Below, piece after piece: positions 1 through 64,000 of a DNA stretch of 64,000 bases (position 1 is its first letter; each line of letters opens with the position of its first letter). This DNA comes from Dyella terrae (GTDB taxonomy: Bacteria; Pseudomonadota; Gammaproteobacteria; Xanthomonadales; Rhodanobacteraceae). The notes under the pieces were generated by a model. That model was not told the origin of the DNA. It saw nothing but the letters and a program-made list of their open reading frames with translations, and ran no database searches. The translations under genes and the position numbers were made by a program. The stretch is taken from positions 4,712,001 to 4,776,000 of the forward strand of contig NZ_CP089414.1 in assembly GCF_022394535.1 (NCBI RefSeq), read 5' to 3'.

Positions 1-494
1 AGTGCAACCTGCAGCTGGGGACGTAGCCCAAGCGCCCAGCCTTCGAGGATGACGAGCTTCGGCGGCCGGGTGACCTTGGGCCATTTCGATGGCGCCGTGC
101 GCGTGTCGCGCCCCTTGTCGAAGCGCGGGTAACTCACTGGCAGCTTGTCAGATGCCTGCGGCAATGCGGCCAGCACCGACATCAGTAGTTCGATTTCGTG
201 CGTACCCGGCACGCCACGGGTGCGCAGCAGCGGATGGATCTGGTGAGCAAGGACTTCACGCTCGCTTCGCGAGTAGTAGAAGTCATCCAGCGACAGCACC
301 TCGGTAGGCCAGCCACGGGCATCGGCCTGGGCCTTCATCTCCCGCGCCAGGGTGCTCTTGCCACTGCCCTGTAGGCCGGACAGGCCCAGCAGGTAGGGGC
401 GCCGGGAACGGGCGATGCGCCCGGCGTACTGGTCGAGCAGGTGCCCGGCCAGGGTCGAATTCTGCGTGCTAGCATCTGGAGACATGCCCGCCAT
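1..494 (-). CDS. P-loop small-molecule kinase, D-glycerate 3-kinase-like (3' end outside window)
   Basis: About 164 codons are visible, and the gene runs off the left edge. Residues 40-48 read GLQGSGKST, a Walker A loop, followed by LSLDDFYYS near residue 67 and HPLLRTRGVPGTHE. This order is typical of the uridine-kinase-fold proteins related to plant D-glycerate 3-kinase and E. coli YggC, which phosphorylate a small hydroxy-acid or similar substrate in the cytoplasm. A second in-frame ATG lies at 485. It is divergent from pdxH, with only 33 bp between the start codons. Substrate is inferred from family only; the C-terminal half is not visible. Confidence 0.75.
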   Translation of the reverse strand, partial: MAGMSPDASTQNSTLAGHLLDQYAGRIARSRRPYLLGLSGLQGSGKSTLAREMKAQADARGWPTEVLSLDDFYYSRSEREVLAHQIHPLLRTRGVPGTHEIELLMSVLAALPQASDKLPVSYPRFDKGRDTRTAPSKWPKVTRPPKLVILEGWALGLRPQLQVA

Positions 495-527
495 GATGGC
501 GCGCGCGAGCCACGATTCAAGACCCCC

Positions 528-1115
528 ATGCTGAAACCAGAAATCCTAGACACATTTGTGCAACTGTTGGACGAGGCCGGCAAGGCAGGAGAGCCTGAGC
601 CGACCGCGATGAGCCTGGCCACGGTGGATGCCGCCGGGCGCGTGAGTTCGCGCATCGTGCTGCTCAAGGGGGCCGACGAGCGGGGGTTCCGCTTCTACAC
701 CAACTACGAAAGCGACAAGGGCAGCCAGGTCGAGTCGCACCCGCAGGTGGCGCTGTGCTTCCACTGGAAGCAGCTGCGCAACGCGGTGCAGGTGCGCGTG
801 GAAGGCGTGTCGCGCAAGGTGCTGCCTGAAGAGTCCGATGCGTATTTCGCCACGCGTCCGCGTGCCAGCCAGCTCGGTGCCTGGGCGTCGCTGCAATCGC
901 AGACGCTGCCCGATCGCGACACGTTCGAGCAGCGCTACGCGCGCTACGAGCACGAGTTCGAAGGCCGCGATGTGCCGCGTCCGCCCAATTGGGGCGGCTA
1001 CGTGGTGGAGCCGGACATGGTGGAGTTCTGGTACGGCGCCGAATACCGGCTGCACGAGCGCGTGCGCTGGAGCCGCCACGGTCAGACCTGGACGAGCCGC
1101 TTGCTTTACCCCTGA
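528..1115 (+). CDS. pdxH: Pyridoxamine/pyridoxine 5'-phosphate oxidase
   Basis: A 195-residue FMN enzyme that oxidises pyridoxine or pyridoxamine 5'-phosphate to pyridoxal 5'-phosphate in the cytoplasm. Visible family motifs are SRIVLLKG (40-48), FYTNYESDKG (56-65), RPRASQLGAWASLQSQ (110-125) and the C-terminal signature VEFWYGAEYRLHERVRW followed by LLYP. Length matches the family. The start at MLKPEILDTF was chosen because the open frame upstream (from 441) has no family similarity and overlaps the divergent kinase gene. Confidence 0.95.
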   Translation: MLKPEILDTFVQLLDEAGKAGEPEPTAMSLATVDAAGRVSSRIVLLKGADERGFRFYTNYESDKGSQVESHPQVALCFHWKQLRNAVQVRVEGVSRKVLPEESDAYFATRPRASQLGAWASLQSQTLPDRDTFEQRYARYEHEFEGRDVPRPPNWGGYVVEPDMVEFWYGAEYRLHERVRWSRHGQTWTSRLLYP

Positions 1116-1147
1116 TTCGATTGACCCGCCATTCGGAGGCTTCAAGC

Positions 1148-1585
1148 ATGCGTGCAACGCCCGCCGATCACGTCGCCCAGAATGGCTTTGTCGTGCACAC
1201 GCGCGGCCGCGGCTTCACCGAGATCACCGACAAGGTGGGTGACGTCGTAGCCGCCAGCGGCGTGCATACGGGCATCGCCCATATCTTCAGCCTGCACACG
1301 AGTTGCTCGCTGCTGATCAGCGAAAACGCCGACCCGGCTGTGCGCGACGATCTCGAGCGGTGGTTCAGTCGCGCCGTGCCCGATGGCGACAGCATCTTCC
1401 GCCATGACGAGGAAGGCCCAGACGACATGCCCGCCCACGTGCGCGCCATCCTCACCGGCGTCAGCCTGGTGGTTCCGGTGCATGCGGGCAAGGCGCAACT
1501 GGGCACCTGGCAGGGCATTTACCTATGGGAACACCGGCTTGATCCGCACCAGCGCAAGATCACGGTGACCGTGTTGGGACATTGA
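1148..1585 (+). CDS. YjbQ/UPF0047 family protein
   Basis: A 145-residue protein of the small trimeric YjbQ family. Visible conserved segments are GIAHIFSLHTSCSLLISEN, DLERWFSRAVP, HDEEGPDDMPAH and the near-terminal LGTWQGIYLWEHR, which together carry the invariant His, Asn and Glu residues. Some members rescue thiamine-phosphate synthase mutants of E. coli, but the physiological reaction is uncertain. ATG at 1148 follows an AGGCTT-type spacer 32 bp after pdxH. The next gene starts 4 bp after its stop, so pdxH, this gene and the next probably form one transcript. Confidence 0.85.
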   Translation: MRATPADHVAQNGFVVHTRGRGFTEITDKVGDVVAASGVHTGIAHIFSLHTSCSLLISENADPAVRDDLERWFSRAVPDGDSIFRHDEEGPDDMPAHVRAILTGVSLVVPVHAGKAQLGTWQGIYLWEHRLDPHQRKITVTVLGH

Positions 1586-1589
1586 ACGC

Positions 1590-2411
1590 GTGACTGATAT
1601 TCGCAACGCCGACCACTACCCGCAGCGCATCGTCTGCCTTACCGAAGAACCTACCGAAGTGCTCTATGCGCTTGGTGAGGAGCACCGCATCGTCGGTATC
1701 TCCGGTTTCACCGTGCGTCCGCCGCGGGCACGCAAGGAGAAGCCCAAGGTATCCGCATTCACCAGCGCGAAAATCGACGAGATCCTCAAGCTCCAACCGG
1801 ATTTCGTGATTGGGTTCTCCGATATCCAAGCAGACATCGCGCGTGAGTTGATCAAGGCCGGGGTAGAGGTGTGGATCAGCAACCATCGCAGCGTTGACGG
1901 CATCCTCGCTTACATCCGCCGATTGGGAGCGATGGTTGGCGCGGCGGAGAAGGCGGAAGCCTATGCGCGGAAAGCCGAGCAGCAGATTGCCCGCATCGAA
2001 GTGGCGGCTGCGCAGTTCGAGCGCCGACCGAAGGTGTATTTCGAGGAGTGGGACGAGCCTTTGATCACCGGCATCCAGTGGGTGGCGGAACTGATCCGGA
2101 TCGCTGGCGGCGAGGATGTGTTTCCGCGGATGTCAGGGGAGTCGTTGGCGAAGCATCGCATTCTCGAAGACGCGGGCGAGGTGGTGCGCGCGGCGCCGGA
2201 CATCATCCTCGGCTCATGGTGCGGGAAGCGGTTTCGACCGGAACGTGTTGCGGCACGTGAGGGGTGGGAGGCGATTCCTGCGGTGCGCGATAGTGAGCTT
2301 TATGAGATCAAGTCGCCAATCATTTTGCAGCCGGGGCCAGCGGCGCTGTTTGATGGGTTGGAGGCGATGCATGGGATTTTTGCGGAGTGGGATCGGGGGC
2401 GGCGGGGCTGA
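1590..2411 (+). CDS. Periplasmic-binding-protein-fold protein (BtuF/FhuD type) without signal peptide
   Basis: A 273-residue protein starting at GTG. The N-terminus reads RIVCLTEEPTEVLYALGEEHRIVGISGF, then DEILKLQPDFVIGF, VEVWISNHRSVDGILAYIRRLG and a C-terminal APDIILGSWCGKRF segment. This is the two-lobed fold of cobalamin/iron-siderophore binding proteins (Peripla_BP_2). Unlike true ABC-transporter binding proteins it shows no signal sequence or lipobox, so it should stay in the cytoplasm. No transporter genes are adjacent. The ligand cannot be told from the sequence. Confidence 0.75.
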   Translation: MTDIRNADHYPQRIVCLTEEPTEVLYALGEEHRIVGISGFTVRPPRARKEKPKVSAFTSAKIDEILKLQPDFVIGFSDIQADIARELIKAGVEVWISNHRSVDGILAYIRRLGAMVGAAEKAEAYARKAEQQIARIEVAAAQFERRPKVYFEEWDEPLITGIQWVAELIRIAGGEDVFPRMSGESLAKHRILEDAGEVVRAAPDIILGSWCGKRFRPERVAAREGWEAIPAVRDSELYEIKSPIILQPGPAALFDGLEAMHGIFAEWDRGRRG

Positions 2412-2465
2412 TTTTTGGTGTTGCGCTGTTGGCGCGCGCTGAGGTGAGGGCTCGCGGCTTTCTTT

Positions 2466-3056
2466 TCTTCCTCGCCCTTTCGGGGAGAGGGTTGGGGTGA
2501 GGGGTCAATCTAGCCTCACCGTTGTTATCGTCATCCCTGCGTAGGCAGGGATCCAGTTTCTGTATCGCTTGGTTGTCGCGTGGCGGCGATCTGGCCGCCT
2601 ACGCGGCGGGCGTTTCGACCTCCTACCGGAGGCCGAGTCACTTTTCTTTGCATGCCCAAAGAAAAGTAACCGAAGAAAGGGCACCCCCACTTGGCGCTGG
2701 CCGGTGAAGCCGGCCAGTTCGTGAGGGGTGGCCGGGCTTTTCGACAGGGCTCCTGCCCTGGCGAAAAGGGATCGGCATCCTTGCCGATCCCCCCTGCGGG
2801 CCTTCTCGTCCACCCCTCACCGCCGCACAGGGGGCCCGAAGGTCAAAAGCACCGAGCCGAAGGCTCGTGCAGCGGAGCTGCACATCGCGTCGCGGCAGGT
2901 CGCGATCACGCGACAACCGAAAGCAAAGTCACTGGATGACCAGCCATTCGGCTGTTGAAAAGCGCTTCCTGCCTCCGCAGGGATGACGGCATGGGCGAAA
3001 TGGCGGGGCCAGATTGACCCCTCACCCCAACCCTCTCCCCGGAGGGGCGAGGGAGT
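2466..3056. repeat. Composite intergenic repeat bounded by 45-bp inverted arms (copy 1)
   Basis: This gene-free stretch (2412-3175) is filled by a composite repeat. Its ends, 2467-2511 and 3011-3055, are inverted copies of a CTCGCCC-rich block. Inside are a GTCATCCCTGCG...GCAGGGATCCAG hairpin, a segment containing CACTTTTCTTTGC and AAAGAAAAGTAACC, and a block with CGACAGGGCTCCTGCCCTGGCG. The same modules recur near 8503, 9330, 33842 and 34470. I see no gene: short open frames here have no RBS and no family features. Confidence 0.85.
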
Positions 3057-3175
3057 AAGACTGAGGCGCGCCAAGCGCATCGCACTCTCTCTCTGGGCGT
3101 GCGTCAAAAGAACAATTCACCCGAAACCGCAACGCGTTAGATCAGCCTCTCACCCACAACAAGTTGAGAGTAAGG

Positions 3176-4432
3176 TCAATTCGGCCGCTGATCCGCAAAC
3201 GCGTAAACGTGATCCGCCCACTGCGTTGCTTCAAGATAAATCGCCGCCATGCGACGAATCACCTGCGGCTGCACTTCGCCACCGCGCAGGTTGCCTGCTT
3301 CCCATGCACGAATCTGATCCAGCAACATGGCAAACGGACCCTTGTTCTCCAGTAGCGCGCTGCTGATTTCGCGAGCGAGCGGCAAATGCCACAGCACGAA
3401 ATCCATCGGTGCTTCCATCATGGCGTCGAGCAACGAGAACAAGCCGGCGGTGAAAGCCATTTCGCGCTGTTCGGCGGGCATACCCTGCGCCAGTTTTTCG
3501 GCCATGTGTGCACGAATCAGTGCAGCGCGCAGCAGCTCTGGCGGACGGTCGCCGGTGCCGCTCAGCGCCATGGTGTAGATCCAGTTACGCAAGCGGGCGG
3601 CGCCGAAGAAGATGGCGGCCTGCTGCACGGATTTGAGCTGGCGCGGCAGGGCGAAGTAGGCGGAGTTTACGCAGCCCAGCAGCTTGTAGCTGAGGATGGC
3701 GTCGTCGCGCACGATCTGGCCCAGTTCAACCGGACCGGGATTGCCTTCCTGCAGTGCCTTCATCAGGCGCAGCAGGCTGAGGCGGCTCGCGGCCAACACA
3801 GGCACGGCGACTGGTTCGGGCTTGAGCAGGAACTGGCCCTGGATCGCCTGCAAGGGCAGCGATTCGCAGCGGTGATAGGTGTCGTGGTCGTCTACCTGGC
3901 CGGCGACGACGTGGGTGCCGCGCGCGTGCAGGTATTCGCTGCGCGAGCGTAGTGTTGCGGGGTCGAGCTTGCTGGCATCCAGACGTACGAACTGCACGAT
4001 CTTCAGCAGCGGCTCGACCGCGGGATTGAATTCCAGTGTCGTGTCGCCGGCATCGAGCATCAGCGGACAACCGCGCTGCGCCATGCGGGACAGGCGTTCG
4101 ACCAGCGCGGGATCGGTCGCGGCTTCGGGCTTAAGCAGCACGCCGAAGCGTGGCTGATGCTGTAGCACGTCGGTTTCTTCCATCAACAGCTCGTGCGTGA
4201 GCCGGAGGAAGGTGCGATTGCCACGCACGAGGCGGGCGAGGGCGCCGTCCGTGATGGTGGCGAGTGCGCGACGCATAAGGACGTCTTCGTTCTCGACATC
4301 ATCCTGGAACACGATCTCGTACGCGAACAGCTCGCGCCGGTTGTCCAGCATGGGCAGGCGAATCACTGGCAGCGGTTGTTCGCTGGCGGTGGATATGTCC
4401 TGGGCTGTAGTGATGGCCGCGGCTTCGCTCAT
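3176..4432 (-). CDS. HDOD-domain protein with degenerate EAL-like N-terminus
   Basis: A 418-residue protein. The N-terminal half (FAYEIVFQDD, later FGVLLKPEAATDPALVERL and KIVQFVRLDASKLD) resembles a YuxH-type EAL fold but lacks the catalytic E-A-L and metal-binding residues, so it should not degrade c-di-GMP. The C-terminal half, from about residue 220, is HDOD (DAILSYKLLGCVNSAYFALP, QAAIFFGAARLRNWI), a module found in bacterial signalling proteins. The start at MSEAAAI was preferred to an ATG 63 bp upstream whose extension is unconserved in character. It lies downstream of flgN on the same strand, 95 bp away, and may be a motility-linked signalling protein. Confidence 0.8.
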   Translation of the reverse strand: MSEAAAITTAQDISTASEQPLPVIRLPMLDNRRELFAYEIVFQDDVENEDVLMRRALATITDGALARLVRGNRTFLRLTHELLMEETDVLQHQPRFGVLLKPEAATDPALVERLSRMAQRGCPLMLDAGDTTLEFNPAVEPLLKIVQFVRLDASKLDPATLRSRSEYLHARGTHVVAGQVDDHDTYHRCESLPLQAIQGQFLLKPEPVAVPVLAASRLSLLRLMKALQEGNPGPVELGQIVRDDAILSYKLLGCVNSAYFALPRQLKSVQQAAIFFGAARLRNWIYTMALSGTGDRPPELLRAALIRAHMAEKLAQGMPAEQREMAFTAGLFSLLDAMMEAPMDFVLWHLPLAREISSALLENKGPFAMLLDQIRAWEAGNLRGGEVQPQVIRRMAAIYLEATQWADHVYAFADQRPN

Positions 4433-4527
4433 GATCAATCGACGTGTGGACGATGGTTGAGTGGGACGGCAATGACGCCGGCAAAACTGGAGCACGCGTG
4501 GAGGCGTGCGCGCATGTTGTTGTTTGC

Positions 4528-4975
4528 TTAGGCCTCGGCCAGCGGTTGCGAGCGCAGGCTCGTGCGCAGGTCACCCGCGCGGCCATACACACTTGCTTCC
4601 GTCTCGTTGCCGGTAAGTACCGCCAGCGCCTTGCGCACCTGCTGCAGACGGATACCCACGAGGTAGCCATTGCGCTGGTTGAGCTGCTGACAGGCACGTA
4701 GCGACTGCAGAACTTCTTGCCACTTCGGTGCCAGCACGCGGCTGGCGTCCGGTGCACCCTGGCTCAACTGCACGCGTTCGCCGTCGAGTTGTTCCAGACG
4801 CACCATCAGTTCGTGCTTGTTGGCGCCGGCGTGGTTGAGCGCGTCGACGTCAGCCGTTTCCAAGGCGGAGCGCTCGGTGGTAAGCGCGTCCATCAGTTCA
4901 CCCACTGCCAGCCGCATTTCCTCGACCGAGGCCGTCAGGGCATGGTCTCAGTTCGGCTTGCAGGGACGGGTTCAT
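4528..4975 (-). pseudogene. flgN: FlgN export chaperone, frameshifted as given
   Basis: FlgN is the cytoplasmic chaperone that delivers FlgK and FlgL to the flagellar export gate. The ATG at 4975 overlaps the flgM stop (ATGA) and begins MNPSLQAEL; this frame then goes wrong and stops. The continuing frame reads ALTASVEEMRLAVGELMDAL and runs on as a typical helical FlgN to 4528. One surplus base at about 4944-4951 explains the break. With it removed the gene is 148 codons, the normal length. As given, only an internal ATG at 4917 would yield a truncated product. Confidence 0.85.
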
Positions 4976-5296
4976 GACTTGCCGTTGAGCTGGTTGTCGA
5001 GCGACATCATGCGGTCGGCGATGCGGCCGGCGTCCACTTTGTAGGTGCCGTTCGCGAGAGCCTGGCGGATCTGATCGACTTTCTTCGTGTCCATGGTGGC
5101 ACCGTCGGTGGTGCGGGCTGCTTCCTGCAGGGCGCGTGCGGAGTCGGTCAACTGCACGCGGTCGGTGGTACCCGTGCTGCCGGCAGTGGCGTCGCTGGAC
5201 GTTGTGCTGGCGGGGCTCTGCGTAGCGCTGCTGCCCTGGCCCGTGGGGGGCTGGGGGGAGCTTCGGCAAGCCGTTGTTGGAAATAGTGGTGTTCAT
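4972..5296 (-). pseudogene. flgM: FlgM anti-sigma-28 factor, frameshifted as given
   Basis: FlgM binds and silences FliA until the hook is complete, then is exported. The ATG at 5296 starts MNTTISNNGLPKLP. The frame is then lost at two adjacent G6 runs (5245-5250 and 5253-5258 on the plus strand). The other frame continues TGQGSSATQ, then DRVQLTDSARALQEAA and DTKKVDQIRQALANGTYKVDAGRIADRMM, the C-terminal FliA-binding region. Removing one G gives 107 residues, normal for FlgM. It has its own sigma-28 promoter at 5336-5362 and overlaps flgN. Confidence 0.88.
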
Positions 5297-5335
5297 GGGG
5301 TCCGTTCTCTTGGATTGCTGGCCCTGTTGCTGACA

Positions 5336-5362
5336 GGATCGGCCGGCTGGCCGCAAACTTTA
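5336..5362 (-). promoter_or_regulatory. Sigma-28 (FliA) promoter of flgM
   Basis: Reading the minus strand, TAAAGTTT is followed by 11 bases and GCCGATCC. The -35 box is identical to the E. coli FliA consensus and the -10 box matches in six of eight positions with the exact spacer. It ends 40 bp before the flgM ATG, giving late expression of flgM and flgN. Confidence 0.85.
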
Positions 5363-5381
5363 ATCGTTTATGCGAGTCGGT

Positions 5382-6075
5382 TCAGGGAACTGCGAGCACC
5401 TCGCCGGGCGCCATGACCATGGCGTCGATCACTTTGCCCGAGCTGCCGTTGCGTACCTTGAGGCGCGAACCGCTGTCCCCGCCACCCAGCGCGACGCCGC
5501 TGGCGCGAACCTCGATACCGTTGAGCCGGGACACCAGTTGCACCTGGTCACCCGCTTTCACGGCGCTGCGCCCCCCCCAGGGCGGACGGAGTGACGACGT
5601 TGCCGGCGCCCAGGGCGCGGGCAAGGGTACGTCCTTCCAGGTCCGCCATGTCACTCACATAGCCATAGCCCAGGCGGGTGATGTCGCGCTCCTCCGTGCG
5701 CACGTCGTCGACGCGTACGCCGTCGCCGCGCTGCAGGGGGCGCACCAGCACCAGCACCTGACGGAAAACTTGCAGTTGCACCGGCACATGCAGGGTCCAG
5801 CCGTCCGCGCCGGGGCATCGCACCAGTACTGTCATGCGCGGCATCAACCGCGCACCGGCTTGCAGGCTGACATTGGTTGCCACGGGGCAGGGCGTCAGTT
5901 CCAGCGTTCGTGTATCCAGTTCCGCGGCCTTGGCCACGACACGGCTGCCCGGGGTTTCGTACTGGCCGCGCAACCACTGCTCTGCACTGGCGCGCGCCGC
6001 CTGTGCCGGCTCCGCGGCATGGGCGGGCAGCACGAGGGCGCCGAGCAGCAAGGTGGCCAGTACGCGCCGGCTCAC
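5382..6075 (-). pseudogene. flgA: FlgA P-ring assembly chaperone, frameshifted as given
   Basis: FlgA is a periplasmic chaperone for FlgI. The GTG at 6075 overlaps the stop of the upstream chemoreceptor gene and begins a signal peptide ([20 protein letters not shown]). The body contains ASAEQWLRGQY and a SAF-type segment VLVLVRPLQRGDGVRVDDV, ending DLEGRTLARALGAGNVVTPSALGG. There a C8 run (5571-5578, plus strand) shifts the frame. The other frame continues RSAVKAGDQVQLVSRLNG to the true end. Removing one base gives 230 residues, the usual size. Confidence 0.88.
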
Positions 6076-7379
6076 AAGTCGGCCAGCAACGCGTTGAGCT
6101 GGGTGAGCAAGGTTTCGCGCTCGCCCTCCAATTGCTGCATCAACTGCCCTGCCTGATCGATCTGGCCATCGCACAGCAAGCTGGCGAAGGCGGTGCCTTG
6201 TTCGCGAAAGCGTGTGCCCGTGGCGCTAAGTGCGTTGGCCGCCGGGTTGCTGCCGCGGCTGGAGGTAAGGCGTTCCAGCGTGCGGCTAAGCGCCTGCGTG
6301 TCGAACCAGCGACGGTCGAGTGCAGCCGGTTCCTGTAGGGCCAATTCCATAGCCTGGCGCAGACCCTGCGCGGCTTCGCGCACGGTCAGGCTGAGGCTGG
6401 CCGGGTCTTCGCCGGTTTCGGTTTCCAGCCAGTCCAGCGCCAGGCGGTGGCCGAGCAAGGTGCCGCGGCTCAGTGCTTCGGATTGGCGCGTGGTTTCGGC
6501 AGAGCGACGGTGCCATACGCCCAGCGCGGCCTGTGCGGCGACGGCGCGTGCGTGCTGCGCGTCCTGGTTTTTATGCATGGTGCCGATGCGCTCGTCCATC
6601 TGGCGTAGCGCTTCGCTGCTGTCATGCAGCGAGGTTTCGGTCTGGCTGACGCCGCCCTGGGCGCGGTCGAGGCGCTGCAGGCCTTGCTGTACGTCGCCAT
6701 CCAGCTGTTGGGAGAACTCACCAATGGAGCCGGTCACCAGTTCGATCTCGCCGGTGGCCTGGCTGGTCTTCTCAGCCAGTTGCTTGACCTCGTCGGCCAC
6801 TACCGCGAAGCCGCGCCCTGCTTCACCCGCACGGGCGGCCTCGATAGCGGCGTTGAGGGCAACCAGGTTGGTCTGGTGGGCGATCTCCTGCACCACCCCG
6901 GTGAGCTTGCGGATCTGCGCCACTTGCTCGGCCAGCTTGCTCTGGTTGCGATTCATGGCCGACAGGGCGGTGCGCAGCAGGCGCAGTTGACCGTCCAGCT
7001 CGCTCACGCTGCGCTCGCTGCCTTCGCCAGTCTGACGCGCGTAGCTCAGGCTGGTGGCGATCTGTTGCAGTGATGTCGAGATTCCGGCACTGCCGTCCGT
7101 CAAACGACCGACGTCGTCGCGGCTTTCCTGTGCCGACTTGTGCATGGACGCTTGCTCGCGGGCCAACTGCTGGGCCGCGCCGAGCACCAGGCCCAGTTGT
7201 TCCATCGTCTGCATGGCGACGGCCACCGGTGGCCGCGTAGTGGACACGGCCGCCAACAGCGGGGCCAGGGCCTGCGCTGTGCGGGGGTGCCGGGCCGATA
7301 GCTGTGCGACCTGCGCCCGGTCACCCGCAGCGGCGGCGCGGGCGAGATCGGCGAGATGCTGGCTCCAGATCAGACTCAT
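6072..7379 (-). CDS. Soluble methyl-accepting chemotaxis-like protein
   Basis: A 435-residue protein with no membrane segment or periplasmic domain. The signalling hairpin tip is clear: [19 protein letters not shown] then [28 protein letters not shown], the CheA/CheW contact region. Heptad-type coiled coil lies on both sides, with a C-terminal domain of about 150 residues that I do not recognise. It probably senses a cytoplasmic signal or modulates the CheA array. Start MSLIWSQHL has an AGGAAGG upstream. A sigma-28 promoter at 7415-7441 reads into it, and flgA overlaps its stop, so mcp-flgA may be cotranscribed. Confidence 0.88.
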
Positions 7380-7414
7380 GGGTGGATCGTTCCTTCCTAT
7401 AAGGGTCGCCCCAG

Positions 7415-7441
7415 GCATCGGCGGCGAACGTCGGAACTTGA
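7415..7441 (-). promoter_or_regulatory. Sigma-28 promoter of the soluble chemoreceptor
   Basis: On the minus strand TCAAGTTC, 11 bases, GCCGATGC. The spacing and -10 core are the same as in the flgM, cheV and STAS promoters. It is 36 bp upstream of the ATG. Confidence 0.75.
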
Positions 7442-7476
7442 GAAGCAAGCGACGTGCCATGACGGCCCTCCCGTGC

Positions 7477-7503
7477 TCAAGCCGTGGCTGACCCGGCCGA
7501 TAC
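7477..7503 (+). promoter_or_regulatory. Sigma-28 promoter of cheV
   Basis: TCAAGCCG, 11 bases, GCCGATAC, 41 bp before the cheV ATG. It lies back to back with the minus-strand sigma-28 promoter at 7415-7441, so both divergent chemotaxis genes are in the FliA regulon. An ATG-like frame starting at 7484 lies inside the promoter and is not the start. Confidence 0.75.
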
Positions 7504-7543
7504 GCGGGGAGTAAAGGCGGCTGGGCCGCGGCGAGGAAACCGC

Positions 7544-8473
7544 ATGAGCGCGTGGATGGACAAGGTGGAGCAGCAGACCCGGCTGGCAGGGCATAACCGC
7601 GTGGCCATACTGCTGTTTCGCATGGGCGACGAGCAGCTGTTTGGCATCAACGTATTCAAGGTGCGTGAGGTCATGCGTCGCCCGCCGATGGAGCGCATGC
7701 CTGACGCCCATCCCCTGATTGCCGGTAGCTGCGATTACCGCGGCACCACTATCCCCATCATCGACCTGGCCGTTGCGCTGGGGTACCCCTCGCTGCGCGA
7801 CGTCACTTCTGCGCACCTGATGGTCACCGAGTTCAGCCGCAGCGTGCAGGGCTTTCTGGTGGCGGAGCCACAGCGGTTGGTCCAGTGCGACGGCGAGTCG
7901 CTCGCCGCGCCGGCGCCCGCGCTGGGCTTCGGCAGCCGCGTCAACGCGGTAACGCGCGTGGACGGTGCGCTGGTGGCGGTAGTGGACGTGGAGCATGTAT
8001 TGGCATCACTCAACGCCACGCCCACCGAGCTGTCGGCCCCGATGCAGCGCATCGCCCGGGTCCACGACCTGCAGCCGCGCCGTGTGATGGTGGTGGATGA
8101 CTCGCTGGTTGCCCGCAATCAGCTGGTGAATCTGTTCCGGCAGATGGACGTGGAATGTGTGGTCGCGACGGATGGGCGCGAAGCGCTGGAGCGGCTGCAG
8201 GCCATCGCTGAATCGCCCGGCGAGGAGCGTGTGACGCTGGTGGTGTCGGACATCGAGATGCCGCGGCTGGATGGCTATGCGTTGACCCGCGCAATTCGCG
8301 AGACGCCCGCGCTGCGAACGTTGAAGGTGGTGTTGCACAGTTCGATCAGTGGAATTTTCAATGAGGCGATGGTGCGCGAGGTGAACGCGGATCGCTTTGT
8401 GGCGAAGTTTCAGCCGGATGTGTTGGCGCAGGCGGTGTTGGATTTGATGCCGGAGAGGTTTGGGGAGTTTTGA
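7544..8473 (+). CDS. cheV: CheV: CheW-receiver coupling protein
   Basis: A 309-residue chemotaxis adaptor. Residues 1 to about 160 are CheW-like ([34 protein letters not shown]). The C-terminal part is a receiver domain with the acidic pair in [14 protein letters not shown], phospho-acceptor Asp in [15 protein letters not shown] and Lys in FVAKFQ. It couples receptors to CheA and probably tunes signalling when phosphorylated. Start [16 protein letters not shown] follows GAGGAA. Note FVAKFQ where most receivers have KPF. Confidence 0.95.
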
Positions 8474-8502
8474 GTTTTGGGCGCGGCGCTTGGTTCTTTG
8501 CT

Positions 8503-9450
8503 TTTCTCCCTCGCCCCTTTGGGGAGAGGGTTGGGGTGAGGGGTCAATCTAGCCTTACCGTTTCATCTTTAGCCGTCACCCCTGCGCAGGCAGGGGTCCA
8601 GTGACTTTGCTTTCGATTGTCGCGTAGTCGCGATCTGGCTCGCCTGCGGCGGGCTTTCGACCTCCTACCGGAGGCCGAGTCACTTTTCTTTGCTTGCCGA
8701 AGAAAAGTAACCCGAAGAAAGGGCCTCCCGGATGAGGCGCCTATCGGGCAGAAGCCCGATAGGTACGCGGTCGGGTTCCGGGCTTTTCGACGGGGCTCCT
8801 GCCCCGGCGAAAAGTGGCTGGCATCCTTGCCAGCCACACCTGCGGGGCCTTCTCTCCACCCGCCCGCCGCCTCATACGGGGACCTGGTAGCTCAAGAGCT
8901 AGAGCCGACGGCTCGTGCCGCTGCGCTGCACATCGCGTCGCGGAGCGTGGCGATGCGACCCAACGTGTTGTTGACGACGTCGCATGTTGGTGTCGGTTAG
9001 AAGTAGGGTTCCGTAAGTCTTCCCGGATTCTCGCTGCGCTTCATCCGGGCTACGTTGCGCGTTCGCCGTGAACGCTCCCGCTTTAAGCCCTCTTGGCGAC
9101 GGCGCGTTGCGAAGCGCATCGGAGTACCCGCTGTGTAGCGGCGGAGGTTGCCAAACCGCACGATTCCTCATCCGTTCGGGCTTATCCCCACGCCATGCAG
9201 AGTTCCTCAGCGTATCGGTGCGTTGCGGTGTAGCCGTATCGTCCAATAAGGAGATCGCCCGGTACCGATTACCTCGGGGGCCAAGGCTTGTATTCAACAC
9301 GACGCTACCGGAGCTCTGGAGGCCATTTTCTTTCGGTTACTTTTCTTTTGGGCCAGCAAAAGAAAAGTGACTCGAGCGTCGGCAGACGATCGAAACGCCC
9401 GCTGCGTAAGCGGCCAGGTCGCGGCAACGTAGGAGGCGACAGCTAACCAC
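8503..9450. repeat. Composite intergenic repeat (copy 2, with inverted right part)
   Basis: The 1.17-kb gap 8474-9646 carries no recognisable gene. 8503-8957 repeats the modules of copy 1: CTCCCTCGCCCCTTTGGGGA, GTCACCCCTGCGCAGGCAGG, CACTTTTCTTTGCTTGCC with AAGAAAAGTAACCCGAAG, and GACGGGGCTCCTGCCCCGGC. 9010-9060 holds a separate inverted repeat (CCCGGATTCTCGCTGCGCTT...ATCCGGG). Around 9330-9450 the CACTTTTCTTTGC module returns in inverted orientation. The flgB promoter follows. Confidence 0.8.
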
Positions 9451-9594
9451 CGAGGAAACGCCAAACCTCCGTCAGTAACCCGCTACACCCCGCGTCGACT
9501 TTCCGACAGCCCCACGTAAAACCCATCTCGCGACACACGCAAAAAACGCCACAAACCCAACAACCACGCGGCTTCGCAGACACCACTCAAACGG

Positions 9595-9610
9595 TGGCAC
9601 GCAATTTGCT
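9595..9610 (+). promoter_or_regulatory. Sigma-54 promoter of the flgB operon
   Basis: TGGCACGCAATTTGCT is an exact match to the RpoN consensus TGGCACG-N4-TTGC(A/T), with GG and GC 12 bp apart. It ends 36 bp before the flgB ATG, so FleQ-dependent transcription of flgB onward is expected. Confidence 0.9.
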
Positions 9611-9646
9611 CAAGTCATCCCGCGGCCCTCGCCGCAGGAGTGAGCG

Positions 9647-10048
9647 ATGAGTTCCATCAACGACAACCTGTTCGGTTTGCACACGCAGGCGCTCGATACG
9701 TGGCAGAAGCGCAGCGAAGTGTTGTCCAGCAATCTGGCTAATGCCGACACGCCCGGCTATCTCGCGCGCGATGTCGACTTCAAGAAGGCGCTGGCCAGTG
9801 CGAGTGGCACTAGCAACACGCTGGCGATGACCATCACGCAGCCGGGACAGATTGATCCGCAGGCGCAATCCGCGCAGCAACTCGCTTACCGCATGCCCAC
9901 GCAGCCGTCGATGGATGGCAATACGGTGGATACGCAGGTCGAGCAGGCCAACTTCGCCGCCAACGGCGTGCATTACCAGGCCAGCCTTTCCTTCATCACG
10001 GCGCAGATCCACATGCTGCGCACGGCCATCACCGGAGGCCAGGGCTGA
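9647..10048 (+). CDS. flgB: Flagellar proximal rod protein FlgB
   Basis: A 133-residue rod protein exported by the flagellar type III system and placed next to FliE/MS ring. It has the rod/hook family signature VLSSNLANADTPGYLARDVDF at 26-46 (in part) and an amphipathic C-terminal helix (YQASLSFITAQIHMLRTAI). The stop overlaps the flgC start. First gene after a sigma-54 promoter. Confidence 0.97.
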   Translation: MSSINDNLFGLHTQALDTWQKRSEVLSSNLANADTPGYLARDVDFKKALASASGTSNTLAMTITQPGQIDPQAQSAQQLAYRMPTQPSMDGNTVDTQVEQANFAANGVHYQASLSFITAQIHMLRTAITGGQG

Positions 10049-10476
10049 TGTCCATGTTCAAGATTTTTGATGTCGCGGGTTCGGGCATGGCAGCGCAGTC
10101 GCTGCGCCTGAACACCGTGGCCAGCAACCTCGCCAACGCCGACAGCGTGTCGAGCACGCCGGAAGGTGCGTACCGCGCGAAGGAACCGCTGTTCTCTGCT
10201 GTGCAGAAAGCGGTGGGTGGCGCAAAGAACTCGCAGGCCGACAGCGCTGTTGGCGTGCAGGTGCAGGGCGTGACCGAAAGCCAGGCCGATGTGCAGACGC
10301 GCTACGAGCCGGGTAATCCCATGGCCGATGCCAACGGCTACGTCTACGGCAGCAACGTCAATCCCATTGATGAGCTAGTGAACATGATCACCGCGTCGCG
10401 TTCTTACCAGAACAACGTCGAAGCGATGAACACCACCAAGCAATTGATGATCAAGACCCTCGACCTCGGCAAGTGA
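10048..10476 (+). CDS. flgC: Flagellar proximal rod protein FlgC
   Basis: A 142-residue rod subunit. The N-terminal SLRLNTVASNLANADSVSS motif and C-terminal NPIDELVNMITASRSYQNNV are the paired helices that form the rod D0 domain. Its ATG shares bases with the flgB stop (TGATG). Length matches E. coli FlgC. Confidence 0.97.
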   Translation: MSMFKIFDVAGSGMAAQSLRLNTVASNLANADSVSSTPEGAYRAKEPLFSAVQKAVGGAKNSQADSAVGVQVQGVTESQADVQTRYEPGNPMADANGYVYGSNVNPIDELVNMITASRSYQNNVEAMNTTKQLMIKTLDLGK

Positions 10477-10492
10477 GCCGGGAGGAGCCCTC

Positions 10493-11176
10493 GTGTCTAC
10501 GATACCCAGCACTACCAACAACACGTCCAGCAACAGTTCGAGTTCGGGCAGCACGTCGAGTGCGAACTCGGCGCTGTCGAGCACAATGACGCAGGCCGAT
10601 TTCCTCAAGCTGATGACGGCCCAGTTGCAGGCGCAGGATCCGACCAACCCGGTCGACAACTCGCAGTTCGTTTCGCAGATGGCGCAGTTCAGCCAGTTGT
10701 CGGCGACGCAGCAGTTGGATACCGACCTGCAGTCGCTTGCCACCAACGTCAACACGGCTATGCAGACCTCGCAGGTGCTCAGCTCGTCGAACCTGGTGAA
10801 TCGCGAGGTGCTCGTGCCGGGCAGCTCGGCCGCATTCGACGGTACCGATGCGGTGAAGGGTGCGGTGAACGTCACCAGCGCAACGACCGTCAACGTGAAG
10901 ATCGTCGATGGCAGCGGCAACGTGGTGCGCAATATTCCGTTGGGCGCGCAGAACACTGGCCTTGCGCAGTTCAGTTGGGATGGCAAGGACGATAACGGTA
11001 ATGCCATCGCCGCAGGCACGTACACCATCCAGGCCGGCAGTGGCAGCACCTCGCTGGACACCTACGTCGCCGGCACGGTGACGGCTGTGGGCTACGGCGG
11101 CAGTTCGCTGGGTACGTACCTGCAGGTATCGGGCGTGGGCGGCGTGCCGCTCAGCCAGGTGGCACAGATTCTCTGA
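10493..11176 (+). CDS. flgD: Hook cap/assembly protein FlgD
   Basis: A 227-residue scaffold that caps the growing hook and is displaced by FlgK. GTG start with GGAGGAG upstream. A Ser/Asn/Thr-rich leader (residues 1-27) precedes the conserved MTQADFLKLMTAQLQAQDPT and NSQFVSQMAQFSQLS, then a FLIG-type Ig-like domain with NTGLAQFSWDGKDDNGNAIA. The low-complexity leader is longer than in enterics but ordinary for FlgD. Confidence 0.96.
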   Translation: MSTIPSTTNNTSSNSSSSGSTSSANSALSSTMTQADFLKLMTAQLQAQDPTNPVDNSQFVSQMAQFSQLSATQQLDTDLQSLATNVNTAMQTSQVLSSSNLVNREVLVPGSSAAFDGTDAVKGAVNVTSATTVNVKIVDGSGNVVRNIPLGAQNTGLAQFSWDGKDDNGNAIAAGTYTIQAGSGSTSLDTYVAGTVTAVGYGGSSLGTYLQVSGVGGVPLSQVAQIL

Positions 11177-11211
11177 CGCGCTAAGCGTCATCTCATCACG
11201 AGGAACCGAAC

Positions 11212-12429
11212 ATGGCACTTAATACGGCGCTCAGCGGCATCAACGCTGCCCAGTCCGATCTCAACGTCATCGCCAACAACATCGCCAATGCCAACACCAC
11301 CGGCTTCAAGGGTTCGCGCGCGGAGTTCGCAGATGTCTTCGCGGTGACTGGCCTGAACCTCAACTCCACCGCGGTGGGCAGCGGCGTGCGTCTGCAGGAC
11401 GTGGCCCAGCAGTTCAATCAAGGCGATATCCAGACCACCAACAACAGCCTTGACCTCGCCATCAGCGGCAACGGCTTCTTTGTGGTGAACAACGGCAGCG
11501 GTGTGCAGTACACGCGTGCCGGTGATTTCCAGAAAGACCCGAGCGGCTACGTCACCACGCCGGACGGTTCGCGCCTGCAGATGTACGCGGCCAATGGCGC
11601 GGGTGGTTTTGATACCAGTACGCTGAAGGACTTCAATTGGGTGACGGCGCAGAGCAACGCTACGGCGACCTCGGCCATCACCATGACGTCTAACTTGCCG
11701 GCCAGCGCCACCGTGCCGACCAACGCGTTCAGCACGACGGATTCCACCAGCTACAACGCCGCTTCGCCGGTGACCGTGTATGACTCGCAGGGTGGTTCGC
11801 ACCAGGCGACGATTTACTACGTGAAGTCCGGCACCAACACCTGGAACGCCAATCTGTACGTGGACGGCCAGAACGCCGGCACGCAGCCGATGACCTTTGA
11901 TTCCACCGGCAAGCTGGCTACGCCGACCAACGGCACGCTGGCCTTCAACACGGTGAATCTGGGCAACGGTTCGTCGCCGATGACGCTGTCGCTCAACGTG
12001 AACAACACCACGCAGTACGGGACGGACTATTCGGCCGGCACCATCCAGCAGAATGGTTTCGAAGCAGGCACGTTGTCGAGCATCGACATCAATAGCAAGG
12101 GCGTCATCACGGCGTACTACTCGAACAACCAGAGCACGCAGATCGGTCAGGTGGCGATTGCCAACTTTGCCAACGTGCAGGGCCTGCGCCAGATGGGTAA
12201 TACCACGTGGGCAGCCAGCACCGATTCCGGTCCGGCCGTGATGGGTACGGCGAGCGTGGGGCAGTTCGGCGCGATCCAGTCGGGTGCGCTGGAAAGCTCC
12301 AACACGGCCGATACCACGGCGCAGTTGGTGGACATGATCCAGGCGCAGCGTGACTACCAGGCCAATGCGCAGGTGCTGTCGACCGACAACACGCTCGCAT
12401 CCGCGCTGTTCAACGCTGTCTCGCGCTGA
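11212..12429 (+). CDS. flgE: Flagellar hook protein FlgE
   Basis: A 405-residue hook subunit. N-terminal ALSGINAAQSDLNVIANNIA and NANTTGFKGSRAEFADVF and C-terminal LVDMIQAQRDYQANAQVLST form the coiled D0 core; the middle is the exposed D1/D2 region. A GAGGAA RBS sits before the ATG. It is followed after 6 bp by flgF. Confidence 0.97.
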   Translation: MALNTALSGINAAQSDLNVIANNIANANTTGFKGSRAEFADVFAVTGLNLNSTAVGSGVRLQDVAQQFNQGDIQTTNNSLDLAISGNGFFVVNNGSGVQYTRAGDFQKDPSGYVTTPDGSRLQMYAANGAGGFDTSTLKDFNWVTAQSNATATSAITMTSNLPASATVPTNAFSTTDSTSYNAASPVTVYDSQGGSHQATIYYVKSGTNTWNANLYVDGQNAGTQPMTFDSTGKLATPTNGTLAFNTVNLGNGSSPMTLSLNVNNTTQYGTDYSAGTIQQNGFEAGTLSSIDINSKGVITAYYSNNQSTQIGQVAIANFANVQGLRQMGNTTWAASTDSGPAVMGTASVGQFGAIQSGALESSNTADTTAQLVDMIQAQRDYQANAQVLSTDNTLASALFNAVSR

Positions 12430-12435
12430 TAAGCC

Positions 12436-13176
12436 ATGGACCGTTCCGTCTACGTAGCGATGACCGGGGCGACGCAGATCATGCGCGCCCAGGAGGCAGT
12501 GAGCCACAACCTGGCCAACGCCTCCACGGTCGGTTTCAAGAGCCAGCTCTCCGCGTTCCAGAGCGTGCCGGTGCTGGGCGATGGTCAGCCGGCGCGCATC
12601 AACGCGGTGGCGCAGGGCATCGGCCAGAGCAGTGGGCAGGGGTCGCCGATCAATACCGGTCGGGCCCTCGACATCTCGGTGCGCGGCGACGGCTTCATCG
12701 CAGTGCAGTCGCCGGACGGTTCAGAGGCATACACCCGCGCGGGTGATCTGCAGCTCACCGCGGATGGTGGGCTGACAGACTCGAAAGGCAATCCGGTGAT
12801 GGGTGGTTCAGGGCCCATCACCATTCCACCAGCCACAGACATCAGCGTCGGCTCTGACGGCACCATTTCCACGGTACCGCAGGGGCAGGGCCCCAATTCC
12901 GTATCGCAGATCGACCGCATCAAGCTGGTCAATCCGGACGTGACGCAGATGACGCAGGGCTCGGATGGCCTGATGCACATGGGCGATGGCAGCACCGCTG
13001 CCATCGACGACACGGTCACCATCAACTCAGGCGAACTGGAAGGCAGCAACGTCAATCCGTCGTCCGAGCTGGTGAAGATGATCGCGCTTTCGCGCCAGTA
13101 CGACATGCAGGTGAAGTCCATCAAAACCTCCGAGGACAACGCCGATTCAAGCCTCAAGCTGTTACAGGCGAGCTAA
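12436..13176 (+). CDS. flgF: Flagellar proximal rod protein FlgF
   Basis: A 246-residue rod protein with N-terminal GATQIMRAQEAVSHNLANAS and STVGFKSQLSAFQS, central GRALDISVRGDGFIAVQSPD, and C-terminal NPSSELVKMIALSRQYDMQV. Length and position between flgE and flgG identify it as FlgF. Confidence 0.97.
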   Translation: MDRSVYVAMTGATQIMRAQEAVSHNLANASTVGFKSQLSAFQSVPVLGDGQPARINAVAQGIGQSSGQGSPINTGRALDISVRGDGFIAVQSPDGSEAYTRAGDLQLTADGGLTDSKGNPVMGGSGPITIPPATDISVGSDGTISTVPQGQGPNSVSQIDRIKLVNPDVTQMTQGSDGLMHMGDGSTAAIDDTVTINSGELEGSNVNPSSELVKMIALSRQYDMQVKSIKTSEDNADSSLKLLQAS

Positions 13177-13203
13177 AGCTGCCGCTTAATCAAGGAGCGA
13201 CTG

Positions 13204-13989
13204 ATGTTTTCTTCCCTCTGGATTGCCAAGACCGGCCTTGACGCGCAGCAGACGCGTATGGACGTGATCTCCAACAACCTGGCCAACGCCAACACCACCG
13301 CGTTCAAGAGTTCGCGTGCGTCGTTCCAGGATCTGATGTACCAGAACAAGGGTCAGCCTGGCGGACAGACCACCGAACAGACCGTATCGCCGTCGGGCTT
13401 GATGCTCGGCACCGGTGTGAAAGTGGTAGCCAACGAAAAGCTGTTCACCGAAGGCAGCATCACGCAGACCGGCAACTCGCTGGACGTGGCCATCCAGGGT
13501 CGCGGCTTCCTGCAGGTGAGCATGCCCGACGGCACCGTGGCTTATACGCGCGATGGTTCGCTGCATACCGATCCCAACGGTCAGTTGGTCACGGCAGATG
13601 GCAACCCGCTGGAGCCGGCCATCACCGTGCCGCCGAATGTGCAGAGCCTGACCATCGGTTCCGATGGCACCGTGTCGGCGACCACCACCGCTTCGGCTAC
13701 GCCGCAGACGCTGGGCACGTTGCAGCTCGCGGATTTCATCAACCCCGCCGGCCTGCAGCCGATGGGCCAGAACCTGTACGTGGAATCCGTGGCCAGCGGC
13801 GCGCCGCAGACCGGCCAGCCGGCACTCAACGGCATGGGTTCGCTGCTGCAGGGTTCGCTCGAATCCTCCAACGTCAACGTGGTGGCCGAGATGGTCAACA
13901 TGATCGAGACGCAGCGCACCTACGAAATGAATTCCAAGGCGATCAGCAGCACCGATCAGATGCTGCAAGACCTGACCGACAAGATGTGA
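13204..13989 (+). CDS. flgG: Flagellar distal rod protein FlgG
   Basis: A 261-residue distal rod subunit, highly conserved. [40 protein letters not shown] (with the FlgG-specific YQ), [20 protein letters not shown] and C-terminal [20 protein letters not shown] are visible. An AAGGAG RBS precedes the ATG. Confidence 0.98.
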
Positions 13990-13997
13990 GAACCGTC

Positions 13998-14682
13998 ATG
14001 GCGTCCTTCCGTTCCCTTCCTCGAATCGGTGTCGCGCTGGCCTTGGCCGCGCTGGCCGGCTGCGTCATGCAGCCGCCGCGCGACGATCACCAGTGGGCAG
14101 CCACCATGCCGGCGGAGCAGCCGGCGTCGCCGCCGACCGATGGCTCGATCTACCACGCCGAGCAGGGCATGGAACTGTTCAACGATGCGCGCGCCCACCG
14201 CGTGGGCGACATCCTCACCATCACCTTGGTGGAGAGCACGCAGGCATCCAAGAAGGCCACGACCAACACCAGCAAGAAGGACGTCAGCACCATCTCCGCG
14301 CCGAGCATCCTGGGTCATACGCTCAAGGTCGCCGGCCAGACGGCGGACACCAGCCTAAATGGAAACCGCGCCTTCGACGGCAGCGGCGACAGCAGCCAGA
14401 GCAACCAATTGTCGGGTTCGATCACGGTGACCGTGGCGCAGCGCCTGTCCAACGGCAACCTGCTGGTACGTGGCGAAAAGATGGTGACGATCAACCAGGG
14501 TCAGGAACAGATCCGCATTGCCGGCATCGTGCGCCCGCAGGACATCCTGCAAGACAACAGCGTGCCGTCCACGCGCGTCGCCGACGCGCAGATTGGCTAC
14601 ACCGGCAAGGGGGGCACTGGCCGATGCGAATACGCAGGGCTGGCTGTCGCGCTTCTTCAGCTCGAAGTGGATGCCGTACTGA
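13998..14682 (+). pseudogene. flgH: L-ring lipoprotein FlgH, frameshifted into flgI as given
   Basis: FlgH forms the outer-membrane L ring. A signal peptide ends in the lipobox LAGC ([22 protein letters not shown] region). The body contains [18 protein letters not shown] and [20 protein letters not shown]. At a G6 run (14609-14614) the frame leaves IGYTGKG and reads straight into flgI, giving an apparent 621-codon fusion. One G fewer gives [18 protein letters not shown] and then KWMPY with a stop at 14682 that overlaps the flgI ATG. Corrected length is 227 residues, normal for FlgH. Confidence 0.9.
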
Positions 14683-15851
14683 TGAACATCCGTCACCTTT
14701 TTACGCATGCCACGCTCATTCGCGCTGGCGAGCGCGCGGCAGCAGCGTTGCGCACCACTGCCATCGTGCTGTGCGCGTGCTTCTCGGTAAATCAGCCCGT
14801 GCACGCCGACAAAATTCGCGACCTGGTGCAGGTGGCGGGCGTGCGCAGCAACCAATTGATTGGCTACGGCTTGGTGGTGGGTTTGGACGGCAGCGGTGAC
14901 CAGACCACGCAGGCACCGTTCACTACGCAGAGTTTGGAAAACATGCTGGTGCAGTTCGGTATTACTGTGCCGGCCAACGTACGTCCGCAGCTAAAGAACG
15001 CGGCGGCCGTGACGGTGACGGCACAATTGCCGCCATTCGCCAAACCGGGTCAGGTCATCGACGTGACCGTGGCGTCCATCGGTAACGCCAAGAGCATTCG
15101 CGGCGGTGAGCTGCTGATGACGCCGATGCGCGGCGCTGACGGCAACGTCTACGCCATGGCGCAGGGCAGTGTAGTGGTGGGTGGTATCACCGCGTCGGGC
15201 AAGAGTGGCTCCAGCGTGCAGGTGAACATTTCCGCGAGCGGCCGTATTCCCAACGGCGCGTCGGTCGAGCGTGCCGTTGCTTCCTCGTTCTCCAACGGCG
15301 GCGACCTCGTACTCAACCTCAATACAGCCGACTTCACCACGGCGACGCGCATCGCTGAGGCGGTGAACCGTACGTACGGCGCCGGTACCGCCAGCGCGAT
15401 GGATGGTGGCTCGGTGAACGTGCGCGGCCCGCTGGATCCCAGCCAACGTGTGGCATGGCTCGGCGCGATCCAGGCGATCGAAGTCACCCCCGGTGATGCA
15501 CCGGCGCGCGTAGTGGTCAATTCGCGCACCGGCACGGTGGTGATTGGCGCGGATGTGCGAGTGACGCCGGCCGCGGTGGCGCACGGTTCCATCCAGGTGA
15601 CTATTTCCGAGAATCCGCAGGTCTCCCAGCCCAATCCCTTCAGCAAGGGCGGCCAGACCGTGGTGGTGCCGCAGAGCGACGTGCAGGTCAGCGAAGACGG
15701 CGCCCACATGTTCAAGTTCGGCCCGGGCACCAACCTGGACACCATCGTGCGTGCGGTGAACCAGGTGGGCGCGTCGCCGACGGATCTCATCTCTATCCTG
15801 CAGGCGCTCAAGCAGGCGGGTGCGCTCCATGCGGAGCTGGTGGTGATCTGA
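14682..15851 (+). CDS. flgI: Flagellar P-ring protein FlgI
   Basis: A 389-residue periplasmic P-ring subunit. The start ATG at 14682 overlaps the true flgH stop (TGATG). An N-terminal hydrophobic export segment ends near [10 protein letters not shown]. The mature part is typical: [48 protein letters not shown] and the C-terminal [20 protein letters not shown]. In the given sequence its frame is joined to flgH by a frameshift; the gene itself is intact. Confidence 0.95.
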
Positions 15852-15859
15852 TGGCTATG

Positions 15860-16032
15860 GAGCGTGCTCATGCTCTCACCGTGGCCCGCGCCGGAAGCTG
15901 TTTGCGCGCAGGGCAAGGAAGAACGAGGGCGTGTATGTCGATACACAACCGAGTGATGACGCTGCCCTGCGCCTCACTCCCTGGCGGGCGCATGAACTCA
16001 ACGCGGGTCACGGTGAGAGCATGAGCACGCTC
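15860..16032. repeat. Nested palindromic element with conserved core, copy 1 (flgI-flgJ)
   Basis: Outer arms 15860-15890 and 16002-16032 are inverted copies, 30 of 31 bases, with the one difference compatible with a G-U pair. The right arm contains the flgJ RBS and start codon. Inside, 15906-15915 and 15963-15972 form a perfect 10-bp stem (GCGCAGGGCA / TGCCCTGCGC). Its loop holds AAGGAAGAACGAGGG, a small GTGTA...TACAC stem and GAGTGATGACGC. The same core, with different arms, occurs at 58460-58726. Confidence 0.85.
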
Positions 16033-16995
16033 CCGGGAGATGCCGCCAATAGCCTCAATACCTGGACGAATCTGTCCGGGTTCGCCGCGCTGCGCCAGAC
16101 GGCGCAAAGCGACGCGAAGGCGGCACTGCCAGCGGTAGCCAAGCAGTTCGAGTCGATCTTCACGCAGATGATGCTGAAGTCGATGCGCGACGCCAGCAGT
16201 GGCGATGGCCTGTTCGACAGCGATGCCGGCAATCAATGGCGCGACATGTTCGATCAGCAGCTGTCCGTGCAGCTCTCGCAGGGCGGCAACGGCATCGGTA
16301 TTGCGCAGATGTTGATGAAGCAGTTGGGCGGCGCGCTCGGCGGCTCGTCCGACGGCAGTGCCACCGGTAGTACTGGTACGGCCAACGGCAGCGACAGCTG
16401 GCAGCAGCGCCTGAACTCAGTGGCTAGCGCGGCACGCAACACCGGCGAGAAGGTACTCAAGCTGCTGCCTAAGGACGCCACGGATTTCGTCAAACAGCTG
16501 GCGCCGTATGCCCAGCAGGCCGCCGAGAAGCTCGGCGTGTCGGTGCGCGCCGTGCTGGCGCAGGCCGCGCTGGAGACGCAGTGGGGTAAGCACCTGCCCA
16601 CGCACTCCAACGGCAATACCAGCAACAACCTGTTCGGCATGAAAGCCGGCAGCAGTTGGGGCGGCGACAAGGTCAGCGTGCCAACGCTGGAATTTGAGGA
16701 CGGCGTGGCGGTGCAGAAGCGCGCCCAGTTCCGTTCGTACGACAACCCGGGCCAGTCGTTCGACGACTACGCCCAACTGCTTGCCAACAACCCGCGTTAC
16801 GCCAAGGCGCTCAACCATGGCGAGGACGTGGTCGGTTTCGCCAAGGGGCTGGTCAATGGCGGTTACGCCACCGATCCGTCCTATGCGCAAAAAATTATTG
16901 CGATCGCCAACAGCCCGCAGATGCGTCAAGCACTCGACGCCATCGGGCAGGGCGACCTCAAGAATGTGGCCGCCCCGCCGAACTCCTCCGAGTGA
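16021..16995 (+). CDS. flgJ: FlgJ rod-cap protein with peptidoglycan hydrolase domain
   Basis: A 324-residue bifunctional protein. The N-terminal rod-binding domain (AVAKQFESIFTQMMLKSMRD, IAQMLMKQLG) caps the growing rod. After a Ser/Gly/Thr linker the C-terminal glucosaminidase domain opens the peptidoglycan (VRAVLAQAALETQWGKHLPT with the catalytic Glu; TSNNLFGMKAG; SFDDYAQLLANNPRYAKAL). The start MSTLPGDAAN was chosen because the frame upstream runs through the palindromic element. The start codon lies inside that element's right arm, so folding could hide it. Confidence 0.95.
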   Translation: MSTLPGDAANSLNTWTNLSGFAALRQTAQSDAKAALPAVAKQFESIFTQMMLKSMRDASSGDGLFDSDAGNQWRDMFDQQLSVQLSQGGNGIGIAQMLMKQLGGALGGSSDGSATGSTGTANGSDSWQQRLNSVASAARNTGEKVLKLLPKDATDFVKQLAPYAQQAAEKLGVSVRAVLAQAALETQWGKHLPTHSNGNTSNNLFGMKAGSSWGGDKVSVPTLEFEDGVAVQKRAQFRSYDNPGQSFDDYAQLLANNPRYAKALNHGEDVVGFAKGLVNGGYATDPSYAQKIIAIANSPQMRQALDAIGQGDLKNVAAPPNSSE

Positions 16996-17013
16996 CCTGT
17001 CCTGGAATGACCT

Positions 17014-18888
17014 ATGTCCAATCTTCTTAGCATCGGTGCCTCCGGGCTCAACGCCGCACAGGTGGCCTTGACCACCGTGGGCAACAATATCTCCAACGTC
17101 AACACGACGGGCTACAGCCGCCAGACGGTGCTGCAGACGGAGGCCATCACCACGGGCGGCGGGAACTACACCACGGGTAGCGGCGTGAACGTGCAAGCGG
17201 TGCAGCGCGCCTATAGCGACTTCCTGACCTCGGCGCTGTGGACTGCCAACTCCAGCATGCAGGGCGCGACCACCACCAATAGCCTGGCGACGACGCTCAA
17301 CGGCGCGTTGAGTGCCAGCGGCAACCTGCAGGGTGCGCTGGACACGTTCTACGGCGCCTTCAGCACGGTGGCCAATACGCCGGGCGTGGCGTCCAGCCGC
17401 CAGTCGTTGCTGGGCAATGCGGGCCAGATGGTCAGCGTGTTCAACACGCTGGGCCAGCAGTTCGCTGCGCAGCAGAGCCAGGTGAACGCGCAGATCAAGA
17501 CCACCGTCAACAGCATCAACAACGTGTCGAGCAACCTGGCGGACGTCAACGCCAAGATCCATGCGGCAGGCAATAACGTGCCCAACGATCTGCTCGACCA
17601 GCGCGACAATTTGGTGCAGACACTGTCCGGCTACCTTGGCGTATCTGCCTTTACGCAGACCGACGGCACCATCAGCGTGTACGCCTCCAGCGGTCAGGCA
17701 CTGGTGAGCGGTAATCAGTCGTACGCCTTGCAGACCGGCAATAATCAGTACGACGCATCGCGCACCGAAGTGCTCGATAGCACCGGGACCGTGGTCAGCA
17801 GCAAGCTGAGCGGCGGCACGCTGGGCGCGTTGCTGAACTACCGCAGCAATGTGCTGGATGGCGTGCAGAACCAGTTGGGCCAGGCCGCTGTGGCGCTTTC
17901 TACTAGCGTCAACACGCAGCAATCGAAGGGTCTGGATCTCAACGGCAAGCAGGGTGGCGCGATGTTCAGCGTGCCGTCGCCTGCGGTGTTGCCGAGCAAT
18001 CTCAACAAGGGCACGGGGAGCGTATCCGCGAGCATCAGCAACGCATCGCAGCTCACCGGCTCGGATTACGTGCTGAGCTACAACGGCAGCGCGTGGAGCA
18101 TGGCGACCACAAGCGGACAGAACGTGGCGATGACGGCGAATCCGGACGGCACCTATTCCGCCGCTGGCATGACGCTCTCCCTCTCGGGCGCCGCTCAGGC
18201 GGGCGATACCTTCCAGATTCAACCGACACGCCAGGCCTCGACGGGCCTGACGCTGACCATGACCGATCCCAGTGGCATCGCTGCCGCCGCCGCGCTGAAC
18301 GCCAAGGCGGCGACCACCAATACCGGCACCGGCAGTATCGGCTCGGTGACGGTGACTGACCCCACCAACGCGGCGCTGCTCAACGGCGCTACCGTCAGCT
18401 TTCCAACGGGCACCAGCTATCAGGTGACCGACAGCTCGGGCAATGTGCTGTCCAGCGGCAGCTATGCGCCGGGGCAGACCATCAGCGCGAACGGCTGGAG
18501 CGTAACGCCTTCCGGTACGCCGGGCGCCAACGACAAGTTCACCGTCGGTGCGAACACCAATGGCCTCAACGACACCAGCAACGCGCTTGCGCTCGCTGGC
18601 TTGGCGAACGCCAAGGTGTTGAACGGCGGCACGCAGTCGATCATCGATGCCTACGGCACGCTCACCACCTCCATTGGTACGGTGGGCAGTCAGGCGACGA
18701 CCAACCTCACTACGCAGACCAGCCTCTACAACCAGGCCATGTCGGCGCAGCAGAGCGTGTCCGGCGTGAACCTCGATGAGGAGGCTGCCAACATGGTCAA
18801 GTACCAGCAGGCTTACCAGGCCTCCGCGCAGGTGATCTCCACCGCGCAAAGCATCTTCAGCAGCCTGATCTCGGCGATCCAGGCTTAA
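17014..18888 (+). CDS. flgK: Hook-filament junction protein FlgK (HAP1)
   Basis: A 624-residue junction protein. The N-terminus has ALTTVGNNISNVNTTGYSRQ, the HAP1 signature, and the C-terminus VSGVNLDEEAANMVKYQQAY and QASAQVISTAQSIF, the paired helices of D0. The variable middle is Ser/Thr/Ala-rich. It is exported with FlgN as chaperone. The gene starts 18 bp after flgJ and is followed by flgL. Confidence 0.97.
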   Translation: MSNLLSIGASGLNAAQVALTTVGNNISNVNTTGYSRQTVLQTEAITTGGGNYTTGSGVNVQAVQRAYSDFLTSALWTANSSMQGATTTNSLATTLNGALSASGNLQGALDTFYGAFSTVANTPGVASSRQSLLGNAGQMVSVFNTLGQQFAAQQSQVNAQIKTTVNSINNVSSNLADVNAKIHAAGNNVPNDLLDQRDNLVQTLSGYLGVSAFTQTDGTISVYASSGQALVSGNQSYALQTGNNQYDASRTEVLDSTGTVVSSKLSGGTLGALLNYRSNVLDGVQNQLGQAAVALSTSVNTQQSKGLDLNGKQGGAMFSVPSPAVLPSNLNKGTGSVSASISNASQLTGSDYVLSYNGSAWSMATTSGQNVAMTANPDGTYSAAGMTLSLSGAAQAGDTFQIQPTRQASTGLTLTMTDPSGIAAAAALNAKAATTNTGTGSIGSVTVTDPTNAALLNGATVSFPTGTSYQVTDSSGNVLSSGSYAPGQTISANGWSVTPSGTPGANDKFTVGANTNGLNDTSNALALAGLANAKVLNGGTQSIIDAYGTLTTSIGTVGSQATTNLTTQTSLYNQAMSAQQSVSGVNLDEEAANMVKYQQAYQASAQVISTAQSIFSSLISAIQA

Positions 18889-18908
18889 GCAAGGAACGGG
18901 CTACGACC

Positions 18909-20135
18909 ATGCGTCTCTCAACCAGTTGGATGTACCAGCAGTCGCTCAACACCATGATCAGCCAGCAGAGCGCGCTGGCGGCGACCCAGAATCAGGTGTC
19001 CACGGGCAATCGCATCAACGTGGCATCCGACGATCCGTCGGGCGCTGGCCAGGTGGTCAGCCTTAATCACGTTATCGCGGCGAATACGCAGTATTCGAGC
19101 ACCATCGATTCGGCGACCACGCGCCTCAATACCGAGGCGAGCACGCTGAGCTCGGTGAACAGCGTGCTCGACAACGCGCGTACGCTGGCCTTGCAGGCAG
19201 TGAACGGCACGCTGTCGGCCTCTGACCGCCAGAGCGTCGCCAGCCAGCTCAGCCAGATCCACGACCAGCTCGTGCAGTTGGCCAATACCACCGACAGCAA
19301 CGGCAATGCGCTGTTCGCCGGCACCAGCACGACGAAGACGCCGTTTCAGGCGGGCGTCAATGGTGCGGTGACCTACGGCGGCAACGATGGCCAGCAACTT
19401 TCGGCGGTGGGTTCGGGCATGCAGGTGGCGACTAGCGATCCGGGCTCGGGGCTGTTCATGAACATTCCCAACGGCAACGGCTCGTTCGAAGCCAGCGCGG
19501 GTGGCGCCAACACCGGCACGCTGATCGTGGGCACCAATAGCGTCACCGATCAGTCGGCATGGAACAGCACCAAAGCCGCCAGTGGCGGTGGTTACACCAT
19601 CACCTTCGGCACGGGCGGTACGTGGACGGCGACCAATGCCAACGGCAGCGCCGTGCTCGATAGCAGCGGCAACCCGGTGGGCGGCACCTATACGGATGGT
19701 GGCTCGATCAGCTTCAACGGCATGAACATCGCCATGAGCGGTACGCCCGCAGCGGGCGACACGGTGTCGGTGAGCACGGGCGGGCAGCAGGACATCTTCA
19801 GCACACTCAACAACATGATCAGCGCGCTGCAGAGCGGTTCGAGCGATACGCAGCTCACCAACGTGATGAGCCGGCAGATCGAATCCATCGACCAGGCACA
19901 GTCGGCGATCAGTTCGGTGCAGGTGTCCATCGGCGGCCGCTTGAACACGCTGCAACAGCAGCAGGGCGCGTACCAGGATCTCAACGTCACCTACCAGTCT
20001 GCCCTGTCGGACGTGCAGGGTGCGGATGCGTACACCGCGATCAGCAATCTGTCGCTGCAGCAGACGGCGTTGCAGGCGTCGCAGCAGATGTTTGCGCAGG
20101 TGAAATCGATGAGCCTGTTCAACTATCTGAAGTAA
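18909..20135 (+). CDS. flgL: Hook-filament junction protein FlgL (HAP3)
   Basis: A 408-residue flagellin-family junction protein. The N-terminus MRLSTSWMYQQSLNTMISQQ and TGNRINVASDDPSGAGQVVS and the C-terminal ISNLSLQQTALQASQQMFAQ with FNYLK match FlgL. It forms the second junction layer between FlgK and FliC. Last gene of the flgB-L run; 270 bp separate it from fliC, without a clear terminator. Confidence 0.96.
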   Translation: MRLSTSWMYQQSLNTMISQQSALAATQNQVSTGNRINVASDDPSGAGQVVSLNHVIAANTQYSSTIDSATTRLNTEASTLSSVNSVLDNARTLALQAVNGTLSASDRQSVASQLSQIHDQLVQLANTTDSNGNALFAGTSTTKTPFQAGVNGAVTYGGNDGQQLSAVGSGMQVATSDPGSGLFMNIPNGNGSFEASAGGANTGTLIVGTNSVTDQSAWNSTKAASGGGYTITFGTGGTWTATNANGSAVLDSSGNPVGGTYTDGGSISFNGMNIAMSGTPAAGDTVSVSTGGQQDIFSTLNNMISALQSGSSDTQLTNVMSRQIESIDQAQSAISSVQVSIGGRLNTLQQQQGAYQDLNVTYQSALSDVQGADAYTAISNLSLQQTALQASQQMFAQVKSMSLFNYLK

Positions 20136-20282
20136 TGGCACGCGGAACACAAGACCGACGCCCCTAAGGCGCGATGACGAGAGGAGGTTCTTACGCAAGG
20201 TTGACGGTGGTGATGGGCCGGTCGGGAAGGGGCGAAAACCCTTGTCCAGTGCGCTCCATCACGAATTGGCGGGAGAGGCGGC

Positions 20283-20309
20283 TCAAGTAATTTCTTGACG
20301 GGCCGAAAA
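20283..20309 (+). promoter_or_regulatory. Sigma-28 promoter of fliC
   Basis: TCAAGTAA, 11 bases, GCCGAAAA. One base in the -10 box differs from GCCGATAA. It lies 96 bp upstream of the flagellin ATG, which implies a leader of roughly 85-90 nt. A GTAGGAG RBS precedes the ATG. Confidence 0.8.
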
Positions 20310-20405
20310 GCTCCCTGAGGCGGATGGCATCCCACGTATGGAACCTGGCCGCCGGCAAGAACAACGCCAATCCAAACCGATCATCGGTTACGTAGGAGAA
20401 ATCCA

Positions 20406-21809
20406 ATGTCTCTCGTTATCAACACCAATATTTCGTCGCTGAACGCGCAGAACAACCTGACCAAGTCGCAGAGCGCCCTGTCCCAGGCCACGCAGCGTCT
20501 GTCGTCGGGCATGAAGATCAACAGCGCCGCCGACAACGCCGCCGGCTTCGCGATCTCCCAGCGCTACACCACGCAGATCGGCGGCCTGCAGCAGGCCAGC
20601 TCCAACGCCAGCGACGCCATCAACCTGGCGCAGACTGCCGGTTCGGCCCTGGACCAGGTCACCGCCAACCTGCAGGCCATTCGCGACCTGGCCGTGCAGT
20701 CGGCCAACGGCACCTACACCTCCGCTGACCGTTCCTCGATCGACCAGGAAGTGCAGCAGCGCCTGGCGGAAATCACCCGTATCGCCAACCAGACCACGTT
20801 CAACGGTTCGAACGTGCTGGACGGCTCCATGAAGACCAAGAGCTTCCAGATCGGCGCCAACGTCGGCCAGACCATCAGCGTGAGCCTCGGCACCAGCGTG
20901 AAGTCGAGCGCCATGGGTCAGGTTTCCGAAGTGACCTCGGGCGACATCGGCACCATCACGCTGAAGGCCGGTGATCTGACCGTCGGCGCAGGCGCGGTGG
21001 CCGCAGGTACCTACAACTCCACCACGTTGGCTGCGGCCATCCAGACCGCCGGCGGCGCCGGTGTGACGGCAACCGTCAGCGCGAGTGGCGAAATCAACAT
21101 CGCCAACTCCGGTGCAACGGCTCTGGCCGTTGGTGGCGCCCAGGCGAGCGCGCTGGGCATGCCGACCACCGTGGCTGCTGCGGGCAATGCCACCACCACG
21201 GGCGTTGTCGGTGGCCTGACCGGCCTGCCGAGCCTGGCTGGCGAAGGCTTCAGCATCAACGGTACGTCGATCGACCTCAGCGGCGCCAAGAGCCTGCAGG
21301 ACGTGTCCGACGCGATCAATGCGGCTGGCATCACCGGTGTCACCGCAGCGGTGAACGGTGCGGGCAATGGCGTCAACTTCTACTCGGCGGGCGCACTGAA
21401 GATCGCTGACACGGGCGGCAACATCATCGGTGCCAATGCCAAGGACGTGAACGCGGGTGCGACCTACACGGTGGGCAGCACGGCCTCCTCCGGTGGTTCG
21501 CTGTCCGGTGGCAACGTGCAGTCGGTGGACTCGGCCAACGACCTGATCTCCCGCGTCGACGTGGCGCTGAAGACGGTCAGCGATTTCGCCGCCCAGCTGG
21601 GTGCCGTGCAGAACCGTTTCCAGTCGACCATCTCCACGGTGGCGGCGCAGACGACCAACCTGCAGGCTTCTCAGTCGACCATCCGCGACGCTGACTTCGC
21701 GGCGGAGACGGCCAACCTCAGCAAGGCGAGTGTGCTGCAGCAGGCGGGCATCTCGGTGTTGGCCCAGGCCAACTCCAACCCGCAGCAGGTGCTGAAGCTG
21801 TTGCAGTAA
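20406..21809 (+). CDS. fliC: Flagellin FliC
   Basis: A 467-residue filament subunit. The conserved N-terminal MSLVINTNISSLNAQNNLTK and RLSSGMKINSAADNAAGFAI and C-terminal STIRDADFAAETANLSKASV and AQANSNPQQVLKLLQ form the D0/D1 core and TLR5-like region; the Ala/Gly/Thr-rich centre is the variable surface domain. A single flagellin gene is present here, preceded by a sigma-28 promoter and followed by a hairpin terminator. Confidence 0.98.
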   Translation: MSLVINTNISSLNAQNNLTKSQSALSQATQRLSSGMKINSAADNAAGFAISQRYTTQIGGLQQASSNASDAINLAQTAGSALDQVTANLQAIRDLAVQSANGTYTSADRSSIDQEVQQRLAEITRIANQTTFNGSNVLDGSMKTKSFQIGANVGQTISVSLGTSVKSSAMGQVSEVTSGDIGTITLKAGDLTVGAGAVAAGTYNSTTLAAAIQTAGGAGVTATVSASGEINIANSGATALAVGGAQASALGMPTTVAAAGNATTTGVVGGLTGLPSLAGEGFSINGTSIDLSGAKSLQDVSDAINAAGITGVTAAVNGAGNGVNFYSAGALKIADTGGNIIGANAKDVNAGATYTVGSTASSGGSLSGGNVQSVDSANDLISRVDVALKTVSDFAAQLGAVQNRFQSTISTVAAQTTNLQASQSTIRDADFAAETANLSKASVLQQAGISVLAQANSNPQQVLKLLQ

Positions 21810-21822
21810 CGGACGCAGGCCA

Positions 21823-21848
21823 GGACGCGACTCTCCCGGGTCGCGTCC
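21823..21848 (+). terminator. Hairpin after fliC
   Basis: GGACGCGAC, an 8-base loop, GTCGCGTCC: a perfect 9-bp GC-rich stem 14 bp after the flagellin stop, followed by a short TTTTA at 21861. It probably limits read-through into fliD. Confidence 0.6.
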
Positions 21849-21907
21849 GCATGCGGCCAGTTTTATCACTCGGCGGGTTGCCTCTCGCAGCCCGCCCGGT
21901 GTTTCGG

Positions 21908-21953
21908 GAGCTTCCGGCAAAGCCTTCGCGAGCGAAGGTTTTGCCGGGGGCTC
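21908..21953 (+). other. Long hairpin in the fliD leader
   Basis: GAGC, CCGGCAAA and CCTTCG pair with CGAAGG, TTTGCCGG and GCTC around a CGAG loop, with only a G-T pair and TT/GG bulges. It lies 52 bp before the fliD ATG and is not followed by a T run, so it may be an mRNA-stabilising or control structure as well as a second terminator. Confidence 0.6.
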
Positions 21954-22004
21954 GAATCTTCCCGCCACGGCGGGGCAACTTCGGGAAACTGACAGGGCAG
22001 CGCG

Positions 22005-23528
22005 ATGACCACCACCAGCAGCACTAGCGGCAGCAGCCTGAGCTCTCTGCTCAACCAGTTGGGCACGAGCACGAATTCGGGCAGCGGCACGTCCGGTACC
22101 TCCAGCGGCAGTTCCACTAGCGGCAGTTCCACCAGTGGCACGTCGTCGAGCAGCAGCTCCGGCAGCTCCACCATCAGCTCGGCAGGTCTCGCTTCGGGTC
22201 TGGACGTCAACGCGATCGTCACCGCGCTGGTGAATGCGCGCAAGGCGGCCTCGCAGCAGCAGATCACCACGCGCACCACGCAGACCAACAGCCTGCTGAC
22301 CGGCCTGTCCTCACTGAATTCAGCGCTGGGCGGCATCCAGACGGCGCTGGCCACGCTGACCTCGGTCAACACCTTCAGCAGCTACAACGCCACGCTGACG
22401 GCGCAAGGTTCCAGCAGCAGCGTCGGCACCGCGAGCACCATGTCGAGCGCCCACCCGGGCTCCTACACCATCGCGGTGAGCCAGCTTGCCACGGCGCAGA
22501 AGCGCGCGAGCAGCGCGGTGGCCTCGGGCACGGCGGTGGGGCAGGGCACGCTGAGCATCACGATCGGTTCCAACACGATGAACGTGGCGGTATCCGCCAC
22601 CAATACGCTGTCGGATATCGCCACCGCGATCAACGGCTCGTCGACCAATCCGGGCGTGACCGCGACCATCGTCAATGGCGTGAACGGCCAGCAGCTAATG
22701 CTGAGCTCAAGCAAGACGGGCGTGGCCAATGGCTTCACCGTTTCCGCCAATGCCACCAGCAGCGCCGGTCTTACCAGTCTCGCGACCACGCTGAACACCG
22801 CGGGCAGCAACGAGGCGCAGGACGCCAAGCTCACTGTGGATGGCATTGCCGTCTCCAGTGCGACCAACACCGTCACCGGCATGATGGACGGTGTCACGCT
22901 CAACCTCACCGGTACCGGCACCAACACGCTGACGGTGGCGCAGGACAACACGGCGGCGACCAACGCCATCCAGGGCCTGGTCGACGCCTACAACAGCTAC
23001 GCCAGCACGGTGTCTTCGCTGTCCAGCTACGACACCAGCAGCGGCACAGCGGGTGCGTTGCTGGGCGACACCACGCTCACCTCGGTGCAGCGCGGCATCG
23101 CTTCCGTGCTGAGTGGCGCGGTGAAGGGCAACAGCATCGGTACGCTGGCCAACCTGGGCATCACGCGCAACCCCGACGGCACACTGAACTTCGACACCGG
23201 CAAGCTCGCCACGGCGTTCCAGAACAACCCGTCGGCGGTGAAGAACCTCTTCGTCGGCGCCAACGGCTACGCAACCAATCTCAGCACCACGATCAGCGCG
23301 TACACCGCCACGGGCGGCATCATCAGTACGCGGATGAACAGCCTCAACAACACGCTGACGCAGCTGAGCACGCAGCAGACCGCGCTGAACAATCGCATGG
23401 CGACCTATCAGACGCAGTTGCAACAGCAGTACACGGCGTTGGACACGCTGATGTCCTCGCTCAACAACACCAGCTCGTACCTGACCACGGCGTTGGCACA
23501 GCTGAACAATTCCAGCTCGAAGAACTGA
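22005..23528 (+). CDS. fliD: Filament cap protein FliD (HAP2)
   Basis: A 507-residue cap that folds flagellin at the filament tip. The conserved start of FliD, AGLASGLDVNAIVTALVNA, appears only at about residue 60. Before it lies an unusual leader made almost wholly of Ser, Thr and Gly with repeated SGSS/STSGT units. The C-terminus TQLSTQQTALNNRMATYQTQ and QYTALDTLMSSLN is the usual coiled region. The start at 22005 has a CAGGGCAG-type upstream region; a start after the leader has no ATG. Confidence 0.94.
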   Translation: MTTTSSTSGSSLSSLLNQLGTSTNSGSGTSGTSSGSSTSGSSTSGTSSSSSSGSSTISSAGLASGLDVNAIVTALVNARKAASQQQITTRTTQTNSLLTGLSSLNSALGGIQTALATLTSVNTFSSYNATLTAQGSSSSVGTASTMSSAHPGSYTIAVSQLATAQKRASSAVASGTAVGQGTLSITIGSNTMNVAVSATNTLSDIATAINGSSTNPGVTATIVNGVNGQQLMLSSSKTGVANGFTVSANATSSAGLTSLATTLNTAGSNEAQDAKLTVDGIAVSSATNTVTGMMDGVTLNLTGTGTNTLTVAQDNTAATNAIQGLVDAYNSYASTVSSLSSYDTSSGTAGALLGDTTLTSVQRGIASVLSGAVKGNSIGTLANLGITRNPDGTLNFDTGKLATAFQNNPSAVKNLFVGANGYATNLSTTISAYTATGGIISTRMNSLNNTLTQLSTQQTALNNRMATYQTQLQQQYTALDTLMSSLNNTSSYLTTALAQLNNSSSKN

Positions 23529-23544
23529 ACGCGGGGAAGCGATC

Positions 23545-23976
23545 ATGACCTACGGCTATATGCGCAACGCCAGTGCGCTCTATCAGGACACCAGTGCGCG
23601 CGGCAGCGTGGAAGGCGCCGATCGTCACCAACTGACCGGCATGCTGTTCGACGGCGTGATCGACCGCATCACCCAGGCTCGCGGCGCCATCCGGCGTGGC
23701 GACGTGCCGGCCAAAGGCACGCACTTCGGCCGCGCGCACGCCATCATCGGCGAACTGCGCGGCAGCCTCGACCACGAGCAGGGCGGCCCTTTGGCGGGGC
23801 GGTTGGATGCGCTTTACGACTATGTCAGCCGTCGCCTGTTGCATGCCCAGCTCAACAATGACGAGCGGGCCATCGACGAAGTAGTGGATCTGCTTACGCC
23901 GGTGCGCGATGCCTGGCGCCAGATCCGCGACGATTTTCTGGCAGCGCAAAGCCGCGCGCCCAGCGTGGCGGCCTGA
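23545..23976 (+). CDS. fliS: Flagellin export chaperone FliS
   Basis: A 143-residue helical chaperone that keeps cytoplasmic flagellin unpolymerised. Visible FliS features are the YQDTSARGSVEGADRHQLTG region, MLFDGVIDRITQARGAIRRG, AHAIIGELRGSLDHEQGGPL and LYDYVSRRLLHAQLNNDERA. It follows fliD by 16 bp and precedes fliT. Confidence 0.95.
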   Translation: MTYGYMRNASALYQDTSARGSVEGADRHQLTGMLFDGVIDRITQARGAIRRGDVPAKGTHFGRAHAIIGELRGSLDHEQGGPLAGRLDALYDYVSRRLLHAQLNNDERAIDEVVDLLTPVRDAWRQIRDDFLAAQSRAPSVAA

Positions 23977-23978
23977 TC

Positions 23979-24272
23979 ATGGTGGACGCCGTGCACGCGA
24001 CCCTGCTGGCTATGAGCGAACGCATGCTGGCCGCCGCCCGTGGGGATGACTGGGAGGCCGTAGCAATCCTCGAAGCCGAACGTAGCCAGCAGATCGCCTT
24101 GCTCTCCACCACGGAGTCCGAGGTGTTGCCGTTGTTCAAGACGCTGCTGGCCCACACCGAAGAAGTGCGCGAGCTGGCCCGGGGTCAGCGCGATCGCCTG
24201 GGTGCCGATCTTCAGGAACATCAGCATCGCCATCGCGCACTCAGCGCGTACCTGCACGCGGGCCACGAGTAA
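23979..24272 (+). CDS. fliT: FliT-like flagellar chaperone
   Basis: A 97-residue all-helical protein starting 2 bp after the fliS stop. EAVAILEAERSQQIALLSTT and a charged C-terminal helix (RELARGQRDRLGADLQEHQH) fit FliT, which binds FliD and, in enterics, a transcription regulator. Sequence similarity in this family is low, so the call rests mainly on size, helical pattern and position after fliS. Confidence 0.75.
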   Translation: MVDAVHATLLAMSERMLAAARGDDWEAVAILEAERSQQIALLSTTESEVLPLFKTLLAHTEEVRELARGQRDRLGADLQEHQHRHRALSAYLHAGHE

Positions 24273-24343
24273 GCGCGGCAGCGTGGTGGAAGCGCGCATA
24301 ATCCCGGGCGGCCGCGATCCGGACGGCCAGTGACGAGGGCATC

Positions 24344-24902
24344 ATGCAAGACGCTTCCTGGCAGGCATTCTCCGAACGGGTCACCTACGACGACGGCCTT
24401 CACGTCAGCTGCACCGCGCTGGCCGAACTTCCCGGCGACCTGCAGCGCGCTGCCATGCGCGACCGCAATCTCAGCGTGCTGGGCACTCTGGCCGTCTTCA
24501 GTGAACGTCGCAGCGAGCCAGCGGACGAAGAGAATCCCCTCGCGCAGGACATGCAGCGGCTCGACAGCAAGCTGAACGTGCTGATGGCCATGCTGGATCA
24601 GCTTCTCCAGCAAAAGGCCGAATTGCCCCCCCCGTGCCCGTGTCAGCTTTAACGCGATCGGCGCGTTATTGCCCCTATCGATCTGGCCTGCAGGGCAAGA
24701 CCGCACGATGGTGCGGCTGCACTTCGATGGATGCCTGGCATTGCCGCTCGAACTGGTGGCCCGACACGCACAAGAGTGTGATGAGCATCACATTTTTGCC
24801 GTGTTTGAGGCCATGGACGAGGCCACATGTGACGCGATTGAGCGGCTGGTGTTCCGCCATCATCGACGTAAAGTGGCAGAGCGCCGACAGACGGCCTTCT
24901 AG
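24344..24902 (+). pseudogene. PilZ-like domain protein, frameshifted as given
   Basis: The first part (MQDASWQAFSERVTYDDGLH, then DMQRLDSKLNVLMAMLDQLL) and a second part (RARVSFNAIGALLPLSIWPA, RLHFDGCLALPLELVARHAQ) are separated by a C8 run at 24626-24633. In the given frame the protein stops at 24652. Removing one C joins them into 185 residues ending RKVAERRQTAF. This matches the atypical PilZ proteins of xanthomonads, which lie next to fliS/fliT or fleQ and affect motility. The RARVSF position is where c-di-GMP binders have RxxxR, and here the motif is incomplete, so ligand binding is doubtful. Confidence 0.75.
24777..24792. promoter_or_regulatory. CRP/Clp-type binding site within pilZ 3' end
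   Basis: TGTGATGAGCATCACA is a perfect TGTGA-N6-TCACA palindrome. It lies 459 bp upstream of the fleQ ATG, inside the PilZ coding region. Xanthomonads use a CRP-like protein (Clp) with this specificity to regulate motility genes. Confidence 0.6.
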
Positions 24903-24928
24903 AGCCTCGATCGGGATCACAGATCAAA

Positions 24929-24944
24929 TGTGATCGATATCACG
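24929..24944. promoter_or_regulatory. CRP/Clp-type binding site upstream of fleQ
   Basis: TGTGATCGATATCACG matches TGTGA-N6-TCACA in nine of ten positions. A second overlapping palindrome, GATCACA-N7-TGTGATC (24915-24935), shares its left half. It is 292 bp before the fleQ ATG, in the 333-bp pilZ-fleQ gap, where I see no other gene or clear sigma-54/sigma-28 promoter. Confidence 0.6.
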
Positions 24945-25235
24945 CTACTGAAACCCGACACGAAAGTTCTTTGACGCACATCTCGAACAGGTGCCGCACA
25001 GGGTCACCTTCCCGAGTATTGCGTAGCGTCATTTTTCCCTAGTGGATTCAGTGGTCTGTGGCCCATCGCTGGGAAGCTTCCTGGCGATGTTCAGCCAAGG
25101 TGACGCTCACCGGCAGTCGCACGTTGCAAGTTCGTGTCGAAAATTCATGCCGACTGGCCCTCTTCTTGCTCCTCCCTCCTCGCGGACGCCGACGGAATGT
25201 CGTCACGCACGAAGGTGCAATCCAGGGGGTCACCA

Positions 25236-26684
25236 ATGAAGCAGCACGCACGAGAGCATCACATGGGCAAGTTCGACGTACTGGTGATCGAGTCCGATCA
25301 CCGCAGGGCGGAGTCGGTCGTTTCGGCGCTGGAATTTCTCGGTTATCGCCCGCAGCGTGGCGAAGATTGCGAGATGGTGGACGAGGCGACGCACGCATGG
25401 CGTGCCGTGTATGTGGGCAATGTGCGGGATGAAGTAGAAGCCGAGCGACAGTTTTCGCGATTGGGTGAGGCTTCCCACCAGGCCATGGTGTTGATGGCCG
25501 CTGATTCGGAATGGTTGTCCCGCCTTGGCGCAGACAAGGCGGCGAACGCGAGCCGCATCGGCATCATTGAATTTCCGCTGCGCTATGAGCAGCTCTCCGA
25601 AGCTATGCGCGGGTCGCAGGCCGCGTCGCCGCGTCGCTCCGAAGTCCGGCTGGTAGGCAGCTCGGGTCCGATGGCCCGCGTCAGCGCACTGGTACGCCAG
25701 GTGGCGCCGTTCGATTCCAGCGTGTTGGTGCTGGGCGATTCGGGCACCGGCAAGGAAATGGTGGCGCGCAGCATCCACGAATGCTCGTCGCGTCGCGACA
25801 AGCCGTTCGTCGCAATCAATTGCGGCGCTATCCCAGCCGAACTGTTGGAAAGCGAACTGTTCGGTCACGAGAAGGGCGCCTTCACCGGCGCGATCAGTAC
25901 CCGCAAGGGCCGCTTCGAATTGGCCGAGGGCGGCACGCTGTTCCTCGACGAAATCGGTGACATGAGTTTGCCGATGCAGGTGAAGTTGCTGCGCGTGCTG
26001 CAAGAACGCGTGTTCGAGCGCGTGGGCAGCAATCGCACACAGCGCTGCGACGTGCGCATCATCGCCGCCACGCACCGCAACCTTGAAGACGCCATCTCTC
26101 ACGGGCAGTTCCGTGAAGACCTGTTCTATCGCCTCAGCGTGTTCCCGCTGGAGATGCCCGCGCTGCGCGATCATCTGGACGACCTATCGGAGCTGGTGGG
26201 CGAGTTCAACCAGCGCCTGTCACGCCGCGGCCTGGCCAACGTGCGCTTCAGCGCCGGTGCGATGAACGCGCTGCACAGCTATGCATGGCCGGGCAATGTG
26301 CGCGAGCTGTACAACCTGGTCGAGCGCCTGGCTATTCTCTATCCGCACAGCGAAGTGCGGGTCAGCGACCTGCCGGAAAAATATCGCGGCCAACAGCCGA
26401 TCGAGGAAGTTCGCGGCGCGGCGCTGCTGTCGCTGATGACGGGCCAGTCTCCGGTGTTGCCGGAGTCCATGACCGTGGTGTCGAGCGAATCGCTGGCCAT
26501 GCTGCCGGAAGGCGGGTTGGACCTGAAGGACCATTTGGCCGACATCGAGGTGGGCCTGATCCGTCAAGCGCTTGACGTCACCGGCGGCGTGGTCGCACAC
26601 GCGGCAAAGCTGCTGCGCATGCAGCGCACCACGTTGGTGGAAAAGCTTCGCAAGTACGGGTTGCAGCCGAGCCTGCAGGCATAA
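25236..26684 (+). CDS. fleQ: FleQ, sigma-54-dependent master flagellar activator
   Basis: A 482-residue enhancer-binding protein. An N-terminal FleQ-type receiver-like domain (LVIESDHRRAESVVSALEFL) lacks a normal phospho-Asp. The AAA+ domain has Walker A GDSGTGKE (167-174), the sigma-54 loop GAFTGA (214-219) and Walker B LFLDEIGD (235-242). The C-terminus ends in a Fis-type HTH (VAHAAKLLRMQRTTLVEKLR). It should activate the promoters at 9595, 26882 and 35146 and may respond to c-di-GMP and FleN. Start MKQHAREHH follows AGGGGGT; MGKFDVL, 27 bp later, is the alternative. Confidence 0.95.
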   Translation: MKQHAREHHMGKFDVLVIESDHRRAESVVSALEFLGYRPQRGEDCEMVDEATHAWRAVYVGNVRDEVEAERQFSRLGEASHQAMVLMAADSEWLSRLGADKAANASRIGIIEFPLRYEQLSEAMRGSQAASPRRSEVRLVGSSGPMARVSALVRQVAPFDSSVLVLGDSGTGKEMVARSIHECSSRRDKPFVAINCGAIPAELLESELFGHEKGAFTGAISTRKGRFELAEGGTLFLDEIGDMSLPMQVKLLRVLQERVFERVGSNRTQRCDVRIIAATHRNLEDAISHGQFREDLFYRLSVFPLEMPALRDHLDDLSELVGEFNQRLSRRGLANVRFSAGAMNALHSYAWPGNVRELYNLVERLAILYPHSEVRVSDLPEKYRGQQPIEEVRGAALLSLMTGQSPVLPESMTVVSSESLAMLPEGGLDLKDHLADIEVGLIRQALDVTGGVVAHAAKLLRMQRTTLVEKLRKYGLQPSLQA

Positions 26685-26881
26685 GGATGACGTCGGCTCT
26701 CCGTCACGGAGAGCCGCGCGCCGACGTTCGGTCGCGTCGTTTCGATCTATCTGCGCACGTGTATAGCCAGCGTCACGCGATGCGTTTGGCGCGCATCGTC
26801 TTGTCTTCGTTGAGCAAGATGCTGGTTCTGCACCTTCGCGGGAACGCGTGCTATCACGCCGGCGAACGGCTTTCACGAAGC

Positions 26882-26897
26882 TGGCACGGGTTGTGCA
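26882..26897 (+). promoter_or_regulatory. Sigma-54 promoter of the fliE operon
   Basis: TGGCACGGGTTGTGCA matches TGGCACG-N4-TTGCA except for G in place of the first T of the -12 box; GG and GC are 12 bp apart. It is 40 bp before fliE. Confidence 0.8.
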
Positions 26898-26937
26898 GTT
26901 ACACCCTCGGACACTCTTTACGCGTTGGAATTCCGTC

Positions 26938-27261
26938 ATGAGTCAGATCGACGTCAACAACCTGCTGTCGCAGATGCGCCAGCTCACTTTGCAGACCAAG
27001 CCGACCGAGCAGGCATTTACTGCGGCGGCACCGGGGCAGACGGATTTCGCCAGCCTGCTGAAGAAGTCGATCTCGTCGGTAGCCGATGCACAGATGGATG
27101 CCGGAAACCAGGCAGCAAGTTTCGAGCGTGGCGACGACGGTGCTGATCTCGCCAAGACCATGGTGGCCATCAACAAGGCCGATCTTTCGTTGAACACGTT
27201 GACCCAGGTGCGAAACAAAGTGGTCGACGCCTACAACAACATCATGAACATGCCGGTTTGA
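26938..27261 (+). CDS. fliE: MS-ring/rod junction protein FliE
   Basis: A 107-residue protein that joins FliF to the rod and is needed for export. The C-terminal signature DLAKTMVAINKADLSLNTLT and QVRNKVVDAYNNIMNMPV is classic FliE. The start MSQIDVNNLL is used because the upstream open frame runs through the promoter. First gene after the 26882 sigma-54 promoter. Confidence 0.97.
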   Translation: MSQIDVNNLLSQMRQLTLQTKPTEQAFTAAAPGQTDFASLLKKSISSVADAQMDAGNQAASFERGDDGADLAKTMVAINKADLSLNTLTQVRNKVVDAYNNIMNMPV

Positions 27262-27309
27262 CCGGTCCGATGACGACGTTACTGCGTCCCTTGAGCAAGA
27301 GCAGTCTTC

Positions 27310-29016
27310 ATGGCCGATAACGCCCTAGCGACCACCGACGAGCAGCCCGGTTCTCGCCTGGATCTCAAGCAGCTCGTGCGCACGCCGGCATCGCGGCAAT
27401 TGCTGCTGCTGGTGGGTGTCGCCGCGGCGGTCGCCCTTGGCGTCGCCGTGGTGCTGTGGTCCCGCGGGCCCAACTACGGCTTGCTGTATGCGGGCCTTGA
27501 GCAGAAGGATGCCGCCGCCGTCACGCAGGCGTTGCAGGCGTCGAACACGCCGTACACATTGGGTGCGGATGGCACGTCCATCATGGTGCCCGCGTCCGAT
27601 CTGGCCGCGATCCGCCTCAAGCTTGCGTCGCAGGGCCTGCCGCAGGGCAGTTCGGCGACGACCGCGGTACCCGGTGGCGACTCTCCGTTCGGCATGAGTG
27701 ATCTGGCCGAACGCACGCGTTACCAGCAGATGTTGGAAACGGATCTGGGTAGCACTATTGCCGGTTTGCAGTCGGTGCGCGCAGCGCGTGTGCATCTGGC
27801 GTTGCCCAAGCCCTCGGCCTTTATTCGCGACAACAAGGAAGCGAGTGCCTCGGTACTGGTGACGCTGTATCCCGGCCGTCAGCTCGACGCGAGCCAGGTG
27901 GCAGCGATCGTGCATCTTGTCGCTTCCAGCGTGCCCAACCTCGATCCCAAGCAGGTGTCGGTGGTTGATCAGCAGGGTCAACTGCTCACCACCACGGATG
28001 CCGGCAGCGCCAGCGCCATCGGCGACACGCGCCTGCGTCTGGCCACGCGCATCGAAAACACCTACGCGCAGCGCATTGAAGAACTGCTGACGCCACTGGT
28101 TGGTCCGGGCAAGGTGCGTGCGCAAGTGTATGCGGACCTGGATTTCAGTGAGACTGAAAAGGCGACCGAAACGTTCGATCACGAACATCCCGCGCTGCGC
28201 AGCGAACAGACCAACAGCGAAAGCCACGTGGGTCAGGCGAACGATGCGTCGGTGCCGGGCGCGCTGAGCAACCAGCCACCGAACAACGTGGCGCAGCCGA
28301 CGGCGGCCAAGCCTGCGGCGGGCAAGGGTGCGAATGGCAAAGCGGCGGCGACCACGGCGCAGAGCAACGCCCCGGGCGACACGTCGAGCAGCGCCACGCG
28401 CAACTACGAACTCGATCGCACCATCAGCCATGTCAGTGATCCCGCTGGCCGACTTGCGCGCCTTACGGTGGCGGTGGTGCTCGACAACAAGACTGTGGCC
28501 AGTGACAAGGGCGCGCCCAAAAGCGTGCCGTTCACGCCACAGGAACTGGAACACCTCACCACACTCACGCGCAACGCCGTTGGCTACAACGAAACACGCG
28601 GTGACAACGTGAGCGTGATCAACCAGCCGTTCCATCAAGACCCCAACGCCGACATGGCTACGCCCACGCAGCCGTTCTGGGAGCGGCCCGGCATGCTCGA
28701 CCTGATCAAGCAGGCCGCCGGCATTCTGGTAGCGCTACTGGTGGCCTTCGGTCTGCTGCGTCCGCTGTTGCGCGGCTTGTCGCGCGCGCCGACGCCGGGT
28801 CGTGAACTGGCCCTGGCGGGCGCCGGTCCCGGTGCGCCCACCATTTCGGTGCGCGTGGACGATGAAGACGTAGGCGACGACCTGGTCAAGCTCGGCGGCG
28901 TGCCGCCGCAGCTTGCCTATGAACAACGCATTGGTTTGGCGCGCCGCATGGTGAGCGAGAACCCCAAGCAGGTCGCGCAGGTGGTCAAGAGCTGGGTGGG
29001 CGAAGATGGCGGCTGA
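27310..29016 (+). CDS. fliF: MS-ring protein FliF
   Basis: A 568-residue inner-membrane protein forming the MS ring. TM1 is at about 30-50 (LLLLVGVAAAVALGVAVVLW), followed by the ring-building periplasmic domains (YAGLEQKDAAAVTQALQ; RTRYQQMLETDLGSTIAGLQ; ALPKPSAFIRDNKEASASV). An Ala/Lys/Gly-rich insert comes at about 330-365, TM2 near 472-490 (LIKQAAGILVALLVAFGLL) and a C-terminal tail EQRIGLARRMVSENPKQVAQ with VVKSWV that binds FliG. The ATG at 27310 is ordinary. Confidence 0.97.
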   Translation: MADNALATTDEQPGSRLDLKQLVRTPASRQLLLLVGVAAAVALGVAVVLWSRGPNYGLLYAGLEQKDAAAVTQALQASNTPYTLGADGTSIMVPASDLAAIRLKLASQGLPQGSSATTAVPGGDSPFGMSDLAERTRYQQMLETDLGSTIAGLQSVRAARVHLALPKPSAFIRDNKEASASVLVTLYPGRQLDASQVAAIVHLVASSVPNLDPKQVSVVDQQGQLLTTTDAGSASAIGDTRLRLATRIENTYAQRIEELLTPLVGPGKVRAQVYADLDFSETEKATETFDHEHPALRSEQTNSESHVGQANDASVPGALSNQPPNNVAQPTAAKPAAGKGANGKAAATTAQSNAPGDTSSSATRNYELDRTISHVSDPAGRLARLTVAVVLDNKTVASDKGAPKSVPFTPQELEHLTTLTRNAVGYNETRGDNVSVINQPFHQDPNADMATPTQPFWERPGMLDLIKQAAGILVALLVAFGLLRPLLRGLSRAPTPGRELALAGAGPGAPTISVRVDDEDVGDDLVKLGGVPPQLAYEQRIGLARRMVSENPKQVAQVVKSWVGEDGG

Positions 29017-29145
29017 TCCCAAGCTCACGCCCTGTCACGGCAGCCGGCCACATGAGTGGACGAAGGCAGCCCATGGGCATGCCGCGTCGCGGAACGCACT
29101 TCTTCTGTCGGCTGTGACAGAACAGCTTAGCGGGCGGAACGAATC

Positions 29146-30159
29146 ATGAAGACAGATATGCCAATCGGCGGCGCACAGCGCGCGGCCATCCTCCTGCTTA
29201 CTTTGGGCGAGCAGGACGCGGCCGAAGTGCTCAAGCACCTCAGCGCGCGCGACGTGCAAGCGGTGGGCACGGCCATGGCCGGCATGTCCAACGTGACGCG
29301 CGAGCACGTGGAGCAAGTGCTCGCACGCCTCAACGAAGATATGGGGCGTCATACCTCCCTTGGCGTGGGCACCGAGGAATACATCCGCAAGATCCTGGTC
29401 AACGCGCTGGGCGAGAACAAGGCCGGTGGCTTGATCGACCGCATTCTTCTTGGCCGTAGCAGCAAGGGCCTGGAATCGCTCAAGTGGATGGAAAGCCGCG
29501 CCATTGCCGAAATGATCGGCCAGGAGCATCCGCAGATCATTGCGCTGGTATTGGCGCATCTCGAACCGGATCAGGCGGCTGAAGTCATCGGTTACTTGCC
29601 GCCGCGCACCCGCAGCGATGCGGTGATGCGTATCGCCACGCTCGACGGCGTGCAGCCGCACGCCCTCAACGAGCTCGACGAGATCATGGAGCGCCAGTTC
29701 GCTGGCGGAAACACCAAGAAACTCAAGTCCGCCAGCGTCGGTGGACTGAAGGCGGCGGCCAACATCCTCAATGCGATGGAAACTACGCGCGAGAACGAAC
29801 TGATGGCGGCCATCCGCACCCACGACGTTAGCCTCAGTGGCCGCATCGAGGAGCTGATGTTTGTGTTCGAAGACTTGGCCGAGCTCGACGACCGCAGCAT
29901 GCAGACGCTGCTGCGCGAAGTGCCGACAGCCCGCCTGGTCACCGCACTCAAGGGCGCAGAGCCCGGCGTGCGCGAAAAGATCTTCGGCAATATGTCCAAG
30001 CGCGCCGCCGACATGCTGCGCGACGACTTGGAAGTGTCTGGTCCCGTTCGACTCAGCGAAGTCGACTCGGCGCAGAAGGAAGTGCTCGCCATCGCGCGCA
30101 AGCTGGCCGATTCCGGCGCGATCAATCTTTCCGGTACGGGTGACGAGCTGGTGGCATGA
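29146..30159 (+). CDS. fliG: Motor switch protein FliG
   Basis: A 337-residue rotor protein that transmits torque from the stator. RAAILLLTLGEQDAAEVLKH at the start, EHPQIIALVLAHLEPDQAAE and the middle/C-terminal FVFEDLAELDDRSMQTLLRE, which carries the charged stator-contact helix, are all present. The 129-bp gap after fliF contains an imperfect inverted repeat (CTGTCACGGCAGCCG / CGGCTGTGACAG). It overlaps fliH by ATGA. Confidence 0.98.
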   Translation: MKTDMPIGGAQRAAILLLTLGEQDAAEVLKHLSARDVQAVGTAMAGMSNVTREHVEQVLARLNEDMGRHTSLGVGTEEYIRKILVNALGENKAGGLIDRILLGRSSKGLESLKWMESRAIAEMIGQEHPQIIALVLAHLEPDQAAEVIGYLPPRTRSDAVMRIATLDGVQPHALNELDEIMERQFAGGNTKKLKSASVGGLKAAANILNAMETTRENELMAAIRTHDVSLSGRIEELMFVFEDLAELDDRSMQTLLREVPTARLVTALKGAEPGVREKIFGNMSKRAADMLRDDLEVSGPVRLSEVDSAQKEVLAIARKLADSGAINLSGTGDELVA

Positions 30160-30806
30160 GCGCCGTGATGAACAGGGACGATTGGAAAGCATTCGAGCGT
30201 TGGCTTCCACCAGAGGTCGGTGAGACGGCTGCGCCGGAACCGGCTCCCGTGGAGACCGTCCAGCAACCGACCGTGCGCGATCTGGAGGCATTGGAAGAAC
30301 AAGCGCGCGAGGAAGGCTACGCCGCCGGCCATGCCCAGGGCATGGCGGAGGCGCGCGACGTGCTGCAGGAACGCATGCAGCGTCTTGATGCCTTGCTGGA
30401 GTCAGCGGCGCGTCCGCTGCGCAGCATGGACGAGCTGGTAGAACTGGAACTGGCGCGCCTGGCCATGACGGTCGCGCGCCAGGTATTGGCGCACGAGTTG
30501 CGCACCGCGCCCGATCTGGTGGTGGAAGCCGTGCGGCAGGCTGCACTGGCGCTGCCGTCTGCAACGGGCAACCTGCGTGTACGCCTGCATCCGGACGATC
30601 TGGCGCTGCTGCGCTCGCTGGACATGGTGGAGTCGCATTGGCAGTTGCTGCCGGACAACAGCCTCCAGCGCGGCGACTGCCTGCTGGAGAGCGAACGCTC
30701 GCGCCTGGACGCGCGCGTCGAAACGCGGCTCGCCGCCGTGGTCGATGCCGTGCTCGGTGCCGAAGCCGAAGAAACCGATGAAGATGCCGACGAGGTGCGC
30801 GGATGA
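30156..30806 (+). CDS. fliH: Export ATPase regulator FliH
   Basis: A 216-residue stator of the FliI ATPase. [20 protein letters not shown] contains the Gly-x-x-x-Gly type segment typical of FliH. The C-terminal [20 protein letters not shown] and [14 protein letters not shown] resemble the V-ATPase E-subunit-like domain. It overlaps fliG and fliI by four bases at each end, so translation is probably coupled. Confidence 0.94.
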
Positions 30807-32167
30807 ACGCGCAGCCGGGCTCGCCGCGTAGCGCGCTGTGGCAGGAACGGCTTGCTCGTCGCCGCCAGCGCGCGATGGGTGCCCGTACATTGACGGTGGA
30901 AGGCCGCTTACGTCGCGTGGTGGGCCTCACGCTGGAGGCCGAGGGCTGTGAAGCGCCGCTCGGCGCCCGCTGCATGGTCACCACCGCCGACGGCACCGAA
31001 CTGGATACCGAAGTCGTCGGTTTCGCCGACGAACGCCTGCTGTTGATGCCCGTGACCGAGATGCACGGCGTGCTGCCCAATGCCCGCGTGCGTCCGTGCG
31101 CGCGTACCGGTGGCCTGCCAGTCGGCGAAGCGTTGCTAGGGCGCGTGGTCGGTGCGGATGGCGTGCCGCTCGACGGCCTGGGCCCGCTCGACGTGGACGA
31201 GCACGCGTTGCTGAAGAACGCACCGATCAACCCCATGGCGCGCAAGCCCATCGATACGCCGCTCGACACCGGCGTGCGCGCGATCAACTCCCTGCTTACC
31301 GTGGGGCGTGGCCAACGTCTGGGCTTGTTCGCCGGTTCGGGCGTGGGTAAATCGACCCTGCTCGGCATGATGACGCGCTACACCGATGCTGACGTAGTGG
31401 TCGTGGGCCTGATCGGCGAACGCGGTCGCGAAGTGAAGGAATTTGTCGAACACACGCTGGGTCCGGAAGGCCGGGCCCGCTCGGTGATCGTCGCCGCGCC
31501 GGCCGATGCGCCGCCGCTCAAGCGGCTGCGCGGCGCGCAGTACGCCACCGCCATCGCCGAATGGTTCCGCGATCGCGGCCAACGCGTTCTGCTGCTGATG
31601 GATTCGATCACCCGCTACGCACAGGCGCAGCGCGAAATCGCACTGGCTATCGGTGAACCGCCGGCCACCAAGGGTTATCCGCCGTCCGTGTTTGCCATGC
31701 TGCCCGCGCTGGTGGAGCGTGCCGGCAACGACGCGGAAGGGCGTGGCTCCATCACCGCGTTTTACACCGTGCTCACCGAAGGCGACGACTACCGCCACGA
31801 TCCCATCGCGGATGCATCGCGTGCGATTCTGGACGGCCACATCGTGCTCTCGCGCGATCTCGCCGAGGCGGGGCACTATCCGGCCATCGACATTGAAGCG
31901 TCGATCAGTCGTGTGATGCCTGCCGTGGTACAGCGCGAACACTTGCGCGCCGCGCAGCGTTTCCGCCAGGTCTATTCGGCGTATCGCCAGCAGCGCGACC
32001 TGATCGCCGTGGGCGCGTACCAGAAAGGTTCCGACCCCCAAGTGGACCATGCCATCGCCATGTGGCCGAAACTGCGCGACTTCCTGCAGCAGGAAGTGGA
32101 CGCGCCGACTACGTTGGCCGACGCCATCGGCGGCCTTGAAAGCCTGACTGCCGGAGGCGCGCCGTGA
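30803..32167 (+). CDS. fliI: Flagellar type III export ATPase FliI
   Basis: A 454-residue F1-beta-like hexameric ATPase for unloading export chaperones. Walker A GSGVGKST (178-185), Walker [12 protein letters not shown], the conserved [20 protein letters not shown] and [20 protein letters not shown] are visible. Length matches family. ATGA overlaps with fliH and fliJ. Confidence 0.98.
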
Positions 32168-32601
32168 AATCCCGCGCGAACCGCCTGCAGCCCGCTGCCG
32201 ACCTGGCACACACACGCCAGGAGGAGGCCATGCAACGCCTGGCCGAGCAGCAGCAAAAGCTCGCGAAGGCGGAACAGCAGCTCGAAGAGCTGGAAAAGTA
32301 CCGGGCCGAGTACGCAGAGACACAAGGTGGCGTGAGCGTGAGTGCCTTGCTCAACCGCCGCCAGTTTGTCGAGCGCATCAATCAGGTCATCGCCCAGCAG
32401 GTCAACGAAGTGGCGCGCCAACGCCGATACCTCGACGGTGTCCGCAACCAATGGCGCGAAGCCCACGCGCGCGAACAGGCGCTTGGCACCGTGATCGATC
32501 GCTACCGCGAGCAGGAACGAAAGAGCGAGGAACGTCGCGAACAAGCTGAGGTGGACGAGCGCATGCAGCATCGTCGACCGAACCGGGGCTTGTCGCGATG
32601 A
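32164..32601 (+). CDS. fliJ: Flagellar export chaperone/escort protein FliJ
   Basis: A 145-residue two-helix coiled coil ([40 protein letters not shown]) that sits in the FliI ring and links it to FlhA. Primary sequence is poorly conserved; the all-helical, Glu/Arg/Gln-rich composition, length and position after fliI support it. Overlaps the fliI stop. Confidence 0.93.
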
Positions 32602-32632
32602 AAACCCCCAACGTATGCCAAGAGGCCACCGT

Positions 32633-33815
32633 ATGACGCCCCCCCGTTGCCCTGACGGCGAATACGCCGCCGCCCGCCAACACGCCAGCAAGCACGAGCG
32701 TGCAGGGCGATACCAGCCAGGATTTCAGCAGGCCGTTGCAGCAGGCGCAGCGGCAATGGGCACGACAGAACGATCCGTCGCCCGCAGCGCCGGCGAAGCA
32801 GCCATCGCCGAAAGCGGCATCGTCTCAGGCGCAGCCGCAGGCAAAAGCCAAGGACAAGGCAGGCGCGAAGGACGACGACAAACCAACGTCACCCACACCC
32901 GATGCTGCCGCGGCCATGCTCGCCTTGTTGGGTCAGAGCGTGCCGGCATCGGCAGCGCCTACCGCGGTATCCGCGGATGGGGATGACGCCGTGGATGCCA
33001 CGACCGGTGGAACGGGCGGCTCGACCCTCGGCGCTCTGCCCACAACTCCGGCCGGGCTGTCGTTGCTCGGTGCGATGCAGGCGAACGCCCAGCCGGCGGC
33101 CGCCAACACGAATACGTTCACCAAGGCCATGGATGGCATCCAAGACAAGAGCCTGTCCATGCTCGCGCAGGGCGCGAATGACGGCGACGACAGTGCTGAC
33201 GCCACGACCACCACGGCCACGCAGGGCGCCAAGAGCGACGCATTCACCGCTGCCCTGCAGACCTTAACCACGTCGTCGAAGCAGGACGATGGCAGTGATT
33301 CGCTTGATGCCCTGAAGAACCTCGCCGCCATGGCCGCGCCACCGCAGCCTGCCTTGCAGGCCAATGTGGCCACCACGCCTGCAGCGCATGTGTTGACCAT
33401 GCAGTCCAGCGTGGGCACACCGGCCTTCGGTCAGGAGTTGAGCCAACAGGTCACCTGGCTTGGCGGTCAGGACGTGAAGGAGGCGCGCATTCGCCTGCAT
33501 CCCGAAGACCTCGGTGAGCTCGACGTCAAGGTGAGTGTGAAGCAGGACCACGTGGATGTGGCTTTCATCGCGCAACATCCACAAGCGGTACATGCGGTGC
33601 AGCAGACGCTCGGCCAGTTGGATTCGATGCTGGCCCATCATGGTTTGTCGTTGGGGCAGGCGCAGGTGGGGCAGGGGAATTCGGGGCAGGGGTCGGGGAG
33701 TTCTGGTGGGGCGGCGTCGGGAAGTGGGAGTGGGCTTGCCGAGGATGCGGGTGAGTTGGCTTCTGTGGTGGCGCCGGTGGTGAAGGCGGTGGGGTTGGTG
33801 GATATGTTTGCCTGA
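32633..33815 (+). pseudogene. fliK: Hook-length control protein FliK, frameshifted as given
   Basis: FliK is the secreted ruler that switches export specificity through FlhB. The ATG at 32633, after GAGGCCACC, starts MTPP and then hits a C7 run (32639-32645). With six Cs it continues VALTANTPPPANTPASTSVQ into the long open frame. That frame is Ala/Pro/Lys/Thr-rich, and its C-terminal Flg_hook domain reads LSQQVTWLGGQDVKEARIRL and HPEDLGELDVKVSVKQDHVD. Corrected length is 393 residues. As given, a GTG at 32700 could start a product lacking about 22 residues. Confidence 0.85.
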
Positions 33816-33841
33816 CGGTGCGCGCTTTGCTTCCGTTGCTC

Positions 33842-34330
33842 TTTCTCCCTCGCCCCTTTGGGGAGAGGGTTGGGGATGAGCCCCGAAAAGGGGGTAAAGG
33901 TCGGGTGCTCGCCTTACGGTTTCATCTACGCCGTCACCCCTGCGCAGGCAGGGGTCCAGTGACTTTGCGCTTGGTTGTCGCGTAGTCGCGACCTGGCTCG
34001 CCTGCGGCGGGCTTTCGACCTCCTGCCGGAGGCCGAGTCACTTTTCTTTGCTTGCCCGAAGAAAAGTAACCCGAAGAAAGGGCACCCCGGAATCGGCGCC
34101 TTCCGGGCCTTTGGCCCTCCAGGTACACGGTCGGGTTCCGGGCTTTTCGACGGGGCTCCTGCCCCGGCGAAAGGAATCGGCATCCATGCCGATTCCCCTG
34201 CGGGCCTTTTCTCCACCCGCCCGCCGCCTCATACGGGGACCTGGTAGATCAAAAGCCGCAAGCAGACGGCTCGTGCAGCTTCGCTGCACATCGCATTGCG
34301 GTAGGTCGCATTGCTCCGGCTCTAAGGCAT
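33842..34330 (+). repeat. Composite intergenic repeat (copy 3)
   Basis: It begins at CTCCCTCGCCCCTTTGGGGA and carries the same module order as copy 2: the GTCACCCCTGCGCAGGCAGG hairpin, CACTTTTCTTTGCTTGCCCG with AGAAAAGTAACCCGAAGAAA, GACGGGGCTCCTGCCCCGGC, and a block ending near CTTCGCTGCACATCGCATTG. It is inverted relative to copy 4 at 34470-34988. The whole 33816-35230 gap contains no recognisable gene. Confidence 0.85.
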
Positions 34331-34469
34331 AAGGCCAAGGTAGAAGAGCAAAGCCATGTCGCTAGATGGCGAGTTCTCCACAGCATTTGGGAAACGTAGC
34401 GCGAGCTCTATCTAGCTCCAGCGATCGGAAAGTGTAGCGAAGCCTGCTTCAAGTCCTCTCCGCATCAGC

Positions 34470-34988
34470 GCGATGTGCAGCTCTGCTGCACGAGCCGTTT
34501 GCTTGCAGCCTTTGATCTGCCGGGCCCCCTGTGCGGCGGTGAGGGGTGGACGACAAGGCCCGCAGGGGAATCGGCAGGGATGCCGATTCCTTTTCGCCAG
34601 GGCAGGAGGCCCTGTCGAAAAGCCCGGCCGCCCCTCACGAACTGGCCGGCTTCACCGGCCAGCGCCAAGCGGGGGTGCCCTTTCTTTGGGTTACTTTTCT
34701 TTACTCCGGGCATCCTGCCCTCCGCCCTTCGGGCCGGCTTCGCCGTTCGCACGCGCTCCTGCGCGTGCGTGGGCAAGCAAAGAAAAGTGACTCGGCCTCC
34801 GGCAGGAGGTCGAAAGCCCGCCGCAGGCGAGCCAGGTCGCGACTACGCGACAACCAAGCGAGAGCCAAAGTCACTGGACCCCTGCCTTCGCAGGGGTGAC
34901 GGTTTCATCGAAACGATAAGGCGAGCACCCGACCTTTACCCCCTTTTCGGGGCTCACCCCAACCCTCTCCCCGAAAGGGAGAGGGAGC
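34470..34988 (-). repeat. Composite intergenic repeat (copy 4, inverted)
   Basis: The modules of copy 3 appear here in reverse order and orientation, ending in ACCCCAACCCTCTCCCCGAA at 34955-34974. Together copies 3 and 4 make an inverted repeat of about 1.15 kb with a 140-bp centre. Copy 4 carries an extra segment (34710-34785) interrupting the CTTTTCTTT module. Open frames here are repeat-derived and carry no family features. Confidence 0.85.
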
Positions 34989-35145
34989 AACACCGCGCGC
35001 GACAAACCCCCATTGCGAAACCCCGCGACAACCTCCCGTCAACCGCCATCCCCCCCGTCACGCCCAATCTCCGACAGGCGTCAATAAAGCGCCGCCGCCC
35101 CACGTCACCCAGCGCAAACCCAGTCACACCAACGCCTCCCATTGA

Positions 35146-35161
35146 TGGCACGCCGCTTGCT
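35146..35161 (+). promoter_or_regulatory. Sigma-54 promoter of the fliL operon
   Basis: TGGCACGCCGCTTGCT is an exact TGGCACG-N4-TTGC(A/T) match, 69 bp before fliL. It restarts transcription after the inverted-repeat block that separates fliK from fliL. Confidence 0.9.
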
Positions 35162-35230
35162 ATCAACAGGCCATAGGGCGCCCGCGAGCGGGTAGCCAAC
35201 GTCTGGACACTGATAGGGAAAGAGATTCGC

Positions 35231-35731
35231 ATGGCTCAGAACGAGCAAGCAGAAAGCACGGCAGCGGCGCCGAAGAAAGGAACGAACAAGGTCGTCATCT
35301 TCATGGGCGTGGCCATGCTCGCCATGGCCGGCGTCACCGGTTATCTGGTGATGAATTCACGTAACGGCGGCCACGCCGCTGCGCAGGAAGAACCCAAGGT
35401 GGTGCTGTCCAAGCAGGAGCAGTACCTCACGATGGATCCGCCGTTTGTCGTCAACTTCAAGGACGACCAGTCCATGCGCTTCCTGCAGGTGGGTGTGAGC
35501 CTGATGTCGCATGACGCTGCTGCGCTGGCCGCTGCCAAGGACGCCGACCCGGTGATCCGCAATGCGCTGGTCATGCTGTTCAGCAGCCAGGACTACACCA
35601 TCCTCAGCGACGCGGCCGGCAAGCAGAAGTTGCAGGCGCAGGCGTTGGACGCGGTGCGCAAGATTCTCGAGAAGCGCCTGGGTCGTCCGGGCGTGGAAGC
35701 GTTGTACTTCACCAGCTTCGTGATGCAGTAA
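35231..35731 (+). CDS. fliL: Flagellar basal body-associated protein FliL
   Basis: A 166-residue inner-membrane protein around the stator. A single TM segment at about 18-37 (NKVVIFMGVAMLAMAGVTGY) precedes a periplasmic FliL domain with YLTMDPPFVVNFKDDQSMRF and VIRNALVMLFSSQDYTILSD. It contributes to motor stability and swimming torque. First gene after the sigma-54 promoter at 35146. Confidence 0.96.
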   Translation: MAQNEQAESTAAAPKKGTNKVVIFMGVAMLAMAGVTGYLVMNSRNGGHAAAQEEPKVVLSKQEQYLTMDPPFVVNFKDDQSMRFLQVGVSLMSHDAAALAAAKDADPVIRNALVMLFSSQDYTILSDAAGKQKLQAQALDAVRKILEKRLGRPGVEALYFTSFVMQ

Positions 35732-35744
35732 CGGAACCACGCCG

Positions 35745-36761
35745 ATGAGCGACCTGCTTTCACAAGAAGAAATCGATGCCCTGCTGGACGGCGTGGAAGG
35801 TGGTGCCGTCGAAACGGGTAACGACGAGCCGTTGCCTCCCGATGCGGTGATTACGTACGACTTCACGCAGCAGGATCGCATCGTCCGTGGTCGCCTGCCG
35901 ACGCTGGAGATGGTCAACGACCGTTTCGCGCGTTTCTTCCGCAGTGCGCTGTTCGGCGTGTTGCGCAAGACCTGTGAGGTATCGGTGCTCGGCGTGAAGA
36001 TGGTCAAATTCGCTGAGTACGTGCACGCACTCACTGTGCCGAGCAACCTTAATCTGGTGCGCATCAAGCCGCTGCGCGGCACGGCGCTGGTGGTGATGGA
36101 GCCGCGTCTGGTCTTCACCGTCATCGACAATTTCTTCGGCGGCGATGGTCGCTTCCATGCGCGTATCGAAGGTCGCGATTTCACGCCGACTGAGAACCGC
36201 GTGATCCAGATCGTGCTGACCGAGCTGTTCGCTTCCATGGTGGAAGCCTGGGCGCCCGTGTTGCCGCTGAACTTCGAATACCTCAATTCGGAGATCAACC
36301 CGCAGTTCGCCAACATCGTCAGCCCCACCGAAACGGTGGTGGTGTCGAAGTTCCACATCGAACTCGATGGCGGTGGCGGTGAAATTCACCTGACCCTTCC
36401 GTACGCGATGGTCGAGCCGATCCGCACGCTGCTTGATGCCGGCGTGCAGAGCGACCGCGTCGATCGTGATCACCGTTGGGCCGAAACGCTGCAGGACGAA
36501 GTGATCGATGCCGAGGTGGAGCTGAGTTCGCTCTTGCTTGAAACCCGCCTGAGCATCGGCGAGTTCCTACGCCTTCGTCCGGGCGATGTGATTCCCATCC
36601 AACTGCCGGAGTTCAGCACGGTCTTCGCCGAGGACGTGCCGATCTTCCGCGGCATCTATGGCCAGAACAACGGCCGCACTGCTGTTCGCTTCCATGCACA
36701 GACCGGCCGCCGCGAAGTGCGCCTGTCGACTGAAACCACCCTGGAGATTGACCCCGCATGA
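35745..36761 (+). CDS. fliM: Motor switch protein FliM
   Basis: A 338-residue C-ring protein. The first residues, MSDLLSQEEIDALLDGVEGG, contain the CheY-P-binding EN peptide. The middle domain begins DFTQQDRIVRGRLPTLEMVN, and the C-terminal FliN-like domain includes GRRE and LSTETTLEID. CheY-P binding there reverses or changes rotation. Overlaps fliN. Confidence 0.98.
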   Translation: MSDLLSQEEIDALLDGVEGGAVETGNDEPLPPDAVITYDFTQQDRIVRGRLPTLEMVNDRFARFFRSALFGVLRKTCEVSVLGVKMVKFAEYVHALTVPSNLNLVRIKPLRGTALVVMEPRLVFTVIDNFFGGDGRFHARIEGRDFTPTENRVIQIVLTELFASMVEAWAPVLPLNFEYLNSEINPQFANIVSPTETVVVSKFHIELDGGGGEIHLTLPYAMVEPIRTLLDAGVQSDRVDRDHRWAETLQDEVIDAEVELSSLLLETRLSIGEFLRLRPGDVIPIQLPEFSTVFAEDVPIFRGIYGQNNGRTAVRFHAQTGRREVRLSTETTLEIDPA

Positions 36762-37099
36762 TCCCGCCCAATGACGCCGTCTTGGCCACCCAGCGCGTCG
36801 AGTTCGACCAGCTCAATGCCCCCGTAGGCGATGGTGCCGAAGTCAATCTCGACATGATCCTCGATGTACCGGTCACGCTTGCCATGGAAGTAGGCCGTAC
36901 GCGCATCAGCATTCGCAACCTGCTGCAGCTCAACCAGGGCTCGGTGGTGGAACTGGATCGTTCCGCTGGCGAACCGCTGGACGTGTTCGTCAACGGCACG
37001 CTGGTGGCACACGGTGAAGTGGTGGTGATCAACGAACGTTTCGGTATCCGCCTCACCGACGTGATCAGCCCGGCCGAACGCGTTCGCAAGCTGCGGTGA
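36758..37099 (+). CDS. fliN: Motor switch protein FliN
   Basis: A 113-residue lower C-ring protein. NLDMILDVPVTLAMEVGRTR, RNLLQLNQGSVVELDRSAGE and HGEVVVINERFGIRLTDVIS make up the SpoA fold. It docks FliH/FliI cargo and contributes to switching. ATGA overlap with fliM. Confidence 0.98.
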   Translation: MIPPNDAVLATQRVEFDQLNAPVGDGAEVNLDMILDVPVTLAMEVGRTRISIRNLLQLNQGSVVELDRSAGEPLDVFVNGTLVAHGEVVVINERFGIRLTDVISPAERVRKLR

Positions 37100-37104
37100 G
37101 TCCG

Positions 37105-37473
37105 ATGTTCCTTGCCATGGTCGTTCCTGTCGCCGCACCGGAGATCAATGTCGGCGGAGAACTGGCGCGCGTGCTGGTGAGCCTGGTCGGCATCATTGCG
37201 CTCATCTTTGTTGCCGGCTGGTTCAGTCGCCGGCTGCAGGCGCGCGCGACGCCGGGTGGCCGCCGCATGCGCTGCGTGGAAACCATGGCGGTGGGCGCAC
37301 GCGATCGCCTGATGCTGGTCGAAGCGGACGGTAAGCGTTTGCTGATCGGCATGGGTCAGGGCGGCATGCGCACGTTGCACGTGTATGAGGGTGCGGCGCC
37401 TGCGCCGGAAGCCAATCCGCAACCGCCGATCACGCCGTTCGGCGATGTGCTGGCCCGTTGGAAGCGCAAGTGA
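37105..37473 (+). CDS. fliO: Flagellar export assembly protein FliO
   Basis: A small membrane protein (122 residues from the ATG) with one TM segment (VLVSLVGIIALIFVAGWF) and a cytoplasmic domain with VETMAVGARDRLMLVEADGK and LLIGMGQGGMRTLH. It helps build the FliP/FliR core. A GTG at 37096, overlapping the fliN stop, is an alternative start; the ATG has the better GGTGAG spacing. Confidence 0.88.
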   Translation: MFLAMVVPVAAPEINVGGELARVLVSLVGIIALIFVAGWFSRRLQARATPGGRRMRCVETMAVGARDRLMLVEADGKRLLIGMGQGGMRTLHVYEGAAPAPEANPQPPITPFGDVLARWKRK

Positions 37474-38264
37474 TGAAGTCGTTCCGCTGGATTCTCGTGG
37501 CCATCCTGCTGATGAGCCCGCTGTTGGCCTGGGCTGCCCCGGCCATGCCCACCATGCCTTCCATGCCGCAGATGCCCGCATCGGGCGCCGGCATTCCGGT
37601 GTTGACGGTGCAGAACGCGCCGGGCGGCGCGCAGAACTGGACGTTGTCGCTGCAGCTGCTGGCGCTGATGACGGTGCTCACGTTCTTGCCGGCCGTGTTG
37701 CTGATGATGACGTCGTTCACGCGCATCATGATCGTGCTGAGCTTTCTGCGTCAGGCGCTGGGCACACAGTCCACGCCGTCGAACCAGATCCTGCTTGGCC
37801 TGTCGCTGTTCCTGACGTTGTTCGTGATGTCGCCGGTGCTCAATCACGCCTATGCCGACGGCGTGAAGCCGTACATGGATGGCCAGATGTCCGCTGAGCA
37901 GGCCGTGCCGGCTGCGGCCGCGCCGTTCAAGCGCTTTATGTTGGATCAGACGCGCGAGGCGGATCTGCAGTTGTTCACGCACCTTGCCAATGAACAGCCC
38001 TATGCCAGCAAGGACGACGTGCCATTCCGCGTGGCGATGCCCGCGTTCGTCACCAGTGAGCTGAAGACCGCCTTCCAAATGGGCTTTCTGCTGTTTATCC
38101 CATTCCTGATCATCGACATGGTGGTGGCCAGCGTGCTGATGTCGATGGGCATGATGATGGTGTCGCCCACCATCATCTCGCTGCCGTTCAAGATCATGTT
38201 GTTTGTGTTGGTCGACGGCTGGACGTTGCTGTTGGGCACGTTGGCGGGGAGCTTCTACACATGA
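37473..38264 (+). CDS. fliP: Export gate protein FliP
   Basis: A 263-residue export-gate subunit. An N-terminal signal peptide ends LLAWAA, then a Met/Pro-rich stretch (PAMPTMPSMPQMP). The conserved core is visible: LTFLPAVLLMMTSFTRIMIV, LSFLRQALGTQSTPSNQILL, FVTSELKTAFQMGFLLFIPF and MGMMMVSPTIISLPFKIMLF. The ATG overlaps the fliO stop. fliQ follows only after a 173-bp repeat-bearing gap. Confidence 0.97.
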   Translation: MKSFRWILVAILLMSPLLAWAAPAMPTMPSMPQMPASGAGIPVLTVQNAPGGAQNWTLSLQLLALMTVLTFLPAVLLMMTSFTRIMIVLSFLRQALGTQSTPSNQILLGLSLFLTLFVMSPVLNHAYADGVKPYMDGQMSAEQAVPAAAAPFKRFMLDQTREADLQLFTHLANEQPYASKDDVPFRVAMPAFVTSELKTAFQMGFLLFIPFLIIDMVVASVLMSMGMMMVSPTIISLPFKIMLFVLVDGWTLLLGTLAGSFYT

Positions 38265-38301
38265 GCGCGGCATTGTTTCCGAGCACTCGCATGCCACCTC
38301 G

Positions 38302-38396
38302 CCGTCATCCCCGCGAAGGCGGGGATCCAGCGACTTTCATTTTCTATCGGTACACGGCAGTAAGTCACTGGATTCCCGCCTTCGCGGGAATGACGG
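38302..38396. repeat. Dispersed inverted repeat between fliP and fliQ
   Basis: CCGTCATCCCCGCGAAGGCG...GGATCCAG at the left and CTGGATTCCCGCC...GGGAATGACGG at the right form an imperfect large palindrome; each half is itself a small hairpin. The same unit occurs at 59534-59634, and related GTCACCCCTGCG units lie inside the composite repeats. Confidence 0.85.
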
Positions 38397-38437
38397 ATCA
38401 GGAAAGGTTTTCGCAAAAGCGCAGTGCGAGGCACGCC

Positions 38438-38707
38438 ATGACGCCTGAATCCGTCATCGAGTTCGGCCAGCACGCGCTCTACGTCGCCATGATGGTGGCT
38501 GCGCCGCTGCTGCTTACGGCATTGGCGGTGGGCTTGATCATCGGCGTGGTCCAGGCCGCCACGCAGATCAACGAAATGACGCTCAGCTTCATCCCGAAAG
38601 TGATCGCCATGGCGGCGGTCGCGCTGATCGCAGGTCCGTGGATGCTGCGCACGCTGGTGCAGTTCACCCGGCAGTTGATCGAAAGCCTGCCCGGGGCGGT
38701 GAAATGA
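38438..38707 (+). CDS. fliQ: Export gate protein FliQ
   Basis: An 89-residue protein with two TM hairpin helices (MMVAAPLLLTALAVGLIIGV and VIAMAAVALIAGPWMLRTLV) and the conserved QAATQINEMTLSFIPK between them. The start MTPESVIEFG was chosen because the upstream frame is the translated repeat at 38302-38396. Confidence 0.97.
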   Translation: MTPESVIEFGQHALYVAMMVAAPLLLTALAVGLIIGVVQAATQINEMTLSFIPKVIAMAAVALIAGPWMLRTLVQFTRQLIESLPGAVK

Positions 38708-39474
38708 CCACGGTGCAACTCGCCGAAATACAGGGGTTGATCGGCTCGCTGCTGTGGGCGATGGCCCGCGTCAGTGGCCTGTTCTTGATGGCCCCCGTGT
38801 TTGGCGACGCGGTGCTGCCGCAGCGTATTCGTCTCGCGTTGATGGTGATGCTCGCGTTTGTGCTGGCACCGTTGGCGCCGACCAGCATCAACCCGATGAC
38901 GGCGGATGGCATCGCCACCTTGGTGAGCCAGCTGCTGATGGGTGCCGCCATCGGCTTTGTATTGAAACTCGCTTTCGAGGGCGTGTCGCTGGGCGGCCAG
39001 TTGGTGGGGCAGAGTATGAGCCTGGGTTTCGCCGAAACGGTGGACCCACGCGGCGGCGGCAGCTCGCCGGTGCTCAGCCAGTTCTACCTGCTGATGGTGA
39101 CGCTGCTGTTCCTGGCCATGAACGGCCACCTGCAACTGATCTCGCTGTTGGCGGACAGCTTTCACACCTTGCCGCCGGGTCAGCCGGTGATCGGCACCAA
39201 CGGCCTCTATGCGGTGGTGGCGTTCGCCACGCATCTGTTCGGTGGCGCCGTGCGCGTGGCGTTGCCGGCCATGACCGCGCTGCTGATGGTGAATATCGGT
39301 TTTGCCGCGATCAGTCGCGCGGCGCCGTCCATGAATCTGTTCGCGGTGGGTTTTCCCATCACGGTGACGCTGGGGTTCGTCGCGTTGTGGTTGTCGATGC
39401 ACAGCGTGCCGGGCGCGTTCGAGTCGTTGCAGAACAGCGCGTGGACGCTGATGCACGAGCTGGCCGGCGGCTGA
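38704..39474 (+). CDS. fliR: Export gate protein FliR
   Basis: A 256-residue multi-spanning export-gate subunit. RVSGLFLMAPVFGDAVLPQR, GFVLKLAFEGVSLGGQLVGQ, MSLGFAETVDPRGGGSSPVL and LALMVMLAFVLAPL are typical. ATGA overlap with fliQ. It forms the FliP5-Q4-R1 export channel. Confidence 0.97.
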   Translation: MTTVQLAEIQGLIGSLLWAMARVSGLFLMAPVFGDAVLPQRIRLALMVMLAFVLAPLAPTSINPMTADGIATLVSQLLMGAAIGFVLKLAFEGVSLGGQLVGQSMSLGFAETVDPRGGGSSPVLSQFYLLMVTLLFLAMNGHLQLISLLADSFHTLPPGQPVIGTNGLYAVVAFATHLFGGAVRVALPAMTALLMVNIGFAAISRAAPSMNLFAVGFPITVTLGFVALWLSMHSVPGAFESLQNSAWTLMHELAGG

Positions 39475-39484
39475 GGACGACGCC

Positions 39485-40624
39485 ATGGCCGAGAAGGACG
39501 ACGATCAGGAACGTACCGAACAACCTTCCGAAAAACGCCTGAAGGAATCGCGGGAGAAGGGCGACGTTCCACGATCGAGGGATCTGTCTGGCGCGGTGGT
39601 GGTGCTGGCGGGTGTGGCCGCGCTGATGAACGGCGGCGAGAGTTCGATGCTGCACGTGCGCCGCATCTACAGCCTGGGCCTGAGTTACGGGCGCGACGCG
39701 CTGTTCAGTGATCAGTTGCCAGGCCGTGTTCTGTCGATGGCCATGCACGAAGCGCTTTCGCTGTTCGCGCCGGTGGCGGTGGCGACAATGCTCGCCGCGC
39801 TGGCCGCGCCGCTGCTGCTGGGTGGCCTGAATTTCAGCGGTGAGGCATTGCAACCGAAGTTCGAGCGGCTTGACCCTATCGCCGGTCTTGGCCGCATTTT
39901 CGCCATGCGCGGCCTGGTGGAGCTGGCGAAGTCATTGTTGAAGCTGCTGCTGATCGGCGCCGTGTTGGTGATGGTGCTCAAGGGTTGGCAGACCGACCTG
40001 ATGTCCACGGGTCGCGGCGAAGTGGGCGCGGGCACGCTGAAGGCGATGAGCCTGCTGGGCCACGGTGCGCTGTTGTTCGGTTCCATCCTGGCGCTGATCG
40101 GCGGCGCAGATGCGCTGTACCAGAAGTTCGATCACACCAAGCGCTTGCGCATGACGCGCCAGGAGCTGAAGGACGAGTCGAAGGAAAGCGAGGGCAACCC
40201 CGAGCTCAAGGCCCGTGTTCGCCAGATGCAGTTCCAGATGGCGCGCAAGCGCATGATGCAAGAGCTACCCAAGGCGGATGTGCTGGTGACTAACCCCAGC
40301 CACTTCGCCGTGGCGTTGCGCTACGACGACAGTCGCATGGGCGCGCCGCGCGTGATCGCCAAGGGCATGGACGAGCTGGCGCTGCAGATCCGCCTGGTCG
40401 CCGCCAGCCATCGCATTCCCGTGGTGGAGGCGCCGCCGTTGGCACGCGCTTTGTATGCCACCACTCAGCTCGACCGCGAGATTCCCTCCGCGCTCTACGT
40501 CGCCGTGGCGCAGGTGCTCGCGTACGTGTTCCAGCTCAAGCAGGCGATGTCGCGCGGCGAACAGCCGCCGACGGCGCCGCAACCCGATGTCGATCCGGAC
40601 CTGATGGGTCCCTACAAGCTCTGA
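39485..40624 (+). CDS. flhB: Export specificity switch protein FlhB
   Basis: A 379-residue protein with four N-terminal TM helices and a cytoplasmic tail. Start region DQERTEQPSEKRLKESREKG is conserved. The autocleavage site is at residues 270-273 and reads NPSH (in VLVTNPSHFAVALRYD), not the canonical NPTH; the cleaving Asn and the Pro are kept. It interacts with FliK to switch from rod/hook to filament substrates. Confidence 0.97.
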   Translation: MAEKDDDQERTEQPSEKRLKESREKGDVPRSRDLSGAVVVLAGVAALMNGGESSMLHVRRIYSLGLSYGRDALFSDQLPGRVLSMAMHEALSLFAPVAVATMLAALAAPLLLGGLNFSGEALQPKFERLDPIAGLGRIFAMRGLVELAKSLLKLLLIGAVLVMVLKGWQTDLMSTGRGEVGAGTLKAMSLLGHGALLFGSILALIGGADALYQKFDHTKRLRMTRQELKDESKESEGNPELKARVRQMQFQMARKRMMQELPKADVLVTNPSHFAVALRYDDSRMGAPRVIAKGMDELALQIRLVAASHRIPVVEAPPLARALYATTQLDREIPSALYVAVAQVLAYVFQLKQAMSRGEQPPTAPQPDVDPDLMGPYKL

Positions 40625-40634
40625 TGGACTAGTG

Positions 40635-42728
40635 ATGGCAAACGCTACCGCCCTTGGCACTCTCAAGACGCTCGGACGCCGGGGACTCGGCGCGCCGGTG
40701 ATCATGCTCGCCGCGCTGGCGATGATGATGCTGCCGCTGCCGCCCTTCATCCTCGACATGCTCTTCAGCTTCAACATCGCGTTGTCGCTGGTGATCTTGC
40801 TGGCGGTGATCTACGTGATGCGTCCGCTGGAGTTCGCGGCGTTCCCGACCGTGGTGCTGATGGCGACGCTGTTGCGCCTGGCGCTCAATATCGCCTCGAC
40901 CCGTGTGGTGCTGCTGCATGGCCACGACGGCCCCGGCGCGGCGGGCAAGGTGATCGAGGCGTTTGGTGAGTTCGTGATCGGCGGCAATTTCGCGGTGGGC
41001 CTGGTGGTGTTCGCCATCCTCACCATCATCAACTTTGTGGTGGTGACCAAGGGTGCCACGCGTGTGTACGAAGTGACCGCGCGCTTCACCTTGGATGCCA
41101 TGCCCGGCAAGCAGATGGCCATCGACGCCGATCTCAATGCCGGTTTGCTCAACCAGGAGCAGGCACGCGAGCGTCGCCAGGAAGTGCGCGAGGAAGCGGA
41201 TTTCTACGGCTCGATGGATGGTGCGTCGAAGTTCGTGCGCGGCGATGCCACCGCCGGCATCCTGATCCTGATCATCAATATCGTGGGCGGCTTCTTCGTC
41301 GGCGTGCTGCAGCACGGGTTGTCGGCGGGCGAAGCCGCCAAGACGTACACGCTGCTCACCATCGGTGACGGTCTGGTGGCGCAGGTGCCGTCGCTGATGC
41401 TGTCGATCGCGACGGCTGTCATCGTGACGCGCGTATCCAAGTCCACCGACATGGGCAAGCAGCTCGTCGGCCAGTTGTTCGGCCAGCCGCGCGCGCTTGC
41501 TGTGGCCGGTGTGGTGCTGGGTGTGATGGGCATGATCCCGGGCATGCCCAACATCGCCTTTCTGTTGCTGGGTGGCACCTGCGGTGGTGCGGCCTGGTTG
41601 ATGGTGAAGCGCGACCGCGAGGCGCAAGAGCGCGTGACCAAGGCCGCCACGGAAGTGGCTGCGCCCGCCGCCGCGCCGACCGAACGCCTCGAGCTGGGTT
41701 GGGAAGACGTGGCCAGCGTCGATCCGCTGGGCCTGGAAGTCGGCTACCGCCTGATTCCACTGGTGGATACGCACCAAGGTGGCGAGCTGATGGGGCGCAT
41801 CAAATCGGTGCGTCGCAAGCTGTCGCAGGAGCTTGGCTTTCTGGTGCCGGCGGTGCATATCCGCGACAACCTGGACCTGGGCCCCAACACGTATCGCATC
41901 ACCCTGATGGGCGTGCCGATGGGCGAGTCGGAAGTGCACAACGATCGCCTGCTGGCGATCAACCCGGGCCGTGTGCAGGAAGGCCTGCAGGGCATTGCCA
42001 CGCGCGATCCGGCATTTGGCCTGGAAGCCTTGTGGATCGAGTCCGGTCAGCGCGAGTTGGCGCAGAGCTTGGGCTACACCGTGGTCGATCCGGCGACGGT
42101 GATCGCCACGCATCTGTCGCACATCCTGCAGAGCCACGCGCACGAACTGCTCAGCCACCAGGACGTGCAGCAGCTGTTGGACCGTCTCGCCCAGACCGCG
42201 CCGAAGCTGGTGGAAGACCTGGTGCCCAAGCGCCTGTCGCTGGGCGTGGTGGTCAAGGTCATGCAGAACCTGCTGGCCGAGCGGGTGCCGATCCGCAACA
42301 TGCGCTCCATTGTCGAATCCTTGGCGGAGCACGCGGGCCAGAGTCAGGATCCCGGCGCGCTCAGCGCGGCGGTGCGCGTGGCGCTGGGTCGACAGATCGT
42401 GCAGGAGATCTCGGGCCTGGGCACGGAGATCCCGGTTATTACGTTGGCGCCGGAGCTGGAGCAGATCCTGCTGGGATCGCTCGCAAACGGCGGCGTGGCG
42501 GGCGCTGCGGTGGAACCGGGCCTTGCCGACCGCTTGCAGCAGGGCGTTGCCGACGCCGCGCGCAAGCAGGAAATGAGCGGCGAACCGGCGGTTTTGCTGG
42601 TCGCGCCGCAGCTCCGTCCGTGGCTCGCGCGCTTCACCCGCCATGTGGCACAGAACCTGCACGTACTGGCCTACAACGAGGTGCCCGACAACCGCCGCGT
42701 GCGATTGGTGCAGGCACTGGGCCGTTAA
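40635..42728 (+). CDS. flhA: Export gate/receptor protein FlhA
   Basis: A 697-residue export receptor. About eight TM helices lie in the first 330 residues (MRPLEFAAFPTVVLMATLLR, LNIASTRVVL, and the FHIPEP-type TRFTLDAMPGKQMAIDADLN region read here as TARFTLDAMPGKQMAIDADL). The cytoplasmic ring domain contains LVPAVHIRDNLDLGPNTYRI and DLVPKRLSLGVVVKVMQNLL. A GTG three bases upstream is an alternative start. Confidence 0.98.
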   Translation: MANATALGTLKTLGRRGLGAPVIMLAALAMMMLPLPPFILDMLFSFNIALSLVILLAVIYVMRPLEFAAFPTVVLMATLLRLALNIASTRVVLLHGHDGPGAAGKVIEAFGEFVIGGNFAVGLVVFAILTIINFVVVTKGATRVYEVTARFTLDAMPGKQMAIDADLNAGLLNQEQARERRQEVREEADFYGSMDGASKFVRGDATAGILILIINIVGGFFVGVLQHGLSAGEAAKTYTLLTIGDGLVAQVPSLMLSIATAVIVTRVSKSTDMGKQLVGQLFGQPRALAVAGVVLGVMGMIPGMPNIAFLLLGGTCGGAAWLMVKRDREAQERVTKAATEVAAPAAAPTERLELGWEDVASVDPLGLEVGYRLIPLVDTHQGGELMGRIKSVRRKLSQELGFLVPAVHIRDNLDLGPNTYRITLMGVPMGESEVHNDRLLAINPGRVQEGLQGIATRDPAFGLEALWIESGQRELAQSLGYTVVDPATVIATHLSHILQSHAHELLSHQDVQQLLDRLAQTAPKLVEDLVPKRLSLGVVVKVMQNLLAERVPIRNMRSIVESLAEHAGQSQDPGALSAAVRVALGRQIVQEISGLGTEIPVITLAPELEQILLGSLANGGVAGAAVEPGLADRLQQGVADAARKQEMSGEPAVLLVAPQLRPWLARFTRHVAQNLHVLAYNEVPDNRRVRLVQALGR

Positions 42729-42872
42729 TTTCGAACAGATGAGCGAGGGACGAAGGATGCGTAGCGAGGGTGCAAAGACCGGGCTTTTGATGAGCGCAGC
42801 GAGCGTGACGCAAGGCTTGGCCATGCGGTCCCGTCATGCGCACCTCGCCCGCGTCTCGTGGAGCCAGAAGGC

Positions 42873-44291
42873 ATGAAGATCAAGCGTTTCGTGGCCCCGG
42901 ATATGCGTCAGGCCATGCGCGAAGTACGCGAAGACCAGGGCCCGGATGCGGTGATCCTGTCTACGCGCCGGATGGACGAGGGTATCGAGATTATCGCCGC
43001 CGTCGATTACGACGAGGCGTTGGTGCGCGAGGCCGCACGCCACGGCGCGCCGTTGGAAGTGGAGAACCGTGCGCCTGCCGTTGCGCCGGCGCCTGAAGCC
43101 CGTGCCGCTGCTACGCGACGTTCCGACGTCGCGCCGCCGCCGCTGCCGACGGCGAACCGTCGCGACGACGGAGGCGTGACGGTGTCGCTCTCTCGTCGTG
43201 CTGCTGCAGCGCGCGTGGAGCCGGTGCTGAGCAGCCGTGTCGCTGATGTTTCCGACTTACCGGTAGTCAAAGCTGTCGCGGAGATGTCCGCGCCCGTGGA
43301 CGCCGCCGTGCCCGCAGCGGCTACCGATGTGCCGGCCACGCTGCATCCACTGCTCGAACGCGCCATGCAAGACACCGCGCGCGTCCGCGCCGAGCTGGGC
43401 AGCCTGCGCGACCTGCTGGAGACGCAGTTGTCCAGCCTGATCTGGAACGATATGGAGCGCCGTCAGCCGATGCGCGCTCGCGTGTTGCGCGAAATGACCC
43501 GCCTCGGTATTGAGCCGGACGTGGCGCGCCAATTGGTCGACGAACTGCCGGCGGATATCAATGCCGAACAGGCGCGTTACCTGCCGCTGGGCGTGTTGAG
43601 CCGCAGCTTGGCCATTGGTCCGCGGGACCATGCCGAGCGTCGCGGTGTCACCGCGCTGGTCGGCTCGACCGGCGTGGGCAAGACCACCACCATCGCCAAG
43701 CTGGCCGCACGCGCGGTGATGCGTCACGGCGCATCGCAAGTCGCGCTGGTCAGCACGGATCACTACCGCATCGGCGCGGCGGCGCAGTTGGAGCATTACG
43801 GCCGCCTGCTCGGCGTGCGTGTGTATCCCGCCTACGACGCCGACAGCCTGCGCCACGTGCTGGAACTGTTGCGTGGCCATCACACCGTATTGGTGGATAC
43901 CGCCGGCCTGGCCGGTGGCGATCCGCGACTGGCCGAACAATTGGACGTGCTGCGCAATGGCGGCGACCTGCGCGCCTGCCTGGTACTCGCGGCGAACGCG
44001 CATGCATCGTCACTGGACGAGGCCGTACGCGCCTACCTGCCGGTGCAGCCCAACGCCTGCATCCTGACCAAGCTCGATGAGGCGCCGAGCCTCGGCGGTG
44101 CGCTGTCGGTGCTGATCCGGCATCGGCTGGCGCTGGACTATGTAACGGATGGCCAGCGTGTGCCGGAAGACATCGCCACGGCCGACGCGCGCGTGCTGGT
44201 GTGCCGTGCCGCGCAATCACTCAAGGGTAACGCTCCCGCGGATGACGCGGTGATGGCGGATCGTTTCGGACTGGCGGTGGCGAGCGCATGA
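42873..44291 (+). CDS. flhF: FlhF, SRP-like GTPase for polar flagellar placement
   Basis: A 472-residue GTPase with a basic/variable N-terminal B domain (Ala/Pro/Arg-rich, about 60-160) and an NG domain. P-loop GSTGVGKTT is at about 264-272, then [20 protein letters not shown] and [13 protein letters not shown], and [13 protein letters not shown] near the end. It sets polar site and number with FleN. Start [10 protein letters not shown]; a GTG five codons upstream is possible. 144 bp separate it from flhA. Confidence 0.96.
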
Positions 44292-45229
44292 ACGGTGTTT
44301 TCGCAATGAATCAGGCGATGGGGCTGGAGAGCATGCTGCGTGCGCTGACCGAACGACAAGGACGACAGATGCCGGTGCAGGATCAGGCGTACGGACTCAG
44401 TGGCGCCGCGCCGCGCAAGCGCTGCCGCGCTATCGCAGTGGCCGGGGGCAAGGGCGGCGTCGGCAAGACCACGGTGTCAGTGAACTTAGGGATGGCGCTG
44501 GCGAAGGAGGGTCACAAGGTGATCCTGCTCGACGCGGACATGAGCCTGGCCAACATTGACGTGTTGCTAGGCCTTACGCCCACGCGCCACGTCGGCCACC
44601 TGCTCGATGGCACGTGCAGCATCGAAGACCTGCTGATGAACGCGCCGCATGGCTTGAAGGTGGTGCCGGCCGGTTCGGGCACGCGCCGCCTTGCGCAGTT
44701 GGGCTCGGGCGAGCACGCCGCGGTGATCCGCGCCTTCGACGACCTCGTGTCGCCGCCGGACTATCTGCTGGTGGATACGGCGGCGGGGCTTTCCGACAAC
44801 GTGGCGATGTTCGCCGCCGCGGCGGATGACGTGGTGGTGGTGGTCTGCGACGAGCCGGCCTCACTGACCGATGCGTACGCCTTGCTCAAGGTACTGAGCC
44901 GGGACTTTGGCGTACGCCGCTTCCGTATGGTCGCGAACATGGTCCGCAACGTCGGCGAAGCCAAGCAGTTGCATCAGAAACTCGCAAGGGTTTGCGATCG
45001 CTTCCTCGACGTGGCGTTGGAGTTCATGGGCCATGTCCCGCACGACGAACGGCTCAAGCAGGCCATCAAGCGCCAGAGCGCGGTGGTGGATCTGTGGCCG
45101 TCGAGCCGCTCGGGGCTGGCATTCAAGCAATTGGCGGGTGCGGTCGATACATGGGGTGAACCCGAGCGACTGGGCCTGGATCGCATCGCCTTTTTCAGCA
45201 GGCAGGCCGCAGTAGCGACGGGGTGGTGA
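44288..45229 (+). CDS. fleN: FleN/FlhG, MinD-like flagellar number regulator
   Basis: A 313-residue MinD/ParA-family ATPase with deviant Walker A KGGVGKTT (55-62), [19 protein letters not shown] and a C-terminal amphipathic region. In polar flagellates it antagonises FlhF and FleQ to keep the flagellum number low. The N-terminal [20 protein letters not shown] region resembles the FlhF/FleQ-contact motif. ATGA overlap with flhF. Confidence 0.96.
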
Positions 45230-45230
45230 C

Positions 45231-46004
45231 ATGAGTGTGGCTTCCGAATATCTGCAACTGCAAAAGCAGAGTGCCGACGAACTGGTTCGCCAGCACGCTC
45301 CCCTGGTGCGAAGGATCGCCTATCACTTGATGGGCCGCCTGCCGCCCAGCGTGGACGTCAGCGACCTGATCCAGGCCGGCATGATCGGTTTGCTGGAGGC
45401 CGCGCGTAATTTCACCACCGGCAAAAATGCGAGCTTCGAAACGTTTGCGGGTATCCGCATCCGTGGCGCGATGCTCGATGAGTTGCGGCGTACCGACTGG
45501 ACCCCACGGTCGGTGCATCGAAAAGTGCGCGAAATGGCGGAGGTCGTACGTCAGATTGAAATTGAAACCGGTGCGGATGCCGAGGACGTCGAAGTGATGC
45601 GGCGGCTGGGCATGGGCGCCGAGGAATATCACCAGGTGCTGGCGGACGCGGCGAGTGCGCGCTTGCTCAGCCTTTCCGCACCGGACGATGCGGATGGTGG
45701 CGCGGCGTTCGACGTGGCCGATGGCGACAGCCTGAGCCCCGCCGATAGCGTCGAGCACGAAGGTATGCGCGAGGCGTTGGTGGAGGCCATCGGTGGCCTG
45801 CCCGAACGCGAGCAGTTGGTGATGTCCCTGTATTACGAGGAAGAGCTGAACCTCAAGGAGATCGGCGCGGTGCTCGGGGTAACCGAGTCACGCGTCTGCC
45901 AGATCCACGGCCAGGCCATTGTGCGTCTACGGGCGCGCATGACCGGCTGGCATGAGGGGCAGGAAAGACAGGCAGGAAAACGAAAAGGGGCGAAGGGCGG
46001 ATAA
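45231..46004 (+). CDS. fliA: Flagellar sigma factor 28 (FliA)
   Basis: A 257-residue sigma factor. Region 2 (HAPLVRRIAYHLMGRLPPSV, DLIQAGMIGLLEAARNF, FETFAGIRIRGAMLDELRRT) and region 4 (REQLVMSLYYEEELNLKEIG, VLGVTESRVCQIHGQAIVRL) are complete. It should read the promoters at 5336, 7415, 7477, 20283 and 58760, and is inhibited by FlgM. The C-terminus ends in a lysine-rich tail. It starts 1 bp after fleN. Confidence 0.97.
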   Translation: MSVASEYLQLQKQSADELVRQHAPLVRRIAYHLMGRLPPSVDVSDLIQAGMIGLLEAARNFTTGKNASFETFAGIRIRGAMLDELRRTDWTPRSVHRKVREMAEVVRQIEIETGADAEDVEVMRRLGMGAEEYHQVLADAASARLLSLSAPDDADGGAAFDVADGDSLSPADSVEHEGMREALVEAIGGLPEREQLVMSLYYEEELNLKEIGAVLGVTESRVCQIHGQAIVRLRARMTGWHEGQERQAGKRKGAKGG

Positions 46005-46133
46005 CGAGGACGCACATCCCAACGGTCGCTGCGCCGTGAAGGGTCGAGCAAACGCTCGGTTGTTGCGCCCTCGCAACTTGTCCCTCGTCCCTGTTTCAAC
46101 TCAAGTCATACACACGCGCAGCGGAGAAAGCGT

Positions 46134-46541
46134 TTGGACAAGAATATGAAGATCCTCGTGGTGGACGACTTCTCCACCATGCGGCGCATCGTTCGCAACC
46201 TGCTGGTCGAGCTGGGTTTCAGCAACGGGCTGATCCAGGAAGCCGACGACGGCGAGAACGCGCTCACCATGTTGCGCAACAACGCCTTCGACATGGTGGT
46301 GACCGACTGGAACATGCCCAATATGACGGGCATCGACCTGCTGCGCGCCATTCGCGCCGAGCCCGCGCTGAAGGGCCTGCCGGTGCTGATGGTGACCGCT
46401 GAGAACAACCGCGACCAGATCATCGCCGCCGCACAGGCAGGCGTGAACGGCTACATCGTCAAGCCGTTCACCGCCGTCACCCTGCAGGAAAAACTCGGCA
46501 AGATCTTCGAACGCCTGGCCGCCAGCGGAGCGAGCGCATGA
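46134..46541 (+). CDS. cheY: Chemotaxis response regulator CheY (first system)
   Basis: A 135-residue single-domain receiver. The acidic pair is D11-D12 ([18 protein letters not shown]), phospho-acceptor D58 ([12 protein letters not shown]), and Lys in IVKPFTA. CheY-P binds FliM. A TTG start at 46134 has GGAG seven bases before it; the ATG at 46146 (MKILVVDD) is the alternative. The 129-bp gap after fliA shows no clear sigma-28 promoter. Confidence 0.96.
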
Positions 46542-47179
46542 ACGCACAAGTTGCTCTGCTAGCCGGCGAAGCGATGCCGAAAGAACTTCACGACCTGCTG
46601 AACAGCCCCAATGGGGCCGCTTTCGAGCAGGCGCTCGATGTGCTGGTGCGCGAGCGCGAACAGCGTGTGTTCCGCGCGCTGGGTTTGCTTGCACGTGACC
46701 TGCACGATGCCGTGCGCCGCCTTGGCGGCGACCTGGCGCAGGAAGGCGTGCCGGGCAGCGTCGCCGATGCGCGCAAGCATCTGGAAGACGTGCTGGAAAT
46801 GAGTTCGCAGGCCGCGCATCGGTCGCTCGATTTTGTCGAGCGTATGCGTCCGCAGGCTGAGTCGCTGGCCGAAAACGCGGGCGCAGTGATCGACGGTACG
46901 TCTGAAGGCGACGTGGCGCATGTGCTGGCAAAGCAGTCGCAGTCGTTCGCGAATGCGTGCCGCGACGGTCTTGCTGACTTCGTGGTGGCGCAGTCGTGGC
47001 AGGATCTTTCGGGCCAGCGCATCAAGAAGGTCGTGAACTTCATCGGCAGCGTCGAGAACTCGCTGCTGGAACTGGTGAGCCTTACCGGCGCGCTGGCGTC
47101 CGGCGAAGCGGCGGCGGGCCCGGTCAAGGTCACCAGCCAGGACGAAGCGGATCGCTTGTTGAGCGAATTCGGGTTCTGA
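46538..47179 (+). CDS. cheZ: CheY-P phosphatase CheZ
   Basis: A 213-residue phosphatase. Active-site helix [19 protein letters not shown] carries the D156/Q160 pair equivalent to E. coli D143/Q147. The C-terminal tail [12 protein letters not shown] is the CheY-docking peptide. It overlaps cheY by four bases. Confidence 0.95.
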
Positions 47180-47182
47180 TCG

Positions 47183-49135
47183 ATGGACCCTTCGTTTGAC
47201 AGCGAGCTGCGCAACGATTTCCTGGTGGAAGCCGGGGAGCTCGTGCAGCGCCTGGGTGAGCAGTTGATTGGGCTGGAGGCAGCGCCGCGCGATGCCGATC
47301 TGTTGAACGCCGTGTTCCGTGCGTTCCACACGGTGAAGGGCGGCGCGGGCTTTCTTGCCATCGAGCCGATGGTGCAGCTGTGCCATCACGCCGAAGACCT
47401 GCTCAATGTGGCGCGCAACGGGCAGTTGCTGCTCGACGCCAACCGTATGGACGCGCTGCTGGAAGCGCTGGACCTGCTCAACGACATGATGGCGGCGCTG
47501 GCTGGCGGTAGCGCGATGGCGATGCCGCCGCGGGCGCTGCTGCAACGCTTGATGCCTGGCCCGGCCGCTGCGCCGGCAGCACCGCCGCCGAAGCCGGTGG
47601 CGCCGCCTCCGGCCGATGGCAGCATCGACGATTCCGAATTTGAAGCGCTACTCGACAGCCTTTACGGCACGGGTGGTGCGCCGGGCGCGCCAGCGGCGTC
47701 GCCGACGGCGTCCGGCAGCATCAGTGACGATGAGTTCGAAGCCCTGTTGGACAACCTGCATGGCTCAGGCTCTGCACCGGGCGCAACAGCAGTCGCGTTG
47801 CCGGCTGCCGTATCCGGAGCGATTTCTGACGACGAGTTCGAGTCGTTGCTGGACAATCTTCACGGCAAGGGCGGTATTCCCGGGACGAACGTTTCCGTAC
47901 CGGTTGCTGCGCCAGTAGCCGCGCCCGCGGCTCCGGCGGCAAAGCACGCGGCGCCCGCACCTGAAAACACCGTTCGTGTGGACACGGCGCGCCTTGATGC
48001 GCTGGTTCATCGCGCCGGTGAGTTGGTGTTGGTGCGCAACCGATTGTTGAGCCTGGCGGCAAAGACCGGCGACGAAACGCTGGAGCTGGCTGCCAGCGAA
48101 CTCGATCGCGTCGCCGATGCCTTGCAGAACGCCGTACTCGGCATGCGTATGCAGCCGGTGAGTCGACTGTTTCAGCGCTTTCCCCGCATCGTGCGCGACC
48201 TGTCGCGTCAGTTGGGCAAGGAAGTGGAACTGGTGCAGGAAGGTGAGGGCACCGACCTCGACCGCAGTCTGGTCGAAGCGTTGGCCGATCCCATGGTGCA
48301 CCTGATCCGCAACGCGCTTGATCATGGCCTGGAAATGCCGGACGAGCGCGAGCGCGCCGGCAAGTCGCGCAAGGGTACGGTAACGCTGGGTGCGAGCCAG
48401 CGCGGTGAGCGCATCATCATCACCGTGTCCGACGACGGGCGCGGCATGAACCCCGAGATCCTGCGCCGCAAGGCGGTGGAAAAGGGTGTAATCGACGAGG
48501 CGCAGGCATCGCGCCTGTCCGAGAACGAATGCTACGAATTGATTTTCCGCCCCGGCTTCAGCACGGCGGCTACGGTCTCCGACATCTCCGGTCGCGGCGT
48601 GGGCATGGACGTGGTGAAGACGCGCGTGGTCGAGCTGGGCGGCACGCTGTCGGTGCGCTCGCAGCTTGGCAAGGGCAGCGCGCTGGAACTGGCCGTGCCG
48701 CTGACGCTGGCGATCCAGCGCGTGCTGATGGTGCGCGTGGGCGCGCGCCTGCTGGCGCTGCCGTTGAGCAACGTGGACGAAGTGTTCGAACTCGCCGCGG
48801 GTCAGCAACAACAACTCGATGGCCGCGCCGTGGCCTCGCACCGTGGTCGCGCGCTGGCGCTGGCGGATCTCGGCGGCTGGATCGGTGTGGATGGGCCTGC
48901 GGGACGCCACGTGGTGGTGCTGCATATCGGCCATATGCGTCTGGGCTGCCTGGTGCATGAGGTGCTGGGCCGTGAAGACGTGATGGTGAAACCGCTTGGC
49001 CCCCTGTTCGAAGGCGTGCCTGCTGTAGCAGGTGCGACCGTTACCGGCGATGGCCGTCTGGCGCTGGTGATGGATCTTGCCGGTTTGTCCGGCAGCGACG
49101 GCCAACTCCTCCCCAATCTTCGTGTAGCGACCTGA
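47183..49135 (+). CDS. cheA: Chemotaxis histidine kinase CheA (first system)
   Basis: A 650-residue kinase. P1 has H49 in FRAFHTVKGGAGFL. The usual P2 fold is not visible; instead, residues 146-230 contain three repeats of the form (S/D)D(S/D)EFE(A/S)LLD(S/N)L(Y/H)G in an Ala/Pro linker. Dimerisation and ATP-binding domains follow (DPMVHLIRNALDHGLEMPDE, SDDGRGMNPE, DISGRGVGMDVVKTRV), then a CheW-like P5. The repeats look like the FliM/CheZ CheY-docking peptides. No cheB lies between this gene and motC, unlike in Pseudomonas. Confidence 0.96.
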   Translation: MDPSFDSELRNDFLVEAGELVQRLGEQLIGLEAAPRDADLLNAVFRAFHTVKGGAGFLAIEPMVQLCHHAEDLLNVARNGQLLLDANRMDALLEALDLLNDMMAALAGGSAMAMPPRALLQRLMPGPAAAPAAPPPKPVAPPPADGSIDDSEFEALLDSLYGTGGAPGAPAASPTASGSISDDEFEALLDNLHGSGSAPGATAVALPAAVSGAISDDEFESLLDNLHGKGGIPGTNVSVPVAAPVAAPAAPAAKHAAPAPENTVRVDTARLDALVHRAGELVLVRNRLLSLAAKTGDETLELAASELDRVADALQNAVLGMRMQPVSRLFQRFPRIVRDLSRQLGKEVELVQEGEGTDLDRSLVEALADPMVHLIRNALDHGLEMPDERERAGKSRKGTVTLGASQRGERIIITVSDDGRGMNPEILRRKAVEKGVIDEAQASRLSENECYELIFRPGFSTAATVSDISGRGVGMDVVKTRVVELGGTLSVRSQLGKGSALELAVPLTLAIQRVLMVRVGARLLALPLSNVDEVFELAAGQQQQLDGRAVASHRGRALALADLGGWIGVDGPAGRHVVVLHIGHMRLGCLVHEVLGREDVMVKPLGPLFEGVPAVAGATVTGDGRLALVMDLAGLSGSDGQLLPNLRVAT

Positions 49136-49136
49136 C

Positions 49137-49877
49137 ATGGACCTGGTAAGTCTCATCGGTACGATCCTGGCCTTCGTGGTCGTGATCGTCGGCACCATCC
49201 TCAAGGGTTCCAGCGTGGAAGCGCTGTGGAATCCCGCCGCGTTCGTCATCGTGTTTCTCGGCACCATCGCGGCGTTGCTGGTGCAGAACTCCGGCAAGGT
49301 GCTCAAACACGCCATTGCGATGTTCCCGCTGGTGTACAAGCCACCGCAGCACCAGCCATCGGACCTGATCAGCCGCATTGTCGGCTGGAGCGAAATCTCC
49401 CGCCGCCAAGGCTTGCTGGGCCTGGAGCCGCAGATCGATTCGGAAAACGACACCTTTACGCGCAAGGGCCTGCAGTTGCTGGTCGACGGCAGCGAGCCGG
49501 ACGCCATCCGCGGTGTGCTGGAAGTGGAAGTGGGTGCGCGCGAACACCATGACCTTGTCGCCGCCAAGGTGTTCGAGAGTGCCGGCATCTTCTCGCCCAC
49601 CATGGGCATCATCGGCGCCGTGATGGGCCTGATGGCGGTGATGCAGAACCTTGCCGACCCCAGCAAGCTCGGTCACGGCATCGCCGCCGCCTTCGTCGCC
49701 ACCATCTACGGCGTGGCTCTGGCCAACTTGTGGATGTTGCCGATGGCTGCCCGCTTGAAGAGTTTGATCCATAAGCAGACGCAGATGCGCGAAATCCTGA
49801 TCGAGGGACTGGTGTCGATCGCCGAAGGCGCGAACCCGCGCCAGATCGAAGCCAAGCTTCAGGGCTACCTCGCGTAA
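49137..49877 (+). CDS. motC: Stator protein MotC (MotA family)
   Basis: A 246-residue MotA/ExbB-type proton-channel subunit with four TM segments (LIGTILAFVVVIVGTILKG; WNPAAFVIVFLGTIAALLV; SPTMGIIGAVMGLMAVMQNL; IAAAFVATIYGVALANLWML). The Pro and Thr residues of TM3/TM4 are present. It begins 1 bp after cheA and pairs with motD. Named by gene order as in Pseudomonas. Confidence 0.94.
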   Translation: MDLVSLIGTILAFVVVIVGTILKGSSVEALWNPAAFVIVFLGTIAALLVQNSGKVLKHAIAMFPLVYKPPQHQPSDLISRIVGWSEISRRQGLLGLEPQIDSENDTFTRKGLQLLVDGSEPDAIRGVLEVEVGAREHHDLVAAKVFESAGIFSPTMGIIGAVMGLMAVMQNLADPSKLGHGIAAAFVATIYGVALANLWMLPMAARLKSLIHKQTQMREILIEGLVSIAEGANPRQIEAKLQGYLA

Positions 49878-49892
49878 CCGGGACGACGCATC

Positions 49893-51056
49893 GTGGCCAG
49901 GAAGAAAAAACATCACGAAGACCACGTCAATCATGAGGCATGGGCTATTCCCTACGCCGACCTGATGACGTTGCTGCTCGCCTTTTTCGTGGTGATGTAC
50001 GCGGTGTCGGTGGTGAACGAAGGCAAGTACCGCGTGATGTCCAACTCCATCATCGAGGCGTTCAACGGCTCCAGCCACGTGATTGCTCCGATGCCGCAGA
50101 CGCGCGCGCAGCCGCACAACGTCGATCCGGCTATCGCCTCGCCACAAACGCAGCCCGGCGCGGCGACCACGCCGGTGAGCGTGCCGATTCCTGCGCGCCC
50201 GCAGCTCGTCCGCGCGAGCGATATGCGTTCGGCGTCGCAGAGCGATGAAAGGCGCAACCTGGAAGTGATCCGAGATCAGGTGCAGCGCGCGTTGCAGCCG
50301 CTGATCGACAAGAAGATGGTAATCGTGCGCAAGACCACGTCGTGGTTGGAGATAGAGCTGCGCACCGACATCCTGTTCCAGAGCGGCGCCGCCAAGCTTT
50401 CACCGGAGGCGATGGATGCGCTGGACAACATGGCATCCATCCTCAAGCCGTTTCCCAATCCGGTGCGTGTCGAGGGCTACACGGACGATCGTCCGATCAA
50501 CACCTCGCTGTATCCGTCGAACTGGAAGCTGTCCGCTGCGCGTGCAGCAAGCGTGGCGCGCTTGTTTTCGGAGCAGGGCGTGGAGCCTTCGCGCCTGGGC
50601 ATCATGGGCTGGGGCGAATTCCGTCCTACTGCCGACAATGGAACCGAAGACGGCCGTAACCACAATCGACGCGTGCTTATCGTGGTGCTGAGCGAAGACA
50701 ACGCGCCGAAGCGCTTCTACAACGATGCGCAGAACGCGGGTCAGTTGACGGTCGACAATGCCGCCGCACCGGCATCCGCCGCATCGGTTGCTGCGGCGGT
50801 GACGGCGCCTGTGCTGACGAGTGCGGCGCCCGCCGCGAACGTCCCTGGGGCGGTGCCAACCATCGAAGTGGTCGCGCCTCGGCCGATCGATGCTGTGCCG
50901 GTGAACAAGGTGATCCTGGCCCGACCCACGCACACCGCCCAACAGGACGGCGACGCCAAACCGGACCTGGCGCCGCAGGCCCCCATGCCCGATGTGGCTG
51001 CGGGCGCCATCACTGTCGGCGCCGCCCGCGTGACCTCGCCGGAACATGGTCCATGA
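49893..51056 (+). CDS. motD: Stator protein MotD (MotB family)
   Basis: A 387-residue MotB-type protein, GTG start. TM1 reads YADLMTLLLAFFVVMYAVSV with the proton-carrying D23. A plug/linker precedes the OmpA-like peptidoglycan-binding domain (TDILFQSGAAKLSPEAMDAL; VRVEGYTDDRPINTSLYPSN; GRNHNRRVLIVVL). About 130 residues of Ala/Pro/Val-rich sequence extend past that domain, more than usual. With MotC it forms a proton-driven stator. Confidence 0.94.
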   Translation: MARKKKHHEDHVNHEAWAIPYADLMTLLLAFFVVMYAVSVVNEGKYRVMSNSIIEAFNGSSHVIAPMPQTRAQPHNVDPAIASPQTQPGAATTPVSVPIPARPQLVRASDMRSASQSDERRNLEVIRDQVQRALQPLIDKKMVIVRKTTSWLEIELRTDILFQSGAAKLSPEAMDALDNMASILKPFPNPVRVEGYTDDRPINTSLYPSNWKLSAARAASVARLFSEQGVEPSRLGIMGWGEFRPTADNGTEDGRNHNRRVLIVVLSEDNAPKRFYNDAQNAGQLTVDNAAAPASAASVAAAVTAPVLTSAAPAANVPGAVPTIEVVAPRPIDAVPVNKVILARPTHTAQQDGDAKPDLAPQAPMPDVAAGAITVGAARVTSPEHGP

Positions 51057-51108
51057 ATTGCATGCTTGAAGTACCGACCGTCAAGGTCACCACAGGGGAG
51101 TCGCTGCC

Positions 51109-51564
51109 ATGACCCGGAACACTCAAGACTGGCTGTCTTTCCGCATCGGTGGGCAGATGTATGCCGCGCCCCTGACACAGGTAAGCGAAGTGCTCCGCGA
51201 TGGCGAGCTGACGCCTGTGCCGGGTTCAGCTTCCGACCTGCTGGGTATCCGGCACCTGCGTGGCCGCATCGTGCCCGTACTGGATGGCCGTCGCCGCCTT
51301 GGCTTGTCCGAGGAAGGACGTGCCGATCCGTTCCAGGTGCGCCAGGTGATGCTTTCGTACGGCGTGCATCTGGTGGGCATCCGCGTGGACGCCATCGGGG
51401 ACCTGTTGTCGGCCGCCGCCAATGACATCGCGCCGCCGCTGCCTGGCGGTTCAGCGCGCGATGACGATCCCGTGAACGGCGTATTGCCCTCGCAGGGCGG
51501 CTTTGTGGCACTTCTTGACGTACGCCGTCTATGTCGCCTGCCGCTGGAGCACGAAGCGGCCTGA
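51109..51564 (+). CDS. cheW: CheW-family coupling protein (first system)
   Basis: A 151-residue CheW fold: DWLSFRIGGQMYAAPLTQVS, IRHLRGRIVPVLDGRRRLGL, HLVGIRVDAIGDLLSAAAND, GFVALLDVRRLC. It links receptors to CheA. It diverges from canonical CheW (no NLRG; HLRG instead), so it could be a CheW-like paralog. Position after motCD matches the second CheW gene of related operons. A strong hairpin follows. Confidence 0.85.
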   Translation: MTRNTQDWLSFRIGGQMYAAPLTQVSEVLRDGELTPVPGSASDLLGIRHLRGRIVPVLDGRRRLGLSEEGRADPFQVRQVMLSYGVHLVGIRVDAIGDLLSAAANDIAPPLPGGSARDDDPVNGVLPSQGGFVALLDVRRLCRLPLEHEAA

Positions 51565-51598
51565 CCTTTCCGGCGCCGGTCGCGGCTATCCTTGCGAC

Positions 51599-51625
51599 AC
51601 CGGGGGCAACATGGTTGCCCCCGGT
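51599..51625. terminator. Perfect 12-bp hairpin after cheW
   Basis: ACCGGGGGCAAC, a 3-base ATG loop, GTTGCCCCCGGT. No T run follows, but it lies 34 bp after the cheW stop at the end of the cheY-motD-cheW run. Confidence 0.65.
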
Positions 51626-51654
51626 CCAGTCCATGGTGGAGAGGAGACCGGCCC

Positions 51655-53592
51655 ATGTCGTCGCAAGACCCTGTATTGCCGGTTGCGTCGGCGAGTCAAC
51701 GCGCGGTCGTCATCATCGCCGCGGCCTGCGTGCTGGCGCTGTTGTACTTCGGGCGAGAGGTGTTGGTCCCGATCGTTCTCGCACTGTTCCTCAGCCTGCT
51801 GATGGCGCCTTGGGTGCGCTTGTACCGGCGCATCGGTTTGGGACACACCACGTCAGTGCTTATCGCCGTGGTGGCGTTGGTCGTCGTGGTCAGCGGCCTG
51901 GCCACGATGATGGGTACGCAGGTGGTCCACGTGGCACGCAGCCTGCCGCAGTACGAGGTGACTATCCGCACCAAGGTGCAATCGCTGCGCGAAGAAACGC
52001 TTGGCCGATTGGATCTGCTGCAGGGTGAGTTGGGCAAGGTGATGGACAACACGGGGCAGGGCACGGCGCCTGCGCAGGCTGGCACGGCCGCATCGCCTTT
52101 CGTTGCGCCGCCTTACCTCACCAATGCCCCAGCCGAATCAAAGGCTGCCCAGTCATCCACCAAGGTTCCATCCACGCCGATCGGACTCGTCACTCGTTTG
52201 TTGTCCACTGCGTGGGTGCCGGTGGAAACCGCGGGCATCGTGCTGGTGGTGCTGATTTTTGTGCTGCTGGAGCACGAATCCTTACGTGATCGCTTCATCC
52301 GTTTGGCGGGTGGCACCGATCTGCGCGCGACGACGGCCGCTATCAACGATGCGGGTGAGCGATTGTCGCGTTTCTTCATTTCCACCTTCTCGGTCAATTT
52401 CAGCGTTGGCGTGGCGATCTGGCTCGGCCTGACGGTGATCGGCGTTCCTAGTGCGCCGCTGTGGGGAGCGCTAACGGCAGCGTTGCGTTTCGTGCCTTAC
52501 ATCGGCGTGTGGATGGTGGCGGCGCTGGTCTGCCTGTTCGCGGCAGCGGTGTCGCCCGGCTGGTCGCTGCTGGTGATGACGGTGGTGCTCTATCTCGTGG
52601 TGGAGATCGTGGTATCCCAGCTCATCGAGCCGTTTCTCTACGGACACACGACGGGTCTTTCGCCGCTGGCGGTGGTGGTGGCGGCCATCTTCTGGAGCTG
52701 GCTGTGGGGTCCGGTGGGTTTGCTGATGTCCACGCCGCTCACGCTGTGCCTGGTGGTGGCGGGACGCCACGTGAAAGCGCTGGACCTGCTCAACATTCTG
52801 CTGGGCGACGCGCCGGCGCTCACCATGCCGCAGCGCGTGTACCAGCGCGCATTGTCTGGCGACGCCGGGGAAATCATCAGCGAGGCACGCGAGTTACTGA
52901 AACGCAAAAGCTTCGCCGCTTACTGCGATGCCGTGTTGCTGCCAGCGCTGCAGCTGGCCCGTGTCGACCTTACCGCTGGCGCCATCAACGCCGCGCAGCA
53001 GACATCGGTGAAGCGGACCATCGTGACGGTGGTGGAAGCACTCGATAGTCACGAGAGCAAATGGACGCGGTGGCGCCGACGCGCCTCCGTGCTCGACGGC
53101 ACAAGCATCGGTCGCAGCTTGCGACAGCACCGCGAAGATGCCTTTGGTCGCTGGCAAGGGCCATTGACCGTTCCTGCTGGCTCCGTGGTGTTGTGCCTGG
53201 GCCTGGGCTCGGTCGCCGACGATCTTGCCACCGAGCTGCTGACGCGCATTCTGCGCGACCTGCACATCGATGCCCGCCATCTGTCCATCGAGGATTTCAC
53301 GTCGTTCGATGACGAGCCGCATCCCGATGCCACACCGGATGCCGTCTCGATGGTCTATCTGGTGAGCACCCTTCCCATCGTTGAGCGGGGTGTTTTCGGC
53401 GACGCCGTCGGCACGGTGCGCAGCAGCATTCCCGAGGCATGCATCGTCGGTGTGTTGTTCTCGGAGCCGTTGGTGACGACCGAAGCGGAGTTGCCCGTCA
53501 ACGCTGACGTCAATGAGGTGGTCCGGTCACTGGAGCAGGCTGCGCAACAGGCGATTGCGCGCTTCCCCTCGGGAAGTGCCGCTGCAGCGTGA
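51655..53592 (+). CDS. AI-2E family (PerM/TqsA-type) permease with long C-terminal soluble region
   Basis: A 645-residue protein. The N-terminal ~400 residues hold about eight TM segments (VLALLYFGREVLVPIVLALF; TAGIVLVVLIFVLLEHESLR; VGVAIWLGLTVIGVPSAPLW; LLVMTVVLYLVVEIVVSQLI) and the PF01594-type PFLYGHTTGLSPLAVVVAAI. The last ~245 residues are soluble and unlike the short family members. Start MSSQDPVLPV has GGAGAGGAG upstream. Such permeases may export small molecules; the substrate cannot be given. It does not look flagellar and probably has its own promoter. Confidence 0.85.
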   Translation: MSSQDPVLPVASASQRAVVIIAAACVLALLYFGREVLVPIVLALFLSLLMAPWVRLYRRIGLGHTTSVLIAVVALVVVVSGLATMMGTQVVHVARSLPQYEVTIRTKVQSLREETLGRLDLLQGELGKVMDNTGQGTAPAQAGTAASPFVAPPYLTNAPAESKAAQSSTKVPSTPIGLVTRLLSTAWVPVETAGIVLVVLIFVLLEHESLRDRFIRLAGGTDLRATTAAINDAGERLSRFFISTFSVNFSVGVAIWLGLTVIGVPSAPLWGALTAALRFVPYIGVWMVAALVCLFAAAVSPGWSLLVMTVVLYLVVEIVVSQLIEPFLYGHTTGLSPLAVVVAAIFWSWLWGPVGLLMSTPLTLCLVVAGRHVKALDLLNILLGDAPALTMPQRVYQRALSGDAGEIISEARELLKRKSFAAYCDAVLLPALQLARVDLTAGAINAAQQTSVKRTIVTVVEALDSHESKWTRWRRRASVLDGTSIGRSLRQHREDAFGRWQGPLTVPAGSVVLCLGLGSVADDLATELLTRILRDLHIDARHLSIEDFTSFDDEPHPDATPDAVSMVYLVSTLPIVERGVFGDAVGTVRSSIPEACIVGVLFSEPLVTTEAELPVNADVNEVVRSLEQAAQQAIARFPSGSAAAA

Positions 53593-53605
53593 GCGCCAGG
53601 GCCTT

Positions 53606-54403
53606 TTAACGCTTGATCGGGAACTGCATGTTCAGACCGAAAAAGAGCTGGAAGTGCGGCACCGCGACACCTTCGCGCGCTACGGTGAACTGCGGTTCGG
53701 CAAAGAAGTTGTACGTGGTACCGGCGCTGTCGCGCCACACCTTGCCGGTACCGATGCCGATGGGAAGGTAGTGGGTGCCTGCGTGCAGATCCCAGTTCCA
53801 TGTCGCCGTGCTTCGCAGATACCAGCCGCGCGGCAAGTTGTAGATGAAGAACGGTTGCGCTTGCAGGTTGTTCTGCGTGGGCCGGTTGCTTGAGCCGGCA
53901 AAGGAGTGTTGCCATGTCACCAGTCCGCCGACGAGCCCCCACGGCTGCGGTGATATGGCCAGCACCGCAAGTCCCCCCTGCCATTTACCCGTACCGGTGA
54001 GATCAGAGCCTGCGGTGGGCGCAGTCAATTGCGGACCTACACCCATCTCGAATGGCCCGGCCTTGAACAAGGCCACGTCGAAGACATTCAGGTCGCCCAC
54101 GTTGGTGGTGCGGCCATTGGGTTGGATGCTCGGCGTGGTCGCCACCGGCAGGGTGGCGCGCAATAGTTGGGGCAAGCCGAACAGCTTGAGCGGCAGCGCG
54201 CCGCGCAGCAGGAACGCGTTGGCATCGGCTCCATTGGTGTTGTAGTAGCTGCCGGTGTAGTCGTCTTGCAGGTTCAGGGCTACGGAGGGTTGCAACGGGT
54301 TGTTGGCGGCGTTCATTTCGTCGCTGGACTGGGCATGTGCGAGCGGCGCGCTCAGCAGCATCGGCCATGCAAGGAAGGTCATGGTCTTTCTTGATATACG
54401 CAT
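53606..54403 (-). CDS. Putative outer-membrane beta-barrel protein
   Basis: A 265-residue protein with a signal peptide ending SAPLAHAQ. It is rich in alternating hydrophobic strands and aromatic residues (LLRGALPLKLFGLPQLLRAT, PFFIYNLPRGWYLRSTATWN, YNFFAEPQFTVAREG) and ends FPIKR, suggesting a transporter-like beta barrel of the COG4313/neuromedin-U-annotated type. Start chosen after the upstream ATG because MRISRKTM gives a good signal peptide. It converges with the permease (13 bp apart) and diverges from the gene at 54590. Function unknown. Confidence 0.7.
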   Translation of the reverse strand: MRISRKTMTFLAWPMLLSAPLAHAQSSDEMNAANNPLQPSVALNLQDDYTGSYYNTNGADANAFLLRGALPLKLFGLPQLLRATLPVATTPSIQPNGRTTNVGDLNVFDVALFKAGPFEMGVGPQLTAPTAGSDLTGTGKWQGGLAVLAISPQPWGLVGGLVTWQHSFAGSSNRPTQNNLQAQPFFIYNLPRGWYLRSTATWNWDLHAGTHYLPIGIGTGKVWRDSAGTTYNFFAEPQFTVAREGVAVPHFQLFFGLNMQFPIKR

Positions 54404-54535
54404 GGTCTCGATCCTTGGTATCCCACTCCATGATGGGTGCCTCGTCGAAGACATGTCATGCGTATTTCTACTTGCCTCTGCTGCGTAGATCTTCGCTTGT
54501 CCGTACGGGTACGGGAAGCCACGCTTTACCTCGCC

Positions 54536-54558
54536 AAAGCGCCCGCGCGGGCGGCTTT
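54536..54558. other. GC hairpin in the divergent intergenic region
   Basis: AAAGC-GCCCGC pairs with GCGGGC-GGCTTT (54536-54558), 32 bp before the 54590 start. It could be a leader hairpin of the plus-strand gene. No clear promoter is recognised between the two divergent outer-membrane protein genes. Confidence 0.4.
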
Positions 54559-54589
54559 AGCCCTTTCCCTCCGTCTTAGCAGCTATCTT

Positions 54590-55534
54590 ATGAAACGACT
54601 TCTATCCACATTTCTTTTGTTGGCTGCCACGGCGGCGGTACCTGCCTTCGCCACCGAGGGTGGTGTGGGTAAAGCGATTACCGGGCTTCAGGCAACCTCC
54701 TATGCGGGTCTGGTGCCACCAACGCCCGGCTGGAACTGGGAGGTTGGCTACGGCTACTACAGCGGCAGCATCGGTGCGTCGAAGGAAGTCCCGATTGCGG
54801 GTGGTGGTTCGGCATTAGGCGTCAAGGCCGAATTCCAGCTGGCGTCGTTCGTTGGCATGTACATCTGGAACACCAAGCCGTCATCGTGGAATTTCGCCTC
54901 GATGGTGGACGTGCCTTTCGCTTATGTGAACGTCAATGCCAACGCGCGCCTCGGGCCGTTTTCCGCCAGCAAGACCGACAGCGCGACAGGCCTTTACGAC
55001 GCAAGCTTCGCACCGGTGATTGCTAGCCACCATTTCAGTCAGACGCAGCACATGTCGCTGGCGCTGTACATCGAAGCGCCCACGGGAAGCTATACCAAGG
55101 GTGCGCTCGCCAATGACAGCCTCAACGTTTGGGTGTTCTCCCCCACGATCGGCTATACGCAGTTGTTCGATAAGGGCTCGTTGGAGTGGAGCACGACCAG
55201 TGCGGTGGACTTCTACACGAAGGACAACGCGACGAACTATCAGAACGGCGCGGTCTTCCGCATCGACTCACTGTTGGTGAAGCGTTTTCCAACGGGCTGG
55301 GGTGTCGGCGCCGTGGGTGGATGGATCTACCAGTTGGAGAAGGATTCCGGCCCGCTGGCCGACCGCTTGGATGGCTTCAAAGGGCATTCACTGGCCATTG
55401 GCCCCATGGTGAATTATCTGAAGAAGTGGCAGGGCGGCCAGGTCGAGTTCTCTCTGCGCTGGCTGCACGAGTTCGATGTCCAGAATCGTACTCAGGGCAA
55501 TCCGGCGATGCTCTCGGCAACCATTTCACTCTAA
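54590..55534 (+). CDS. SphA/MetA-pathway family outer-membrane channel protein
   Basis: A 314-residue protein with signal peptide (MKRLLSTFLLLAATAAVPAF region) and Phenol_MetA_deg-type beta-barrel features (GLQATSYAGLVPPTPGWNWE; YIEAPTGSYTKG; FSPTIGYTQLFDKGSLEWST; GPMVNYLKKWQGGQVEFSLR). Members are proposed to transport aromatic or fatty substrates, but no catabolic genes lie nearby. An upstream ATG at 54437 gives a poor leader, so MKRLL is used. A strong terminator follows at 55554. Confidence 0.75.
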   Translation: MKRLLSTFLLLAATAAVPAFATEGGVGKAITGLQATSYAGLVPPTPGWNWEVGYGYYSGSIGASKEVPIAGGGSALGVKAEFQLASFVGMYIWNTKPSSWNFASMVDVPFAYVNVNANARLGPFSASKTDSATGLYDASFAPVIASHHFSQTQHMSLALYIEAPTGSYTKGALANDSLNVWVFSPTIGYTQLFDKGSLEWSTTSAVDFYTKDNATNYQNGAVFRIDSLLVKRFPTGWGVGAVGGWIYQLEKDSGPLADRLDGFKGHSLAIGPMVNYLKKWQGGQVEFSLRWLHEFDVQNRTQGNPAMLSATISL

Positions 55535-55553
55535 CGTGTCAGATATGAAAGTT

Positions 55554-55583
55554 GACGAAGGCCGCCTTGGGGCGGCCTTCGTC
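55554..55583. terminator. Strong bidirectional terminator hairpin
   Basis: GACGAAGGCCGCC, TTGG loop, GGCGGCCTTCGTC: a perfect 13-bp stem followed on the plus strand by GTTTTC. It lies between the converging 54590 and DUF2252 genes and can serve both. Confidence 0.9.
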
Positions 55584-55592
55584 GTTTTCGGC

Positions 55593-56801
55593 TCAGGCAT
55601 GGCCGCCGACGTAGCGTCGGCAATGATCCAGATAGTCGCGCTCGTGCATCGAGAGTAGACCGGTGACGGCTTGCCACAACCATGATGGGGCATCGAGCGT
55701 GCGTGAATGATTGCGCTTTAGCTCCTGGCACCACGATTTGCGCGCGGCGGCATCCATTTGCCGTGCATGCGCGCGACCGACAACATGCGCGAGAAAGGCT
55801 GCCACGCGTCGCGCCTGCTTCTGTCGCAAGCGCGCGATGTCGATCTTCAGGTCCTGCGGTAGCAGCTCGCGGACGAATACGGGCTTGTCGAGCAGGCGCG
55901 CTGGCCGCATGCGATTTCCCAGTGCAGGAGAGAGGTGTTGCGCGGCAAGCACGACGCGCTCGGCGGGATCGCGCGGCATGCGCACATTCGTTGCGCGCGG
56001 TGCGATAGATGCCGTCGCCTCCTTGATATCGATCAGGCAAAGGTCGTCGCCTTCCACCACATTACCGTCCACATCAAGTAATACGGCGTAGCGTAGTTTT
56101 CCGAGCGAGCTGCAGCCTTTACGCCAGTACGCGGCATCGAGCACGTTCACCTTGCCCTGGGGTTCGCGATGGCGAAGTTGCGTGGCGAGTTCGTCGAGCT
56201 GTTGTTCGCGGAAGATCGACTGAATCGCTTTGCGTTCTTTGAGCGTGAGGGGCCAGAACTCCTTGCCCAACGGGAGCTCGAGTTGCATGCCGGCCAGGCG
56301 TTCACGCGCCAGCGATTTCCAGTTGCGCTGCACGGCCTGCTTCATCACCAGCTTGATCACGCCGGGCATCGTTGGTTCGTCATCATCCGTTTCCGGGAAG
56401 GCTGCCTCATAGCCGTCGAGCATGGCTTCCATCATGTTGGCGGTGATGATGCCCGGCAGGTCCGAGCCGCGTGCGGACATGGCGAGTGAAAGCGCAAGAC
56501 GCACGAGGTCGTGCGCTGGATTGCCGATCACGCTCTGGTCGAAGTCGCGAATCTGGATCTTCACCTTGCCGCGATCGTCAGCGACGGGGCCGATATTGCC
56601 GATATGGCAGTCGCCGCAGATCCAGATGGCGGGTCCCGCGGGAAGATGGGGCGCCGCGCGCGAATCAAGCCATTCGTAGAACTGCGCCGTGTTGCCGCGC
56701 ACATAGGCGTGGGCGGACCGCGCCATCTTGGTGTTGCGGCGCTCGATCAGCGCGCCTTGTCGTTTCGAGGGCGATACAGCGGCATTCTTTGGACGGGCCA
56801 T
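55593..56801 (-). CDS. DUF2252 family protein (kinase-like fold)
   Basis: A 402-residue DUF2252 protein. WICGDCHIGNIGP and VKIQIRDFDQSVIGNPAHDL resemble the GDxHxxN and metal-binding Asp of aminoglycoside-phosphotransferase-like kinases; DIKEATASIAPRATNVRMPR and FVRELLPQDLKIDIARLRQK are also typical of the family. The reaction is unknown. Start MARPKNAAVS has GGAG ten bases upstream; a start 27 bp earlier is less likely. No functional link with the flagellar genes is evident. Confidence 0.8.
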   Translation of the reverse strand: MARPKNAAVSPSKRQGALIERRNTKMARSAHAYVRGNTAQFYEWLDSRAAPHLPAGPAIWICGDCHIGNIGPVADDRGKVKIQIRDFDQSVIGNPAHDLVRLALSLAMSARGSDLPGIITANMMEAMLDGYEAAFPETDDDEPTMPGVIKLVMKQAVQRNWKSLARERLAGMQLELPLGKEFWPLTLKERKAIQSIFREQQLDELATQLRHREPQGKVNVLDAAYWRKGCSSLGKLRYAVLLDVDGNVVEGDDLCLIDIKEATASIAPRATNVRMPRDPAERVVLAAQHLSPALGNRMRPARLLDKPVFVRELLPQDLKIDIARLRQKQARRVAAFLAHVVGRAHARQMDAAARKSWCQELKRNHSRTLDAPSWLWQAVTGLLSMHERDYLDHCRRYVGGHA

Positions 56802-56960
56802 AAGCAGCTCCGTAGGGACGAAAACCACTCTCGCGGATCAAGGATGAAGGACATGTCATGTTCTTCGCGCGGGTAGCGCCGCGAAAAACGGGCGTTCAGC
56901 GTCGGTGCTCGATCGCAGGCTGCGCGACGATGCGTTATCCGTGCAGGGATGACAGGCCGA

Positions 56961-57233
56961 TCAGTGCGGGTCCGCCGCGTCGTAGATGCAAGAGAGGACG
57001 GCAGCGGCAGCGGCGTAGAGCGTGGCAGGCACCTCCTGCTTTAGTCGCAGTGAGGCCAGCAGTGCGGCCATCTGTGGATCCTGGTGCAACGGGATGCCCA
57101 GTGCGCGTGCACGTGCGAGGAGTGTTTCCAGCGACTCGGGCGGAAGGGTCACCGGCGTGGCCGGCGCATCGTTCGGGCCGCCGGAAAGGCGCAGTGTGAC
57201 GCGTCGCCGTGCGGGAGGCAGGGTGTTGCTCAT
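56961..57233 (-). CDS. FlhB C-terminal-domain homolog (FlhX/YlqH type)
   Basis: A 90-residue stand-alone copy of the FlhB cytoplasmic tail: LARARALGIPLHQDPQMAAL LASL and EVPATLYAAAAAVLSCIYDA match FlhB tail features (A-x-x-x-I-P-V and E-I-P-x-x-L-Y-x-A-V). The N-terminal NPTH cleavage region is absent. Such proteins can replace the FlhB tail. Its start overlaps the stop of the second fliK-like gene, so the two are translationally coupled. Confidence 0.85.
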   Translation of the reverse strand: MSNTLPPARRRVTLRLSGGPNDAPATPVTLPPESLETLLARARALGIPLHQDPQMAALLASLRLKQEVPATLYAAAAAVLSCIYDAADPH

Positions 57234-58367
57234 GCCGTGGTCCTCAGCAGGATGGCACTGTGTTGGCCGCTCAATTGCGGCATGCCTTGCTGGCAGGTGA
57301 GCTGGTCAAGGGTCAGGCCACTCGACGACAGCGTCTGACGCAGCGTGCCGAACTGCTGCTCCAGTCGCTGCACGGTGTCGGCGCGTTCCGCCCACAGGCG
57401 CACCGACAGGCGAAGTGCCCGCAGTTGCAGCTCGCCTTGGATCGGACCTGAGCGACGGCAAGTCGATAGCGAAGCCGAGCGTCCACGATGAGCCGCTGTC
57501 GGCATCGCCCTGCTGCAGGTGTACCTGCAGGATGTCGTGCCCATCCTCACCCTGCAGCGGAATCTCGATCATCCAGGCGGATGTCGTGGTCGCTTCCAAC
57601 TGTGCGACTTCCACGCGTGCGAGCGCCGCATGCACTTCGCCATGCAGGCGGCTGAGCAGGGCGTCGACGTCGTCGTCCAGCAATGACAGCGGCAGGGGCG
57701 CGCGAGGCTGCGCCTGCACACCGCGTTGCTGCAGGGGTGGCGGCGTTTCGCTGGACGTGGGTGCGGGGCGGCGCGCGGGTAGGTAGTCGTCGAGCAGGCT
57801 GGCCAGGCGAAGCAGCGCACCCTTCCAGTCTTCCTGGCTCAGCCCAGCCATGTCGAGGTGTGGTTCCGCCAACTCGGATTCCAGGAACAGGCCGCTGCGC
57901 TTGATGGCCTCCTCCAGGCCTTCGCCACGGGTGATCTCGGCTGGCGTGCGCACGCCATGTTCCAGCATGGCCAGCGCCGGCCGCAGATAGGCGGGCAACT
58001 GGCGCAGCGCGGGGCGCTGGGACAAGGCGTCGAGCGTGGCCAATAGCGGGGCGTAGCCGTTCTGTTGGGGCAAGCGCTCGCGCATGGCCTGTTGCGTGGC
58101 GGGCTCGGGCGTCTGCGCGCTGATCACCTCCAGCATCGGCTGCGCGCCCAAAGTGAGTACACGCACCTGGAACTGGGAGGGCAACTGGCCTTTGGGCGCC
58201 TCGGTCTCGACGGCGAGGGCGCCAATCTGCAGCACCATCATCCCGTCGGGATTGATCCCCAGCGGGCGCGCGGAAAGCACGGTACCGATGCGCCAGCTCT
58301 CGGCGGCGCTGCCAGAGGCGGCGCCGGCCCAGGCAAGGGCTGCGAGGCTGGTGGGTTGAATGATCAA
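57230..58367 (-). pseudogene. Second FliK-like hook-length-control-domain protein, frameshifted as given
   Basis: TTG start at 58367 with AAGGAG seven bases before it begins LIIQPTSLAALAWAG. The long N-terminal and middle region (IGTVLSARPLGINPDGMMVL; SWTLGFAIDLPSL) is followed by the C-terminal Flg_hook-like part (GPIQGELQLRALRLSVRLWA; TLRQTLSSSGLTLDQL) in another frame. One extra base near 57450 (CTC-A-GGTCCG on the minus strand) explains the break; without it the protein has 378 residues. It may cooperate with the FlhB-tail protein in export switching. Confidence 0.82.
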
Positions 58368-58459
58368 TCGTGGCTCCTTGCGCGCATGGCGTCGTGCGCG
58401 CGCCCTTCCGTGCCATGAAGATCGGCCGGCCTCGGAAAAACTTGAGGACCATTTTGCCC

Positions 58460-58726
58460 AGGGCCTGTTAGCGCCATTGGCGTGGCCCGCGCTGGGATCT
58501 TTTTGCCCGCCAGACAAGGAAGAACGAGGGAGTGTACGTCCGTACACGACTGAGTGATGACGCGGTATGGCGGGCAAAAAGACCCAGCCCGAAGGGTTGC
58601 TTGTCCGTAGCCACTCGGCGGCAGCGCGCGGCTTGACCTGGCAGCCAGCCAGGCCTGCGCCACGCCCCACCGCCCAGCGGCTACGGACAAGCAACGCGGG
58701 CTACGCCAATGGCGTTAACAGGCCCT
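58460..58726. repeat. Nested palindromic element with conserved core, copy 2
   Basis: Outer arms 58460-58491 and 58695-58726 are inverted copies (30 of 32, both differences G-U compatible). Middle stem TTTTTGCCCGCCA / TGGCGGGCAAAAA is 13 bp and perfect (58500-58512, 58568-58580), and encloses AAGGAAGAACGAGGG, GTGTACG-TC-CGTACAC and GAGTGATGACGC. A further 17-bp stem (58596-58612 with 58679-58695) is special to this copy. The core matches copy 1 at 15860-16032 while the arms do not. It occupies most of the 462-bp gap 58368-58829; no gene is seen there. Confidence 0.85.
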
Positions 58727-58759
58727 AGCCCAAATCCGGCGGTATGGGGCCGGGATCGC

Positions 58760-58786
58760 TAAAGCGGATAGGCGTATGGCCGATAA
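58760..58786 (+). promoter_or_regulatory. Sigma-28 promoter of the second chemotaxis operon
   Basis: TAAAGCGG, 11 bases, GCCGATAA: the -10 box and spacer match the FliA consensus exactly. It ends 43 bp before the STAS gene start. Confidence 0.88.
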
Positions 58787-58829
58787 ACCACCCGTAGACG
58801 CCCGCAGGGTGGGCGAAAGGACCAGCACG

Positions 58830-59147
58830 ATGGGCAGCAAGACGACGGGTGGGGGCAAGGGCGGGGTGCGCGTGATCGCGTTGCCTGCCGACTTCCGGCT
58901 CGGCAGCGTGGCCGACGTCAAGGCAGCGCTGATCGAGGCGTTCGACGCGCCCGGCGCGCAGTTGGACGGTGCCGCCGTGGAACGCGTGGACACCGCCGCA
59001 CTGCAGTTGCTGGTGGCGTTCCGTCGCGAGGCGACGGCACGCGGCCAGTCGCCCGCGTGGCTGGGAGTGAGCGATGTCATGCGCGAGGCCGCCGGTGTGC
59101 TCGGCCTGGCGCAGGTTCTGGAATTGCCGGCGGCGATGTCGGCCTGA
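58830..59147 (+). CDS. STAS-domain protein
   Basis: A 105-residue STAS (anti-anti-sigma-like) protein: VIALPADFRLGSVADVKAAL, DAPGAQLDGAAVERVDTAAL, QLLVAFRREATARGQSPAWL. The regulatory Ser of SpoIIAA-type proteins is replaced by DTAAL in the switch loop. First gene of the operon with cheY and cheA; related genes often precede cheYA operons, suggesting an adaptor role. Start MGSKTTGG was chosen because an upstream ATG lies inside the promoter. Confidence 0.85.
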   Translation: MGSKTTGGGKGGVRVIALPADFRLGSVADVKAALIEAFDAPGAQLDGAAVERVDTAALQLLVAFRREATARGQSPAWLGVSDVMREAAGVLGLAQVLELPAAMSA

Positions 59148-59161
59148 AACTGAGGTGGAAG

Positions 59162-59524
59162 ATGGCAAAGATTCTTGCGGTGGACGATTCGGCTTCGATG
59201 CGCGGCATGGTGGCCTTCACCTTGCGCAATGCGGGTCACGATGTGAGCGAGGCGGAGAACGGCCAGCTGGCACTCGATGCGGCCAAGGGTGGCAGCTTTG
59301 ATCTGGTGCTGGCCGACGTGAACATGCCGGTGATGGACGGCATCAGCATGGTGCGCGAATTGCGCACGCTGCCGGCCTACAAGGGCGTGCCCATCCTGAT
59401 GCTGACTACCGAGTCGCATACGGATAAGAAGATGGAAGGCAAGGCTGCCGGTGCTACCGGTTGGCTGGTGAAGCCGTTCGACCCTGAGCAGTTGCTGGCA
59501 ACCGTCAAGCGCGTGCTGGGTTGA
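59162..59524 (+). CDS. cheY: CheY-like response regulator (second system)
   Basis: A 120-residue receiver: AVDDSASMRGMVAFTLRNAG with D8-D9, phospho-acceptor D52 in LVLADVNMPVMDGISM, Thr in LMLTTES, Lys in WLVKPFDP. It differs clearly from the first CheY and probably serves the second CheA. 14 bp separate it from the STAS gene. Confidence 0.94.
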   Translation: MAKILAVDDSASMRGMVAFTLRNAGHDVSEAENGQLALDAAKGGSFDLVLADVNMPVMDGISMVRELRTLPAYKGVPILMLTTESHTDKKMEGKAAGATGWLVKPFDPEQLLATVKRVLG

Positions 59525-59533
59525 TCTTTTGCT

Positions 59534-59634
59534 CGTCATTCCCGCGAAAGCGGGAATCCAGTGCCTTTTGCCGGCTAAAGCAAAGGCGCTGGATCTCTGC
59601 CCTTGCCCCCTTCTCGGGGTTCGCAGGGATGACG
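59534..59634. repeat. Dispersed inverted repeat between cheY2 and cheA2
   Basis: CGTCATTCCCGCGAAAGCGG...AATCCAG at the left pairs with CTGGATC...GCAGGGATGACG at the right, the same family as at 38302-38396. It occupies the whole 154-bp gap and may fold in the operon mRNA. Confidence 0.85.
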
Positions 59635-59678
59635 GGTAGGCAGGTCACCGCGAAGCTATCCCTAGAGTAGAGATCATC

Positions 59679-61667
59679 ATGAGCAATGCCGGTCTGGCGC
59701 AGTTCCAACAGGTATTCATCGAAGAGAGCCTGGAAGGGCTCGATACGATGGAGTCGTCGCTGCTCGCGCTGGATGAAGGCGGCGATGGGGAGCTGGTGCA
59801 CACCATCTTCCGTGCCGCGCACTCGATCAAAGGTGGCGCGGCTACCTTCGGATTCCCCGAGATGTCCTCGTTCACCCACGAGGCCGAGTCGCTGCTCGAT
59901 GAAGTGCGCAGCGGCAAGCGTGCGATCGACGGCACCATCATCGAATTGCTGTTGCGCACGGTGGATTGCCTGCGCGGCATGTTCGCCCGCGCCCAGGCCG
60001 GCGAACCGCTCAATGATGCCGTGGCCGAAGGGCTGCGCAACGAATTGGCGGCCGCCATGGGTCGCGGTGTTCCCGCAGCCGCTGTGCAGGCGCGTCGCAA
60101 TGCGGACCAGGCCGACGCCTGGACCATCCAATTCCGTCCGCACGCCAGCATGCTGGCGGGTGGCAACGAGCCGTTGCGCCTCATCCGCGAACTGGCGGGG
60201 CTGGGCGAGCTGGAGGTGACGGCATCGTTCGATCGCCTGCCGCCGTTCGCTGCGCTGGAACCCACCGAGTGCCATCTCGGCTGGACCATCGAACTGAAGG
60301 GGCCGGCCAAGCGAGCCGACATCACGAGCGTGTTCGATTGGGTGGAAGGCGAGTGCGATCTGGAGATCGAGGCGAAGCATGTCGTGGCGGACGTGGCACC
60401 GACGCCCGTCGTTGCTCCGTCCGCGACGCCCGCGCCGAACGTCGCGGACGCCGGCGCCGCACGCTCCCAGCGCGAAGCAAGCGCCGAATCCAGTTCGGTG
60501 CGCGTGTCCATCGACAAGATCGACGGGCTGATCAACCTGGTGGGCGAGCTGGTGATTACCCAGTCCATGCTCGACACCTTCCGCGAGGGCGATATCGATG
60601 CCTCGCGGCTGGCCATCCTCGAACAAGGGTTGGCTCAGCTGGCGCGTCACACGCGTGAGCTGCAGGAAAGCGTCATGGGCATCCGCATGTTGCCCATTGC
60701 TTCGGTGTTCAATCGTTTTCCGCGCATGGTGCGCGACATCAGTCAGAAGCTCGGCAAGCAGGTGAAGCTGGAGCTGATTGGTGAACAGACCGAGCTGGAC
60801 AAGACCGTGCTCGAGAAGATTGGCGACCCGATGGTGCACCTGGTGCGCAACGCCATCGACCACGGCCTGGAAACGCCAGACAAGCGCCGCGCCTCGGGCA
60901 AGGGCGATACCGGCACGCTCACCCTGCAGGCGTCGCATCGCGGCGGCAGCATCGTGGTGGAAGTGTCAGACGATGGCGCTGGCCTCAACCGCGAGGCGAT
61001 CGTCGCCAAGGCTATCCAGCGCGGCCTGATTGCTACCGGGGAAGGCATGACCGACGAGGCCGTGGCGGACCTGATTTTCCAGCCGGGTTTCTCCACCGCG
61101 GCGGTCACCACCGATCTGTCCGGCCGTGGCGTGGGCATGGACGTGGTCCGCCGCAACGTGGGCGACCTCGGCGGCACCGTCACCATCCGCAGCACGCAGG
61201 GCAAGGGCAGTGTATTCACCATCACCTTGCCGCTGACGCTGGCGATCATCGACGGCCTCACTGCCGCCGTGGGTGACGAGCGCTACATCGTGCCGCTGGT
61301 TTCCATCGTGGAATCCGTGCAGCTCAAGGCTGACGCCGTGCGCAGTGTCGCTGGTGGCGGCGAGCTGTTCCGTTTCCGTGGCGAATACCTGCCGGTGGTG
61401 CGCTTGCATGAAGCCTTCCATTGCGAGAACGCCATCCACGCTATCGACGAAGGTTTGATGGTGGTGGTGGAAGGCGATGGTGCGCGCGTGGGCTTGTTCG
61501 TCGACGGCCTGATCGGACAGCAGCAGGCCGTGGTGAAGTCATTGGAAGCCAATTACCGGCGCGTGCAGGGCGTATCCGGCGCGACCATCCTCGCGGATGG
61601 CTCCGTCGCGCTGATTGTCGACATCTCCGGGTTGGTGCGTATGCAGGGGCGCCGAAAGGCGGCGTGA
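59679..61667 (+). CDS. cheA: Chemotaxis histidine kinase CheA (second system)
   Basis: A 662-residue CheA with H48 in FRAAHSIKGGAATF (P1), a P2-like region (about 145-235), dimerisation helices, HATPase (MVHLVRNAIDHGLETPDKRR; VVEVSDDGAGLNREA; DLSGRGVGMDVVRRNVGDLG) and C-terminal CheW domain. Its P2 is a folded-looking domain, unlike the peptide-repeat linker of the first CheA. It forms a complete system with the cheY, mcp and cheW next to it. Confidence 0.96.
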   Translation: MSNAGLAQFQQVFIEESLEGLDTMESSLLALDEGGDGELVHTIFRAAHSIKGGAATFGFPEMSSFTHEAESLLDEVRSGKRAIDGTIIELLLRTVDCLRGMFARAQAGEPLNDAVAEGLRNELAAAMGRGVPAAAVQARRNADQADAWTIQFRPHASMLAGGNEPLRLIRELAGLGELEVTASFDRLPPFAALEPTECHLGWTIELKGPAKRADITSVFDWVEGECDLEIEAKHVVADVAPTPVVAPSATPAPNVADAGAARSQREASAESSSVRVSIDKIDGLINLVGELVITQSMLDTFREGDIDASRLAILEQGLAQLARHTRELQESVMGIRMLPIASVFNRFPRMVRDISQKLGKQVKLELIGEQTELDKTVLEKIGDPMVHLVRNAIDHGLETPDKRRASGKGDTGTLTLQASHRGGSIVVEVSDDGAGLNREAIVAKAIQRGLIATGEGMTDEAVADLIFQPGFSTAAVTTDLSGRGVGMDVVRRNVGDLGGTVTIRSTQGKGSVFTITLPLTLAIIDGLTAAVGDERYIVPLVSIVESVQLKADAVRSVAGGGELFRFRGEYLPVVRLHEAFHCENAIHAIDEGLMVVVEGDGARVGLFVDGLIGQQQAVVKSLEANYRRVQGVSGATILADGSVALIVDISGLVRMQGRRKAA

Positions 61668-61930
61668 GGTCGCGGCAAAGGCGCCGCGGAGTAAACAAAT
61701 AACGGTCAGGCGATGTGCGGGAAGGCGCATCGCCAGCCGACACATCGCCGGTTCCCGGCACAACGGCTCGGCAGCCCCCTTCTCGGGCGGTCGGCGCCGT
61801 CCCTCTGAATGTTGTTGAACAACCGCGACAGGAAGCCGCGGTGCGTTGGCCTGCGGCCCGCGTAAGAGCAGTGCAGGGAATGAATCACGGCTATCGCAAC
61901 TGGCCTATTTTCATTCTGAAGGTCCTTTTT

Positions 61931-63601
61931 ATGAAGTCTCCCCTGACCACCATTGATCGCCTGAGCCTTTCGGCCAAGGTATGGCTCGTCATTGCTTTCG
62001 TCGTGGCCGGTCTATTCGCGCTCACCATCATCTCTGCCGTGGACAGTCGACGCTTGCAGATGCAGGCGCGCGTGCATGCGTTGTCGGATGAAGTGAGCAC
62101 CGCGATCTCCATCCTCGATGCGTTTCACGCGCGCGCCGCAGCGGGTGAGCTCAGCGACGAGGAGGCCCGCAAGCAAGCGCTGGCGGCGCTGACCGCGTTG
62201 CGCTGGGGTGATGGAAAGGGCTACGTGTTCGGCTTCGACTCGAACTATGTGTTGCACCTGCACGGCGTCATGCATAACCGCGTGGGTTCGAATATCAAAG
62301 AGGACAAAGACGCCAACGGTAAGCGCTTCTATCAGGACATGATGGCCGCCGACCAGCGCGATGGGCACGGCGAGACCGAGTACACCTGGCCCATGCCGGG
62401 CTCGAAAGAGCTCAAGCCCAAGATCAGCTACACGGCCTGGTACAAACCGTGGGATCTGCACATCGGTGCCGGCGCTTACTTCGTCGACATCGACGCCCAG
62501 TTCCGCCAGATGCTCGAAGGCAGCCTGCTGCGCGCGTTCCTGGTCGGCTTGCTGGTCATCGTGGTGGTGTGGCGCTCTATGCGCAGCATCCGGCAGAGCA
62601 TCGGCGGTGAGCCGTCCTATGCCTTGGCGATGGCGGGCCGCATTGCCGACGGTGACCTCTCCGGCGGAGACGCCAAGCAGGTGTTTGCGCCCGGCAGCAC
62701 GCTCGATGCGCTGCAGCGCATGCGCGCCAAGCTGGTGGAGATCGTGCGCGAAGTGCAGCAAGGTTCGCAGGTGGTATCCACCGCCTCGCAGCAGATCTCA
62801 CGGGGCAACGACGACCTATCGCATCGCACGCAGGAGCAGGCCTCAAGCCTGGAGGAAACCGCCGCGTCGATGGAGGAGATGACCTCCATCGTGCGCCAGA
62901 GCGCCGACAACGCCAGCCACGCCGATCAGCTTGCCCGTACGGCGCGCTCCCAGGCGGAGCGTGGTGGCGAGGTGGCCGTGCGCACCAGCGGCGCCATGCG
63001 CGAGATCGAAGCAGCCAGCCGCCAGATCACCGACATCGTGCAGTTGATCGATGAGATCGCCTTCCAGACCAACCTGCTCGCGCTCAATGCTGCGGTGGAA
63101 GCCGCGCGCGCCGGCGAGCAGGGCCGGGGGTTCGCAGTGGTGGCCGGTGAAGTACGCAACCTCGCCCAGCGCAGCGCAAGCGCCGCGAAGGAGATCAAGG
63201 CCTTGATCGGCGACACGGTGGATAAGGTGCAGGCCGGCTCTGCCCTGGTGGAGGAATCCGGCGCCGTGCTGGCGAGCATCGTCGACAGCGTCAAGCGTGT
63301 CACCGACATCGTGGCGGAGATGTCGGCCGCGGCGCAGGAGCAGTCGTCGGGTATTGATCAGGTCAACCGCGCCGTGATGCAGATGGACGAGGTGACCCAG
63401 CAGAACGCCGCCCTGGTGGAAGAGGCGGCGGCCGCCGCCCGCGCCATGCAGGAACAGGCGGACGAGCTGGCTGTGCAGGTGCGGTTCTTCCGGCTGGATC
63501 AGGCGGCCGCGAAGCCCGTGCCGAGAGCCGCACCGGTTGTCAGGCCCGCAGTCGCCAAGCGGCCCGAGCCCGCCGTGGCAGGTGGGTGGAGCGAGTTCTG
63601 A
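61931..63601 (+). CDS. Cache-domain methyl-accepting chemotaxis protein
   Basis: A 556-residue receptor. TM1 is near 18-37 ([20 protein letters not shown]), then a small Cache ligand domain ([60 protein letters not shown]), TM2 near 200-220, and a signalling domain with [20 protein letters not shown]. It ends GWSEF, which fits the xWxxF C-terminal pentapeptide that tethers CheR/CheB. Start [10 protein letters not shown] has GAAGGTCC upstream; the open frame upstream is ignored. The 263-bp gap after cheA has no clear sigma-28 promoter. Confidence 0.94.
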
Positions 63602-63725
63602 CCCGTCACGGGGCCTCCCTGCAAGGGCGGTACCGAAAACCCGCGTTTCCCTCAAGTTTCCCGGCCTTCCGCCGATCCAGAACCCGATAGGGGGCCTTGC
63701 ATGCGGCCCCGACCACGAGGCGAAC

Positions 63726-64000
63726 ATGTCCGATAACACCCGGAGCGAGGCGCTCCAGTCGCAGTACCTCACCGTCAACCTTGCCCACGAGGAATACGGC
63801 ATCGACATCCTGGCGGTCCGCGAGATTCGTGGCTGGACCCCGGTTACACGCATTCCCCAGGCGCCGCACTACGTGCTGGGCGTGCTCAATCTGCGCGGCG
63901 CCATCGTGCCGGTGATCGACATGCGCTTGCGCTTCGGTCTGGAGCGCGAGGCCTACGGCGTCACCACTGTCACCGTGATCATCACGGTGGCTGGCCGCAA
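63726..64000 (+). CDS. cheW: CheW coupling protein (second system, cut by window end)
   Basis: About 91 codons are visible: SQYLTVNLAHEEYGIDILAV, REIRGWTPVTRIPQAPHYVL, GVLNLRGAIVPVIDMRLRFG. The NLRG motif and fold are canonical CheW. The gene continues past the right edge. It follows the receptor by 124 bp. Confidence 0.94.
   Translation, partial: MSDNTRSEALQSQYLTVNLAHEEYGIDILAVREIRGWTPVTRIPQAPHYVLGVLNLRGAIVPVIDMRLRFGLEREAYGVTTVTVIITVAGR

Follow-up and report, generated by a model that had tools for sequence, protein, structure and literature searches.

The window analysed here, a stretch of 64,000 nucleotides from the genome of Dyella terrae (a single contig of 5.36 Mb), carries a palindromic element on its + strand at two places. 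The first lies at the junction of flgI and flgJ (15860..16032, 173 bp, with bounds set by arm pairing), and the second, a full-length copy, lies upstream of a gene for a STAS-domain protein (58461..58725). They are two among 22 copies of an interspersed element of approximately 265 bp in this genome. Full copies fold as a three-way junction, in which outer arms of 31 + 31 nt form a helix (P1) and two hairpins of approximately 100 nt each, P2 and the long hairpin P3, branch from it.

In the second copy the P1 arms, defined by their pairing, occupy 58461..58491 and 58695..58725 and form 29 Watson-Crick and two G.T pairs. P2 (58492..58587, from the fold, the alignment and the sequence) includes a stem in which TTTTTGCCCGCCA (58500-58512) pairs with TGGCGGGCAAAAA (58568-58580), and P3 spans 58596..58694 (from the fold and from the alignment A3). 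This third hairpin is mostly gone from the flgJ copy, which is devoid of the end of the P2 descending strand, the left arm of P3 and the P3 tip. There the left arm of P1 (15860..15890) pairs with the right arm (16002..16032) through 30 Watson-Crick pairs out of 31 and one G.T pair. The remaining P2 hairpin (15906..15972), recognised from the fold, from comparison within the family and from the G.A modules examined in 135 copies, comprises the core (15915-15929), an inner hairpin (15931-15946) and GAGTGATGACGC (15951-15962), all on the + strand. It is followed by a remnant of the P3 right arm (15973..16001), identified by comparison with another copy (L018) and with a full-length copy at the same site in genome G007.

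A first reading of this DNA, made from the sequence only, had described an element at these two loci, with a common core and arms that differ in sequence. The core AAGGAAGAACGAGGG is indeed found at 15915 and 58516, for 0.13 occurrences expected in the window, and none of 100 shuffles gave two. GAGTGATGACGC, at 15951 and 58552, says little on its own, as 18 of 100 shuffles gave at least two occurrences at one mismatch. The 10-bp stem reported at flgJ is present in the computed fold, and the claim that the arms contain no mismatches other than G-U pairs holds for both loci. Of the arm lengths given, 31 bp is right for flgJ, and the 32 bp of the second locus correspond to 31 bp when aligned with the rest of the family, one adjacent A-T pair having been counted in. 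The two-locus element is thus real, and it was drawn too narrowly: it is a transposable repeat found genome-wide, for which empty sites exist and the target is duplicated over 3 bp. Folded as RNA, 15860-16032 had a z-score of -10.8 and 58460-58724 (one base off the element) a z-score of -15.1, none of 200 shuffles being as stable in either case. A chance palindrome is ruled out by the core shuffles, the z-score at flgJ and the covariation among 94 copies.

The original start codon of flgJ (15851..15853, + strand), located by comparison with element-free sites, overlaps the flgI stop codon and is now out of frame with flgJ. Among the 18 genus genomes readable at this site, host counted (G001 and G002 being unreadable), 16 have no element there, and in these flgJ begins just after the end of flgI, in most with the overlap TGATG. 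In the host the element lies a few bases past this ATG, which thereby no longer shares the flgJ frame. Here the P1 right arm supplies GGTGAGAGCATG, the frame continuing with MSTLPGDAANSL, and contains a Shine-Dalgarno-like GGTGAG (16012-16017) followed by the in-frame restart codon ATG (16021-16023), so that the downstream frame survived. As the sequence-only reading had proposed, the arm has taken over the start of flgJ, and the protein read from ATG 16021 contains the Rod-binding and Glucosaminidase domains, as in FlgJ. Judging from this frame, host FlgJ should now begin with MSTLPGD, for forms such as MAIPGD in relatives. Since the element has the same orientation as flgI and flgJ, the flgJ start may possibly be sequestered in a 31-bp stem of the mRNA, which would lower FlgJ translation.

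The G007 copy occupies the same place at flgJ in the same orientation, with GGAGAGACCATGAACATGCTC. Both sides of P1 pairs 5, 8, 14 and 19 differ between the two genomes; the host copy pairs at all four and has G.T at pair 25, whereas the G007 copy is unpaired at pair 5. The flgJ insertion shows no recognisable target duplication. The host and G007 are not neighbours in the flgI tree, so that transfer, loss elsewhere or an insertion hot spot is needed. Upstream, the flgH frame (window 14600-14700) departs from its readable relatives near the 3' end, at a G run, and host FlgH and FlgI read as a single open frame of 621 aa; the end of flgH is intact in 6 other genomes. This departure may be real or a sequence error.

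Searches with nhmmer over all fetched loci yielded 175 distinct copies from Dyella, Rhodanobacter, Frateuria and relatives. An arm score of at least 20 was reached by 162 of them, 148 had anchored arms and 136 had distinct arm pairs; 135 distinct P2 sequences (9 copies left out), 133 copies of 264-267 bp in length and, among these 133, 94 copies less than 93% alike were used as further sets. Most of the 13 copies without recognisable arms lie at contig ends or in low-quality sequence, the rest being truncated or altered. Exact matches in the host number 3 for the left core and 17 for the right core, each of the latter lying in a copy of the same repeat of approximately 265 bp. A covariance model of the P2 hairpin built from 17 copies (R1) gave 22 matches in the host and 0-31 per genome. 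Matches were found in 22 of 41 genomes: besides the host, these were 17 of its 19 congeners and 4 of 5 further genomes of the family, the 16 genomes drawn from elsewhere in the order having none. In a wider draw, 63 of 299 genomes of the order matched (E <= 0.001), including 25 from other families (f2, f8 and f9), and this overturned the confinement to one bacterial family that the 0 of 16 had indicated. The 25 genomes match P2, many of them with a single copy, and might possibly hold an ancestral or autonomous form. A pattern scan of named genomes, with a pattern that fixes the left strand of P2, returned 92 stretches with titles naming Dyella, Rhodanobacter or Frateuria.

Several variants were observed. 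L088 (G012:C15), the sole and weak match in G012, has the P2 outer stem and a P3-like tip around another P2 core, so that the family is probably wider than R1 detects. Longer versions (L014, L171, L142 and L211) measure 308-311 bp where complete, L014 and L211 carrying an additional small hairpin, GGCGCCATGGATGGCGCC, between P2 and P3. Copies L129 and L105 have no P3 or a short P3, and L064 is without P2. At L111, L117, L128, L150, L184 and L211 (Dyella sp. ASV24 / G004) draft contigs stop inside the P3 hairpin and run into an adapter-like stretch, then a G run. As the palindrome seemingly breaks assemblies, copy numbers in drafts may be lower bounds.

No Rfam family matched the window at the gathering score, the five matches in 58400-58800 all lying far below it. 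A known RNA family is thereby rejected as far as Rfam goes, and the sequence-only reading had not recognised a named family either. A role as local regulator of flgJ only is ruled out by the genome-wide family. With one copy as blastn query, no relative was found in PLSDB or INPHARED, and one core pattern had no match in IMG/VR. Among titles and abstract openings, a scope that takes in few subscription papers, we found no description of the element.

Most copies end with GRGCCTG/CAGGCYC. Within P1 the outermost bases (mostly GRGCCTG) and the innermost CGCG at the junction are conserved, and pairs 8-27 are variable. The outer stem of P3 varies freely, and its tip is conserved. P2 contains a core between its lower stem and an inner GTGTAYGTC..TACAC hairpin. 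Its two strands, GGAAGAACGAAGGA and GACTGAGTGATGACGC, alternate Watson-Crick pairs with tandem G.A/A.G modules, four in all. The eight G.A pairs of these modules are kept in 131, 135, 134, 134, 134, 133, 127 and 119 of 135 distinct copies, two of the eight being partly held by the filter that excluded 9 copies (no loop GTC or GAC in columns 74-76), and some copies having come from the pattern that fixes the left strand. These pairs are presumably sheared, and covariation (A-U/G-C, C-G/U-A) is seen at the Watson-Crick pairs that separate the modules. Given the length of 265 bp and the freely varying arms, it is unlikely that the element codes for a protein.

Mobility is most directly seen at a host copy near positions 4650190-4650499 of the genome, flanked by CGGCCTTA and TTAGGGTCGC in the arrangement TTA-310 bp-TTA. 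At the same site the sister genome G004 has CGGCTTTAGGGGGCGC, an empty site; the comparison of GCGGCCTTA-element-TTAGGGTCGC in the host with GCGGCTTTA-GGGGGCGC in G004 gives an insertion with a 3-bp duplication. Of 83 copies with anchored arms, taken among the earliest 99 and comprising a few orthologous pairs, 21 had identical flanking trimers, for a shuffle mean of 7.3 and a maximum of 15 in 2000 shuffles. They were TTA (9), TAA (7), TGA (2), TCA, TTT and TTG (1 each); the other 62 copies had no identical 3-bp flanks, and identity over 2 bp only was not in excess among the 83 (14, with 14.0 expected by chance). IS200/IS605-type transposition is not known to make a target duplication. The copy at 58461-58725 is absent from 18 of the 19 other genomes aligned and ambiguous in the 19th (G001). 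None of 162 copies lies inside one ORF, as judged by a crude ORF caller to which a gene broken by the insertion would be invisible. The same 162 copies show no orientation bias relative to genes (++ 33, -- 49, +- 20, -+ 30, 30 unresolved).

The host has a single FMN riboswitch match, and the P2-less copy L064 (G000:C1:4661329-4661362) lies in a loop of a variable stem there; L358 is the same insertion in G004. An FMN riboswitch match above the cut-off was found in 18 of 20 genus genomes (16 of the 18 uninterrupted riboswitches were read), the exceptions being the host and G004, both with the insert. The effects on the host are thus striking, with the flgJ start replaced and, in two sister genomes, the sole FMN riboswitch detected interrupted. 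Between the two genomes one P1 pair of this copy is compensated (T-A versus C-G), and in both P1 comprises 24 Watson-Crick, 4 A.C, 1 G.U and 1 other out of 30 pairs.

Pairing was analysed in the 94 copies of the A3 alignment, where 96.4% of 8,072 pair cells were standard and 70 of 86 pairs changed on both sides. The covariation score was 0.509, versus 0.152 after shuffling and 0.058-0.078 with the partners slid, and 98.0% of P1 cells (pairs 1-30) were paired. The sequence-only reading had named many unpaired copies or missing covariation as what would speak against it; neither was found, nearly all copies being paired and the covariation very strong. Changes were counted by parsimony, the tree having been built from this alignment itself, and recombination between copies inflates the counts. 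On this tree Watson-Crick to Watson-Crick double changes numbered 295 in P1 (118 of transversion type; G.U 43, A.C 32, other 6), 92 in P2 (21 of transversion type; G.U 73, A.C 21, other 49), 209 in the P3 outer stem (117 of transversion type; G.U 17, A.C 53, other 17) and 14 in the P3 tip (G.U 5, A.C 2, other 6). A second tree with 138 copies agreed for P1 and P2, with 257 doubles in P1 (G.U 48, A.C 44, other 15) and 71 in P2 (G.U 84, A.C 25, other 59); sliding P1 by one column left 9 doubles.

If selection acted on the fold of a single strand, G.U would be expected to prevail in all helices. When each mismatch was taken once per cluster of similar helices, the ratio of G.U to A.C was 46:34 in P1 (p 0.22; 34:27 without the fixed wobble of pair 24), 31:13 in P2 (p 0.0096; 28:13, p 0.028, without its commonest wobble), 18:57 in the P3 outer stem (p 7e-6) and 3:2 in the P3 tip. 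P3 differed from P2 (p 9e-7) and from P1 (p 4e-5); P1 and P2 did not differ significantly in the clustered counts (p 0.18) and did so in the tree counts (p 0.007). Since the bias of P3 is opposite, one selected RNA strand is insufficient, and with a + strand G.U excess in P2 and a non-significant lean in P1, a process at the DNA level better explains some of the covariation in the arms. In our reading P2 is a selected + strand fold, and at least P3, and probably P1 too, are kept palindromic at the DNA level. The covariation that the sequence-only reading had ascribed to selection on RNA or cruciform structure is real; the RNA strand alone does not account for it, and arm-to-arm copying of DNA is a live alternative.

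We consider it quite probable that the palindrome at flgJ belongs, as a truncated copy, to a new family of transposable elements that are short, gene-less and MITE-like. Its members would share a length of approximately 265 bp, the three-way-junction fold, an outer GRGCCTG and a 3-bp TNA target duplication, and would insert between genes in either orientation. They would presumably be moved in trans by a putative DDE-type transposase, a type suggested by the target duplication. After insertion the long arms would stay nearly fully paired as their sequence drifts, much of the pairing being maintained by a DNA-level process, which we infer to be template-switch copying from arm to arm and/or selection on an extruded DNA hairpin. 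The P2 core, conserved as a + strand fold, is most likely the recognition site of a protein, either from the transposition machinery or from the host. At flgJ a copy would have landed a few bases past the original start codon.

Arm copying has its own difficulties. Mismatches per P1 were Poisson-like (0, 1, 2, 3, 4 and 7 in 47, 57, 22, 6, 2 and 2 of 136 copies), and the over-dispersion expected from tract-wise correction was not seen among them. Odd mismatches were also rarer than wobbles in P1 (11 versus 80 clustered cases), as selection would give too. This rarity fits the less likely possibility that selection on the arms acts at the level of DNA: the transposition machinery would recognise a cruciform or a hairpin of single-stranded DNA, and the arm sequence would be free as long as it pairs. 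The absence of a significant strand bias in P1, its reversal in P3, and the conserved outer bases and junction CGCG around variable pairs 8-27 also agree with it, but copies at orthologous sites, perhaps no longer mobile, remain paired, and no enzyme is known. Such selection is compatible with the MITE-like explanation and is not separable from template switching here. Rather unlikely in our view is a further idea, in which the element is mobilised by its shape, the ends and the P2 core being read as folded single-stranded DNA and the arms being free if paired. If true, this would be a transposon family with inverted repeats conserved as structure and not as sequence. Integron attC sites were considered as another comparison; there IntI reads R and L boxes on the folded strand.

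It is doubtful that the element is instead a structured-RNA family, transcribed and with its fold selected in place, as a regulator of neighbouring genes or as a trans-acting small RNA, with mobility incidental. The very strong covariation, the very stable folds, the P2 core conserved while the arms drift, and the G.U excess of P2, with the same non-significant lean in P1, would all be expected; as P1 and P2 are not significantly different in the clustered counts, we rate this explanation slightly higher than we otherwise would. Against it stand the opposite bias of P3, the lack of a preferred orientation to genes and the copies with no P3 or a short one. In flank-matched copies, moreover, single P1 differences were A.C/WC in 22 cases, G.U/WC in 13 and odd in 7, for 47 WC/WC doubles, over redundant, overlapping pairs of which two groups are doubtful orthologues, and the FMN-riboswitch copy, transcribed in the + sense, has the excess of A.C over G.U given above. 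An element of the REP/RAYT type, which a tyrosine transposase would move in single-stranded form, would likewise be palindromic, intergenic, multicopy and hairpin-rich, but is very improbable in view of the 3-bp target duplication, of 265 bp versus the 20-40 bp of REPs (PMC3733652) and of the missing GTAG/CGTC end tag.

Returning to the MITE-like explanation, we looked for a mobiliser. The TNA duplication and the GAGCC-like end resemble those of IS5-family elements of the IS1031 group. PF13340 was above the cut-off in none of 20 genus genomes, host included, one having sub-threshold matches; in the host, no convergent AGRGCCTGTTM end pair at IS distance was seen (by eye, for that end sequence only). 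An IS5/IS1031 partner was thus not found with PF13340 or with the end pattern. The two PF01609 elements of the host have ends that differ from those of the element. Two diverged insertion-sequence copies were observed in the host (L289 and L290, G000:C1:4106112-4106789 and 4116486-4117160), 87% identical over 1.6 kb; L289 has a DDE transposase frame of 478 aa, and the ends of both are unrelated to the element. The host elements that we take to be IS1182-like are ruled out as partner by their other ends. As no ends shared with an autonomous insertion sequence were found (in the host, and with PF13340 in 20 genomes), we use the term MITE-like. Like MITEs, the element is short, multicopy and dispersed, with terminal inverted repeats and a target duplication with an empty site.

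Compensatory substitutions in a stem usually count as proof that an RNA is functional. The element offers a natural experiment in many copies, some of them orthologous, and with empty sites. Adjacent helices of this one element all covary strongly and yet bear different strand signatures, so that the template-switch hypothesis of hairpin maintenance becomes testable against selection. What is new here, in our reading, is a family of MITE-like elements whose arms covary and whose folded core is conserved.

Bacterial MITEs include ERIC/IRU, Correia/NEMIS and RUP. In PMC10969869, MITEs are described as short, intergenic and typically AT-rich, with terminal inverted repeats, direct repeats of the target and a transcript that would form a stable stem-loop. 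The element resembles QMITE2 and other bacterial MITEs in being short, intergenic and foldable, with terminal inverted repeats and target repeats; it is unlike them in its GC-richness, its three-way junction, its 31-bp arms covarying both between copies and in place, and its conserved core of four tandem G.A modules, and no parent IS was found for it. REP elements, given in PMC3733652 as 20-40 bp long and tagged with GTAG or CGTC, are likewise dispersed palindromic repeats, some within larger palindromes, and the element differs from them by its 265 bp, by having no terminal tag and by its target duplication. Template switching has been proposed to make compensatory stem changes in one event; PMC8794818 describes it in RNA genes and calls its part in the upkeep of short stems less clear, whereas here the process is put forward for a mobile element and strand bias serves as the discriminator.
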